NCBI GenBank assembly: GCA_027487695.1
Contig: JAIYDB010000083.1
Coordinates: 1 to 46,726 of the forward strand
DNA from: Cytophagaceae bacterium
GTDB taxonomy: Bacteria; Bacteroidota; Bacteroidia; Cytophagales; Flexibacteraceae
Direction: 5' to 3'
Length of the DNA: 46,726 nt
A program made the position numbers and the translations under genes. Below the pieces are notes generated by a model. That model had not been told where the DNA came from. It searched no databases and was given only the letters and a program-made list of their open reading frames with translations. Positions 1 through 46,726 of the stretch are shown piece by piece. How positions within the stretch are numbered: position 1 is the stretch's first letter; every line of letters begins with the position of its first letter.

Positions 1-1083
1 GACGAAGTAAAGGCCAAGTTAGCTGCTGGCGAACCTTATGTAATTCGTTTGAAAGTGCCTAGAAAAGAAGAAGTTAGGCTGAACGATATTATCAGAGGTT
101 GGGTGATGGTACATACCGCAACCCTTGACGATAAGGTATTGATGAAGAGCGATGGAATGCCAACTTATCACCTTGCTAACGTAGTGGACGACCACCTGAT
201 GGAAATTACCCACGTAATTAGAGGTGAAGAATGGTTGCCAAGTGCGCCTACCCACGTACTACTTTACAGATACTTAGGTTGGGAAGATACCATGCCTCGT
301 TTTGCACACTTGCCATTGTTACTAAAGCCAGATGGCAACGGTAAACTAAGCAAGCGCGATGGTGAAAATGGCGGCTACCCAGTATTTCCATTAGAGTGGA
401 AAGAACAAGAAGAAGGTCGTACCATTATGGGCTTTAGAGAAGAAGGCTATTTGCCAGAAGCTTTAATGAACTTCTTAGTGCTATTAGGTTGGAGCCCTGG
501 CGATAACCGAGAGTTATTTACCAAAGAAGAACTTATTCAACAGTTTAGCCTAGAGCGCATTGGTCAGGCAGGAACAAAGTTTGATATTGCTAAAGCCAAG
601 TGGTTTAACAGACATTATCTATTACAAAAATCAGAAGCTGAGCAAGCAGTATTCTTGCAGGCCGATTTAGATAAGCACGGAATTACAGCATCGGCTGAGA
701 TGGTGCAGCAGGTTTGCGCTTTGGTGAAAGATAGAGTAAACTTCCCATCAGATTTTTGGGCGGAGAGTCACTTTATTTTCCAAACCCCAACCGAATACAA
801 CAAAGAATTAATCGGCAATAAGTGGACCGAGGAAGCAGTACAGGTACTCACCGCCATTGCCACCAAGTGGGAAACCACCGATGCGCTTACCGTGGAAGAT
901 GCCAAGCACCAAGCCCACGAAGTAGCAGAAGGCTTAGGTATTAAGCCAGGCAAAGTAATGGGCGCCTTACGTTTTGCAGTAACCGCCGCCATGCAAGGAC
1001 CAGATTTGATGGGGATGATTGCTATATTAGGTGGCAAAGCCGCATCTGCAAGGATAAAGACAGCTTTGTCGCAATTGGCGTAA
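1..1083 (+). CDS. gltX: Glutamyl-tRNA synthetase, 5' end missing
   Basis: This is the class I glutamyl-tRNA synthetase that charges tRNA-Glu in the cytoplasm. The frame is open from base 1 with no start, so the window cuts the gene; about 360 C-terminal residues of a protein normally near 500 are visible. The fragment opens with the conserved stretch that leads into the second half of the catalytic domain. It carries a KLSKR motif at bases 343-357 (the family's KMSKS loop), followed by a GGYPVFPLEW segment I associate with Bacteroidota enzymes, and then the alpha-helical anticodon-binding region. A strong hairpin terminator lies 20 nt after the stop, so transcription ends here. Assignment is near certain; only the N terminus (with the HIGH motif) cannot be checked. 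Confidence 0.96.
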   Translation, partial: DEVKAKLAAGEPYVIRLKVPRKEEVRLNDIIRGWVMVHTATLDDKVLMKSDGMPTYHLANVVDDHLMEITHVIRGEEWLPSAPTHVLLYRYLGWEDTMPRFAHLPLLLKPDGNGKLSKRDGENGGYPVFPLEWKEQEEGRTIMGFREEGYLPEALMNFLVLLGWSPGDNRELFTKEELIQQFSLERIGQAGTKFDIAKAKWFNRHYLLQKSEAEQAVFLQADLDKHGITASAEMVQQVCALVKDRVNFPSDFWAESHFIFQTPTEYNKELIGNKWTEEAVQVLTAIATKWETTDALTVEDAKHQAHEVAEGLGIKPGKVMGALRFAVTAAMQGPDLMGMIAILGGKAASARIKTALSQLA

Positions 1084-1102
1084 GTTATTATTTAATGATT
1101 TT

Positions 1103-1136
1103 AACCCCGAATGGTGAAGACTGTTCGGGGTTTTTT
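1103..1136 (+). terminator. Rho-independent terminator of gltX
   Basis: AACCCCGAA at 1103-1111 pairs with TTCGGGGTT at 1124-1132 and is followed by a run of six T. Confidence 0.88.
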
Positions 1137-1209
1137 GTGGGGGTTAATGTTTTAGTTACAATTTTTCTTGAAAAATAGCGTATTTCAACAATCTAAACGT
1201 TTATGTTGA

Positions 1210-3486
1210 ATGAAAGCAATTTTTCAAAGTTTACTTTTGTTAACCCTTTTAGTTCTGCCCATTATTGGTTGGGGACAGAATACTGGCGATTTGGATACTA
1301 CCTTTAATTATGGTAATGAAAAGATTTATCAATTTAATAATGGAAAGGGTACAGAAGGCGAAATTAGCACAACGCTTATTCAACCAGATGGGAAAATTTT
1401 AATAGGTGGAGGGTTTCGTAAATACAATGGTTTAGACTGTAAAAGATTATTACGTTTAAACATAGATGGAACTATAGATACTAGTTTCAATTTTAAGGAG
1501 TGGAATGATGGTGAATTTAAAATGGCCTTGCAGAATGATGGGAAAATTATTGTCCATGGTAGTTTCTCCTGTACTCCTAAAATGCAGCATGATTTATTGA
1601 TCAGGCTAAATGCTAATGGTACATTAGATAAAACTTTTCAAGTAAAGAATGACCTTACTGCTAGTTTTAAAAATATTTTAATTAGAAAGGACGGAAAAAT
1701 TATAATTTCCGTAACTAATCTTAATTCTATAGAGTTAAAGGACGTTTCAATAATTCAACTTAATGCTGACGGAAGCTTAGATAAGGAGTTTTATAAAAAC
1801 AAACCTAACTATAAAAATATACTTACTACCTCGTTGTTAAGTGATGGTAGATTGCTTATATATAGAAGAATCAATGACCTTGAATTTCCTAATACGGAGC
1901 TTGAAACAGTGATATTAAAAGAAAATGGCACACTAGATACAGCTTACAGAACCGACTTAGGAAATAAAAATTTGAAGTTTTTATCTTTAGTGAAATCTGA
2001 TAATAGTTTGATTTATTTTAATTCAGATTCTATCGGTGCTCCTCCAACTGTTCGTAAACTTACTCGTATCTTGACTAATGGCGATATTGACTCTAATCTA
2101 TTTTTAAGTAAAAGTCTACCTGTTAAAGATATATGTTCAATAGAAATTCAACCAGATGGTAAACCTATTATTAGTCTGTACAATAAGCAACCGTATAGCC
2201 ATTATATTTATAGGGTAGTGAGATTAAACAAAGATGGTAGGATTGATCTAACCTTCGATGTTAATATTGAAAAGGGGGTTGATGACATAAATATTCTATT
2301 CCAAAGAAAATTATTCTTTATTAAAAGAAAGTATAGAGATTATAATTTTATTAGCCAAGTTGAAAGGTATAACTTTGATGGATCAGTTGATAAAGAATTT
2401 AACAAACCAAATTATAGTGAATACAGTGGTGTTGGTGCATCTATTGGTTTAGAAAATGGTAAATTAATTATTTCAGGACATTTCGATACATTCAATGGAA
2501 TTAAATGTAATAAAATTGCAAGACTTTATAATAACGGTAGTGTTGATACTACATTTAAGTTTAATCCTAAACCCGAATGGAAGCTTAGTCGCATAAACCA
2601 TTTAGTTCTACTTTCAGACGGCAAACTACTTGTGAATTGCGGTTTTGAAACTAAGAGATTTGATAGCTATAGTGTATTACTACGTTTACATCCTAATGGT
2701 GAAATAGATACTACCTATAGAATAGACACTTCAAGAGGTAATAAAATTACGTGCTTAAAATTAACTTCAGAAGGAAAAATTTTAGTTTCAGGAGATTTTT
2801 CACCTTTCAGTTATCGACAAGGCAAAGGAGTAGTAAGACTTAACCCAGATGGTACAATAGATGAAAGTTTTAAATTAGATTTTACTTTTGAACCATCGGA
2901 GTATGGTTCAGTTAATAGTTTAGAATTGCAGCCAGATGGAAAAATTTTAATTGTAGGGAGCTTTAATCTTATTAGTAATAAATTGAACTATAAGGGTATT
3001 GCACGTTTATTGCCTAATGGTAAGTTGGACAAGTCATTTCGATTTACTAATGCCAATAGAAGGCACTATATAATTAAAGATGCAGCATTACTTCCGGATG
3101 GTAAAATTTTAATTGCTCGTGGTTGGAATAAGGATACTGTCGCGTACTACTTTAAACCTATGACTTTGGTTAGGTTAAATACGAATGGAACTATAGATAG
3201 AAGCTTTAACCATACTACTGAATTTGAAATTATCTCAAAAATTTATATCCAACCAGGTGGAAAAATTATGTTTTTAAATCAGAGGTGGAAAGATTCAGGT
3301 AATCCGAGTTATTTAGTTCAGCTAAACCCAAATGGCAGTTTTGACAAGCTAATTTTAAAGGAACCTGGCGTAAATAGTCATATTGGTGACGTCTTGTTTC
3401 TAGGTAACAAAAAGTTAATTGTTTTTGGTAGCTTTTCAAATTATTTAAGATGCGCAACGCCTGGTATTTTTAGGATTCATTTGTAG
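1210..3486 (+). CDS. Secreted delta-60 repeat (beta-propeller-like) protein
   Basis: The 758-residue product starts with a clear signal peptide (residues 1-23, ending in GWGQ). The rest is about 13-14 copies of a roughly 50-residue unit, with a P-D-G-K-I-L-I-type strand followed by R-L-N-x-D-G-T-I-D-x-S-F. This is the delta-60 repeat, often found in large surface proteins of Bacteroidota and thought to fold as propeller blades. Several central units are degenerate (for example around residues 260-290 and 370-400), while the outer ones are close to consensus. There is no type IX sorting domain at the C terminus, which ends in the last repeat, so the protein may stay periplasmic or leave by another route. 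The gene looks more AT-rich than gltX before it and lutB after it. No enzymatic domain is visible and the function is unknown. Confidence 0.85.
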   Translation: MKAIFQSLLLLTLLVLPIIGWGQNTGDLDTTFNYGNEKIYQFNNGKGTEGEISTTLIQPDGKILIGGGFRKYNGLDCKRLLRLNIDGTIDTSFNFKEWNDGEFKMALQNDGKIIVHGSFSCTPKMQHDLLIRLNANGTLDKTFQVKNDLTASFKNILIRKDGKIIISVTNLNSIELKDVSIIQLNADGSLDKEFYKNKPNYKNILTTSLLSDGRLLIYRRINDLEFPNTELETVILKENGTLDTAYRTDLGNKNLKFLSLVKSDNSLIYFNSDSIGAPPTVRKLTRILTNGDIDSNLFLSKSLPVKDICSIEIQPDGKPIISLYNKQPYSHYIYRVVRLNKDGRIDLTFDVNIEKGVDDINILFQRKLFFIKRKYRDYNFISQVERYNFDGSVDKEFNKPNYSEYSGVGASIGLENGKLIISGHFDTFNGIKCNKIARLYNNGSVDTTFKFNPKPEWKLSRINHLVLLSDGKLLVNCGFETKRFDSYSVLLRLHPNGEIDTTYRIDTSRGNKITCLKLTSEGKILVSGDFSPFSYRQGKGVVRLNPDGTIDESFKLDFTFEPSEYGSVNSLELQPDGKILIVGSFNLISNKLNYKGIARLLPNGKLDKSFRFTNANRRHYIIKDAALLPDGKILIARGWNKDTVAYYFKPMTLVRLNTNGTIDRSFNHTTEFEIISKIYIQPGGKIMFLNQRWKDSGNPSYLVQLNPNGSFDKLILKEPGVNSHIGDVLFLGNKKLIVFGSFSNYLRCATPGIFRIHL

Positions 3487-3501
3487 TTAAAGTCTCTTTC
3501 T

Positions 3502-3975
3502 CTACCCACCACTTAACGCATTACGCTTAATTTTATCCGCTAATTCAAAGCTGCGTTTTAAGCGGCTGTTTACCGATTTAACTTGGGTAACGTAAACATT
3601 TAAGCTCCTTTGCTTGCCTATGGTAAAGGCGAAGAACTTTTCGCTGGCTTCAGGATCTTGGGCTAGGACTTCTAAAAATTCTTCAGCAAAATCAATACGA
3701 TCTGGGTCAAGATCTTGTTCTATATATACTTGCACCTGCTGACCAATTTCTATTTTGGCTTTTTTGCAGAGGTCTTTACCAATCATTAAGTATAAACCAC
3801 CCTCACCATCACTTTGCAAGGCCAATCTGAATGAGGCACCGTTAATGGTTCCATTCACTCGTTTTATGCTCGCCGCTTTCCAAGTGGCTACCGCGTTCAA
3901 AGGAAATAAGATATGGGCGTGGTTAAATACCTGCCTGCTACCCAAAAGTTCTGTTTGGTAATTGATGTTTAGCAT
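3502..3975 (-). CDS. DUF1905 / YdeI (OmdA)-type protein
   Basis: The 157-residue cytoplasmic protein has an N-terminal DUF1905 barrel (about residues 10-90, with K-R-V-N-G-T-I-N-G and L-M-I-G-K-D-L motifs). A C-terminal helical region follows (E-F-L-E-V-L-x-Q-D-P-E-A, then G-K-Q-R-S-L), typical of the YdeI/OmdA 'bacteriocin-protection' family. The biochemical role of this family is not established. The gene lies 13 nt downstream of lutB on the same strand, so co-transcription is likely. It converges on the delta-60 gene with only 15 nt between stop codons and no obvious terminator there. Confidence 0.8.
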   Translation of the reverse strand: MLNINYQTELLGSRQVFNHAHILFPLNAVATWKAASIKRVNGTINGASFRLALQSDGEGGLYLMIGKDLCKKAKIEIGQQVQVYIEQDLDPDRIDFAEEFLEVLAQDPEASEKFFAFTIGKQRSLNVYVTQVKSVNSRLKRSFELADKIKRNALSGG

Positions 3976-3988
3976 GGGAACAGTATGC

Positions 3989-5386
3989 CTAACTCTTGTG
4001 CTTTCTGCGACTTTTCCATAGGGCGGTAAAACTTTGCTTTGCGAAAGTGATATCGGTACGGTTTTTACTCCAAGTTTCCTTTAAGAACTGGTGTGCTGCC
4101 CAATTTTTAAGTGCTGCACCCGGAAAGTTTACCAAGGCTTTATGCTGCATGGCAAAAGCCCAAAGTTTTATTACAGTACGTTCAGAAGCAGGGACTTGTC
4201 CGCTTTCTACAGCTTGCTTTCTATTAAGCAGCAGTAGTTTAGAAAGATCTATCTTCACAGGACAAACTTCTGAGCAGGCACCACATAAGCTACTTGCATA
4301 GCTTAGGTGCTTAAACTCTTCCATCCCTTTAAAGTGCGGGGTAATTACAGAACCTATTGGTCCTTGGTAGGTGGTGCCGTAACTATGTCCCCCAATATTT
4401 CTATATACAGGACAAGCATTCAAGCATGCCCCACAACGGATGCACTTGAGGGCCTCACGCTTTTCTGGATCTGCTAAAAGGTTGGTTCTCCCATTATCAA
4501 TAAGCACCACAAACATTTCGCTGGGACCATCGTATTCGTTTCTGCTTCGTGGTCCGCTAATGATGGTATTGTAAACCGTAACCTGCTGACCAGTTCCATG
4601 CGTAGCGAGCAGAGGCCAAATGGTATGCAGATGCCTAAGGTTTGGCAATACTTTTTCAATCCCTGCAATTACAATATGGGTCTTTGGGAAAGTTACCGAA
4701 AGACGGGCATTGCCTTCATTTTCAGTAATCGCAATTGAGCCAGTATCCGCAATAAGGAAATTTGCTCCTGTAATACCCACATCAGCAGTGGTGTATTTTT
4801 CACGCAAAATATGGCGAGCAACAGCTACCAATTCCTCAGCATTATCTGTAAGGGGGATATTCAGTTTTTCATGGAAGAGCTTGGCAATATCAGCCTTGCT
4901 CATATGCATACAAGGGGTTACAATATGGTAAGGCTTTTGCCCAGCCATTTGTACAATAAACTCCCCAAGGTCGGTTTCAATGGCTTCTAAACCTTTATGC
5001 TCGAAGTATTCGTTAAGGTCTAGTTCCTCGGTAGTCATAGACTTGCTTTTTACTACCGTAGTAGCCATACGCTCATCCATAATCTCAGTAACGAGTTTTA
5101 ATGCCTCTTTTGCATCTCTAGCCCAAAGTACATGAGCTCCGTTTTTAGTGATGTTTTCTTCAAACTGCTCAAGTAGTTCTGGCAATTGATTTATAGCCTT
5201 TGCCTTAAAGAACGATGCCCTTTCTTTGGCTAGGCTATGATTACTAAACTGATGCAGTCCATTTTCAACCGCTGTATCGTACTTACCCATATTATGCCTT
5301 ATCGTTTTTCTATGCGTTTTATCAAACGCCTTGGCGTTGGCATCGGCAATAAAACGACTGAAAGCAGTTTGGGTGGTGGTAGTCAT
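3989..5386 (-). CDS. lutB: LutB-type iron-sulfur lactate utilization protein
   Basis: The product (465 residues from the chosen start) belongs to the LutB family, the iron-sulfur subunit of the LutABC L-lactate oxidation complex. An N-terminal LUD domain spans roughly residues 50-280. Two ferredoxin-like 4Fe-4S motifs follow (C-I-R-C-G-A-C-L-N-A-C-P, then C-G-A-C-S-E-V-C-P), and a DUF3390-like tail ends the protein. I chose the ATG at 5386, which gives the usual LutB N terminus. The frame stays open 25 codons further upstream, but that extension is hydrophobic and would be atypical. No lutA or lutC lies beside it; the downstream neighbour is a DUF1905 gene. Lactate use is known for the family, but the substrate here is inferred. 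Confidence 0.88.
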   Translation of the reverse strand: MTTTTQTAFSRFIADANAKAFDKTHRKTIRHNMGKYDTAVENGLHQFSNHSLAKERASFFKAKAINQLPELLEQFEENITKNGAHVLWARDAKEALKLVTEIMDERMATTVVKSKSMTTEELDLNEYFEHKGLEAIETDLGEFIVQMAGQKPYHIVTPCMHMSKADIAKLFHEKLNIPLTDNAEELVAVARHILREKYTTADVGITGANFLIADTGSIAITENEGNARLSVTFPKTHIVIAGIEKVLPNLRHLHTIWPLLATHGTGQQVTVYNTIISGPRSRNEYDGPSEMFVVLIDNGRTNLLADPEKREALKCIRCGACLNACPVYRNIGGHSYGTTYQGPIGSVITPHFKGMEEFKHLSYASSLCGACSEVCPVKIDLSKLLLLNRKQAVESGQVPASERTVIKLWAFAMQHKALVNFPGAALKNWAAHQFLKETWSKNRTDITFAKQSFTALWKSRRKHKS

Positions 5387-5460
5387 AATAAGGGTAAATA
5401 AAGCGGGTATAAATATAGGCAATAACCTTTGCCGTAGTAGAATGTTCCTGAGTAAGAACA

Positions 5461-5497
5461 AAAATAACGGCTATTCCTTTGGTAGAAATAGCCGTTA
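5461..5497 (-). terminator. Terminator of gcvP
   Basis: TAACGGCTATT (5465-5475) and AATAGCCGTTA (5487-5497) form an 11-bp stem. Read on the minus strand it is followed by TTTTG, 21 nt after the gcvP stop. Confidence 0.75.
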
Positions 5498-5517
5498 AGT
5501 AATTGTTTAACAATGTT

Positions 5518-8427
5518 TTATGCTTGTTCGGCTTCTGCGTATTCTTCTACTGGGATACAAGAACACATCAGGTTTCTATCGCCATAAGCAGAATCTATCC
5601 TGCTTACGGTTGGCCAGAACTTCGCTTCTTTTACCCATGCCTTAGGATAAACAGCTTCTTCTCTGGTATAGCTATGATTCCAATCAGTAGCTAATGCAAC
5701 AGCAGCAGTGTGCGGTGCATTCTTTAGGAGGTTATCGTGCTTATCGGCAGTGCCGTTTACAATAGCTTCCATTTCAGCTCTTATTCCTAAAAGCGCATCG
5801 CAGAAACGCTCTAATTCAGCCTTGCTTTCGCTTTCTGTTGGCTCAATCATAATGGTACCAGCAACTGGGAAGCTTAAGGTAGGGGCGTGGTAGCCGTAAT
5901 CCATTAAACGCTTAGCAATATCTTCAGCCTCAATACCGTGTTGCTTAAACATACGAAGGTCCACAATCATTTCGTGGGCACAACGTCCGTTATGGTTGGT
6001 ATAAAGGATTTTGAAATCGTTTTCTAACATAGCCTTAATGTAGTTGGCATTTAAAATAGCTATTTCGGTAGCGTATTTTAAGCCTTCTGGTCCCATCATT
6101 CTAATGTAGGCATAGCTAATTAGAAGAATGCTTGCAGAACCATAAGGTGCAGCAGAAACCGCAGTAGTTATAGTTTGTCCTTTAATAGGAATAATTCCAT
6201 GTCCAGGTAAAAACGGAGCTAGGTGAGCAGCTACACAAATTGGTCCCATTCCAGGGCCACCGCCACCGTGAGGAATACAGAATGTTTTGTGTAGGTTCAG
6301 GTGACAAACATCTGCGCCAATATTTCCAGGAGATGTTAGTCCAACTTGGGCGTTCATATTGGCACCATCCATATAAACCTGACCGCCATACTGATGTATC
6401 GTTTCGCAGATTTCAATGATCGATTCTTCAAAAACGCCGTGGGTACTTGGGTAAGTAACCATTAAAGCAGCAAGGTTGCTTCCGTGTTCTTCAGCACGAG
6501 CTTTAAGGTCTGTAACATCAATATTGCCTAGCTCATCACACTTAACAACTACCACTTTCATACCTGCCATTACTGCAGATGCTGGGTTAGTACCGTGGGC
6601 AGAAGAAGGAATAAGGGCGATATTTCTATGTCCTTCACCACGAGATTCGTGGTAGGCTCTGATGGTTAATAAACCAGCGTATTCGCCTTGGGCACCGCTA
6701 TTTGGTTGTAACGATGTAGCAGCGAAGCCAGTAATATCGGTAAGCCAATTTTCAAGGTCGGCAAATAATTCAAAGTAACCAGCTGCCTGATCTACAGGAA
6801 TGAAAGGGTGCAACTTGCCAAATTCTGGCATCGTTACAGGAATCATTTCAGTAGTGGCATTTAATTTCATAGTACAGCTACCTAATGAAATCATGCTATG
6901 AACAAGACTTAAGTCTTTGTTCTCCAAACGCTTCAAGTAACGAAGCATTTCGTGTTCGCTGTGGTAGGTGTTAAATACAGGGTGAGTCATATAAACCGAA
7001 TTCCTGACTAACTTATCTTGAATAGGGTTGAATCTGTTTACGTGAGTACGTAAATCAACCGAAGCCAAATGAACCTCTGTTCCAGCGATAGCGTTTACAA
7101 CAGCAATAACATCGTCGGGCGTGGTGGTTTCGTCAAAAGTTAAACCAATATACCCAGTACCATAATAACGGAAGTTCATTTCGCCAGCTAAAGCACGTGC
7201 TTGAATGGCAGCTTCATCAGAAACTTCAACTTTAATAGTATCGAAATAATGCTCGTGAACTACTTTAAATCCGCTTTCAGTTAAAAGACTATGTGCCATA
7301 CGTGTTAAGTTATTAACACGAGTTGCAATTTCTTTCAAGCCATCAGGACCGTGGTACACCGCATAAGCAGCAGCCATTACAGATAGCAATACTTGTGCTG
7401 TACAAATATTTGAGGTAGCTTTTTCTCTACGGATATGTTGCTCGCGAGTTTGTAAAGCCATACGGTATGCTTTGTTACCGTGCGCATCTACCGATACACC
7501 AATAATACGACCAGGTAGGTTACGCTTAAACTCTTCTCTTGTAGAAAAGAATGCCGCGTGTGGACCACCATAGCCCATTGGAACACCAAAACGCTGACTA
7601 CAACCAACCACTACATCGGCACCCATTTCGCCTGGAGGCGTTAATAAGGTTAATGAAAGTAAATCAGTAGCCACGCAAACCGTAACATCGTTTTCGTGGG
7701 CAGCAGATATAAATGCACTCAAATCGGTAGTGAAGCCTTCAGTATCAGGATATTGAACCATAGCACCAAAAACATCAGCACGGGTAATATCAGCAGTTAA
7801 GAAATTAGTTACTTCTATTTGAATACCAATAGGAGTAGCCCTAGTGGTTAGAATTTCAATGGTTTGAGGGTGAAGTTTGTCACTTACCAAATACACAGAA
7901 GCAGCTTTTTTGCTTGGCTTTCCATGATGGAAAAGCATAGCCATAGCCTCAGCTGCGGCAGTGCCTTCATCTAGCAATGATGCATTAGCAATTGGCATGC
8001 CTGTTAACTCCATTACCAAAGTTTGGTAATTGATAAGCATCTCCATTCTGCCTTGTGCAATCTCCGCTTGGTAAGGCGTGTATGCAGTGTACCAAGCCGG
8101 ATTTTCAAGTATATTTCTTAGAATTACAGTAGGCGTGTGGGTATCAGTATAACCCATGCCTATATAGCTCTTATAAATCTTGTTTTTGCTACCCAGTTGC
8201 TTTACGTGGTCTAAAAGTTCCTGCTCAGTTAAAGCGGCAGGTAAGTTTAAACTTCTGTTTAGGCGAATATTTGAAGGGATAGTTTCTTCAATCAGTTGAT
8301 CTAGGCTTTCAACCCCAACAGCCTTAATCATTGCTGAAATTTCAGCGTCAGAATGCCCAATATGGCGGCTATGAAATTGATTGCGAGGGAATAAAGGGTT
8401 GTGGGTAGCTGTAAAAGGGCTTGACAT
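5518..8427 (-). CDS. gcvP: Glycine dehydrogenase (decarboxylating), P-protein
   Basis: This is the pyridoxal-phosphate P-protein of the glycine cleavage system. It decarboxylates glycine and passes the aminomethyl group to the lipoyl H-protein. At 969 residues it is the fused form, with N- and C-terminal P-protein halves. The PLP-binding lysine lies in the [16 protein letters not shown] motif around residue 712, and the [10 protein letters not shown] signature marks the start of the second half. The gene stands alone: gcvT and gcvH are not in the window. The start at 8427 gives a normal N terminus (…[13 protein letters not shown]). A hairpin follows the stop, so it is probably monocistronic. 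Confidence 0.97.
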
Positions 8428-8527
8428 AGCTATGTAATTCCTTTGTGTAGGTGTATAAACGGAATACCAAATATAGGCATTTTGACAATGCTATAATAGG
8501 GCGTTTAAGCGTTCGGTTTTGGTTTAT

Positions 8528-8567
8528 AAAAAAAATGGGCAAACAACTTGAAAGTGAGTTATTTGCC
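8528..8567 (-). terminator. Terminator of the PspC-domain gene
   Basis: GGCAAACAACT (8538-8548) pairs with AGTTATTTGCC (8557-8567) with one mismatch. On the minus strand the stem is followed by a run of eight T. It lies 33 nt after the 8600 stop codon. Confidence 0.75.
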
Positions 8568-8599
8568 TATTTCAAAATTATAGCAGGATGCTATTAACT

Positions 8600-8848
8600 T
8601 TAAAAGTCCCAGATACTGCTTTGTTTTCTGCGCCAATGCTTTGGCATATTTAAAACAAAAGCTAGTGCCAAGTATATGAATACTGGTGAACCAAACGTTA
8701 AGAAACTAAGGTAAATGAAAAACAAGCGTATTGAACCAGTGCTTACACCAGTAATTTCGCCAAGGGCAGTGCAAACGCCAAATAGCTGTTTTTCCATATA
8801 GGCCTGAAGCCTAGGCATTGGTTTTGCAGGTATTTGAGTGATAAACAT
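8600..8848 (-). CDS. PspC-domain membrane protein
   Basis: The 82-residue protein carries a PspC-like domain. After a basic start it has the family's V-C-T-A-L-G-E segment, then R-L-F-F-I-Y leading into one long hydrophobic stretch (about residues 43-68) and a basic, aromatic tail (P-K-H-W-R-R-K). PspC proteins are inner-membrane sensors or effectors of envelope stress in proteobacteria; in Bacteroidota such short stand-alone versions are common and uncharacterised. The gene has its own terminator and is divergent from the OmpA/TPR lipoprotein gene, with 92 nt between the starts. No pspA or pspB is nearby. Confidence 0.78.
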   Translation of the reverse strand: MFITQIPAKPMPRLQAYMEKQLFGVCTALGEITGVSTGSIRLFFIYLSFLTFGSPVFIYLALAFVLNMPKHWRRKQSSIWDF

Positions 8849-8940
8849 AGCTTTTCTTCGTTACTTTACCCCAAATATTCAAAGAATAAACCTTAATTGC
8901 AAAATAAAACATTGCTCAGGTAGTGTAAATTCCGAAAATC

Positions 8941-10803
8941 ATGACTTCTAAATACAAAGTAATTCTTTCTACAATAGCTTTAACATCGGCCTTTGGGTTA
9001 AACTCTTGCTCTTTGAGTAAGATGATTAAGATGGCTAAAGACCAACAGCTTACCGTTACTCCAAATCCCTTAGAACTTCACGGCGATTCTGTTAAGTTCG
9101 AAATGAGTGCCTTGCTTCCAGTGAAAATGCTGAAGAAAAACAAGGTATATACTGTTGATCCTACCTATAATTATAAGGATCAGAAATTAGCCCTTAAGCC
9201 TGTGGTATTTAAGGCGGCTGATTTCCCTAATGCTAAAACTGCACAACCTCGTGTTGCTGTAAAAATGGGCTTTGCTTACACCGGTCCTGAAATGGATAGG
9301 GGCGAAGTGTTTATGACTGGTACCGCCAGTAACCTAAATGGCAAAAAGAAAAGCACCCCAACTATGCCAGTCGGTGCTCCAGGTATTATCTTGACTTCAA
9401 GATTAGTTCAGGATGTATTTATCCCAGCCTATGCAGGTCACGGTTATAATGCTAGTGAAGAACTAAGCCCAACTACAGTACGCTTTTACTTTGAGCAAGG
9501 CAGTAGCAAGTTGCGTGTAGAAGAATCTAAAAGTAGCAGAGGTAAATTCTTGGATAATTTTATTTCTGCTAAGAACCCTACTAAAACAGTAGTTATTACA
9601 GGTATGCACTCACCAGAAGGTGCAGAACTACGCAATACCGCCCTTTCTGAAGAAAGAGCAAAAGCCATTGAGCAATACTATGTTGCCCAAATGAAGAAGT
9701 ACGATTACTCTGCTGCTCAAGCTAAGCCAACTAAAAAGGGACAAAAGCCAGTTGTTGTAGCACAAGTGCCAACGACTGATGCGCCTAAAATTGAATTCGT
9801 TACCAAGGCGTTAATTCAAGATTGGAGAGCTTTTAAAGATACTTTAAAGCTAGATAATACCTTTACTACCGAGCAAAAGCTTGAGATTAACAGCATTATA
9901 GACAATACAAAGGGTACTTTTGAAGAAGCTGAATTGGCTTTAGCTAAACTACCTTATTACGATAAGATTTTCTTAGGCCTATATCCTAAGCTTCGTTCGG
10001 CAGAAACTGAAATCCTCACCATTTTACCTAAGAAAGATAATGCTACTATAAGCTTACTTGCTAAAGGTATAGCAGATGGCACTGAATCAGTTGAAAAGCT
10101 AAACGATAAAGAACTTTCGTATGCTGCTACCTTAACTCCTTCGTTAACTGAAAAGGAAGCGATTTACAGAGCAGCTACCAAGAAGAACGATAGCTGGCAG
10201 GCACACAACAACTTAGGTGCAGTTCTTTTAGAAATGGCTGCTAAGGCTTCAGGTACCCAACGTATTTCTTTAGCGGATAGAGCAATCACCAACCTACAGA
10301 TTAGCAAAAACAAGGAAAACACGGCTGAAGTGAATTCAAACCTTGCCTTAGCTTATCTAATGAAAGGCAATACTAACCTTGCTGCTTTATCGCTTGCATC
10401 TGCTGGTGCAGCTACGCCAAATGCTGAGGTTTCTAAAATCATTAAGGCAATGAACGGAACACTTTATATCCGTTTAGGTCAGTACAATGCAGCAATAGAT
10501 AACTTAAGTGCAGCGGTTGATGCTCCTACAGTTGCCTTTAACCGTGGCTTAGCATTCTTATTATCTAAGAATTTTGAAGGTGCACGTACATCATTCAATG
10601 AAGCAATTAATGCAAATCCTAAGTTTGCTTTGGCGCACTATTGCCTAGCTATTGTTGCTGCTCGTAAAGGTGATGATGCTGAAATGGCTCGTAACCTAAG
10701 CAAGGCTGTTCAATTAGATAGCAGCTTAAAAGAAAGAGCCATTAGCGATTTAGAATTTATCAAGTATAAAGAAAAGGAAGCTTTTACTAATGCTATTCGT
10801 TAG
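8941..10803 (+). CDS. OmpA-domain and TPR lipoprotein
   Basis: The 620-residue protein has a lipoprotein signal peptide with the acylated cysteine at residue 23 (F-G-L-N-S-C). A central OmpA-like peptidoglycan-binding domain begins at about residue 180 (V-R-F-Y-F-E-Q-G-S). It carries the N-x-x-L-S-x-x-R-A-x-x-V-type motif as R-N-T-A-L-S-E-E-R-A-K-A-I near residue 235. A lysine-rich linker and helical segment follow. The C-terminal 200 residues are tetratricopeptide-like helices (A-I-x-N-L-Q, A-L-A-Y-L-M-K-G-N, F-N-R-G-L-A-F-L). It is probably anchored in the outer membrane, gripping the cell wall and presenting TPR helices to partners. The gene is monocistronic, with a very strong terminator. 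The exact role is unknown. Confidence 0.82.
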   Translation: MTSKYKVILSTIALTSAFGLNSCSLSKMIKMAKDQQLTVTPNPLELHGDSVKFEMSALLPVKMLKKNKVYTVDPTYNYKDQKLALKPVVFKAADFPNAKTAQPRVAVKMGFAYTGPEMDRGEVFMTGTASNLNGKKKSTPTMPVGAPGIILTSRLVQDVFIPAYAGHGYNASEELSPTTVRFYFEQGSSKLRVEESKSSRGKFLDNFISAKNPTKTVVITGMHSPEGAELRNTALSEERAKAIEQYYVAQMKKYDYSAAQAKPTKKGQKPVVVAQVPTTDAPKIEFVTKALIQDWRAFKDTLKLDNTFTTEQKLEINSIIDNTKGTFEEAELALAKLPYYDKIFLGLYPKLRSAETEILTILPKKDNATISLLAKGIADGTESVEKLNDKELSYAATLTPSLTEKEAIYRAATKKNDSWQAHNNLGAVLLEMAAKASGTQRISLADRAITNLQISKNKENTAEVNSNLALAYLMKGNTNLAALSLASAGAATPNAEVSKIIKAMNGTLYIRLGQYNAAIDNLSAAVDAPTVAFNRGLAFLLSKNFEGARTSFNEAINANPKFALAHYCLAIVAARKGDDAEMARNLSKAVQLDSSLKERAISDLEFIKYKEKEAFTNAIR

Positions 10804-10826
10804 TTAATAAATTTCTTAATCTACTT

Positions 10827-10873
10827 CCCAAAACAAAGGCGACCGCAGGTCGCCTTTGTTTTGGGAATAATTT
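10827..10873 (+). terminator. Strong terminator after the OmpA/TPR gene
   Basis: A perfect 18-bp stem joins 10827-10844 to 10848-10865 across a 3-nt GCA loop, followed by AATAATTTTTTT. Confidence 0.92.
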
Positions 10874-10890
10874 TTTTATACCCAATACTC

Positions 10891-10922
10891 TTTGGTTAAA
10901 GCTTTAAGAAAAGTTAACTTTA
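10891..10922 (+). promoter_or_regulatory. Candidate promoter of the T9SS hydrolase gene
   Basis: TTTG (10891-10894), 20 nt, then TAACTTTA (10915-10922) matches the Bacteroidota consensus TTTG / TAnnTTTG except for the last base. The start codon lies 27 nt beyond. Confidence 0.45.
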
Positions 10923-10949
10923 GTTTCTTATTCTTGATATTACTCCGCT

Positions 10950-13910
10950 ATGAATAATTTTTACAGAAATTTCCGAGCTTCAGTATTAGTATTTTTACTT
11001 CTGGCAAGCACGGCTGTAACTGCACAAACACCTAATATTTGTTCACCAAGGTATGAAGCAGATGTGTTTTCAACTTTTGGAACATCTACCGTTGCTTATG
11101 GCTCTGGACTGAACTATTTAGGTTCCCCTACTACCCTTAACGCCACCATTTATCAGCCAACTGGCGATACAATGAGTGCAAGACCTTTAGCTATTGTTTT
11201 GTTTGCTGGTTCGTTTACTAGTGGTACTCGTAACGATGCCTATATTGTTCAAACCTGTACAACCTTAGTTAAAAAAGGTTACGTTGCTGCTGCCATTGAT
11301 TACCGTATAGGTATGAGCAGTCCTACCGAAATTGGCGTTGCTATTTATAGAGCTGTACAAGATTGTAACCAAGCTATCCGCTTTTTCCGTGCCAACCAAA
11401 GTACTTATAAGATTGATACTGCTAATATTGAACTTGTAGGTTTTAGTGCAGGTGCAGTTACCGCTTTACATTCTGTTTTCTGGGATCAAAGCGAAGTGCC
11501 TTCGGCTGTTCCAACTGCTTTTTTAGGAAATTTGAATGCAGGTACAAATCAGAGCCAAAGCCACAAAGTACGTGCAGTTTATGCAGCTGCTGGCGGTATT
11601 GGCGATCCGAGCTGGTTAAGCCCTAAACAAACTGATGTGTATTTATATCATAATAATACCGATCCGGTAGTGCCTTATGGTTCAGGTAATTTTGGTGTTT
11701 TTCCTTTCTTTGGTAGTAGCATAGTTAAGACTACTTTAGATGGTTTTGGATCAATGCCAACCTCATTGCTTAATCCTGACGTGGTAAGTATGCACTTGCC
11801 AGGCGATATTAGCCAAGCAGCACAAGCCATACAATTACTTAGTGATATCGCTGGAAAAGCATTACAAGGCTTAGATAATCCTCCTGTATGGACCATTGAA
11901 AATTGCTCAAACTCAGTAAACACAGTATACAATGGTAAGCCAATTAAGAGTCTGTTTTTAAAGGGTGCAGTGTATTTACATTCCTATGACTTTAGATTGA
12001 GCAATTTATCTCTTGCAGCAAGAGGCTACAGCGCAATGCCAAGTGGCTCCATTAAGTTTACTGCCTGCCGCACCGATATTAACCTGTACCCTCAATTAGA
12101 CTTGACTAATAACAATGGAGTTGTTATACCTGCAACTTTCACTAATCCTGAAAACGCAATTGTAGTTTTGGATGGACCAATGACTGGTACAGGTGCTCCT
12201 TTCACGGTTTCAAATGCCCCATCTAAGCTGAGAGGATTAAAATTTAAGTCCAACTCTGATTTTGAAATTGGCTTACCTACTAATAATTATCCATTGGGTA
12301 TTTTATCCATAAATGGAGGAGGTTCAAATACCATTTCTACTTTGAAACCAATTACTACCAATAGTTTATTGGTTAATGGATGTGTTTTTAACCTTAATAA
12401 CAGAAGGTTTACTTTAGGGCAGCCAGATTCAGTATTTGACTATACAATTAATACTGCATACTTAAATTATAATTTTGGAAGTTTAGCTAATGTTAACATC
12501 GATAATTTTTCTGTTAGCATTAATCTTGGTTATAATTTGTGCCAACCAACTCTAGGCGATACTTGGCTAAATATGGGCTTCCCTCTTAATGGCCATTTGT
12601 TACAATTAGATAGAAATTCAATCCAACAGTTTTCAGAGGCTGGCAATTTAGTGTTTAGTCCAACTACGGGGAATTCTTATTCGGCTTATTTATACAATGG
12701 AACAAATGGCGCTAATTCTGTATGGCAACCTATAACCGATCCTAATCACCGGTTAGAATTTATACATGGATATAGATTTTTATTTAGAGAAAGTTTCTTT
12801 AATGAAAATAGAGGTAGATTAGTATTAACAGGTGAACCTACAAGTATAGATTCGATGTGGGGAACAGTAGAAAATAGATCAGGGGCTCATAATTGGTATT
12901 TATTGTCTAATCCTTATTTAAAGATTATAGACCTTTCTAATAATAAACAGTTTTCGGCTTCAAATTTCCCTGATGGCTTCGCTATATACAGGAATAATAG
13001 TCGGTCGTATTCACAGTGGTCGCCGAGGTTCTCAATCAATGGAGGTACAACAAAAATAGGCGTTGGCGAAGGGTTATTTTTGCCTTCATTTCCAGGTGCT
13101 GATAACCGTTTTGTTTTTTACAGTGCTCAAAATGAAAGTTCAGAATTTAATACTCTTTATGCATCTAACATGGAACTATATACCACATTAGAAGCGCAAA
13201 AACCTTTGGGTTGTCCTGAGGTAAATTCTGTTTCAGATAGTGGTACTATATCTGTACAAATGATTGGTAACAATGCAAGTGATGAAACAATTATCCGTTT
13301 CGAAAACAATGCAAGTAATGGTCAAGTACAAAGTGAAGACCTTGTGAAAATGCAAGGTGCTGACGTATCGTTATATAGTCAATCGTCTAACGGAGTGGCC
13401 CTAGCAGGTAATGCTTGGAATCCAACTTCTGGCAATAACCTAATTGAATTAAGATTCCGTGCGCCAGCAGGTAACTATAATTTACGTTTGGCTACAGCAC
13501 CAGTATTGGGCACAGCTGTTACTTTGGTTGATTACGCTACCAACGAACGCACTCCACTTTCAGCTGATGGTGTATTCAACGTTAGCTTCACAATAACCGA
13601 TGCCGATGCTGCTACCATTCAGAATAGATTTGCTTTAGAATTAAACAATGTAACTACTGCTAATAGCGCAATAAGTAAATTGGTTAACCTATTCCCTAAC
13701 CCAGCTAAGGATGTAATTACGTTGGTAACACCAAATGCAACGAGTTCAGTAGCTGAAATTTTAGATGTACGTGGGGTAGTAGTAAAGACGATTACTTTGA
13801 ATGAAACCACAAGCAATACCCTATCAATTGCCGATTTAAAGACAGGCATCTATACTTTGCGCACCTCAGTAAATGGTGAGCGTATTGTGAAGATGTTTAG
13901 CAAGCAATAA
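10950..13910 (+). CDS. Type IX-secreted alpha/beta hydrolase (esterase-like)
   Basis: The 986-residue protein has a signal peptide (1-25, ending V-T-A-Q). An alpha/beta-hydrolase domain follows at about residues 40-310. Its nucleophile elbow is G-F-S-A-G (Ser near 166), with a likely acid in N-N-T-D-P-V-V-P and a histidine in S-M-H-L-P-G-D. The fold recalls carboxylesterase or dienelactone-hydrolase enzymes. A long beta-rich region of about 550 residues with no domain I recognise separates it from the C-terminal 75 residues. Those form a type A sorting domain (L-F-P-N-P-A-K-D, then L-K-T-G-I-Y, ending in K-M-F-S-K-Q) that directs export by the type IX system. The substrate is unknown; an ester or polysaccharide acyl group is only a guess. 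It is a single-gene unit. Confidence 0.83.
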   Translation: MNNFYRNFRASVLVFLLLASTAVTAQTPNICSPRYEADVFSTFGTSTVAYGSGLNYLGSPTTLNATIYQPTGDTMSARPLAIVLFAGSFTSGTRNDAYIVQTCTTLVKKGYVAAAIDYRIGMSSPTEIGVAIYRAVQDCNQAIRFFRANQSTYKIDTANIELVGFSAGAVTALHSVFWDQSEVPSAVPTAFLGNLNAGTNQSQSHKVRAVYAAAGGIGDPSWLSPKQTDVYLYHNNTDPVVPYGSGNFGVFPFFGSSIVKTTLDGFGSMPTSLLNPDVVSMHLPGDISQAAQAIQLLSDIAGKALQGLDNPPVWTIENCSNSVNTVYNGKPIKSLFLKGAVYLHSYDFRLSNLSLAARGYSAMPSGSIKFTACRTDINLYPQLDLTNNNGVVIPATFTNPENAIVVLDGPMTGTGAPFTVSNAPSKLRGLKFKSNSDFEIGLPTNNYPLGILSINGGGSNTISTLKPITTNSLLVNGCVFNLNNRRFTLGQPDSVFDYTINTAYLNYNFGSLANVNIDNFSVSINLGYNLCQPTLGDTWLNMGFPLNGHLLQLDRNSIQQFSEAGNLVFSPTTGNSYSAYLYNGTNGANSVWQPITDPNHRLEFIHGYRFLFRESFFNENRGRLVLTGEPTSIDSMWGTVENRSGAHNWYLLSNPYLKIIDLSNNKQFSASNFPDGFAIYRNNSRSYSQWSPRFSINGGTTKIGVGEGLFLPSFPGADNRFVFYSAQNESSEFNTLYASNMELYTTLEAQKPLGCPEVNSVSDSGTISVQMIGNNASDETIIRFENNASNGQVQSEDLVKMQGADVSLYSQSSNGVALAGNAWNPTSGNNLIELRFRAPAGNYNLRLATAPVLGTAVTLVDYATNERTPLSADGVFNVSFTITDADAATIQNRFALELNNVTTANSAISKLVNLFPNPAKDVITLVTPNATSSVAEILDVRGVVVKTITLNETTSNTLSIADLKTGIYTLRTSVNGERIVKMFSKQ

Positions 13911-13927
13911 CAGTTTGGATTAATGAC

Positions 13928-13975
13928 CATCAAAAAAGCCCGCCTCAAGCAAATTTGGGGTGGGCTTTTTTGATG
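13928..13975. terminator. Bidirectional terminator between the hydrolase gene and kdsB
   Basis: A 21-bp stem (13928-13948 with 13955-13975, two G-U pairs) contains A6 and T6 runs on its flanks, so it can stop transcription from both converging genes. Confidence 0.9.
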
Positions 13976-13999
13976 ATAAACTTTTGCTAACCAAGAAAA

Positions 14000-14761
14000 C
14001 TATATCCCCTTACTTTCCAAATAAGCCAATAGGGTTTGTAAGTCTTCAGGCGTATCTATGGATATGCTTTCCAAATGAGTTTCTGCCACCTTCATTTTGT
14101 AGCCATTTTCCAGCCAACGCAATTGCTCCAATGCTTCTGCTTGTTCCAAATTGCTCTTAGGCAACCTGCCAAAGCCTTCTAAAACATCGGTCTTATAGGC
14201 ATAAATACCTAAGTGTTTCCAAAAAGTATGGTTTTTTAGCCATTCTTCTTGAGGATAATTGCGCAAACACGGTATTGGCGAACGTGAAAAATAAAGTGCC
14301 TCGTTATGGGAGTTCAAAACTACCTTCACCGTATTGGGTGAAAATAGCAAATGGGCATCTTTTAAGTGTTTTACAAGTGTTGCTAACTGTACTTCACCAT
14401 CAAGCAAAGCAGCAAGGGTATCTATTTGTTCAGGATAAATGAATGGTTCATCGCCCTGAATGTTAATGATATAATCGAAATGCTCACCTGTTTTTTGGAA
14501 TGCTTCGTAACACCTATCGGTACCACTTGGGTGGTTAGGATTAGTAAGCACATAATTACCGCCAAAACTCTCAATTGCTTCTGCAATGGCTGGATGGTCT
14601 GTGGCAATAACTACTTTATCCAGTAGTTTCGCTTGCAGCGTATGCTCATAAACCCACTGTATCATGGGCTTGCCTTTAATATCAATTAAAGCTTTTGCAG
14701 GGAAGCGGGTACTCGCGTAACGTGCAGGTATTACCCCTAAAATTCTAACCGACTTAGGCAT
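14000..14761 (-). CDS. kdsB: 3-deoxy-manno-octulosonate cytidylyltransferase
   Basis: KdsB activates Kdo with CTP to CMP-Kdo for lipopolysaccharide core synthesis. The 253-residue product has the nucleotide-binding start G-V-I-P-A-R-Y-A-S-T-R-F-P, the Q-G-D-E-P-F-I motif and the H-L-G-I-Y-A-Y-K segment typical of the family, at normal length. The start is the ATG at 14761. The frame is open 14 codons further, but that part lies inside purQ and is hydrophobic. The start codon overlaps the end of purQ by 8 nt, which implies translational coupling with a purine gene, a functionally odd pairing. Its presence indicates a Gram-negative LPS producer. Confidence 0.96.
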   Translation of the reverse strand: MPKSVRILGVIPARYASTRFPAKALIDIKGKPMIQWVYEHTLQAKLLDKVVIATDHPAIAEAIESFGGNYVLTNPNHPSGTDRCYEAFQKTGEHFDYIINIQGDEPFIYPEQIDTLAALLDGEVQLATLVKHLKDAHLLFSPNTVKVVLNSHNEALYFSRSPIPCLRNYPQEEWLKNHTFWKHLGIYAYKTDVLEGFGRLPKSNLEQAEALEQLRWLENGYKMKVAETHLESISIDTPEDLQTLLAYLESKGI

Positions 14762-15446
14762 TTTGTGTAGCCAATAGAACAGAATTGAAGAAAGCAAGTC
14801 CATCCGTGTTGCCTAAGATAGCATCAGCTGCACGTTCTGGGTGAGGCATCATCCCAAAAACATTGCCTTGCTTATTCATAATACCAGCAATATTGCGAGC
14901 GGTACCATTGAAGTTTGCCTCTTCGGTAATATTACCGTGTGCATCGCAATAGCGGAAAAGCACTTGGTTATTCGCTTCTATTTCATCTAAAGCGGCTTCA
15001 GACGCAAAGAACCTGCCTTCACCGTGGGCTACTGGAATCTTGTAGGCCCTATTTTCAAACGCATTGGTGAAATGGCTATTGGTATGTTCAGCCTTAATAA
15101 AGGTATTCTGACAAACGAATTTCTGGTTTGAATTGTGCAATAATGCACCAGGCAATAAGCCTGCTTGAGTAAGAATCTGGAATCCATTACAGATACCAAA
15201 TACAATACCCCCTTTATTGGCGTGCTCAATTACTTCGTCCATAATCGGAGAAAAACGAGCGATTGCCCCACTGCGCAAATAATCGCCATAGCTAAAACCG
15301 CCTGGTAAAACCACTACATCGCAGCCTTCCAAACTATGTTGTTTATGCCAAAGTTTTACTACTTCAACGCCCAAATTTTGGCTTAAAGCGTAAAACATAT
15401 CTTCATCGCAATTAGAGCCAGGGAAAACTACAACGCCAAATTTCAT
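14754..15446 (-). CDS. purQ: Phosphoribosylformylglycinamidine synthase, glutaminase subunit
   Basis: PurQ is the glutamine amidotransferase subunit of FGAM synthase, step four of purine synthesis. It supplies ammonia to PurL with the help of PurS. The 230-residue protein is a class I amidotransferase: the nucleophile is Cys86 in G-I-C-N-G-F, and the His202/Glu204 pair sits in M-M-P-H-P-E-R-A. The stand-alone glutaminase subunit implies the multi-subunit enzyme, although purL and purS are not in the window. The start at 15446 gives the canonical M-K-F-G-V-V-V-F-P-G-S-N-C. It overlaps kdsB by 8 nt at its 3' end. Confidence 0.96.
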   Translation of the reverse strand: MKFGVVVFPGSNCDEDMFYALSQNLGVEVVKLWHKQHSLEGCDVVVLPGGFSYGDYLRSGAIARFSPIMDEVIEHANKGGIVFGICNGFQILTQAGLLPGALLHNSNQKFVCQNTFIKAEHTNSHFTNAFENRAYKIPVAHGEGRFFASEAALDEIEANNQVLFRYCDAHGNITEEANFNGTARNIAGIMNKQGNVFGMMPHPERAADAILGNTDGLAFFNSVLLATQNA

Positions 15447-15594
15447 TTCAATGCTTGTTATAAGGTGCCAATTTAGCCAAGATTGAACTATTATCCATCT
15501 ACTTTGCCAAGAGAATATGTTTTTTAGAGTAGTTTTACCGTTTAAGTACTTGAAACCTCTATGTTTTTAAAACCCGAGGTCTTACTCCTAGTCA

Positions 15595-17670
15595 ATGTTA
15601 GATTTTAAAATACTTACTGAAGCACCTTCTTGGTATTTGTTTATATGTGTTTTGGTGGCCGTAGGTTATGCGGCTTTGCTGTATTCTGCTAAAGCACCTT
15701 GGGGTGTATGGTGGAATAGGGGATTGGCAGCAGTGCGTTTTACTTTAGTGCTTATACTATGTTTGCTGCTTTTGAATCCGTTTTTGAGGATGGTTTTCAA
15801 TACGGAAGACAAGCCCGTAGTAGTGCTTGCCGCTGATAATAGTGCCTCTATACCAGCCATGTTGGGTAAAGAAAAAGCAAAGGCAGAATGGGATGTACTA
15901 AACACTGCATCTACAGCACTATCTGAAAAGGTAGAACTAGGTTTTGCCACTTTCAATGGTATTGGCAATACCTTGCCAGATACGGTGCAACCATACGCAC
16001 AAACCAATATCAATACACTATTAAATCAGATTGCGACAGGTTATGAGGGCAAGAATTTAGCTGGGATTGTACTCTATTCAGATGGGATTATTACTGAAGG
16101 GATAAGTCCTGAAAATAGTAGTTTCCCATTTCCTATTGTTTGTATTGGCACAGGCGATACCACCCAAAAGAAAGATGTTGCCATTTCAGGTTTAGCTTTT
16201 AACGATATCGTATATGCTGGAAGTAAATTTCCGCTAGAGGTTTCTTTAAAGCAATACGGCTTTAATAATACAGAGGCCTTGGTACAAGTGCTTGAAAATG
16301 GACGTGTCCTTTCAGAAAAACGTACCCCATTATCAGCAAGTTCTTTAACCAAGCTTACCTTTTTATTGGATGCTGGCAAGCCTGGTTTGCGTGCTTTACA
16401 AGTAAGAGTAAATCCCTTAGCAGGGGAGTTTAGCACCAAAAATAATACGGCTAATGCCTACCTAGAAGTAATAGATGGCAAGCAGAAGGTCCTCATCATT
16501 GCGGCTGCTCCGCATCCAGATATCAAAGCTTTCCGCGGTGCCTTGGAACAAGCCCAAAACTATGAGGTAGATGTGGTGATGCCTGGTATCGGTAAGCTAA
16601 ATCCTGCAATTCCTTACGATTTGGTAATTGCCCATAACTTACCTGATAGGTTCAATAGTTTTGGTCCTGAACTAAATCAGTTATTGGAGAAGAGCAATGC
16701 GGTTTTATACGTTTTAGGTCGACAAACAAGCTTACCTTCATTTAACTCAGTCAATGGCTTATACCAAGTTTTAAGCATTGGGGGCAATCCAGATAAGGTG
16801 GGCGGACAAATTGAAGCAGGCTTTAACAGCTTCCTTTTCAATACCGATGCGCAAACAACCCTTGATCGCTTACCTCCTTTGGAAGCGGTTTATGGTGAAT
16901 ACAAACCACTTGCTCAGGCAGAGGTATTACTTTACCAAAAGGTTGGTAATAGCGTTACGCCGAAACCATTACTTTCCTTCGGAATAATCAATGGAAAAAA
17001 GGTGGGTTTGCTTGCAGGTGAAGGACTATGGAATTGGTATGTGCAGGAATATGCCATTAACCAGAACCACGATGTACTTAATAACCTGATCAGAAAATCA
17101 GTTCAATACCTAAGCACAAAAGCTGATAAGCGTAGGCTAAGAGTGCGCACTATTAATAGAGAGTTTTTGGCAGGCGATAAAGTGCAGTTTAGCATTGAAA
17201 CCTATAATGAAATTTACGAACGAGTAGCGAATGTGCCCGTTTCGGTAACCATTTCTTCAGCAACAGGCAAACCTATTAAACTGAACTTTGTAAGTTCAGA
17301 TGCCAACAACCTTTCAGATGCGGGAGCCTTACCTGCTGGTGTGTATAATTTTAGCGCAGAAGCTACCATTGGCAAGTCAAAAGAAAAGGTTAGCGGTCAG
17401 TTTGTGGTTAAGGAAATGGATGTAGAACTCCGTAATCTTACTGCCAACCACCAAATGCTGCGAGAGTTAGCCAAAAAAACAGGTGGGGCTTTCTTTACTG
17501 CAGCTAATACAAAGGAGGCGATGGATTACTTTGTTAAAAACAGTCCGAAGTCAATCATAAGGTCAGAAGAAAGCAATAAAGAGCTTATTTCACTGGCTTG
17601 GGTATTCTTTTTACTGGTTGGTTTGGCATCAATTGAATGGCTAAGCCGTAAACTGAACTCAGGACTGTAA
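15595..17670 (+). CDS. Membrane-anchored von Willebrand factor A-like protein
   Basis: The 691-residue protein has two N-terminal membrane segments (about residues 12-32 and 42-64). A VWA-like domain starts near residue 75 with a D-N-S-A-S metal-ion site, and L-Y-S-D-G-I-I-T-E-G lies near residue 160. Beta-rich domains resembling those of Bacteroidota 'BatA-like' or glutamine-amidotransferase-like envelope proteins fill the middle. A last membrane helix (about 665-683) comes just before a short basic tail. The bulk therefore faces the periplasm. No AAA ATPase (MoxR) or Bat gene adjoins it; purQ is divergent with 148 nt between starts. The function is unknown; a scaffold role is inferred only from the domain type. 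Confidence 0.75.
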   Translation: MLDFKILTEAPSWYLFICVLVAVGYAALLYSAKAPWGVWWNRGLAAVRFTLVLILCLLLLNPFLRMVFNTEDKPVVVLAADNSASIPAMLGKEKAKAEWDVLNTASTALSEKVELGFATFNGIGNTLPDTVQPYAQTNINTLLNQIATGYEGKNLAGIVLYSDGIITEGISPENSSFPFPIVCIGTGDTTQKKDVAISGLAFNDIVYAGSKFPLEVSLKQYGFNNTEALVQVLENGRVLSEKRTPLSASSLTKLTFLLDAGKPGLRALQVRVNPLAGEFSTKNNTANAYLEVIDGKQKVLIIAAAPHPDIKAFRGALEQAQNYEVDVVMPGIGKLNPAIPYDLVIAHNLPDRFNSFGPELNQLLEKSNAVLYVLGRQTSLPSFNSVNGLYQVLSIGGNPDKVGGQIEAGFNSFLFNTDAQTTLDRLPPLEAVYGEYKPLAQAEVLLYQKVGNSVTPKPLLSFGIINGKKVGLLAGEGLWNWYVQEYAINQNHDVLNNLIRKSVQYLSTKADKRRLRVRTINREFLAGDKVQFSIETYNEIYERVANVPVSVTISSATGKPIKLNFVSSDANNLSDAGALPAGVYNFSAEATIGKSKEKVSGQFVVKEMDVELRNLTANHQMLRELAKKTGGAFFTAANTKEAMDYFVKNSPKSIIRSEESNKELISLAWVFFLLVGLASIEWLSRKLNSGL

Positions 17671-17748
17671 AAATATTAAAAATATAAGTAATTGATAAAT
17701 AGCAGGTTAATTTATTTTAGCTTGCTTATTTTCTTTATATTAAAAATA

Positions 17749-17776
17749 AATGTTGGAACATTGAAGTTTAAACATT
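17749..17776. promoter_or_regulatory. Candidate MarR-type operator upstream of the first yceI gene
   Basis: AATGTT-GG-AACATT (17749-17762) is an inverted repeat. Three bases on lies the 8-bp palindrome GTTTAAAC (17766-17773), within TTTAAACATT (17767-17776). The block covers the space between the -33 and -7 promoter elements. TTTAAACATT and AACATTGAA both recur upstream of the second yceI gene at 38560-38577. Confidence 0.55.
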
Positions 17777-17784
17777 TATATTTG
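17753..17784 (+). promoter_or_regulatory. Promoter of the first yceI gene
   Basis: TTG (17753-17755), 21 nt, then a perfect TAnnTTTG element TATATTTG (17777-17784). The 5' leader to the ATG at 17881 would be about 90 nt. Confidence 0.55.
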
Positions 17785-17880
17785 TAACAACAAAAGCAGT
17801 TAAGCTCTTATCCGCTAAACTTGCAAACTCAAACTAACATCACTCAAAACCTAATACAAACTACAAACCAATTCAAAACA

Positions 17881-18465
17881 ATGAAAAAAGTATTATTTAC
17901 TCTACTTGCTGCTGGTTTATCATTAACTGGCTTTGCTCAAAAATCTACTTGGGATGTTGATGCAGCTCACACTAGTGTTCACTTTACAGTGCCTCACTTA
18001 GTAATCTCTGAAGCTGAAGGTAACTTCAAAGTATTCAATGGTTCAGTAGAAAGCCCTTCTGCAGATTTCGAGAACGCAGTAATTAAATTTGATATTGATG
18101 TAACTAGCATTAATACAGACAATGAAATGCGTGATAAACACTTAAAGAGCGAAGATTTCTTTGCAGCTGATAAGTTTCCAAAGGCAAATTTCGTTAGCAA
18201 AAGCTTCAAAAAAGTAAAAGGTAACCTGTATAAATTAACTGGCGATTTAACCCTTCGTGGTGTTACTAAAACTGTAACTTTCGATGTAACTTATAATGGT
18301 GCAGGTAAAGATGCTTATGGTCGTACTGTTGCTGCCTTCAAAATGAAAGGTAAAATTAACAGAATGGAATATGGCATTAAGTGGAATAGTGCTGTAGAAG
18401 CAGGTGCCGCAGTAGGTGAAGAAGTTGAACTTACTAGCCGTATTGAATTAGTAAAAAAAGGCTAA
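17881..18465 (+). CDS. YceI family protein, exported
   Basis: The 194-residue protein has a signal peptide (1-20, ending T-G-F-A-Q) and then a YceI lipocalin-like barrel of about 170 residues, a fold known to hold polyisoprenoid chains. Family motifs are visible: W-D-V-D-A-A-H-T-S-V-H-F near the start, R-D-K-H-L-K-S-E-D-F-F in the middle and G-V-T-K-T-V-T-F-D-V. I chose the ATG at 17881, which starts the signal peptide; an upstream TTG in frame would bury it. It precedes a MarR regulator gene and carries an inverted-repeat operator on its promoter. A second, cytoplasmic YceI gene lies at 38643. The ligand and physiological role are not shown by the sequence. Confidence 0.92.
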   Translation: MKKVLFTLLAAGLSLTGFAQKSTWDVDAAHTSVHFTVPHLVISEAEGNFKVFNGSVESPSADFENAVIKFDIDVTSINTDNEMRDKHLKSEDFFAADKFPKANFVSKSFKKVKGNLYKLTGDLTLRGVTKTVTFDVTYNGAGKDAYGRTVAAFKMKGKINRMEYGIKWNSAVEAGAAVGEEVELTSRIELVKKG

Positions 18466-18490
18466 TCTCCCTTCATATATTTGAATACCG

Positions 18491-18522
18491 ACTGATGCCC
18501 CGAAAGGGGCTTCAGTATTTTA
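18491..18522 (+). terminator. Hairpin after the first yceI gene
   Basis: CTGATGCCCC (18492-18501) pairs with GGGGCTTCAG (18506-18515) across a GAAA tetraloop, with one T-T mismatch. Only a short T run follows, so it may be a leaky terminator between yceI and the MarR gene. Confidence 0.65.
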
Positions 18523-18556
18523 AGGACTATGTGTAACAAGTAAAAGGTTAACCACG

Positions 18557-18564
18557 TACTTTTG
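18557..18564 (+). promoter_or_regulatory. Candidate -7 element of the MarR gene
   Basis: TACTTTTG is a perfect TAnnTTTG match 15 nt before the ATG at 18580. No clear -33 element is visible, but an 8-bp palindrome GGTTAACC lies at 18547-18554, just upstream. Confidence 0.42.
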
Positions 18565-18579
18565 TCCCTTAATCCGCAA

Positions 18580-19080
18580 ATGGAATTAACTATGAAAATT
18601 GAAGAGGCCATAAAAACCAGAAAGTTTACCACTTCCAAAGAGAAGGCTTTGGTAAATATTTTGTTTACCTATGGTTGGCTGTTTAATAAGGAAAAAGATA
18701 ATTTTAAACAGTTTGGAATTACACCTCAGCAATATAATGTACTCAGGATTTTAAAGGGTCAATACCCAAAAAGTATTAGCACTTGCGATATTAAAGAGCG
18801 TATGCTCGATAAAAATTCCGATGCTTCCAGATTGGTGGATAGAATGTTTACCAATGGTTTGGTTGAGCGTACTGTGAGCGAGTTTGATAAGCGAAAGGTT
18901 GATATTAAAATTAGTGAGCGTGGTATTTCTTTGCTTTTGTCAATTCATGAGCAAAGAGAAAAGTTTGATAACATTGCAAATGCACTATCGGAAGAGGATG
19001 CTGAAGCACTAAGTTTATTACTCGATAAACTACGCAGTATAGATGAGGGCGAAGGTTCTACTCCCTTAGCTTGTTCTTAA
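18580..19080 (+). CDS. MarR family transcriptional regulator
   Basis: The 166-residue protein is a winged helix-turn-helix regulator of the MarR family. It has N- and C-terminal dimerisation helices and a recognition region over about residues 45-110 (I-T-P-Q-Q-Y-N-V-L-R-I-L, then D-A-S-R-L-V-D-R-M-x-x-x-G-L-V-E-R, then a wing with D-K-R-K-V-D-I-K). MarR dimers usually bind short palindromes over promoters and are released by small phenolic or oxidant ligands. The ATG at 18580 is preferred because a -7 element ends 15 nt upstream; ATG 18592 is also possible. It follows an exported YceI gene whose promoter carries a fitting palindrome, so that gene is the likeliest target (inference). Confidence 0.92.
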   Translation: MELTMKIEEAIKTRKFTTSKEKALVNILFTYGWLFNKEKDNFKQFGITPQQYNVLRILKGQYPKSISTCDIKERMLDKNSDASRLVDRMFTNGLVERTVSEFDKRKVDIKISERGISLLLSIHEQREKFDNIANALSEEDAEALSLLLDKLRSIDEGEGSTPLACS

Positions 19081-19131
19081 ACTTTGTTAATTGCGAGCTT
19101 TGCTAATAGAAGCATAGCTTAAAAGGGTGTA

Positions 19132-19139
19132 TATCTTTG
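19132..19139 (+). promoter_or_regulatory. Possible -7 element upstream of acs
   Basis: TATCTTTG is a perfect TAnnTTTG match in the 255-nt gap before acs. No -33 element sits at the right distance, and the leader would be about 190 nt. Nothing else is evident in this gap. Confidence 0.3.
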
Positions 19140-19335
19140 CTAAATAGATATAGCTGGGTGAATTTGCAAAAAGTGCTTTCTCAGTCTTAGAATGCTATTT
19201 TTTAGGGCGATTGCTCGCTAAAAACGAAAATTCGCTGATAGGTTTCCTGATATTTATCATTGCAAAGGGCTGGTATTGGTTGTTATTTGTGTTGTAATAC
19301 AACTGAATAGCCAAATAAACAGAGCACCTTTTTCA

Positions 19336-21246
19336 ATGATAAAGATTAATAACTTTCAGGAATATGAAGCCGCTTTTTCTTTCGCTCAAGAGCAGCCTGA
19401 AGCTTTTTGGGGCGAAGTAGCCAAAGATTTTGTATGGTTAAAGCCGTGGGATCAGGTTTTAAACTGGGATTTTGAGAACCCAACAATTGAGTGGTATAAG
19501 GGAGCTCAAACCAATATCACCGTAAACTGTCTGGATAGGCATTTGCCACAAAGAGCTCACCAAACTGCGGTTATTTGGGAGCCAAATTCTCCGAACGACG
19601 AGGCTGTTTCCCTTACCTATGCTGAACTACACAGCCGTGTAAGTAAAGTAGGTAATGCTTTAAGGAAAATGGGCGTTCAAAAGGGCGATAGGGTATGTGT
19701 TTACATGCCTATGATTCCTGAATTATTGATTGCGGTTTTAGCTTGTGCCAGAATTGGGGCAGTGCATTCAGTAGTATTTGCTGGATTTAGCGCATCGTCT
19801 TTATCTGATAGAATTATTGATGCGGATGCCAAAGTGGTATTAACTTCTGATGGTGCTATGCGTGGTAATAAAACCATAGCCATTAAAGAAATAGTTGATG
19901 AAGCTTTATTAAAATGTCCATCAGTAACTAATGTGCTTTGCTTTAAGTACTTAGGTATGCCTATTCATTGGGTAGAAGGAAGAGATTTAGATTGGTCGCT
20001 TGAAGAATTAATGGCCTCAGATAACTGTCCGCCAGAAGTAATGGAAGCAACTGATATGCTCTTCATTCTCTATACTAGTGGCAGCACAGGTAAGCCTAAA
20101 GGCGTGGTGCATAGTACAGCAGGGTATATGGTGTATTCGGAATTTACGTTCCGCAATATGTTCCAGTACCAAGAAGGTGAAGTATTTTGGTGTACTGCCG
20201 ATTTAGGTTGGATTACAGGACATACCTACCTTACTTATGGACCTTTACTAGCTGGGGCAACCACCGTAGTTTTTGAAGGAATCCCTACTTGGCCAGGACC
20301 AGATCGATTTTGGCAAGTGATTGAACGCCATAGTGTAAATATCTTATATACAGCTCCTACTGCCATCCGTTCGTTAATGTCGTTCGGACACGAATATCCT
20401 GAGCGTTATCCAATGGAAAGCCTACGAGTATTAGGTTCAGTAGGGGAGCCTATTAACGAAGAAGCTTGGCACTGGTACCACGAACATGTGGGTAAATCAC
20501 GTTGCGCCCTAATAGATTCTTGGTGGCAAACCGAAACAGGAGGAGCCATGATTACTCCATTAGCAGGAATAACCCCAGAAAAGCCTAGCTATGCTGGCTT
20601 GCCTATGCCAGGTGTGCAACTCCTTTTGGTAGATAGTGAAGGCAATGAAATTCACGGTAACAACGTGGAAGGTAACTTATGTATTAAGTTTCCAACCCCT
20701 GGTATGTTGCAAACTACCTATGGCGATCACGAACGCTGCCGCCAAACTTACTTTAGCACCTACAAAAACCTCTATTTCACAGGCGATGGTGCCAGAAGAG
20801 ATGAGGATGGTTACTATCGTATTTTAGGCAGGGTAGATGATGTAATCAATGTTAGTGGTCACCGTATGGGAACCGCAGAAGTTGAAAACGCCATTAATGA
20901 ACACCATACCGTAATTGAATCGGCTGTAGTGGGTTATCCGCACGAGGTGAAGGGACAAGGTATTTATGCCTTTGTGATCACGGAGCATGCGGTTCACGAC
21001 CAAGACCAAGCTCGCAAAGAAATTATTGATGTAGTAAGCAAGCTCATTGGCCCAATTGCCCGACCAGATAAAATTCAATTTGTACGCGGCTTACCAAAAA
21101 CTAGAAGCGGTAAAATCATGCGTCGTATTCTCCGCAAAATAGCTGAAGGCGATGCCACCTCTTTAGGCGATATCACCACTTTAACTGACCCAACCGTGGT
21201 TAAAGATATTATCCAAGGCGCATTAGTAGCTGTGAATACAGCTTAA
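19336..21246 (+). CDS. acs: Acetyl-CoA synthetase (acetate--CoA ligase)
   Basis: This AMP-forming enzyme activates acetate with ATP and CoA to acetyl-CoA in the cytoplasm. The 636-residue product has the usual length and motif order. The phosphate-binding loop is Y-T-S-G-S-T-G-K-P-K-G near residue 250, W-W-Q-T-E-T-G-G is near residue 396, and the C-terminal lid carries the acetylation-regulated lysine in P-K-T-R-S-G-K-I-M-R-R near residue 590. I chose ATG 19336 (M-I-K-I-N-N-F); an in-frame TTG 20 codons upstream adds an unlikely hydrophobic tail. It is monocistronic, with its own promoter region and terminator. Post-translational control by lysine acetylation is known for the family but not shown here. 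Confidence 0.95.
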   Translation: MIKINNFQEYEAAFSFAQEQPEAFWGEVAKDFVWLKPWDQVLNWDFENPTIEWYKGAQTNITVNCLDRHLPQRAHQTAVIWEPNSPNDEAVSLTYAELHSRVSKVGNALRKMGVQKGDRVCVYMPMIPELLIAVLACARIGAVHSVVFAGFSASSLSDRIIDADAKVVLTSDGAMRGNKTIAIKEIVDEALLKCPSVTNVLCFKYLGMPIHWVEGRDLDWSLEELMASDNCPPEVMEATDMLFILYTSGSTGKPKGVVHSTAGYMVYSEFTFRNMFQYQEGEVFWCTADLGWITGHTYLTYGPLLAGATTVVFEGIPTWPGPDRFWQVIERHSVNILYTAPTAIRSLMSFGHEYPERYPMESLRVLGSVGEPINEEAWHWYHEHVGKSRCALIDSWWQTETGGAMITPLAGITPEKPSYAGLPMPGVQLLLVDSEGNEIHGNNVEGNLCIKFPTPGMLQTTYGDHERCRQTYFSTYKNLYFTGDGARRDEDGYYRILGRVDDVINVSGHRMGTAEVENAINEHHTVIESAVVGYPHEVKGQGIYAFVITEHAVHDQDQARKEIIDVVSKLIGPIARPDKIQFVRGLPKTRSGKIMRRILRKIAEGDATSLGDITTLTDPTVVKDIIQGALVAVNTA

Positions 21247-21272
21247 ATATATATTTGATTGGGTAGGTAAAG

Positions 21273-21305
21273 CAGTCTGTCGCTGAAAAGTGGCAGGCTG
21301 TTTTA
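21273..21305 (+). terminator. Terminator of acs
   Basis: CAGTCTGTCGCT (21273-21284) pairs with AGTGGCAGGCTG (21289-21300), with G-U pairs, across a GAAA loop, then TTTTATT. Confidence 0.7.
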
Positions 21306-21323
21306 TTAGGGGAAGGCTTATAC

Positions 21324-21352
21324 AAAAAAAGCACCTTTTCAGGTGCCTTTTC
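21324..21352 (-). terminator. Terminator of the LytTR regulator gene
   Basis: AAAAGCACCT (21327-21336) and AGGTGCCTTT (21341-21350) form the stem around TTTC. On the minus strand it ends in seven T, 12 nt after the 21364 stop. Confidence 0.82.
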
Positions 21353-21363
21353 TATATCTAGCT

Positions 21364-22101
21364 TTACAGGGAAAGCATATCTTTAAACTTAATAGCTTGT
21401 CTACGGCTAATTTCTATTTTTTCGCCTGTTTTTAGTTTTACCAATAGACCTCCGCTGAAATAAGGCTCTATAGATTCTATCATTTTCAGGTTAATAATGT
21501 GCTTGCGGTTGGCTCTGAAAAAGGCTTTAGGGTCTAACCTTTCTTCTAATGAATTAAGCGAACGCAATATGAGCGGCTTATTATTATCAAAGTAAATACG
21601 TACATAGTTACCCAGACTTTCAAACAATCTTACTGTGCCAAGTTTCACAAACCAGCAACGGTCGCCATCTTTTACAAAGATTTGGTCTTCCTCGGTAAGG
21701 ATGCCTTTGCCAAGGTTGGTAGTATTTACATCGTCTTCACTTTCAGGCTGATTTTCAATTTCCAAACGCTTGATTGCCTCTGCTAAACGAGCAGGTTCAA
21801 TAGGCTTCAGGATATAATCAGCAGCGTGAAACTCAAATGCTTTGAGGGCATACTCATCATAAGCAGTAGTGAAAATAACATCAGGCATATTACTTTCTAA
21901 TTCAGAAAGTACCTCGAAACCATTTTTACCTGGCATTTGAATATCCAGAAATAGCAAATCAGGCTTTAGATCGGCTATTTTTACAAGGGCATCTTCGCCA
22001 TTAACGGCTTCGCCTATGATTTCAATACTTGGATGGGCTTCTAATAAACGACGTAGTTCGTTACGAGCAAGGCGTTCATCGTCAATAATTAAGGCTTTCA
22101 T
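21364..22101 (-). CDS. LytTR-family response regulator
   Basis: The 245-residue response regulator has a receiver domain (about 1-120) with acidic pocket D7/D8 and phospho-acceptor Asp53 in L-F-L-D-I-Q-M-P-G. A conserved lysine lies in Y-I-L-K-P-I. A LytTR DNA-binding domain follows at about residues 140-245 (V-R-L-F-E-S-L-G-N-Y-V-R-I-Y, F-F-R-A-N-R-K-H-I-I-N-L). LytTR proteins bind paired direct repeats rather than helix-turn-helix sites. Its start codon overlaps the stop of the kinase gene as ATGA, so the two are translationally coupled. Targets are unknown; no dedicated neighbour gene is evident, apart from murQ, which is divergent from the kinase. Confidence 0.95.
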   Translation of the reverse strand: MKALIIDDERLARNELRRLLEAHPSIEIIGEAVNGEDALVKIADLKPDLLFLDIQMPGKNGFEVLSELESNMPDVIFTTAYDEYALKAFEFHAADYILKPIEPARLAEAIKRLEIENQPESEDDVNTTNLGKGILTEEDQIFVKDGDRCWFVKLGTVRLFESLGNYVRIYFDNNKPLILRSLNSLEERLDPKAFFRANRKHIINLKMIESIEPYFSGGLLVKLKTGEKIEISRRQAIKFKDMLSL

Positions 22102-23168
22102 ATTTGTATGGGTATTGTAAGTTTAACAGTTACTACGTTGGGTTCAGATTGGGTAATCTGGAATTCGTGATTTTTTGGATACAAAATTTCTAAGCGTTGG
22201 CGGGTGTTTATCACGCCCAAACCGCCGCTATCTAACTTTCCAAGGGTTCCACTATTGCTAATGATTATTTCTAGGTAATCGTCTTTCAGCTTGGCAGTTA
22301 ATGAGATAAAGCCGTGATTTACTACTTTAATAATTCCGTGCTTAACAGCATTTTCCACCAAGGTTTGGACCATCATCGGGGGTACTTGAACCGACAATAC
22401 TTCTTCTGAAACTGAAAGTATGATGTTTAGGCGTTCTTCATAACGCAGTTTTTCAAGTTCCAGATAGTCTTGGATGGTCTGGTATTCGTCCCTAAAAGTG
22501 ATGGTTTTATTTTTTGCAGCGCTTAAACTTGAACGCAAGATATTGCTCAGTTTGTTGATGCTGTGCTTGGCTTTGGCAGGGTCTTCATCTACTAAGGCTC
22601 TTATAATATTAAGGGCATTGAACACAAAATGCGGGTTGAGCTGACTTTTAAGGTTGTTCAGTTCAAATTCCTTAATGGCACTTTGGTTTTTAATTTGCTC
22701 TAATTGAAATAGCCTTGTTTTGCGGAAGTTCTTGGTAATGAAATACAATAGCTGCCAAACTAGGAAAAGGATACTTGAATTTATTAATCCTACTATTACA
22801 TAAATAGGTTTTACTTCCTGATTGCTAAGCTTAAAGATATAATCAATTAAAAAGTTAGCGGAGATGAATAAAGTACCTGAAATGATTGAGGTTGGTAAAA
22901 TGAATAAGATTTGCTCAGGAAACGATCGCTCGTTCCAACCTTGGTGATTAGCGATATATCTGATAAAGTTAGAAAGTGAAAACCCACTTAAACAAACAAG
23001 GAATGTGCTAATTCCGATTTTATAAAAATCGCTAGGCTTTCCATAGTTAATGTATATGAATATAGTTAAACTGCAATACACCAACCATCCTGCACTATTA
23101 AGTAAATAGTATAAGGTTGAATAGCTTAATTTGGGATGCAGGAAATCGTTCGGGTTATGTTCTTTCAT
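22098..23168 (-). CDS. LytS/YehU-type sensor histidine kinase
   Basis: The 356-residue membrane kinase has about four transmembrane helices in its first 145 residues with almost no extracytoplasmic loop, so it probably senses within the membrane. The His_kinase module follows, with the phospho-acceptor His180 in L-N-P-H-F-V-F-N-A-L-N. The ATPase part carries L-V-E-N-A-V-K-H-G (N box) and G-G-L-G-V-I-N-T-R-Q-R-L. It is the cognate partner of the overlapping LytTR regulator. A palindrome AAGGT-AAAA-ACCTT lies 38 nt upstream of its start (23206-23219), in the gap shared with divergent murQ. The signal is unknown. Confidence 0.93.
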   Translation of the reverse strand: MKEHNPNDFLHPKLSYSTLYYLLNSAGWLVYCSLTIFIYINYGKPSDFYKIGISTFLVCLSGFSLSNFIRYIANHQGWNERSFPEQILFILPTSIISGTLFISANFLIDYIFKLSNQEVKPIYVIVGLINSSILFLVWQLLYFITKNFRKTRLFQLEQIKNQSAIKEFELNNLKSQLNPHFVFNALNIIRALVDEDPAKAKHSINKLSNILRSSLSAAKNKTITFRDEYQTIQDYLELEKLRYEERLNIILSVSEEVLSVQVPPMMVQTLVENAVKHGIIKVVNHGFISLTAKLKDDYLEIIISNSGTLGKLDSGGLGVINTRQRLEILYPKNHEFQITQSEPNVVTVKLTIPIQI

Positions 23169-23324
23169 AGCACAAGTGCTAAACTATATATTATGAAGGA
23201 TTTATAAGGTAAAAACCTTTACCAACGGAATTTGTGCCTGATAAACTTAACTAAGTTAAGGATGAGTAGGATGTAGTTCGTATTTTTAGGAACTCAAAGA
23301 AAGCAGTTTTAGCCTTTACCAATT

Positions 23325-24146
23325 ATGATTTCTGTAACGGAACAAGATAGCCAACACCAAAATTTAGAGCAACAAAGCGTTTCGGCTATTTTGCAGGGCA
23401 TCAATGCGGAAGATACTACCGTTCCTTTGGCGGTAAACAAGGCCTTACCTCAAATTGAAAATTTGGTAAATGAGGTAGTAAGCCGTCTGGAAAAGGGTGG
23501 AAAGCTATTTTATATAGGCGCAGGCACCAGTGGCAGACTAGGAATTGTAGATGCAAGTGAGTGTCCGCCAACCTTTGGGGTGCCATTTGATTTGGTAATT
23601 GGGATAATTGCAGGTGGCGATAGTGCCATTAGAAAAGCAGTTGAATTTGCAGAAGACGATGAAAAGCAAGCTATTATTGATATGCAAGCCTTTGGTATTA
23701 AAGGGGCGGATGTAGTAATTGGCATAGCGGCTAGTGGCAGAACTCCTTACGTAATCGGTGGACTTAAAGCGGCGAAAGCACTAGGCTGTGCAACGGGTTG
23801 CGTGGTTTGTAATCCTGGTAGTGCAGTAGCAGCGGCATCTGATTTTCCTGTGGAAGTAGTTGTAGGACCTGAATTTGTAACAGGTAGTACCCGTATGAAA
23901 GCAGGAACTGCTCAAAAGCTAGTTTTGAATATGATTACTACCACTACTATGATTAAACTCGGTAGAGTGAAAGGTAACAAAATGGTAGATATGCAACTAA
24001 CTAATCATAAACTGGTAGATAGAGGCAACCGTATGGTGCAAGAAGCCTTAGGCGTATCGGCTGAAGAGGCTACAGCCTTACTCACGGAATTTGGGGGAGT
24101 GCGCAAAGCTGTGGAAGGTTGGCAAAACCGAAACAACGGAAACTAG
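23325..24146 (+). CDS. murQ: N-acetylmuramic acid 6-phosphate etherase
   Basis: MurQ cleaves the lactyl ether of MurNAc-6-phosphate to GlcNAc-6-phosphate and D-lactate during peptidoglycan recycling. The 273-residue product has a SIS fold with the family motifs F-Y-I-G-A-G-T-S-G-R-L-G, D-A-S-E-C-P-P-T-F-G (containing the catalytic glutamate) and G-S-T-R-M-K-A-G-T-A-Q-K. It is shorter than the roughly 300-residue enterobacterial enzyme. It heads a co-directional run of five genes with small gaps (11, 26, 5 and 27 nt). No MurNAc transporter or kinase is nearby, so the source of its substrate is not visible. Confidence 0.95.
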   Translation: MISVTEQDSQHQNLEQQSVSAILQGINAEDTTVPLAVNKALPQIENLVNEVVSRLEKGGKLFYIGAGTSGRLGIVDASECPPTFGVPFDLVIGIIAGGDSAIRKAVEFAEDDEKQAIIDMQAFGIKGADVVIGIAASGRTPYVIGGLKAAKALGCATGCVVCNPGSAVAAASDFPVEVVVGPEFVTGSTRMKAGTAQKLVLNMITTTTMIKLGRVKGNKMVDMQLTNHKLVDRGNRMVQEALGVSAEEATALLTEFGGVRKAVEGWQNRNNGN

Positions 24147-24157
24147 GTTTATACTGT

Positions 24158-24724
24158 ATGCACGATATTGAGCCCTTCTTTAACTGGGAAAAGCATTATG
24201 TACCTAATAAAGACCAGCGTTCGCCTTTTTACGGAGTTACATACAATACCCAAGAGTATGAAAATACCATCTATGGGTATTACATACACCCTTATTGGGA
24301 TTTTATAGGCTCAGAAACTTTATATGTGAAAGTGCTCTATGCCAATTACCACGAAAACTTTGTGGTGATAGAATTGATGGGTGAATGGAACGATACCCTC
24401 CATAACGATATCATGCACCTAAAGAGAAATGTGATTGACCTTATGGTCCATGAAGGCATTACTAGATATATTGTAATAGCAGAGAACATCCTCAATTTTC
24501 ACGGTCTGGAAGACGATTATTACGAAGAGTGGTTTGAAGATGTAGAAGATGGTTGGATTGCCATTCTGAATTTGCGAGAGTTTGTTGCCACAGAAATGAG
24601 CAAATACCGTCTTGATAATTACCTAAATTATGGCGGTACTTTAGATATTGAAAACTGGCGCACTTTGCAGCCCTTGCAGTTGTTTAATTTGGTGCAAGGT
24701 TTCATTACTCGTAGGCTAAACTAA
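24158..24724 (+). CDS. Conserved hypothetical acidic protein downstream of murQ
   Basis: The 188-residue soluble protein is rich in Tyr, Trp, Asp and Glu and has no signal peptide or membrane segment. It resembles a conserved Bacteroidota family of unknown function. Distinctive blocks are M-H-D-I-E-P-F-F-N-W at the start, R-S-P-F-Y-G, Y-Y-I-H-P-Y-W-D, and D-D-Y-Y-E-E-W-F-E-D-V-E-D-G-W near residue 125. I chose the ATG at 24158, 11 nt after the murQ stop; a TTG in frame inside murQ (24119) is less likely. The tight link to murQ suggests shared expression, but no activity can be assigned. Confidence 0.82.
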   Translation: MHDIEPFFNWEKHYVPNKDQRSPFYGVTYNTQEYENTIYGYYIHPYWDFIGSETLYVKVLYANYHENFVVIELMGEWNDTLHNDIMHLKRNVIDLMVHEGITRYIVIAENILNFHGLEDDYYEEWFEDVEDGWIAILNLREFVATEMSKYRLDNYLNYGGTLDIENWRTLQPLQLFNLVQGFITRRLN

Positions 24725-24750
24725 AACCTTAAAAATTAAGTTAGTACACC

Positions 24751-25338
24751 GTGAGTTCACTAATATACATCAGGAAAAATCCTTTTAATTTGATGATGGC
24801 GCTAGCCTTAATGGGTAGTGTTATCATTTTTTTTGTGTTGAGCTTGGCGTTCTTTTCACGTCTGTATGCACCTGATTGGCAAAGCTTTAAATTGCCTATG
24901 TACTTTTGGTTAAGCACTGTGGTAATGGTAATTAGTTCAGGAGCCTTATGGCAAGCCACCAACCAATTCAAATTAGAAAACTACGAACGTTATAAGAATT
25001 GGCTAGCAGTTACCCTTATTCTTGGAATCATATTTCTAGCAATGCAGGCTGCTGGGGCTTATGAAATGTGGGCAGGCGGCATTAAATGGCAACATATTTC
25101 TGGGGCCTTTTTGTTTTTGCTCGGTGGCTTGCACGCAGCCCACATATTGGGCGGACTTATTTGGATGATTGTCATTTACTTTCAGGCCATTAGAAAGCGC
25201 ACTTATGTAGATAACTTTATCCAAAGTCTGAACCCGCTTACCTCTATCAGATTGAAGTTGTTGGGCTGGTATTGGCACTTTGTAGATTTTTTGTGGATAT
25301 ATTTGTTCCTAGTCTTTTTGTTAAGTAATGCCTTTTAA
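24751..25338 (+). CDS. Heme-copper oxidase subunit III-like protein
   Basis: The 195-residue membrane protein has about five transmembrane helices and matches the short form of cytochrome c / quinol oxidase subunit III. The key block is H-I-S-G-A-F-L-F-L-L-G-G-L-H-A-A-H-I-L-G-G-L, with the conserved L-H-x-x-H, and W-Y-W-H-F-V-D-F-L-W closes the protein. Subunit III stabilises the oxidase core rather than carrying redox centres. No subunit I or II gene is present here; the neighbours are a hypothetical protein and glycosyltransferases. The start is GTG at 24751, the only suitable start before the first helix. It may serve an oxidase encoded elsewhere or be a paralogue. Confidence 0.82.
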   Translation: MSSLIYIRKNPFNLMMALALMGSVIIFFVLSLAFFSRLYAPDWQSFKLPMYFWLSTVVMVISSGALWQATNQFKLENYERYKNWLAVTLILGIIFLAMQAAGAYEMWAGGIKWQHISGAFLFLLGGLHAAHILGGLIWMIVIYFQAIRKRTYVDNFIQSLNPLTSIRLKLLGWYWHFVDFLWIYLFLVFLLSNAF

Positions 25339-25343
25339 GATTA

Positions 25344-26369
25344 ATGAATATCTATATCCTTTGTCCTGATACCCAGCAACCTATAGGAGGCATAAAAATC
25401 ATTTATCAGCAAGTAGATATTCTTAACCAATTAGGCTACAATGCCTTCGTACTGCATACCATTAAAGATTTTCGTTGTAATTGGTTTAAGAATACCACGC
25501 CAATAGTTTACCTAAATCAAGTTCAGCTAACTTCAGCAGATATTTTGTGGGTATCTGAAAATGCTGTGGTAGGCAAATTCAAAAAGTTAGATAGTACCGA
25601 TAGATTTTTCAGGAAACTGTTTAACAGGTACAAATACAAACATACCATCATCGATATTTGGGATACCCCTTGCAGGAAATGGGTTTTTAATGAAAATGCC
25701 TATTACACTTTTGATGGCTTTGAGGGTAAGTTAAATCAAGATTTAATCGATAACTTTTACAAAGGAGTAGAAGCTGTGGTTTGCGTTGGAGAAGATAATA
25801 GGCAGTATTTAAAAACGGTATTTCCGCAAATCACTATTGAGCGTATCCATTTAGGTTTGAATGAAGAACAACTGTTTAGCTATAATAAGCCTGAAAATAA
25901 GGACCGTATCATAGCCTATATGCCTCGTAAAAATGCCGATCATATCAATAGGGTATTGCCGTTGCTTTATCAATTACCTGCTATAAAAAACGGCACTTGG
26001 AAATTGAAGCCATTGGATAAAATGCCTTACCATACCATTGCCCAAGAAATGCACAAGTCTGCTATATTTCTAAGTTTTGGATATCCGGAGGGGTTTTCTA
26101 TGCCACCTGCAGAAGCTATGATTAGCGGCTGTTTAGTTGTAGGTTACCACGGCGAAGGTGGACAAGAATATTTCCCATCTAGTAGTAAGTTTAATGTCCC
26201 TTTTGGCGCAGTAGGTACGTATGCCCAACAAGTAGCAGCAGCTATTGACTTTTGGGAAATCGGACCTCACGTTGCAGCATATACCCTAGAACACTCAACC
26301 TTTGTTTCTTCCACCTACAACGAGGCAGAAAACAAGAAAGACCTTGAAAGAATAGCCAAGCTATTCTAA
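25344..26369 (+). CDS. Glycosyltransferase, GT4-like
   Basis: The 341-residue cytoplasmic protein has a GT-B-like layout. The N terminus P-I-G-G-I-K-I-I-Y-Q resembles the glycine-rich acceptor loop. The C-terminal domain has the E-x7-E-type motif in F-G-Y-P-E-G-F-S-M-P-P-A-E-A-M, followed by G-Y-H-G-E-G-G-Q-E-Y-F, typical of group 1 (GT4) transferases. Donor and acceptor are unknown. It begins 5 nt after the oxidase-like gene and is followed by a GT17 gene, so the two enzymes may act on one glycan. Confidence 0.82.
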   Translation: MNIYILCPDTQQPIGGIKIIYQQVDILNQLGYNAFVLHTIKDFRCNWFKNTTPIVYLNQVQLTSADILWVSENAVVGKFKKLDSTDRFFRKLFNRYKYKHTIIDIWDTPCRKWVFNENAYYTFDGFEGKLNQDLIDNFYKGVEAVVCVGEDNRQYLKTVFPQITIERIHLGLNEEQLFSYNKPENKDRIIAYMPRKNADHINRVLPLLYQLPAIKNGTWKLKPLDKMPYHTIAQEMHKSAIFLSFGYPEGFSMPPAEAMISGCLVVGYHGEGGQEYFPSSSKFNVPFGAVGTYAQQVAAAIDFWEIGPHVAAYTLEHSTFVSSTYNEAENKKDLERIAKLF

Positions 26370-26396
26370 TTATTTACTATTAAAACTCGCACCGAT

Positions 26397-27278
26397 ATGG
26401 CTATTTATGATTGTTTTATGTTCTATAATGAACTAGATATCCTTGAGTTGAGGATGAATATCTTGGCTGATTATGTTGATTTTTTTGTGATTGCAGAAAG
26501 CAATAGAACACACGCAGGTAAGCCTAAATCATATCACCTAGCGGACAATATGGATCGCTTTGGTAGGTTCAAGGATAAAATTAGATACATACAGTTAGAT
26601 AACAATCACGATTTTTACAAGGCTGAGGCTAATTCTTGGTACTTGGAAAATGAGCAAAGGTTAAGTTTAATCCAAGGTTTATCAGATGCCAAAGAATCTG
26701 ATACAATCATTCTTAGCGATTTGGATGAAATTCCAAATCCTACTGTAATTCAAAAATTTAACCCAAAGAATAGCTATGGGATTTGCGTGCACAGTCACTT
26801 CATTTATTACTTGAACAACATTCAGGTAGCTCCTAAACGGAAGCAGCCTAATCCATTAAAACAACTTTGGTATCAGATTAAAGGCTATACCCCTGCTCCA
26901 AATACAACTGAGCCTTATTGGCTAGGTAGCTGTTTGTTTAAAAAGGAATTTTTGAATAGGTATAATCTACAAGAAATCAGGGATATATCCAGAAGTAAAA
27001 GAATAAAGGGAGCCTATATTATGGATGGTGGCTGGCACTTTTCTTTTATGGGCGATATTAGTTTTATTAAGCAGAAACTGATTGACTACGCTCACCAAGA
27101 ACATAATACTGCCGATATTACTAATGAAGAAAATATTGCCCAAAAAGTAGCCCTCGGTCTTTCTTTGTTTGACGATGCAAAGTTTGAATTACTGCCACTA
27201 ACAAACAACCGCTTACCAGCTTTCGTTAGAGAAAACGCAGATAAATTTCCAAAACTTATTGGTAAGCCAAAAGACTAA
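26397..27278 (+). CDS. Glycosyltransferase family 17 protein
   Basis: The 293-residue protein matches GT17, the family of the eukaryotic bisecting beta-1,4-N-acetylglucosaminyltransferase (MGAT3), which also has bacterial members. Marks are Y-D-C-F-M-F-Y-N-E-L-D-I-L-E-L-R at the start, F-V-I-A-E-S-N-R-T-H-A-G, and I-I-L-S-D-L-D-E-I-P, where the D-x-D-E acidic motif near residue 106 should bind the metal and sugar nucleotide. W-H-F-S-F-M-G-D lies near residue 215. There are no membrane segments. Paired with the GT4-like gene 27 nt upstream, it probably modifies a surface glycan; the sugar is not predictable. Confidence 0.87.
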   Translation: MAIYDCFMFYNELDILELRMNILADYVDFFVIAESNRTHAGKPKSYHLADNMDRFGRFKDKIRYIQLDNNHDFYKAEANSWYLENEQRLSLIQGLSDAKESDTIILSDLDEIPNPTVIQKFNPKNSYGICVHSHFIYYLNNIQVAPKRKQPNPLKQLWYQIKGYTPAPNTTEPYWLGSCLFKKEFLNRYNLQEIRDISRSKRIKGAYIMDGGWHFSFMGDISFIKQKLIDYAHQEHNTADITNEENIAQKVALGLSLFDDAKFELLPLTNNRLPAFVRENADKFPKLIGKPKD

Positions 27279-27285
27279 TTTTAGC

Positions 27286-28233
27286 CTACTGCCCTCTTTC
27301 GGCAAGTAGGTAAAGCACTGCCATACGCACTGCTACCCCGTTTTCCACTTGGTCTAGTATGATGGAATGTTTGCCATCGGCAACGTCGCTATCAAGTTCA
27401 ACACCACGGTTTATAGGACCTGGGTGCATAATTACCACCTCTTTATCAAGACTTTGTAGTAGCTTATCGTTAATGCCGAAGTATAGGGAATATTCTCTTA
27501 GACTAGGGAAATACTGTATTTGCTGGCGTTCTAATTGAATGCGTAGTACATTGGCTACATCGGCCCATTCTAAGGCTTCCTTTACATTATGCCCAACTTT
27601 TACGCCTAGTTTGTCAATATGACGGGGTATCAGGGTGCTTGGTCCGCAAACCATTACCTCTGCACCTAATTTCTGCAAGCAGAATATATTAGATAAGGCT
27701 ACCCTGCTATGCAAGATATCGCCAATGATGGCAACCTTCTTCCCGCCAACTTCGCCTAGTTTTTCTTGTATAGAAAAGGCATCGAGTAAAGCTTGGGTAG
27801 GATGTTCGTGGGTACCATCGCCAGCGTTAATAATTTGCGCTTTGGTGGTTTTTGCTAAAAAGTGAGGCGCTCCAGGGCTGCTATGGCGCATTACCACCAT
27901 ATCAACCTTCATAGCTAATATATTATTAATGGTATCTGAAAGGGTTTCGCCCTTCTTCACCGAACTAGAACTTGCAGTAAAACTCAATGTATCGGCCGAA
28001 AGCCTTTTTTCAGCCAATTCAAAACTAAGTCTGGTTCTGGTACTGTTTTCAAAAAAGGCGTTAGCAATGGTAATATCCCTTAAACTTGGTACCTTTTTAA
28101 TAGATCTATTTATTACCTCTTTAAACTGGGCAGCCGTGGTTAGTATAAGTTCAATATCGGCAGGGGTAAGTTCCTTTATGCCCGTTAGGTGACGGGTGCT
28201 TAGGCTACTACTTTTCTGAGTGGATTGGGTCAC
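27286..28233 (-). CDS. pyrB: Aspartate carbamoyltransferase, catalytic chain
   Basis: PyrB condenses carbamoyl phosphate with aspartate, the committed step of pyrimidine synthesis. The 315-residue product has the carbamoyl-phosphate signature F-E-N-S-T-R-T-R-L-S-F-E, the H-P-T-Q-A-L-L-D motif and M-H-P-G-P-I-N-R-G. No pyrI regulatory gene adjoins it. It lies 65 nt downstream of pyrR on the same strand, so control through PyrR or the shared promoter is likely. Its 3' end converges on the GT17 gene with 7 nt between the stops. Confidence 0.96.
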   Translation of the reverse strand: MTQSTQKSSSLSTRHLTGIKELTPADIELILTTAAQFKEVINRSIKKVPSLRDITIANAFFENSTRTRLSFELAEKRLSADTLSFTASSSSVKKGETLSDTINNILAMKVDMVVMRHSSPGAPHFLAKTTKAQIINAGDGTHEHPTQALLDAFSIQEKLGEVGGKKVAIIGDILHSRVALSNIFCLQKLGAEVMVCGPSTLIPRHIDKLGVKVGHNVKEALEWADVANVLRIQLERQQIQYFPSLREYSLYFGINDKLLQSLDKEVVIMHPGPINRGVELDSDVADGKHSIILDQVENGVAVRMAVLYLLAERGQ

Positions 28234-28298
28234 GGCCTTATAAAGAGGGTTGTATTTAAAGTAAATTTAAGTTGTTGATGTTTCAATGTAAACGGCCC

Positions 28299-28847
28299 TT
28301 ATTTACTAAGTAGCCATATATTATCAGATTCGTATCCTTGTTCTTTCCATTCTACAGAAACTCGTTCTGTTTTTATAGAATTGACTGAGGAGCCTATATA
28401 AGTAGCTTCAACAGGTATTTCACGGGTGTATTTTCTATCCACCAAAACAAGGTATTCCACCTTGGTAGGTCGGCCAAAGGCTTGCATTGCATCTAACGAT
28501 GCTCTTAAACTTCTGCCAGTATATAATACATCGTCAATCAAAACCACTTTTTTGCCTTCCACTAAAAAGGGCATTTCAGTAGCATTGGCGGTAATAGGGT
28601 TATCTCTTCTTCTAAAATCGTCGCGAAAGAAGGTTGCATCTAAGTAACCAAGTTCAATTGTATTGCCGGTAAACTTTGCCAGTTTTTCCGCAATACGTTG
28701 TGCCAACCATTTGCCTCTGGGCTGCAAAGCAATTAGCGCAGTTTCTGAAAAGGAACCGTGGTTTTCAATCAGCTGCATACACAACCTAGAAAGGGTTACA
28801 TCTAATGCGCCTTCATTAAGGATTAAGCGTTGTTTAACGGCCTCCAT
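28299..28847 (-). CDS. pyrR: Pyrimidine operon regulator / phosphoribosyltransferase PyrR-like
   Basis: The 182-residue protein is a type I phosphoribosyltransferase of the PyrR family. The PRPP loop is V-V-L-I-D-D-V-L-Y-T-G-R-S-L-R-A, and the N-terminal L-S-R-L-C-M-Q-L-I-E-N-H segment is PyrR-like. In Gram-positives PyrR attenuates pyr mRNA; in Bacteroidota its RNA-binding role is unproven. ATG 28847 gives the usual N terminus (M-E-A-V-K-Q-R-L). An ATG at 28901 is in frame, but the extra 18 residues come from a 15-nt tandem repeat and look like leader sequence. It sits just upstream of pyrB. I see no convincing attenuator in the 65-nt pyrR-pyrB gap. Confidence 0.9.
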   Translation of the reverse strand: MEAVKQRLILNEGALDVTLSRLCMQLIENHGSFSETALIALQPRGKWLAQRIAEKLAKFTGNTIELGYLDATFFRDDFRRRDNPITANATEMPFLVEGKKVVLIDDVLYTGRSLRASLDAMQAFGRPTKVEYLVLVDRKYTREIPVEATYIGSSVNSIKTERVSVEWKEQGYESDNIWLLSK

Positions 28848-28864
28848 CTGTAATTTTTTATACT

Positions 28865-28892
28865 CTGTAAAGGTATAGGCTGTAAAGGTATA
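28865..28892 (-). repeat. Tandem 13-bp repeat in the pyrR leader
   Basis: CTGTAAAGGTATA occurs at 28865-28877 and 28880-28892 (period 15). On the minus strand each copy contains TACCTTTA, one base short of the TAnnTTTG promoter element. Confidence 0.6.
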
Positions 28893-28946
28893 AAAACTCA
28901 TTTTTCTGCAATACTTTTAAATTCGTCCAATTGGCATTTTGGCTCT

Positions 28947-28954
28947 TATATTTG
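28947..28954 (+). promoter_or_regulatory. Candidate -7 element of gldH
   Basis: TATATTTG is a perfect TAnnTTTG match that ends only 6 nt before the gldH ATG, so the transcript may be nearly leaderless. The -33 position holds only TTCG. Confidence 0.5.
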
Positions 28955-28960
28955 CAGACT

Positions 28961-29449
28961 ATGAAAGGTATTGCCCCTAAATTGTTCGCTCCCATTTTCT
29001 TGTTGGTAACCTTATTTGCAGCGGTTGGTTGTACCGAAAAGGGAGAAATTTCTGTTCAGGTGTATGATGTTACAGATGGTGTATGGCTTGAAAATAAGGC
29101 ATATACACACCCATTTGAGGTAACTGATGCTTCAAAGCCGCTTACCATAAACTTAGTGGTGCGTGCCAATAAAGATTATGGATATACCAATATCTATATC
29201 AAAGGCACCCTTACCGATACCTCTGGCAAGGAAATAAAAACTGACTTGAAAGAAATTATTTTGAACGAAATAGCCACGGGTAAGCCTTTGGGTAGTGGCT
29301 TTGGCGATATAAACGAGGTTGCCGCATCATTTGCCAAAGGGTGGCAAGTGCCTGCTGCTGGCAAGTACAATTTGGTGCTGAAGCAATATATGCGTGAAAA
29401 GCGCCTTAGCGGCTTAGAAAGCGTTGGTGTTCAAATACTTCAGCCGTAA
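28961..29449 (+). CDS. gldH: Gliding motility lipoprotein GldH
   Basis: GldH is a lipoprotein needed for gliding in Flavobacterium, and is found across Bacteroidota as part of envelope machinery linked to type IX secretion. The 162-residue product has a lipoprotein signal peptide with the acylated cysteine at residue 24 (F-A-A-V-G-C). The body carries the family pattern: V-W-L-E-N-K-A, Y-T-N-I-Y-I-K-G-T-L-T-D-T, then G-S-G-F-G-D-I-N-E-V and, near the end, Y-M-R-E-K-R-L-S-G-L-E-S-V-G-V. The start at 28961 places the signal peptide correctly; a longer frame with TTG at 28931 is rejected. It is divergent from pyrR and upstream of the ribosomal protein operon, which has its own promoter. Confidence 0.85.
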   Translation: MKGIAPKLFAPIFLLVTLFAAVGCTEKGEISVQVYDVTDGVWLENKAYTHPFEVTDASKPLTINLVVRANKDYGYTNIYIKGTLTDTSGKEIKTDLKEIILNEIATGKPLGSGFGDINEVAASFAKGWQVPAAGKYNLVLKQYMREKRLSGLESVGVQILQP

Positions 29450-29473
29450 TTTTTACGGAACTTTTCATTCTTG

Positions 29474-29504
29474 TTTGGTTCATAAACTTATTTGGCTACC
29501 TTTG
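29474..29504 (+). promoter_or_regulatory. Promoter of the rplM-rpsI-rpsB operon
   Basis: TTTG (29474-29477), exactly 19 nt, TACCTTTG (29497-29504): a full match to the Bacteroidota consensus promoter. The 5' leader is about 50 nt and could hold a ribosomal-protein autoregulatory site, though none is evident. Confidence 0.82.
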
Positions 29505-29561
29505 CAGTCCTTTTCATTGTGAAGGAAGAAAATTCAATCATTAATTTAACACGGTAATAAA

Positions 29562-30008
29562 GTGGACTCACTCAGTTACAAAACAAAATCTGCCAGTGCA
29601 GCTACCGTTCAGAAAGAATGGGTAGTGGTAGATGCTGAATCCGCTGTTTTGGGTCGCCTTGCAAGTGAAATTGCAAAGGTGATCAGGGGCAAGCACAAGC
29701 CAGGCTATACCCCTCACGTTGATTGTGGCGATAATGTAATCGTAATCAACGCAGACAAAATCAAGCTTACCGGTAAGAAGTGGACCGATAAGGAATACAT
29801 TTCTCACACCGGTTATCCAGGCGGTCAGCGTTTCCAAACTCCGCGCGAAGCGGCAAAAATTAATCCAGGTCTTATTGTAGAACGTGCTGTAAAAGGTATG
29901 CTTCCTAAAAACAGACTTGGGCGTAAGCTTTATACCAACCTGTACGTGTACAGTGGTAACGAGCATCCGCACGCAGCCCAAAATCCTACGCCCCTGAAAT
30001 TATCTTAA
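29562..30008 (+). CDS. rplM: 50S ribosomal protein L13
   Basis: L13 is an early-assembly protein of the large ribosomal subunit. The 148-residue product is the Bacteroidota form, starting V/M-D-S-L-S-Y-K-T-K-S-A and including E-W-V-V-V-D-A, L-G-R-L-A-S-E-I-A, H-T-G-Y-P-G-G-Q-R and V-K-G-M-L-P-K-N-R-L-G. The start codon is GTG at 29562, chosen because it yields the standard N terminus; no in-frame ATG exists upstream within the leader. It is the first gene of an operon with rpsI (12 nt downstream) and rpsB. Confidence 0.97.
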   Translation: MDSLSYKTKSASAATVQKEWVVVDAESAVLGRLASEIAKVIRGKHKPGYTPHVDCGDNVIVINADKIKLTGKKWTDKEYISHTGYPGGQRFQTPREAAKINPGLIVERAVKGMLPKNRLGRKLYTNLYVYSGNEHPHAAQNPTPLKLS

Positions 30009-30020
30009 CCTGGTGCCTCA

Positions 30021-30407
30021 ATGGAAGTAACTAACACAATTGGTAGAAGAAAAACTGCTGTTGCCCGTATCTATTTAAAGCCAGGTACAGGAAACATTAC
30101 AGTTAATAAGCGCCCTTTAGACCAATACTTCAAAACAGAAGTATTGCGTATTATCGTAAACCAGCCTTTCACAGTAACTGAAAAGTTGGCTACTTACGAT
30201 GTAATGGTAAATGTGCAAGGTGGTGGTATCACTGGTCAAGCAGAAGCAGTAAGGTTAGCAATTAGCCGTGCTCTATGCGAAATTGACTTAGAAATGCGCC
30301 CAGCCTTGAAGAAAGAAGGATTTCTTACTCGTGACCCTCGTATGGTTGAACGTAAGAAGTACGGTCGCCGTAAGGCTCGTAGAAGATTCCAGTTCAGCAA
30401 GCGTTAA
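30021..30407 (+). CDS. rpsI: 30S ribosomal protein S9
   Basis: S9 binds the small-subunit head, and its C-terminal tail reaches the P-site tRNA. The 128-residue product has the family start [13 protein letters not shown] and the invariant basic tail [16 protein letters not shown], where the terminal K-R contacts tRNA. It follows rplM in the usual order and precedes rpsB by 57 nt. Confidence 0.98.
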
Positions 30408-30464
30408 TAGCTACTTCGGTACTATGGCTTTTGTTGCTAGCCTTCACCACAAACCATTCTAACA

Positions 30465-31304
30465 ATGTCCCAAAAAATAGAATATAAAGACCTACTAAAT
30501 GCGGGTGTGCACTTCGGTCACCTTACCCGTAAGTGGGATCCGAAAATGGCTCCATATATCTTTATGGAACGTAACGGAATCCACATCATTGACTTGAACA
30601 AGACATTAGTTTCTCTTGGTCAGGCCACTGAATACATCAAGAATTTGGTTAAGAACAACCGTAAAATTCTTTTTGTAGCTACTAAAAAGCAAGCAAAAGA
30701 ATTAGTAGCTGCTGAAGCTGCTCGTTTGAAAATGCCTTACGTTACTGAGCGTTGGTTAGGTGGTATGCTTACCAACTACGCAACCGTTCGTAAAAGTTTA
30801 AAGAAACTTCAATCGTTGGAGAAAATCCAAAAGGATGAAGCTATGCTTAAGAACTTAGCGAAGAAAGAGCGTTTGATGCTTGGTAGAGAGAAAGAAAAAC
30901 TACAAAGAGTATTAGGTGGTATCACAGAAATGAAGAACCTACCTGCTGCAATTTTTGTGGTTGATATTCGTAAAGAACACATCGCTATCGAAGAAGCGCA
31001 CAAGTTAGGTATCCCTGTTATTGCAATGTGCGATACAAACTCGGATCCTACTTCAGTAGAATTCCCAATCCCAGCAAATGACGATGCTTTCAAGAGTATT
31101 GCTATCATTACCCAAGCAATTGGTGCTGCTATTGAAGAAGGTTACTTAGAGCGTCGTTCTCGTAACGAAGATGAGGAAGAAATTGAAGCAACTATGATTG
31201 CAAACGAAGCACCAGCAGTGGTTGCTCCAGTTGCAGAAGTAGCTGCCGCAGTTGAAGCTTCTGCCGCTGAAACTTCTACTGAAGAAGCCCCAGCTGCTGA
31301 GTAA
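30465..31304 (+). CDS. rpsB: 30S ribosomal protein S2
   Basis: S2 is a late-assembly protein of the small subunit. The 279-residue product has the canonical L-L-N-A-G-V-H-F-G-H, R-W-L-G-G-M-L-T-N and A-I-A-M-C-D-T-N-S-D-P-type segments (here V-I-A-M-C-D-T-N-S-D-P). An Ala/Glu-rich, presumably disordered tail of about 40 residues follows after residue 238 and is longer than in E. coli. In most bacteria tsf (EF-Ts) follows directly; here a strong terminator does, so tsf must lie elsewhere. Confidence 0.98.
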   Translation: MSQKIEYKDLLNAGVHFGHLTRKWDPKMAPYIFMERNGIHIIDLNKTLVSLGQATEYIKNLVKNNRKILFVATKKQAKELVAAEAARLKMPYVTERWLGGMLTNYATVRKSLKKLQSLEKIQKDEAMLKNLAKKERLMLGREKEKLQRVLGGITEMKNLPAAIFVVDIRKEHIAIEEAHKLGIPVIAMCDTNSDPTSVEFPIPANDDAFKSIAIITQAIGAAIEEGYLERRSRNEDEEEIEATMIANEAPAVVAPVAEVAAAVEASAAETSTEEAPAAE

Positions 31305-31328
31305 TTCTTATTACAGCTTATAAATACG

Positions 31329-31358
31329 AAAACCACCTTAGCAATAAGGTGGTTTTTT
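31329..31358 (+). terminator. Terminator of the rplM-rpsI-rpsB operon
   Basis: A 12-bp stem (31329-31340 with 31345-31356) with a GCAA tetraloop is built on AACCACCTTA/TAAGGTGGTT and ends in a T run. Confidence 0.9.
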
Positions 31359-31402
31359 GTTGGGGAATAGTTTGTAGATAAGGTGGTATAGTACTTCTAT
31401 TA

Positions 31403-31708
31403 TTACCTTTTAAAATAATAGTTACGAACGATTGTAAATATTACAGCTATTAGAATAATTCCAGCAAAGTAATAGGGAATGTATTTTTCCCTTCCTTTTA
31501 AATGAGGGAACTCCTCTGGTTTGGCTTTAAAGCGGATTAAAAATATAGGTGCAATGAGTAATATACTTGGAACTATCCCACTAATAAAATATTGGGGAAA
31601 TATTTTACCTAATAGCAACTCAAAGCCTTTACCTCCAATAATATATAGCAAAAACAACCCTATAAAGAACTGCGTTTCTGTAAGACGGGATATGAATTTT
31701 GCTACCAT
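31403..31708 (-). CDS. Small two- to three-helix membrane protein, third of a tandem trio
   Basis: The 101-residue product has three hydrophobic segments (about 14-32, 42-59 and 76-95). It begins M-V-A-K-F-I-S-R-L-T and carries R-F-K-A-K-P-E-E-F after the second segment. Both marks recur in the two upstream genes, so the three are paralogues, although the rest has diverged. The start at 31708 is chosen by alignment with them; the frame stays open 19 codons upstream. I do not recognise the family. The trio reads from one promoter near 32450-32478. This gene is 74 nt downstream of the second copy, and a weak AT hairpin overlaps its stop. The region is more AT-rich than its neighbours. Confidence 0.68.
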   Translation of the reverse strand: MVAKFISRLTETQFFIGLFLLYIIGGKGFELLLGKIFPQYFISGIVPSILLIAPIFLIRFKAKPEEFPHLKGREKYIPYYFAGIILIAVIFTIVRNYYFKR

Positions 31709-31782
31709 TTGGTTGGTGTTTTGTAAACGTAGTATTTTGGGATTTGTGACAAAGATTGAAATCAATTAAAATGCTACCTAAG

Positions 31783-32082
31783 TTATAATTTATAAATAAT
31801 AATTTTCACTAGTAGCTCCATCATTGAACCCATAATGAATGAAAAGAATATGATCTTAAGACTGTTCTTTGGGATATTTGCAAATTCTTCCGGGTTAGTT
31901 TTTATCCTTGATAAAACCATTGGCAATATTAAAAGTCCAAAAGGTAAGGTTGATGGGAAGGGAAGTTTAGGATCTATAGTAATTATAATATAGTTGGTTA
32001 CAAAACAGCCAAAAAAGAAAATTAGCGATAAGCTAACATAGAAAGCAGTTGGGCTTAATTTGGATAGAAATTTTGCTATCAT
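31783..32082 (-). CDS. Small membrane protein, second of a tandem trio
   Basis: The 99-residue product shares the layout of its neighbours: M-I-A-K-F-L-S-K-L-S at the start, a hydrophobic segment at about 13-34, a proline-rich turn (L-P-F-P-S-T-L-P), a second segment, then R-I-K-T-N-P-E-E-F and a third segment at the C terminus. It lies 14 nt downstream of the first copy and is presumably co-transcribed. No signal peptide or catalytic motif is visible. It could be a membrane accessory, an immunity-like protein or a small sensor; none of these can be shown. Confidence 0.68.
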   Translation of the reverse strand: MIAKFLSKLSPTAFYVSLSLIFFFGCFVTNYIIITIDPKLPFPSTLPFGLLILPMVLSRIKTNPEEFANIPKNSLKIIFFSFIMGSMMELLVKIIIYKL

Positions 32083-32096
32083 TGGTTTGGTTTAAG

Positions 32097-32414
32097 CTAT
32101 TTAACTAAGTAAAACAGAATATAATCCACAACAGTAAATGCAATGGTTGAAAATATTAATAGTGCAGTAATCGTAATCAACCTTCTTTTTATCGAATAAG
32201 ATTGAAACTCTTCTGGTCTTCCTTTTTTCCGGATTATTAAAAGTGGTGTGCTAAATAATACTATTGCAATAACTACCGAAGGCAACGTAGAATGCGGCTT
32301 TCCTGAATCTGAAATAGCTAGGTACTCTAATCCAAAATAACCTAAAAGTACAATTACGACTATAAGTATCGTGAATTGTACTTTAGTCAAGTGATTTATA
32401 AAATGAGTTACCAT
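32097..32414 (-). CDS. Small membrane protein, first of a tandem trio
   Basis: The 105-residue product starts M-V-T-H-F-I-N-H-L-T and has three hydrophobic segments (about 13-34, 45-60 and 77-103). It carries R-K-K-G-R-P-E-E-F at the cytoplasmic turn after the second segment. It also has the short H-S-T-L-P-S motif, which resembles P-S-T-L-P in the second copy. As the promoter-proximal gene of the trio it lies 35 nt from a good Bacteroidota -7 element. The family is not known to me. Confidence 0.7.
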   Translation of the reverse strand: MVTHFINHLTKVQFTILIVVIVLLGYFGLEYLAISDSGKPHSTLPSVVIAIVLFSTPLLIIRKKGRPEEFQSYSIKRRLITITALLIFSTIAFTVVDYILFYLVK

Positions 32415-32448
32415 ATCGGCTTAAAACCTTCTTTCACTATTAGTAATT

Positions 32449-32478
32449 CAAAAATACGTAAAAACGGGAGAATGCAAA
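32449..32478 (-). promoter_or_regulatory. Promoter of the small membrane protein operon
   Basis: On the minus strand TTTG (32478-32475), 18 nt, TATTTTTG (32456-32449): both consensus elements at near-ideal spacing, 34 nt before the start codon at 32414. Confidence 0.68.
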
Positions 32479-32502
32479 ACTTAACTTAGGAAGGTAGTTG
32501 CC

Positions 32503-32530
32503 AAGCCAAATAGCAATACCACTTTGGCTT
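32503..32530. other. Intergenic hairpin
   Basis: AAGCCAAA (32503-32510) and TTTGGCTT (32523-32530) are perfect inverted repeats with a 12-nt loop. They lie in the 260-nt gap between the divergent small-membrane-protein operon and the HPt gene. The role is unknown; it is a poor terminator because no T run follows. Confidence 0.4.
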
Positions 32531-32674
32531 TCCCTGATTTTAGTCTTTCTGTTTCGGAAGTCCTAATTGGGATAATAAAACTTAAGGCTGGCTTCAATCA
32601 AATTTTTAAAACACAGTTAATTTGTGTTATTTGCCTTTTGTTGTATGATACTCACAGGCCATTAGGCTTGCCTT

Positions 32675-33025
32675 ATGTTTAACACCTACTTTAACCCAGA
32701 ACAACTAGAAATACTCACTGATAAAGATCCTGAACTTACTAAGGAGCTTTTGGGTATTTACTTAGATGAAACCGAAATGGTAATTGCCAATGCTAAGCAA
32801 TTGCACGCAAGCGGTACTTTCGATGAATTAAAGAAGCTTTTACATAAGCATAAAAGCAGCTATCAGATGATTGGCTTGCCTGAAATGTATAGGCTTATGG
32901 CATCGGCTGAAAGTAGAATTGGTGGTGCGGAGGCTGATATCCCTGGTCTATTAGATGAGGCGTTGGTTGTACACAAACAAATTATTTTTGAAATAGAAGA
33001 TTACCTGGCCTACCTAGGTAAATAG
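32675..33025 (+). CDS. HPt (histidine phosphotransfer) domain protein
   Basis: The 116-residue all-helical protein fits a stand-alone HPt domain, which relays phosphate between a hybrid kinase and a response regulator. The helix with L-L-H-K-H-K-S-S-Y-Q-M-I-G-L matches the H-x-x-K-S/G core, making His57 the likely acceptor. The following L-P-E-M-Y-R-L-M-A-S-A-E fits the second half of the motif. No kinase or regulator gene is adjacent. The GT2 gene starts 8 nt after its stop, so the pair is co-transcribed. The start at 32675 is the first ATG of the frame. Confidence 0.78.
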   Translation: MFNTYFNPEQLEILTDKDPELTKELLGIYLDETEMVIANAKQLHASGTFDELKKLLHKHKSSYQMIGLPEMYRLMASAESRIGGAEADIPGLLDEALVVHKQIIFEIEDYLAYLGK

Positions 33026-33033
33026 GATAGCTT

Positions 33034-33789
33034 ATGTACAAAGGCAAAAAGGTAATTATAGTATTGCCTGCTTACAATGCAGCTCAAACTTTAGAGATTA
33101 CTTATAAGGAAATTCCTTTTGAGATTGTTGATGAGGTAGTTTTGGTAGATGATGCCAGTAAAGATAATACCAGTGAATTGGGCAAATCTTTAGGCATTAA
33201 GCACATTATACGACATGAACAAAACAGGGGTTACGGTGGTAACCAGAAGAGCTGTTACAACAAGGCTTTAGAATTAGGTGGGGATATTGTAGTGATGCTT
33301 CACCCAGACTATCAGTACACACCTAAGTTATTGGTGAGTATTATTGCCTTAATTGGAGAAGAGGTGTATGAATCGGTTTTTGCAAGTAGAATTTTAGGCA
33401 ATGGTGCATTACGTGGCGGGATGCCTATGTATAAGTTCATTGCTAATCGTATTCTTACTTTTACCCAAAATGTATTGATGGGTCAAAAGTTGAGCGAATA
33501 CCATACTGGTTATAGGGCTTACAGCAGAAAGGTATTAGAAGCATGTAATTATGAAATACTGAGCGACGATTTCGTTTTCGATAACCAAATTGTAGCCCAA
33601 GTTTTTAATGCAGGTTTTGAGATTGCAGAAATTACTTGTCCTACCAAATACTTTGAAGAAGCTAGTAGCATTAACTTCTCCAGAAGTGTGAAGTATGGCT
33701 TTGGCGTATTGGGTACCTCGTTCCGTTACTTTTTCCATAAGGCAGGGATTGCCAAATGGTCATTACTTACAACCCCAAAAGCAAAGTAA
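33034..33789 (+). CDS. Family 2 glycosyltransferase (DPM1-like)
   Basis: The 251-residue protein is a GT-A enzyme of family 2 with V-L-P-A-Y-N-A-A at the start, L-V-D-D-A-S-K-D-N-T near residue 40 and M-L-H-P-D-Y-Q-Y-T-P as the acidic metal motif near residue 90. E-Y-H-T-G-Y-R-A-Y lies near residue 160, the acceptor-side signature of dolichyl-phosphate-mannose synthase-like enzymes. There is no C-terminal membrane domain. It probably transfers a sugar from a nucleotide donor to a polyprenyl phosphate or surface glycan (inference). It converges on murB with 3 nt between the stops. Confidence 0.88.
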   Translation: MYKGKKVIIVLPAYNAAQTLEITYKEIPFEIVDEVVLVDDASKDNTSELGKSLGIKHIIRHEQNRGYGGNQKSCYNKALELGGDIVVMLHPDYQYTPKLLVSIIALIGEEVYESVFASRILGNGALRGGMPMYKFIANRILTFTQNVLMGQKLSEYHTGYRAYSRKVLEACNYEILSDDFVFDNQIVAQVFNAGFEIAEITCPTKYFEEASSINFSRSVKYGFGVLGTSFRYFFHKAGIAKWSLLTTPKAK

Positions 33790-33792
33790 TAA

Positions 33793-34845
33793 CTAAGCTT
33801 TAATCAGATTTACTTCAGGCTGAATATGTATCCCGAACTTTTGGAATACATCTGCTTGAATGGTGATTGCCAAGTCCCAAAGTTCCTGACCAGTTGCACC
33901 ACCATAGTTTACTAGCACCAAAGCCTGCTTTTCGTGTACGCCATAGTTTTGTAAGTCGCCCATTTTCTTACCTTTCCAGCCGCATTGCTCAATAAGCCAA
34001 CCTGCAGGAATTTTCACTTGTCCCGGGTGGGTAGGGTAGTGGGGCATAGTGGGGTAAACTTTGGCAAGTTCTAAATACTGACTTTCAGGAATTTCCGGAT
34101 TTTTAAAGAAACTACCAGCATTACCTATTACCTCAGGATTAGGCAGCTTACTTTCTCTGATAGTGATTACGGCTCTACTTACTTCGATAGGACCAGGATT
34201 TGTAACATCATTGGCTTCTAATATCTTTTGGATATCCCCATAGCCAATGTTTACTTCCCCTTCAGCTGACAGTTTAAATGTTACAGAAAGAATGATGTAC
34301 TGCCCTTTCAAACTACTCTTAAAAACACTTTCCCTATAACCAAATCCGCATTCTTCTTTGGTGAAAGTTCTGTATTGGAGGCTATTTCTATCTAAGGCAA
34401 CCAAACTATGGAAGGTGTCCTTTATTTCAGCACCATAAGCACCGATATTTTGCATAGGTGCAGCACCCACACAACCTGGAATTAAACTTAGGTTCTCCAT
34501 ACCATAAAGACCAAGCTCTAGGCTATGCAGAACAAAGTTATGCCAGCGTTCGCCAGCGGCAGCGGTAATTAAAACCTCATTCAGTTTTTCAGTTGGAACT
34601 ACAGAAATACCCTTTAAAGCAATTTGGAGTACAAGTCCTTCCCAATCGGTACAAAGCAAAACATTACTGCCTCCACCAAGAATCAGGATTTCCCAATGGT
34701 TCTCTTTCGCCAGTTTTAAGGCTTCAATAACCTCATTCGGGGTAGTTGCTTGCCAAAAGTGTGCGGCATTGGCTTCAATACCAAAAGTATTGAAAGGCTT
34801 TAATGAAATGTTATTGTAAAGAGTGCCCGCTTGTAAACCGTCCAT
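33793..34845 (-). CDS. murB: UDP-N-acetylenolpyruvoylglucosamine reductase
   Basis: MurB is the FAD enzyme that reduces UDP-GlcNAc-enolpyruvate to UDP-MurNAc in peptidoglycan synthesis. The 350-residue product has the FAD-binding I-L-G-G-G-S-N-V-L, I-P-G-C-V-G-A-A-P-M-Q-N-I-G-A-Y-G, the catalytic serine in G-N-A-G-S-F-F-K-N-P, and the glutamate in Q-P-E-V-N-L-I at the C terminus. Its length and the F-G-Y-R-E-S-V-F-K loop mark type I (E. coli-like). The start at 34845 gives a normal N terminus; a longer frame to 34896 exists but is unlikely. It is the last gene before a divergent transporter gene. Confidence 0.96.
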   Translation of the reverse strand: MDGLQAGTLYNNISLKPFNTFGIEANAAHFWQATTPNEVIEALKLAKENHWEILILGGGSNVLLCTDWEGLVLQIALKGISVVPTEKLNEVLITAAAGERWHNFVLHSLELGLYGMENLSLIPGCVGAAPMQNIGAYGAEIKDTFHSLVALDRNSLQYRTFTKEECGFGYRESVFKSSLKGQYIILSVTFKLSAEGEVNIGYGDIQKILEANDVTNPGPIEVSRAVITIRESKLPNPEVIGNAGSFFKNPEIPESQYLELAKVYPTMPHYPTHPGQVKIPAGWLIEQCGWKGKKMGDLQNYGVHEKQALVLVNYGGATGQELWDLAITIQADVFQKFGIHIQPEVNLIKA

Positions 34846-34951
34846 AGCTTGCAAATTACAGCTATTTATGATAGTTTTAGAATAAGAACAGAACAATTAA
34901 CCCTAATTTAAGGTACTATAACTTACACTTTAGCCCTATCATACCTACCAA

Positions 34952-35707
34952 GTGATATTCCCATCTGCCGATACCGCCACCCGTAAACGTGGGTATCTTT
35001 ATATTTTTTTGGCTGCCATATTTTTGACCAATGCCTTGTTGGCAGAAGTGATTGGCGTAAAGATATTTAGCCTAGAAGCCTTATTGGGTACCGCACCTGC
35101 AAAGCTAAATTTATTAGGCTTTTCCTTAGATTTTAACTTGACGGCAGGGGTAGTGCTTTGGCCATTTGTATTTGTAACCAGCGATGTAATTAACGAGTAT
35201 TTCGGGAAACAAGGGGTGCAGCGCATTAGCTTTTTGGCGGCAGGGTTTATATGTTATGCCTTTTTAGCGATATGGATCACCACAGGTTTACCTCCTGCGG
35301 CCTTTTGGTTAGATGTGAATAAGGGAGTAGATGGAAGCGGAACATTTAATATTGATACTGCCTTTAACGCCATTTTCCGACAAGGACTAGGGATAATTAT
35401 AGGTAGCATTACTGCCTTTTTAGTAGGTCAGTTATTAGATGCTTACGTGTTTCACGCTATAAAAAAGCTTACAGGTAGCAGTAAAGTATGGCTTCGAGCT
35501 ACAGCAAGTACGCTGGTAAGTCAGGGTATTGATAGCTTTGTGGTATTGGTGGTTGCCTTTTATTTGTTCGGTAACTGGAGCTTTGAGCAAGTAATAGCAG
35601 TAGGTATTATTAACTATATCTATAAATCGGTTATGGCAGTGGTAATGATACCATTGTTGTATGTGGCTCATTACTTCATAGATAAGTATTTGGGGATAGC
35701 GGAATAG
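34952..35707 (+). CDS. yhhQ: Queuosine precursor transporter, YhhQ family
   Basis: The 251-residue inner-membrane protein has about six helices and the YhhQ/DUF165 marks: N-A-L-L-A-E-V-I-G-V-K-I-F near residue 28, F-V-T-S-D-V-I-N-E-Y-F-G-K near residue 75 and R-A-T-A-S-T-L-V-S-Q-G-I-D-S near residue 183. E. coli YhhQ imports queuosine precursors (preQ0/preQ1). The start is GTG at 34952; I see no in-frame ATG before the first helix. It stands alone between divergent murB and a convergent terminator. Confidence 0.9.
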   Translation: MIFPSADTATRKRGYLYIFLAAIFLTNALLAEVIGVKIFSLEALLGTAPAKLNLLGFSLDFNLTAGVVLWPFVFVTSDVINEYFGKQGVQRISFLAAGFICYAFLAIWITTGLPPAAFWLDVNKGVDGSGTFNIDTAFNAIFRQGLGIIIGSITAFLVGQLLDAYVFHAIKKLTGSSKVWLRATASTLVSQGIDSFVVLVVAFYLFGNWSFEQVIAVGIINYIYKSVMAVVMIPLLYVAHYFIDKYLGIAE

Positions 35708-35718
35708 CTCGAATTTCA

Positions 35719-35749
35719 AAAAAAAATACCCCACCAAATTGGCGGGGTA
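35719..35749 (-). terminator. Terminator of the mgtE run
   Basis: TACCCCACCA (35727-35736) and TGGCGGGGTA (35740-35749) pair around AAT. On the minus strand a run of more than eight T follows. It lies between two convergent genes. Confidence 0.85.
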
Positions 35750-35773
35750 AGTGCATATTCAAAGTTTAGGTGA

Positions 35774-36130
35774 CTAGTTAATCTGGGTTTTCTTGCCACT
35801 TGCGTTGTAGGTTACCCCACTGCTGGCAAGACTTAATAAGAAGGCAAATAGAACACCTGAAAGTAGGTTATCTATTTGAAGACCCGTAACGAAATAGGCT
35901 GTCAGATAAACCATTGCTACGTTAATCACGAATAGCGATAGCCCTAAAGTAAGGATGGTTACTGGTAATGTAAGTGCTTCAAGGATAGGCTTAACTAAGG
36001 TATTTAGTACAGCCAAAATAACAGCGGCTATCAAAGCGGTTATAAATCCATCTACGTGGATGCCTGGTAATATATTGGCTAGGAGAAAGATCCAAAGACC
36101 AGTAAGGAGGAAACGGAATACGATGTTCAT
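35774..36130 (-). CDS. Four-helix membrane protein, phage-holin-IV-like, copy 2
   Basis: The 118-residue protein has four hydrophobic segments and the motif series of the Phage_holin_4_2 family (YvlD-like): L-P-G-I-H-V-D-G-F, V-L-N-T-L-V-K-P-I-L, L-T-L-P-V-T-I-L-T-L-G-L and V-Y-L-T-A-Y-F. Despite the name, most members are chromosomal envelope proteins of unknown function and not lysis holins. It is closely related to the gene 78 nt upstream, so the two arose by tandem duplication. It ends the mgtE run, followed by a terminator. Confidence 0.87.
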   Translation of the reverse strand: MNIVFRFLLTGLWIFLLANILPGIHVDGFITALIAAVILAVLNTLVKPILEALTLPVTILTLGLSLFVINVAMVYLTAYFVTGLQIDNLLSGVLFAFLLSLASSGVTYNASGKKTQIN

Positions 36131-36208
36131 AGGGTTTTGTGTTTAATGTAAGTTAAACATAAAACCTATAGTTATAAGTAAATAATTAAAAATCAGAAAC
36201 TTAACTTC

Positions 36209-36571
36209 TTATTTCTTGTCTTCTTTTTCTTTGCTTTCCTTTGTTATAGCCCCAATGACTGACGTTCCTACACTTAGTAAAACGGAAAAAAACAAGGCTG
36301 ATATAAAGCTATCAATATGAAAGCCATCTAGGAAATAAGCCGTGAGGTAAATCATCCCTACATTAAGAAAGAATAGCCATAACCCTAAAGTGAATATGGT
36401 AAGGGGAAGGGTAAGGACTTGTAATACTGGTTTTACCACAGTATTTAATACAGATAAAATAAAGGCAGCACCTAAAGCCGTCCAAAAATTTGAAACGTGA
36501 ATACCTGTTAGAACATTGGATAGTACTAATATCCAAAGTGCGGTGAGGAAAAAGCGAAGTAGTAATTTCAT
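36209..36571 (-). CDS. Four-helix membrane protein, phage-holin-IV-like, copy 1
   Basis: The 120-residue protein aligns along its whole length with the next gene: L-T-G-I-H-V-S-N-F, V-L-N-T-V-V-K-P-V-L, L-T-L-P-L-T-I-F-T-L-G-L, I-Y-L-T-A-Y-F. Unlike that copy, it ends in a highly charged tail (T-K-E-S-K-E-K-E-D-K-K) that should lie in the cytoplasm. It starts 20 nt after the ORF6N gene. The function is unknown. Confidence 0.87.
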   Translation of the reverse strand: MKLLLRFFLTALWILVLSNVLTGIHVSNFWTALGAAFILSVLNTVVKPVLQVLTLPLTIFTLGLWLFFLNVGMIYLTAYFLDGFHIDSFISALFFSVLLSVGTSVIGAITKESKEKEDKK

Positions 36572-36591
36572 TGGTAAGAGTAGGTTGTTTA

Positions 36592-37113
36592 TTAAGGTGT
36601 ATCGTTTTTGATTTCAAAGCCAATAGGGGCTCTGGCTGTTTCTTTCGATTTGATTAATTGTTGCAAAGCGTCGAATACAACTTTAAACTGACGGTCGTAT
36701 TTTTCTTCCATTTCTTTAAGATCCAAAATCAAATCGCCTTCCTTATCTAATATTTGCTTCATTTTTAAAAAATCCCTAATCAGGGTAATGTGTATGCTTT
36801 TAGCCTTATCTGTGTTTAATAAAGCACTCACCATTGCCACACCTTCTTCTGTAAAAGCATAAGGATGGTGCTTTACAACTAGCTGTTCATTAGTCAAAGC
36901 TAATTGTGAATTAAGGTTTTGGTATTCTTCATTGGTGAGCATAAACAAAAAGTCTTCAGGAAAACGTTCAGTGTTATTTGCTAATGCTTGTAACAATACT
37001 TCTGTTTCAACACCATAAAGCAGTGCTACCTGATAGTCTAGCATTACTTTGTTTTCTCTTATGATAAAAATATGAGGTAAAATAGTTCCTGTTTTTAGGA
37101 CAAACTCTTCCAT
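36592..37113 (-). CDS. ORF6N-domain protein
   Basis: The 173-residue protein has an N-terminal ORF6N domain (about residues 12-100) with the family pattern I-I-R-E-N-K-V-M-L-D-Y-Q-V-A-L-L-Y-G-V-E-T, R-F-P-E-D-F-L-F-M-L-T and Y-A-F-T-E-E-G-V-A-M-V-S. A charged coiled-coil-like segment follows (about 120-160). ORF6N, like KilA-N, is a DNA-binding domain first seen in phage antirepressors and is common as a single chromosomal gene in Bacteroidota. It lies 25 nt after mgtE and 20 nt before the holin-like pair, so it is probably co-transcribed with them. Its target is unknown. Confidence 0.88.
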   Translation of the reverse strand: MEEFVLKTGTILPHIFIIRENKVMLDYQVALLYGVETEVLLQALANNTERFPEDFLFMLTNEEYQNLNSQLALTNEQLVVKHHPYAFTEEGVAMVSALLNTDKAKSIHITLIRDFLKMKQILDKEGDLILDLKEMEEKYDRQFKVVFDALQQLIKSKETARAPIGFEIKNDTP

Positions 37114-37138
37114 TGATATTTATATGTTTTAGTTATAT

Positions 37139-38491
37139 CTATAATCCGAAAAGGCTATGTGCAACGCCAAAGTAAACTCCTAAACCTATAAGGTCGTTAG
37201 CGGTAGTGATGAAGGGGCCACTGGCCAAGGCTGGATTTATACCTAACTTATCTAATATAATAGGGGTTATAGTACCCATTAAACTTGCAAGAATTACAAC
37301 AGAGAATAGCGCTAAGGCTACCACAGTAGCTAGTTTTGGTTCTTCACCTGTAAGTAATACAAACCCGAAAACGATGGTGCACATAATGCTTGCATTTAAC
37401 AATGCAATAAGTAAAACTTTTATAATACGAAGTAAGTAACTGCTTTCTAAACCGGTACTTGCAGCTAATGACTGTATCATAATGGTTGAACTTTGAATCC
37501 CGACATTTCCGCCTGTTGCAGTAATCAATGGAATAAAGAATGCCATGGCAGGTATCAGCTTTAAATCACCTTCAAAGAAGCCCATGAATTGTGCACCTGT
37601 AAGGCCGCCAATCATACCAATGAGTAGCCACGGCAACCGGGCACGAGTACTACGCCAAACGTTATCGTCTTCCTCAACGTTTTGGGTAATACCACTCATG
37701 ATTTGTTGTTCTTCAACGGCTTGCTCGGTAATTACATCTACCACATCATCTACAGTAATAACGCCTAGTAGTTTGCCAGCCATATTTACAACAGGAATAG
37801 CTTCCAGGTCGTACTTACGAATCAGATCAACTACCTCCCAGTCTTCTCGGTAGCTTTCGATGGAGATAATATCGCTTTCGTAAATATCTGATATTAGGGT
37901 ATTGGCTCTTGCTAGAAGTATCTTCTTGACCGATACAATTCCTAGCAAACGGTCATTATCATCCACCACATAAACAGAGAAAATCTTATCTACGTTTTCG
38001 GCTTGGTTTCTGATTTCTTCAATGGTTTGAATAACCGACCAATTGATATTGGCCTTGATTAATTCTTTCGCCATTAAACCACCGGCACAGTCTTCATCAT
38101 AATGCAGAAGCTCAATTATGTTATTGGCAGTTTCTACATCGTTTATGAGTGCAATTACTTCCTCCCTAAATTTTACAGGCTGCTCATCCAATAAATCTGC
38201 CGCATCATCGGAATTCATAAAAGGGAGCAGTGAGGCTACCTCATCGGAGTCAAAGACTTTAATAAATCGCTTCCTTGTATCATCATCTAGATTACTGATG
38301 ATATCGGCTGTGATTTCTTTAGGCAATAAATCTGTTACGAACTTACTTTCAGGAGTATCTAGTTCGTGCAGAACTGCTGTAATATCGGCAGGGTGCTGCT
38401 CTTCCATTGTGTTCACAATGAAGGCAGTATCGTTTTCCTCGATAGCAGTTTGCAGGCGCTCTATGTACTCTTTACTGAGTTCGAATTGCAT
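37139..38491 (-). CDS. mgtE: Magnesium transporter MgtE
   Basis: MgtE is a magnesium-gated Mg2+ channel of the inner membrane. The 450-residue product has the N-terminal helical domain (about 25-130, H-P-A-D-I-T-A-V-L, L-L-P-F-M-N-S-D-D-A-A-D-L-L). Two CBS domains follow (about 135-260) that sense intracellular Mg2+. Five membrane helices come from residue 285, with the pore segment near P-L-I-T-A-T-G-G-N-V-G-I-Q-S-S-T. All parts are present at normal length. It is first in a minus-strand run with the ORF6N and four-helix genes. A perfect -7 element ends only 4 nt before its ATG, so there is no room for a magnesium riboswitch in that transcript. Confidence 0.96.
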   Translation of the reverse strand: MQFELSKEYIERLQTAIEENDTAFIVNTMEEQHPADITAVLHELDTPESKFVTDLLPKEITADIISNLDDDTRKRFIKVFDSDEVASLLPFMNSDDAADLLDEQPVKFREEVIALINDVETANNIIELLHYDEDCAGGLMAKELIKANINWSVIQTIEEIRNQAENVDKIFSVYVVDDNDRLLGIVSVKKILLARANTLISDIYESDIISIESYREDWEVVDLIRKYDLEAIPVVNMAGKLLGVITVDDVVDVITEQAVEEQQIMSGITQNVEEDDNVWRSTRARLPWLLIGMIGGLTGAQFMGFFEGDLKLIPAMAFFIPLITATGGNVGIQSSTIMIQSLAASTGLESSYLLRIIKVLLIALLNASIMCTIVFGFVLLTGEEPKLATVVALALFSVVILASLMGTITPIILDKLGINPALASGPFITTANDLIGLGVYFGVAHSLFGL

Positions 38492-38495
38492 AGCG

Positions 38496-38503
38496 CAAAA
38501 GTA
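38496..38503 (-). promoter_or_regulatory. Candidate -7 element of mgtE
   Basis: On the minus strand TACTTTTG is a perfect TAnnTTTG match, 4 nt before the start codon, implying a leaderless mRNA if used. A TTTG lies 13 nt upstream, closer than usual. Confidence 0.42.
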
Positions 38504-38559
38504 GGTTATATAGGGTCAAATTCGGTTTTTTTATGTTGAAAATTGAATTAAAAATAAAT

Positions 38560-38575
38560 CAATGTTTAAACATTG
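38560..38575. promoter_or_regulatory. Candidate MarR-type operator upstream of the second yceI gene
   Basis: CAATGTTTAAACATTG is a perfect 16-bp palindrome that overlaps the -33 element. Its half-site AATGTT/AACATT and the segment TTTAAACATT also occur in the promoter of the exported yceI gene (17749-17776). Confidence 0.62.
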
Positions 38576-38601
38576 AAATTGAGAAAAAACAATTACCTTT
38601 G
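38573..38601 (+). promoter_or_regulatory. Promoter of the second yceI gene
   Basis: TTG (38573-38575), 18 nt, TACCTTTG (38594-38601). The -7 element is a perfect consensus match, and the leader is about 35 nt. Confidence 0.6.
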
Positions 38602-38642
38602 CATGAACAACACAGTAATCACATTTAAAGCATATAAACACA

Positions 38643-39176
38643 ATGTCAACTACAAAATGGGGCTTAGACCCAACTCACAGCGAAATCACTTTCAAAATCA
38701 GACACCTAATGGTATCTAACGTTTCTGGAAACTTTGGAAACTTTACTGTAAGTGCAGAAACTGAAGATGAAGATTTTAGCACTGCTAAAATTAGCTTTGG
38801 TGCCCACGTTAACTCTATTAACACTGGCAACGAGCAACGCGATGGTCACTTACAAAGTGCAGATTTCTTTGATGCAGCAGCTTTCCCAGCTATTTCATTT
38901 GAAAGCACCAGCATTGAAAAGGACGGTGATAATGCTTACAAACTACATGGGCATTTAACAGTAAAGGATGTTACCAAGCCAGTAACTTTTAATGCTGAAC
39001 TAGGCGGTATTGCGAACGATCCATATGGCAACCGCAAGGCAGGTTTTTCAATTGAAGGAAAAATTAACCGTAAAGATTTTGGTCTTACTTGGAATGCAAC
39101 CACAGAAGCTGGTGGCTTACTAGTAGGCGAAGACGTGAAACTAGCTGCTGAAATTCAAGTAGTAAAGCAGGCTTAA
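38643..39176 (+). CDS. YceI family protein, cytoplasmic
   Basis: The 177-residue protein is a full YceI barrel (W-G-L-D-P-T-H-S-E-I-T-F, R-D-G-H-L-Q-S-A-D-F-F, D-V-T-K-P-V-T-F-N-A) but has no signal peptide, unlike the paralogue at 17881. The two share the R-D-x-H-L-x-S-x-D-F-F block and the K-I-N-R-x-x-(Y/F)-G-(I/L)-x-W-N block near the C terminus. Cytoplasmic YceI proteins are often induced by acid, solvent or oxidative stress. The promoter carries a perfect palindrome matching a MarR-type site. Confidence 0.93.
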   Translation: MSTTKWGLDPTHSEITFKIRHLMVSNVSGNFGNFTVSAETEDEDFSTAKISFGAHVNSINTGNEQRDGHLQSADFFDAAAFPAISFESTSIEKDGDNAYKLHGHLTVKDVTKPVTFNAELGGIANDPYGNRKAGFSIEGKINRKDFGLTWNATTEAGGLLVGEDVKLAAEIQVVKQA

Positions 39177-39193
39177 TTTTAGTCTGAATATAT

Positions 39194-39230
39194 AACTCAA
39201 AAACCACCGCTTAGCGGTGGTTTTTGAGTT
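39194..39230. terminator. Bidirectional terminator between yceI and the SnoaL-like gene
   Basis: A perfect 17-bp stem (39194-39210 with 39214-39230) with a TTA loop contains A5 and T5 runs, so it serves both converging genes. Confidence 0.88.
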
Positions 39231-39260
39231 TAAAGCTTTTAAAATATTACCACAATACTT

Positions 39261-39629
39261 TTATCCTCTTGAATAGAAAAACTGCTCAGAAACTACTTTG
39301 CCGTCAACAACATTGTAAACGCCAATTTCAGTAATCATTGCTCTGCCCATATCTCCCTTAAAGGTTATATCTGAGTGCATAGCAACGGTAAACCAATTAC
39401 CTGATACTAGCGGACCATCAACGCTTCCTCCGTTAAAAGTTTCAACCATCATATTCCATTGGGCACCCTTTTCTTTAATAGCTGCCAATCCTTTTACAGT
39501 GGTTAGCCCTTGTGCGCCTTCTGGTTCAATACTTATTGCATCTGGATGATACAATTCGTCTTGAGCAATATCGTACTTGCCTTGACTTACTAATTCTACT
39601 AGACGGTTGGCTACTTCAAGTGTGGTCAT
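39261..39629 (-). CDS. SnoaL-like / NTF2-fold protein
   Basis: The 122-residue protein fits the NTF2/SnoaL-like fold. It has an N-terminal helix pair (V-A-N-R-L-V-E-L-V-S-Q-G-K-Y-D), Y-H-P-D-A-I-S-I-E-P, K-G-L-A-A-I-K-E-K and a C-terminal beta strand ending V-V-S-E-Q-F-F-Y. Members range from enzymes to binding proteins, and no catalytic pair is conclusive here. It converges on the second yceI gene across a shared terminator. Its upstream region (39659-39695) has a perfect -7 element and a partial AATGTT/AACAT repeat, which may link it to the same regulator. Confidence 0.8.
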   Translation of the reverse strand: MTTLEVANRLVELVSQGKYDIAQDELYHPDAISIEPEGAQGLTTVKGLAAIKEKGAQWNMMVETFNGGSVDGPLVSGNWFTVAMHSDITFKGDMGRAMITEIGVYNVVDGKVVSEQFFYSRG

Positions 39630-39658
39630 AAGTTGGGATTATTTGATGGTTAAAATGG

Positions 39659-39666
39659 CAAAGATA
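39659..39666 (-). promoter_or_regulatory. Candidate -7 element of the SnoaL-like gene
   Basis: TATCTTTG on the minus strand is a perfect TAnnTTTG match 29 nt before the start codon; there is no clear -33 element. Confidence 0.42.
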
Positions 39667-39758
39667 AGTGCCTTAACATAGTTACTTTGTTTAATGTTGC
39701 CTAATCAAATCCTATTATTTTATTAAAATTTAATTTTTGGATTAAACAAAGCTACCGA

Positions 39759-39968
39759 TTACTTATACAGCCAACCTTTAAAGCGGTTTTGTAGGAAGGG
39801 AATGATTACTCCTAATAAGGGTACCAATATTCCGGTAAGAATAAGTGTCTTTAATAATTGGTGCAATTCACCAATAAGTGGCCAAAGAAAAAAGAATAGA
39901 ATGTTAATGAGCGGGTAAATGGTGAGCCAGTTCAGCAGCAACATTTTCCAAATTACTGGTTTATTCAA
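39759..39968 (-). CDS. Small two-helix membrane protein
   Basis: The 69-residue product (TTG start at 39968, or 61 residues from ATG 39944) has two hydrophobic helices joined by a short loop and a basic end (Q-N-R-F-K-G-W-L-Y-K). The pattern L-L-N-W-L-T-I-Y-P-L-I, then L-K-T-L-I-L-T-G-I-L-V-P-L, resembles the membrane tail found on some antibiotic-biosynthesis-monooxygenase-like proteins, here free-standing. The start is uncertain because the TTG lies within ACTTTGAAT, which could also be promoter sequence. The role is unknown. Confidence 0.6.
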   Translation of the reverse strand: MNKPVIWKMLLLNWLTIYPLINILFFFLWPLIGELHQLLKTLILTGILVPLLGVIIPFLQNRFKGWLYK

Positions 39969-40003
39969 AGTGTTTAAATTGGGTTTTGATTATTAATAAC
40001 ATT

Positions 40004-40038
40004 AAAAAAGCCTGAAAGAAAATTTTCTTTCAGGCTTT
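40004..40038 (-). terminator. Terminator of pnp
   Basis: AAAGCCTGAAAGAAAA (40007-40022) and its exact complement (40023-40038) form a perfect stem. On the minus strand a T run follows. It lies 17 nt after the pnp stop. Confidence 0.88.
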
Positions 40039-40055
40039 GGTATTTCATTGAACAA

Positions 40056-42449
40056 TTAGATTAGTTCGATATCGTCGTTACTCCAACGTGGTGAACCTGT
40101 TGTAAAGTTATCGCCACCATCTTCTTTCTTAGGAGCATCAGGATTGCCACGCTCACGGTAACCGCCGCCAGCAGGTTTATCGCCACGGTCGCGATTAAAA
40201 CCACCACCGCCGCTTCTGCGATCATCTGAACGGCCACCACCTCTGCGGTCGTCGCCACCTCTACCTCCACGGTCGTCGCGTCGTTCGAAGGTACGTTCTT
40301 CACGCTCAGGACGTTCTACATAGCCTTCAGGCTTAGGTAGTAATGCCTTTCTGCTCAAACGATACTTACCTGTTTTAGGGTCGATACCAATTAATTGAAC
40401 TTGTACTTCTTCATCTATTTCAAAAACACCATCCATAGTTGGTAGGCGCTCCCACTTCACTTCGCTAATATGGAGTAAACCATCTTTGCCTGGCATAAAT
40501 TCAATAAAGGCACCAAAGCTTTGGATACTCTTTACTTTACCAACATAAGTACCCATTACTTCTGGTTCGGTAACAATGCCACGAACACGACCTACGGCCA
40601 TATCCATTGCCTTCTTATCTACTGCAAAAATAGATACCATGCCACCTTCTTTGGTTTCTTCAATAGTAACAGTAGCACCGCTTTCACGCTGAATTTCCTG
40701 TACAATTTTACCGCCGGGTCCTATCACTGCACCAATCATTTCTCTAGGGATCATGATTACAGTAACACGAGGTGCATGTGGTTTTAATTCTTCTCTTGGT
40801 GTTTCGATGGCTTTCATCATCTCACCTAAGATATGTGTTCTACCTTCCTTAGCTTGGTGAAGTGCTTCTTTCATTACTTCGAAAGGAAGACCATTCACTT
40901 TAAGGTCCATTTGGCAAGCGGTAATACCTTTGGCAGTACCAGTTACTTTAAAGTCCATATCGCCAAGGTGATCTTCATCGCCTAAGATATCGCTCAAAAT
41001 TGCATAACGGCCACTTTCATCGGTAATTAAACCCATAGCAATACCAGATACTGGTCCGCTAATGTTTACACCAGCATCCATAAGGGCAAGCGTTCCTGCA
41101 CATACGGTAGCCATTGACGATGAACCATTAGACTCTAATATATCCGATACTATACGTACAGTGTATGGGAACTTTTCTTCAGGAGGTAGTACCTTCTTCA
41201 AGGCACGGAATGCTAGGTTACCGTGACCTACTTCTCTACGACCAGGACCACGGTTAGGCTTCACTTCGCCTGTACTAAAGCCAGGGAAGTTATAGTGAAG
41301 CATAAACTTATTGTAGCCTAAGAACATAGCACTATCAACCATTTGCTCATCTAACTTAGTACCTAAGGTAACTGTAGTTAATGATTGGGTTTCGCCACGA
41401 GTGAACAAAGCAGAACCGTGAGCTCTTGGTAAATAATCTACCTCGCTCCAAATAGGACGAATTTGATTTGTTTTTCTACCATCTAAACGTTGTTTAGTTT
41501 CAAGCACTGCATTACGCATTGCTTCTTTTTCAACATCGTGATAGTATTTCTTAATTAAACCAGTTTTTTCAGAAGTTAAGTCTTCAGCAGCATATGTAGC
41601 TAAATGAGCTTCTAACACGGCTTTAAATGCAACCTTACGAGCATTCTTATCTGGGTTTCCAGTTTTAGCAATAGCAATAACATCGTCATAAGTAGCAGCT
41701 TTAACAGCAGCCTTCAAATCCCAATCGTTTACTTCGTGGTTGTACTCACGTTTTACAGTAGTACCAACTTCAGCAGTAAAATCAATAAGTGCTTGGCACT
41801 GTAATTTAATTTCTTCGTGTGCGAAAACGATAGCTTCAAGCATTTCTTCTTCAGAAACCTCGCTCATTTCGCCTTCCACCATTACAATATCATTAATGTT
41901 AGCAGCAACAATTAAATCAAGCGTTGCCACGTTCATTTGTTCCTTAGTAGGATTGATATGAAGTTGGCCATTTACTTTAGCTACACGTACTTCAGATACT
42001 GGTCCGTTGAAAGGGATATCAGAAGCAGCAAGCGCAGCAGAAGCAGCAAAACAAGCCAATGCATCTGGCTGGCAATCAGCATCTGCACTAATTAGGTATA
42101 GCATTACCTGCGTTTCGGCGTGGTAATCGTCTGGGAAAAGTGGACGTAAAGCTCTATCAACCAAGCGGCTAATTAAGATTTCACGATCGCTCAAACGGCC
42201 TTCTCTTTTCAAGAAACCACCTGGGATACGACCAGCAGAAGCAAATTTCTCCTGATAATCAACACTTAGAGGAAGGAAATCTATGCCTTCACGGGCATCT
42301 TTGTTACTTACAATGGTTGCTAAAATCATAGTGTCGCCCATACGGAGCACTACAGAACCATCGCTTTGTTTGGCAAGTTTCCCAGTTTCAAGGGTAATTA
42401 CGCGACCATCGCGTAAGGGAACCTGCTTAGTAATTACATTAAAGGACAT
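40056..42449 (-). CDS. pnp: Polyribonucleotide nucleotidyltransferase (PNPase) with RGG-like tail
   Basis: PNPase degrades RNA 3' to 5' by phosphorolysis and can add tails. The 797-residue product has two RNase PH domains (about 1-225 and 330-545), the second with D-M-D-F-K-V-T-G-T, a helical linker, a KH domain (G-A-V-I-G-P-G-G-K near 575) and an S1 domain ([13 protein letters not shown] near 645). After residue 715 comes a low-complexity, Arg/Gly/Asp-rich tail of about 70 residues with repeated D-D-R-x-G-G-G. E. coli PNPase is about 711 residues and lacks such a tail; similar extensions occur in Bacteroidota PNPases. It is downstream of rpsO on the same strand (the usual rpsO-pnp order) but separated by 214 nt and a terminator. 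Confidence 0.97.
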
Positions 42450-42603
42450 TAAAATTGGTGGTTAAAGAGCAGCGGGTTGCTTTAGGTTGCAATGCAGGGC
42501 AATTAGTAACTATAAAGTATTGAAATTGAGGCATTGCGAACTGCTCCAGATTTTTAGTTATTGTTTTCAGGGTAAATATAAGGTAAAAAAGTTGAGTACC
42601 TAC

Positions 42604-42638
42604 ATAAAAAAACACCTCGAAACAATATCGAGGTGTTT
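42604..42638 (-). terminator. Terminator of rpsO
   Basis: AAACACCTCGA (42610-42620) pairs with TCGAGGTGTTT (42628-42638); the minus strand then reads a T run. It separates rpsO from pnp. Confidence 0.87.
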
Positions 42639-42663
42639 GATATAAGCTATAAAGCTTCAGAAA

Positions 42664-42939
42664 TTACTTTCTTAAGCCTAATTCTGCAATAATTGAACGG
42701 TAGCGATTAATATCTTTACGATATAAATAATCTAAGAAAGCTCTACGCTTTCCTACCATTTTCATTAAAGAAAGGCGTGTAGCGTGGTCTTTCTTCTGCT
42801 TCTTCAAGTGTTCGGTCAGGTGGTTAATCCTGTGCGTGAAGAGAGCAATTTGAGATTCCGCAGAGCCAGTATCGGTTGCTGATTTTAAAGCACCATGCTT
42901 TTCAAACAACTCTTTTCTGATTTCGCTAGTCAAATACAT
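42664..42939 (-). CDS. rpsO: 30S ribosomal protein S15
   Basis: S15 nucleates the central domain of 16S rRNA. The 91-residue product has the canonical G-S-A-E-S-Q-I-A-L-F-T-H-R-I-N-H-L-T-E-H-L, K-D-H-A-T-R-L-S-L-M-K-M-V-G-K-R-R and Y-L-Y-R-K-D-I-N-R-Y-R segments. It has a full consensus promoter 29 nt upstream and its own terminator before pnp. Confidence 0.98.
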   Translation of the reverse strand: MYLTSEIRKELFEKHGALKSATDTGSAESQIALFTHRINHLTEHLKKQKKDHATRLSLMKMVGKRRAFLDYLYRKDINRYRSIIAELGLRK

Positions 42940-42967
42940 CAGTTTGCGTGATTTGTTTAAGGGATTG

Positions 42968-42998
42968 CAAAGGTAGGTATTTATTTCAGAGTACCAAA
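42968..42998 (-). promoter_or_regulatory. Promoter of rpsO
   Basis: On the minus strand TTTG (42998-42995), 19 nt, TACCTTTG (42975-42968): the same sequence and spacing as the rplM promoter. Confidence 0.82.
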
Positions 42999-43027
42999 CT
43001 TATTTGAATTAGGAAAACCTAATCAAA

Positions 43028-43056
43028 CAAAAAACCTGCTTTTCGCAGGTTTTTTG
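43028..43056 (-). terminator. Terminator of the small T9SS protein gene
   Basis: CAAAAAACCTGC (43028-43039) and GCAGGTTTTTTG (43045-43056) form a perfect 12-bp stem around TTTTC. It has A and T runs on both sides and lies about 40 nt after the 43095 stop. Confidence 0.85.
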
Positions 43057-43094
43057 GTACTACAATTCGGGTGTGTATATGGTACTAGTGTTCT

Positions 43095-43787
43095 TTACTT
43101 AACAATTAAGCGGGTAGTAGCTACGCGCTTGTTGGCTTCTTTAACCGAAACAAAGTATTGCCCATTTGGCAATTCCTTAACGTTGAGGCGTGTACCAGTA
43201 GTACCTTCTTGTAGAGGTGCTTCAAAAACTACCTTGCCTATAATATTTACAACTTCAATAGTTGCAGCCGAACCTGTAACTGGGTAAGAAATACTTACTA
43301 CATCATTAGCAGGATTAGGATAAGCTTTCATTTCTGCTTTAGCTACCCTGTTGCTTACAGAGTTAGGTCTAGTATCGAAAGTAACAATAGTACAAACAGA
43401 ATCGCTCATGTTGCCATCAACAAAAAAGCAATATTTTACACGAGTAACACCAACAGATTCTAAGGGTATGTAATCGGCCTTGAAGCTATTGTTAGATTGG
43501 CCAGGGCTTAAAGCAATAGCATCTGGACTTGTAGTTACACTTGGTGGATAGCAGTTAATTCCCCAACAAAAGTTTGAAAAAGAACCAGGGGCTTGTTGCA
43601 AAATTTGAGAGGTTACTTTAACCGCTAAATCTCGGTTAGAAGTATTAGTTATAATAGAGTTGCTTTCCAATAAGCTTGCGGTAGGCAAACCATTTACAAC
43701 CGGAGCTAGGTTATTAACTCTTAAGCTTTGTGCATTAGCAACTAAGGAGCCGGCTAATACGCATATAACAAGTAATATTTTCTTCAT
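43095..43787 (-). CDS. Small secreted protein with type IX sorting domain
   Basis: The 230-residue protein has a signal peptide (1-19, ending V-A-N-A-Q). A beta-sandwich-like region of about 125 residues follows, with a cysteine-rich block (N-F-C-W-G-I-N-C-Y-P-P, then Y-C-F-F-V-D-G, D-S-V-C) that probably forms disulfides. The last 75 residues are a type A sorting domain (A-Y-P-N-P-A-N-D, L-P-N-G-Q-Y-F-V, ending L-I-V-K). The body resembles other short Bacteroidota type IX cargo of unknown function. ATG 43787 is preferred to an in-frame TTG three codons upstream. The protein is probably at the cell surface or released. Confidence 0.87.
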   Translation of the reverse strand: MKKILLVICVLAGSLVANAQSLRVNNLAPVVNGLPTASLLESNSIITNTSNRDLAVKVTSQILQQAPGSFSNFCWGINCYPPSVTTSPDAIALSPGQSNNSFKADYIPLESVGVTRVKYCFFVDGNMSDSVCTIVTFDTRPNSVSNRVAKAEMKAYPNPANDVVSISYPVTGSAATIEVVNIIGKVVFEAPLQEGTTGTRLNVKELPNGQYFVSVKEANKRVATTRLIVK

Positions 43788-43836
43788 TGAAATCAATCCA
43801 GTTTATAGGTACGGAGTAGTGTGTTTACACTTGATA

Positions 43837-43844
43837 CAAAGCTA
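43837..43844 (-). promoter_or_regulatory. Candidate -7 element of the small T9SS protein gene
   Basis: TAGCTTTG on the minus strand matches TAnnTTTG, about 50 nt before the start codon; no clear -33 element. Confidence 0.38.
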
Positions 43845-44009
43845 TTAAATAATTCTTAAAATTACCTAATAATTTTTCCTTAATATTTGCAGTAAGCAAA
43901 AGATTTAAGGCTTTGTAAGCTAGCTGACAGAATAAGTCTTTAATTTTTGCTTTTTTTACGTTCCAATTGCAATTCCAAAGTAACCCACCTACCTATACAC
44001 TGTTTACCT

Positions 44010-44534
44010 ATGAAAAACTTACTCCTTATTTTAGCACTAGCACTTACTTTTAGCAGTGTGCAAGCACAAGAAAAGGCTGCCCGTAAATTACCTGCTGCCG
44101 AAATCAAAACTTTAGATGGTAAAGTAATCAATACCAGTACGTTAAATAACAATGGTAAGCCAGTTATAATCTCCTTTTGGGCTACTTGGTGCAAGCCATG
44201 TATAACTGAGTTGATTAATATAGCCGATAAGTATGAGCAGTGGCAAAAGGAAACAGGAGTAAAGCTAATTGCCATTTCTATTGACGATGCCCGTAACAGT
44301 ATTAAAGTATCGCCATTTGTAAAGGGTAAAGGTTGGGATTACGATGTGTATTTAGATCAAAATCAAGACCTTAAGCGTGCTATGAACGTGAATAACGTGC
44401 CTCACGTTTTCTTGCTTAATGGCAACATGGAAATAGTTTGGCAACATAACAGCTATGCCGAAGGCAGTGAAGACCATCTGTTTGAGTTAGTGAAAAAAGT
44501 AGCAGCAGGCGAACAAATTTCTGCCACTGAATAA
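44010..44534 (+). CDS. TlpA/ResA-like periplasmic thioredoxin
   Basis: The 174-residue protein has a signal peptide (1-20, ending V-Q-A-Q), then a thioredoxin fold with the redox pair Cys61/Cys64 in F-W-A-T-W-C-K-P-C. The cis-proline segment V-N-N-V-P-H-V-F-L-L lies near residue 130. TlpA-like proteins act as thiol reductants or oxidants in the periplasm. ATG 44010 is chosen because it begins the signal peptide. The next two genes, an outer-membrane barrel and a CxxC lipoprotein, follow in the same direction at 52 and 8 nt, suggesting that this thioredoxin serves them. Confidence 0.92.
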   Translation: MKNLLLILALALTFSSVQAQEKAARKLPAAEIKTLDGKVINTSTLNNNGKPVIISFWATWCKPCITELINIADKYEQWQKETGVKLIAISIDDARNSIKVSPFVKGKGWDYDVYLDQNQDLKRAMNVNNVPHVFLLNGNMEIVWQHNSYAEGSEDHLFELVKKVAAGEQISATE

Positions 44535-44563
44535 TTCTGCTTCATTTTCAATATTTTGGTTTT

Positions 44564-44577
44564 TCTCTCTCTCTCTC
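44564..44577 (+). repeat. (TC)7 dinucleotide repeat before the barrel gene
   Basis: Seven uninterrupted TC units end 9 nt before the ATG at 44587, preceded by TTT. The position is the leader or ribosome-entry region of the DUF6029-like gene. Confidence 0.9.
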
Positions 44578-44586
44578 AATAAGTAA

Positions 44587-46221
44587 ATGCGTTATTTATT
44601 TTCAATCCTTTTATTGTTTGCTGCTTCACAGTTCACTTTCGGGCAATCTGAAGGTAATACGCTACAAATTCACGGCGATATTCAATTTGATGCGCAGTAT
44701 TACCGAGCCGATTCTTTAATTGGAGCACCTGAAGTACCAGAAAAAATATTGAGTAATGCTGTAGGTAATTTTATTGCCACTTATGGCAACTTTACCGCTG
44801 GCGTTAGGTATGAAAGTTATTTAGGACCCTTACAGGGAATTGATCCTAGGTATAGAGGTAGCGGCTTCCCTTACAGGTTTGTAACCTATTCGGATGGTAG
44901 GTTTACTTTTACCATAGGTAACTTTTATGAGCAAATAGGCAGCGGTATTATCCTTAGAACTTATGAAGATAGAAACCTAGGTTTTGATAACTCTATAGAT
45001 GGTGTTCGCCTTAAAATGAACGTGATCAAAGGGGTAGCGGTAAAAGGTTTCGTGGGTAGGCAGCGTACTTTCTTCGATTTAAGCCCTGCATTGATTCGCG
45101 GAGCAGATGTAGAAGTTACAGTTAACGATTTAGATTCTGGAATTAATATTCCTGGTCAGTTAATTATTGGTGCTGGGGCAGTAAGCAAATTTCAACGCGA
45201 TGAAGACCCAAGTCTTATATTACCAGAAAATGTTGGTGCTGTTTCAGGGAGGTTTAATTGGGTTTTCCCTAGCTTGAACATTTATGGAGAATATGCTTAC
45301 AAGGCAAACGACCCTAGCTTAACCAATAACTTCCGATACAACAGAGGTGAATCGGCCTTTCTAACAATTTCTTATACTAAAAAGAGATTTGGTCTTTCTG
45401 TTTCAGGCAAGCGCGTAGATAATATGGACTTTAGGGCCGATAGAAATGCAGTAGGTAATAACCTAAACATTAACTATCTGCCTGCCTTAACCAAGCAACA
45501 TACTTACGCCTTAGCAGGTACCATATATCCGTATGCAATACAGCCATTGGGTGAAATGAGCGGGCAAATTGAACTCACCTATAACTTACCTAAAGGAAGT
45601 GCCTTAGGTGGTAAATACGGAACTAGTATTTTAGTAAACCTAAGTGGGGTAAATAATATTCAACGCAATTCCTTGAACGACGATAGCACCACTAGAATTG
45701 GTTATGAGAGTCCGTTTTTTGGTATTGGTAAGCAAAAGTATTTTCGCGATTATAACATAGAAATTAGCCGCAAACTTTCAGATAAGGTAAAGGCATCGGT
45801 AACCTACCTACACCTGTTTTATGATATAGACGTAATTAGAGGCTTAAGCTCACAGGGTACAGTAACGGCAGATATTGCCATTGCCGATGTTACTTGGAAA
45901 GTAAGCAAAAAGCATATCCTTCGTTTTGAAGGGCAAACCCTTCAAACCAAACAAGACCTAGGTTCTTGGGCTATGGGCTTAATAGAGTATAGCTTTGGTT
46001 CAAAATTTTACGCTGCTATTATTGATCAGTATAATTACGGTAATAGTGTAGCAGATCAGCAAATACATTATATCACTGGTAATTTTGGGGTAAACCTAAA
46101 CACTACAAACATCCGTTGTTCGTTTGGTAGGCAAAGAGCAGGCATTGTTTGCGTAGGTGGTGTTTGCCGAAATGTACCAGCAAGTAACGGTGTGCAAATT
46201 TCAATAACTTCAAGCTTCTAG
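44587..46221 (+). CDS. Outer-membrane beta-barrel protein, DUF6029-like
   Basis: The 544-residue protein has a signal peptide (1-19, ending F-T-F-G-Q) and then alternating amphipathic strands to a C-terminal phenylalanine (I-S-I-T-S-S-F), the signature of an outer-membrane barrel. It resembles the DUF6029 family of Bacteroidota, whose function is unknown. Two cysteines near the C terminus (I-V-C-V-G-G-V-C-R) are unusual for a barrel strand and may form a disulfide. That fits its position between a TlpA-like thioredoxin and a CxxC lipoprotein gene, 8 nt apart on the lipoprotein side. A seven-unit TC repeat precedes its start. Confidence 0.8.
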   Translation: MRYLFSILLLFAASQFTFGQSEGNTLQIHGDIQFDAQYYRADSLIGAPEVPEKILSNAVGNFIATYGNFTAGVRYESYLGPLQGIDPRYRGSGFPYRFVTYSDGRFTFTIGNFYEQIGSGIILRTYEDRNLGFDNSIDGVRLKMNVIKGVAVKGFVGRQRTFFDLSPALIRGADVEVTVNDLDSGINIPGQLIIGAGAVSKFQRDEDPSLILPENVGAVSGRFNWVFPSLNIYGEYAYKANDPSLTNNFRYNRGESAFLTISYTKKRFGLSVSGKRVDNMDFRADRNAVGNNLNINYLPALTKQHTYALAGTIYPYAIQPLGEMSGQIELTYNLPKGSALGGKYGTSILVNLSGVNNIQRNSLNDDSTTRIGYESPFFGIGKQKYFRDYNIEISRKLSDKVKASVTYLHLFYDIDVIRGLSSQGTVTADIAIADVTWKVSKKHILRFEGQTLQTKQDLGSWAMGLIEYSFGSKFYAAIIDQYNYGNSVADQQIHYITGNFGVNLNTTNIRCSFGRQRAGIVCVGGVCRNVPASNGVQISITSSF

Positions 46222-46229
46222 AAATCAAT

Positions 46230-46726
46230 ATGAAAAGTATAAAAATTATTGGCTTGTTTATTGCAGGAGCTATTGGCTTCTTTTCTGCCTGCGATTATGT
46301 GGATAACCCTTTTCCAAAAAAGAGGGTAAGAACCTTCGTAGATACCTTCGGTTTAGACAGTGCTGCAAATCTTCAGACAGAACCTGAAGCCTTGAAAAAC
46401 GTATTATTAGAAGATTATACAGGTCACCAATGCGGTAACTGTCCTCGTGCTCATGAAGATGCTGCTGCTTTAGCAGCTACTTATGGCAAAAGGTTAGTAA
46501 TTATGGGTGTTCATGCTGGTGTGTTTTTCACTCGTTTAGATGCTAAATATACTGTAAACTTTCGAACAGAAGCAGGCGATACCTACGAAAGAGAATGGGG
46601 CGTAGAAGCTCTAGGCTTACCACAAGGAATGGTAGATAGAACCCCGCTTTCTGGAACTAGCCCTGTAATTACCAGAGGTAGTTGGCCAACCCAAATTGCA
46701 GCCCAAATAGCTAAGCCAGTAGGCGC
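46230..46726 (+). CDS. Omp28-like lipoprotein with CxxC motif, 3' end missing
   Basis: The frame is open to the window end, so about 165 N-terminal residues are seen. A lipoprotein signal peptide ends at Cys21 (F-F-S-A-C). After a linker comes E-D-Y-T-G-H-Q-C-G-N-C-P-R-A-H, with Cys68 and Cys71 in thioredoxin-like context, then V-I-M-G-V-H-A-G. This is the pattern of Omp28-related outer-membrane lipoproteins of Bacteroidota. The gene starts 8 nt after the barrel gene and is probably co-transcribed. A thiol-redox partner role is inferred from the CxxC and the TlpA gene upstream. Confidence 0.85.
   Translation, partial: MKSIKIIGLFIAGAIGFFSACDYVDNPFPKKRVRTFVDTFGLDSAANLQTEPEALKNVLLEDYTGHQCGNCPRAHEDAAALAATYGKRLVIMGVHAGVFFTRLDAKYTVNFRTEAGDTYEREWGVEALGLPQGMVDRTPLSGTSPVITRGSWPTQIAAQIAKPVG

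Follow-up and report, generated by a model that had tools for sequence, protein, structure and literature searches.

The window analysed here is a stretch of 46,726 nucleotides that constitutes one entire contig (C23), and at its end three plus-strand genes lie in succession, separated by 52 and 8 nt (Table 1): a TlpA/ResA-type thioredoxin (T), a DUF6029 outer-membrane β-barrel (D), and an Omp28 lipoprotein (O). An earlier note had described these three neighbors as one module with a shared thiol theme, and coordinates and sequence bear out both its spacings and the cysteine pairs it assigned to each product. The O gene is interrupted by the window end; contig C21 of the same genome begins with an exact 119-base overlap and carries the remainder of the gene in its bases 120–510, so that the joined reading frame encodes a 296-aa Omp28, with a terminator-like hairpin beginning ~20 nt 3′ of the stop codon. 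A divergent gene (S), missing from the module as first described, seems to belong to the set. The hairpin after S had the longest stem of the six found in a consensus scan (shuffles gave a mean of 3.6), and the promoter-like motif TAnnTTTG was uninformative, with 61 matches in the window versus 66 expected.

Table 1 Features of the S-T-D-O locus (positions in the window).
Feature	Position	Strand	Basis
T, TlpA/ResA-type thioredoxin, 174 aa	44010..44534	+	signal peptide by eye
T active site, Cys61-Lys-Pro-Cys64 (WCKPC)	44190..44201	+	sequence
D, DUF6029 outer-membrane β-barrel, 544 aa	44587..46221	+	PF19494; signal peptide by eye
D cysteine pair, Cys522-V-G-G-V-Cys527, last hairpin tip	46150..46167	+	sequence, alignment, model
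O, Omp28 lipoprotein gene, 5′ part, 165 codons	46230..46726 (>46726)	+	
O lipobox Cys21	46290..46292	+	sequence, alignment
O active-site-like Cys68-Gly-Asn-Cys71 (CGNC)	46431..46442	+	sequence, alignment
S, divergent gene, ~230 aa product, T9SS C-terminal sorting domain and cysteine-pair domain	43095..43787	−	
S cysteine pair, Cys74-WGIN-Cys79 (FCWGINCYPP)	43551..43568	−	sequence, alignment
Terminator-like hairpin 3′ of S	43028..43056	−	consensus scan

T matched AhpC-TSA/Redoxin (AhpC-TSA, 72.5 bits; cut-off 26), and its nearest solved relative was 2m72 (E 2.2e-46), which we take to be PG2175. With ResA, TlpA, and CcmG, which serve cytochrome c and CuA maturation, it shares the family, the CxxC, and an invariant proline, but its genomic partner is an outer-membrane barrel rather than a cytochrome or oxidase. 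Membership of the ResA or TlpA models was rejected, with scores far under the cut-offs both for the NCBIfam ResA model NF002854 (E 2.4e-24, 86.2 bits; cut-off 170) and for the rhizobial TlpA equivalog NF047696 (39.5 bits; cut-off 230). The CxxC was kept in 15/15 aligned proteins, and C61, C64, and P131—the last presumably the cis-Pro—were invariant in alignment A4 (18 rows). The genome also encodes one DsbD-type protein.

The "DUF6029-like" barrel of the earlier note is indeed a member of that family, matching PF19494 over profile positions 4–538 of 538 (E 2.7e-169, 564.7 bits; cut-off 27). Its predicted model (mean pLDDT 90.1) has 24 barrel strands, counted as DSSP elements, and places the two cysteines at the tip of the final hairpin, between strands 507–516/519–523 and 526–530/533–543; by predicted topology they would be extracellular or at the outer pore mouth. 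This C-x-x-G-x-C is the sole conserved cysteine pair of D in the alignment. It was intact in 102 of 104 census copies and in 16/16 near relatives, and invariant in alignment A1 (20 rows); in one exception (L105) ambiguous bases interrupt the gene and the motif falls in the following open frame, and the other (L107) is truncated, the motif not being found on that strand. No further cysteine lay within the last 480 residues in 87 of the 102 census proteins. A count of 80/80 in the named loci does not test cysteine conservation, because the motif had helped to find some of them. Conservation of the cysteines, on which the earlier note had made its module depend, thus held for D as it did for T and, in 9/9 aligned proteins, for O.

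Structure comparison of the D model gave its best alignments with the FimD/PapC usher pores (3ohn_A: Z 18.4, rmsd 4.4, 374 residues aligned) and OccK porins, both ranking above AlgE (4afk: Z 15.0, rmsd 6.1, 317 aligned). Wzi, an 18-strand fold, was absent among the 50 matches listed, which proves nothing. LptD is likewise an outer-membrane barrel with important cysteines, four of which form two interdomain disulfides in a Dsb-dependent manner; with just one conserved pair, in a single hairpin, and a thioredoxin gene of its own, D was rejected as an LptD-type barrel. In the passages covered of PMC9603273, DUF6029 is linked by HHpred to Wzi-type barrels.

The window fragment of O, about half of the gene, fell below the cut-off of NF033782 (E 9.8e-26, 90.5 bits; cut-off 150) and had no Pfam match. 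Two full-length relatives, L179 and L034, both exceeded the cut-off of PF11551 (103.7 and 67.8 bits; cut-off 34.9), and against NF033782 the former scored above the cut-off (157.2 bits) and the latter below (123.2 bits). The lipobox cysteine and both CxxC cysteines were aligned in 9/9 proteins and invariant in alignment A3 (17 rows). Omp28 of Porphyromonas gingivalis (PG2173; domain structure 2r2c) belongs to the same family, and PG2175-PG2174-PG2173 presumably form the same T-D-O triad, judging from the order of their tags. PG2173 is given as an Omp28 lipoprotein in the part of PMC9722745 covered; the literature passages assign no function to PG2173, PG2174, or PG2175, and, within the part of the matching literature covered, mention no redox role or barrel partner for Omp28. 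The "Omp28-related outer membrane protein" of Paraprevotella was set aside as a match of name only, the passages covered presenting it as a trypsin-binding T9SS protein with WD40 and Ig-like domains.

The predicted model of a full-length Omp28 relative has a thioredoxin fold and resembles HBP35 (5y1a: Z 24.6, rmsd 2.9) over 224 aligned residues. HBP35 of P. gingivalis combines a thioredoxin with a β domain, and in the passages covered of PMC2907840 its thioredoxin activity depends on two active-site cysteines and a surface form is reported. Its conserved C-terminal domain has been proposed to serve surface attachment, whereas L179 and L034 are lipoproteins in which a profile search found no Por_Secre_tail; O was therefore rejected as a member of the HBP35 type.

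Across Bacteroidota, we surveyed 392 genomes, of which 104 carry a genuine DUF6029 barrel (D+) and 288 do not (D−); G279 had been removed from the D matches as spurious (24.8 bits with the custom model, no motif, no T). A T ortholog scoring at least 134 bits was present in 104/104 D+ and 0/288 D− genomes, a threshold chosen after the gap had been seen (lowest D+ score 134.6, highest D− score 115.7 bits) and with a profile to which 14 of the 104 D+ genomes contributed sequences. Omp28 tracked D more loosely (63/104 versus 1/288), falling below the threshold used in 41 D+ genomes. Per genome, only the best nine candidates for T, or six for O, were scored, and these counts are raw genome counts that ignore phylogeny. 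The lone D− genome with Omp28 (G210) may owe its D− status to an assembly gap, because it holds S as well.

The gene-order conservation on which the module also hung was equally widespread: T lay close to D, overlapped it, or was fused to it in 92/104 loci and 24/26 families, and was directly upstream on the same strand in 82/104 (spacings and overlaps are approximate, because each gene was mechanically taken to begin at its first start codon). In one family, f52, T was unlinked to D (0/8 loci). Loss of T was ruled out in the 16 D+ genomes (14 from the census, two relatives) in which it was not called beside D: it was fused in two, overlapping in one, and elsewhere in 13, with scores of 144–237 bits as compared with 69–85 bits for the best matches in five D− control genomes. 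The fusion frames, of 678 aa (L077) and 667 aa (L081), come from two species of one genus and have T at the N-terminus, the barrel's N-terminus being periplasmic. Census and co-occurrence tests together rule out adjacency of T, D, and O by chance and support the module better than sequence alone had done.

Further redox genes cluster around D. Taking as thioredoxin-type any match to our custom T, Omp28, or f43-type models, we found one immediately before D in 91/103 loci and immediately after it in 73/103, as compared with 4/289 genes more than four places away; the count after D includes the f43 genes by construction, because the f43-type model was built from the f43 genes at that position. 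In lineage f43 a TlpA-like gene stands in the O position, with a TlpA-model match directly after D in 17/19 loci, and the three read (L151, L160, L163) encode lipoproteins with C-x-H-C. The CxxC check for the f43-type model accepted the motif anywhere in the protein, and the set scanned included L152, from another family. Within three places of D, a second thioredoxin-type gene (other than the one immediately before it) was present in 92/104 loci and in the remaining 12 there was none.

S carries a match to Por_Secre_tail in residues 154–227 (E 1e-14, 55 bits; cut-off 27), and its N-terminal, cysteine-pair part had no match in Pfam or NCBIfam. Both cysteines of the C-x(3–4)-C pair were aligned in 73/74 relatives (two frames of at least 420 aa excluded) and invariant in alignment A5 (22 rows); a simple motif check failed for 3/35 census matches. 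S relatives lay near D in 33/104 census loci, and within four genes of it in 6/16 relatives and 32/80 named loci, as compared with 1/35 and 1/190 genes, respectively, farther off. S was found in 39/80 D+ genomes versus 6/80 D− genomes with the T9SS pore SprA; the former were taken in list order from the 104, nine of them having fed the S profile, and the latter were hand-picked from a list of 217, including G210, whose Omp28 was known beforehand. Of six tested genomes in which T is not close to D, four had S divergently beside T, with ~90–135 nt between the matched stretches. S is thus probably a fourth part of the module, and the tendency of T, D, O, and S to co-occur in Bacteroidota points to a thiol system that would be new to description.

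Beyond the observed genes, linkage, co-occurrence, conserved cysteines, fusion, and predicted folds, we propose that S-T-D-O is a dedicated envelope thiol-disulfide system of Bacteroidota. An inner-membrane DsbD-like protein would probably feed T, a ResA/TlpA-type reductase, which would act on the invariant C-x-x-G-x-C pair of D, its own outer-membrane barrel; via D, reducing equivalents would be handed to proteins of the outer membrane and cell surface that have a thioredoxin fold or a cysteine pair, namely O, be it Omp28 or, in another lineage, a TlpA-like protein, and S with its T9SS tail. That T acts on the D cysteines is fairly likely; passage of electrons onward to O or S is more doubtful, at somewhat less than an even prospect, and the whole scheme, from T through D to O and S, we hold tentatively, as falling just short of evenly balanced. 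O and S would both face outwards, and the system might deliver reducing power to the cell surface. Several observations count against this proposal: 12 loci are devoid of a nearby second thioredoxin-type gene, 41 D+ genomes fall below the Omp28 threshold, S was found in just 39 of the 80 D+ genomes and also in six D− genomes, and T and D are unlinked in f52. Through this set, DUF6029 acquires a role open to testing and Omp28 a likely partner, and one can ask in a defined case whether thiol-based reducing power crosses the bacterial outer membrane.

The main rival to onward transfer is that T only matures D, as a private folding helper setting the redox state of its pair in the periplasm before insertion, with O and S as separate clients or passengers. 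T follows D more tightly than O does and usually sits immediately upstream on the same strand, and the fusion would place it next to the nascent barrel. Topology reasoning on the model adds that cysteines at an extracellular tip could be reached by T only before insertion or via the pore, a consideration that also weighs against the proposed system unless T enters the pore. Yet a pair so closely spaced, four residues apart, needs no isomerase, and maturation leaves unexplained both the second thioredoxin-type gene, of differing families by lineage, and the S genes that accompany T where D is elsewhere; we consider this account unlikely, if still a serious competitor. The earlier note had offered maturation of the lipoprotein as the alternative to a relay; barrel maturation is the stronger of the two ideas, given that T goes with D whereas Omp28 is lacking, at the threshold, in 41 of the 104 genomes that have both.

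Alternatively, D could act as a large pore through which surface lipoproteins or other cargo are secreted, with T keeping thiol cargo, be it O, S, or others, reduced while it passes. The 24 strands, the usher and OccK alignments, the polysaccharide secretion suggested for DUF6029 in the passages covered of PMC9603273, and the presence of SprA in 103/104 D+ genomes agree with this, but barrel size in common says nothing about function, SprA (lists matched by eye) also occurs in 217/288 D− genomes, and S, bearing a T9SS tail, has its own exporter; such a role appears improbable. Disulfides are found in outer-membrane proteins, and the two-cysteine hairpin has a geometry compatible with a simple structural disulfide in an ordinary porin, near redox genes for unrelated reasons, which could count against a system altogether. 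One specific TlpA ortholog accompanying D in every D+ and no D− genome, the T-D fusion, and the gathering of four cysteine-pair proteins in a single locus all oppose this explanation, the least probable of those considered and one we regard as very improbable.

A bolder version of the proposed transfer takes MtrCAB-type conduits, which consist of a periplasmic redox protein, a barrel, and an outer-membrane redox lipoprotein, as a working parallel to T-D-O. In such a dithiol counterpart, T in or at the 24-strand barrel would pass reducing equivalents to the outer-mouth hairpin and thence, at the cell surface, to a thioredoxin-fold lipoprotein and a T9SS-secreted cysteine-pair protein; we deem this decidedly unlikely. 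If true, this conduit would be, to our knowledge, the first case of reducing equivalents crossing an outer membrane solely through thiol exchange. Membership of the porin-cytochrome conduits themselves was rejected, the T, D, and O translations containing no haem-binding CXXCH; here cysteine pairs stand in, and the resemblance of the barrels is a structural match to chain B of the Mtr complex 6r2q, which a Foldseek search with the D model returned at rank 27 (E 3.7e-7).

The earlier note had placed three genes in succession, with gaps of 52 and 8 nt, and the sequence bears this out: on the plus strand lie genes for a TlpA/ResA-type periplasmic thioredoxin (hereafter TlpA), a DUF6029 (PF19494) outer-membrane barrel and an Omp28-type lipoprotein with a CxxC motif. 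They are accompanied by a gene for a T9SS-tailed cysteine-pair protein, S. The source genome comprises 129 contigs, of which the window is C23. Contig C21 shares an exact 119-base overlap with it, and reading on across the join gives a complete omp28 of 296 aa, in frame. About 20 nt past the omp28 stop codon begins a hairpin of 19 pairs with a T tail (shuffle z −7.3), and the three-gene unit thus probably ends there. If the join is right (region 510–775 and onwards of L023, contig C21), omp28 ends ~265 nt ahead of a gene which we take to be rpsH, with more ribosomal protein genes after it; the gap showed no open frame reading as rpsN or rplE.

Coordinates of the genes in the window and of the fused frames in two other loci
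Feature	Position	Strand/orientation	Remarks
TlpA	44010-44534	+	AhpC-TSA/Redoxin-class thioredoxin
DUF6029 barrel	44587-46221	+	E 2.7e-169
Omp28	from 46230	+	lipoprotein; gene interrupted by contig end
S	43095-43787	divergent, upstream of the three genes	T9SS-tailed protein
TlpA-DUF6029 fusion, L077	5992-8028		Omp28-type gene divergent alongside
TlpA-DUF6029 fusion, L081	5530-7533		Omp28-type gene divergent alongside

We searched 392 evenly drawn Bacteroidota genomes for PF19494. It matched in 105, the window's own included, and fetching ~6 kb flanks on each side (less at contig ends) for the other 104 gave 105 loci. One (G279) proved not to be a DUF6029 gene by our own model and was dropped, leaving a census of 104 loci from 103 genomes. 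TlpA lay immediately upstream of the barrel gene on the same strand in 82 of these loci (gap at most 100 nt in 78), divergent from it in five and two genes upstream in two; with two fusions and one overlap counted, the genes were linked in 92/104 loci and 24 of 26 families, and in none of the eight loci of family f52. Omp28 was the next gene 3′ of the barrel in 53/104 loci and within three genes in 18/104. Our own thioredoxin-type models matched at position −1 in 91/103 and at +1 in 73/103, versus 4 of 289 genes more than four genes away. Of 80 named loci, most of them from MAGs and three from Hymenobacter isolates, 75 had TlpA next to the barrel gene and two others lay at contig edges; Omp28 was adjacent in 72.

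A profile from the TlpA alignment (A4; threshold at least 134 bits) matched in all 104 genuine DUF6029 genomes, the window's included, versus 0/288 others. The 16 DUF6029 genomes (14 census, two relatives) that lacked a separate TlpA call beside the barrel gene all carry TlpA: fused in two, overlapping the barrel gene in one and elsewhere in 13. Omp28 (profile A3, E ≤ 1e-15) was found in 63/104 versus 1/288 genomes, and the T9SS marker SprA in 103/104 versus 217/288 (lists compared by eye), a weaker, phylogeny-confounded link. The only genuine DUF6029 genome lacking a SprA match, G282, carries after its barrel gene a 689-aa gene with two Omp28-type matches within a single open frame (L098). 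In G210 (contigs C10, C65), Omp28 and S were found and the barrel and TlpA were not, a sign either of a gap in the assembly or of a system since lost, of which these genes remain.

Close to the barrel's C-terminus, C-x-x-G-x-C was intact in 102/104 census loci; one exception was broken by ambiguous bases, with the motif in the next frame, and the other was truncated. The motif was present in 16/16 loci from nearer relatives, no other column of 17 aligned barrels held cysteine at 30% or more, and in 87 of 102 proteins the final 480 residues contained no cysteine pair but this one. One genome carries an additional, more distant DUF6029 copy (L018; G020, contig C200) with its own Omp28 downstream and a divergent TlpA gene upstream. 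A TlpA–barrel pair with the standard motif also occurs in a MAG named Chlorobiota (L252), possibly misnamed or misbinned.

A thioredoxin-type gene lay within three places of the barrel gene, position −1 not counted, in 92/104 loci. None of the 19 loci of lineage f43 (L151, L153–L170) had an Omp28 call within three genes of the barrel; in 17 of them, the gene after the barrel matched the TlpA model. The three loci that we read (L151, L160, L163) encode a lipoprotein with C-x-H-C followed by another protein of the same type, which in L160 has a T9SS tail. Longer proteins scoring with the Omp28 model sit ahead of TlpA in a number of loci; the one checked (L201) combines a CPPC motif with a T9SS tail.

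Relatives of S, sought from the window's own divergent gene, lay within four genes of the barrel in 33/104 census loci and among 0/289 more distant genes. Across all sets, the two cysteines could be aligned in 73 of 74 relatives, and they are invariant in the S alignment (A5). For the N-terminal domain, Pfam gave no match with three proteins and NCBIfam none with the window's own. S was present in 39/80 DUF6029 genomes versus 6/80 SprA-positive genomes without DUF6029. Where TlpA is apart from the barrel, S was still divergent next to TlpA in four of six genomes tested (G248, G264, G214, G164; not in G182 and G218). In L113 (G123), genes −3 and −4 are a 495-aa frame in which the S cysteine-pair motif occurs three times and a 478-aa frame in which it occurs once, the latter also scoring as Omp28-type.

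By its sequence class, TlpA is ResA-like; the glutamate three residues past CxxC, typical of ResA, is retained in 90% or more of A4. The source genome encodes one DsbD-type protein and gave no match to VKOR. Four cysteine-pair proteins would be most simply explained by TlpA supplying reducing equivalents to the barrel and, via the barrel or beside it, to the putative surface proteins Omp28 and S. A model of Omp28 from a relative (L179; mean pLDDT 87.3) aligned with HBP35 (5y1a; Z 24.6, rmsd 2.9, 224 aligned), 2axo (Z 18.3, rmsd 2.8, 200 aligned) and the P. gingivalis Omp28 domain 2r2c (Z 12.8, rmsd 1.8, 102 aligned); HBP35 is described as having cysteine-dependent thioredoxin activity (PMC2907840).

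The strongest argument against such a supply is geometry. The barrel model (mean pLDDT 90.1, pTM 0.84) has 24 strands by our count and, if both ends are periplasmic, this topology would place the cysteine hairpin on the outer side, so that the cysteines look extracellular. TlpA would then act either on the barrel before its insertion, as in maturation, or through a wide pore used as a conduit, and the data are compatible with both. The best alignments of the model were to usher pores FimD/PapC and OccK porins (3ohn_A: Z 18.4, rmsd 4.4, 374 aligned; 3szv: Z 17.6, rmsd 6.5, 321 aligned), which means a resemblance in barrel size at the least. Polysaccharide export has been suggested for DUF6029 from HHpred similarity to Wzi-type barrels in PMC9603273, the only paper naming the domain that we found in the open-licence literature. 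Among the matches listed there, none described this gene set; PG_2174 appears as an uncharacterised vesicle protein (PMC4335976) and PG2173 as an Omp28 lipoprotein (PMC9722745).

In two species of one genus (G437, G343), TlpA and the whole barrel are joined, in that order, in single open frames of 678 and 667 aa. Outer-membrane barrels have their N-terminus in the periplasm, and the fused TlpA would therefore be held at the periplasmic face.
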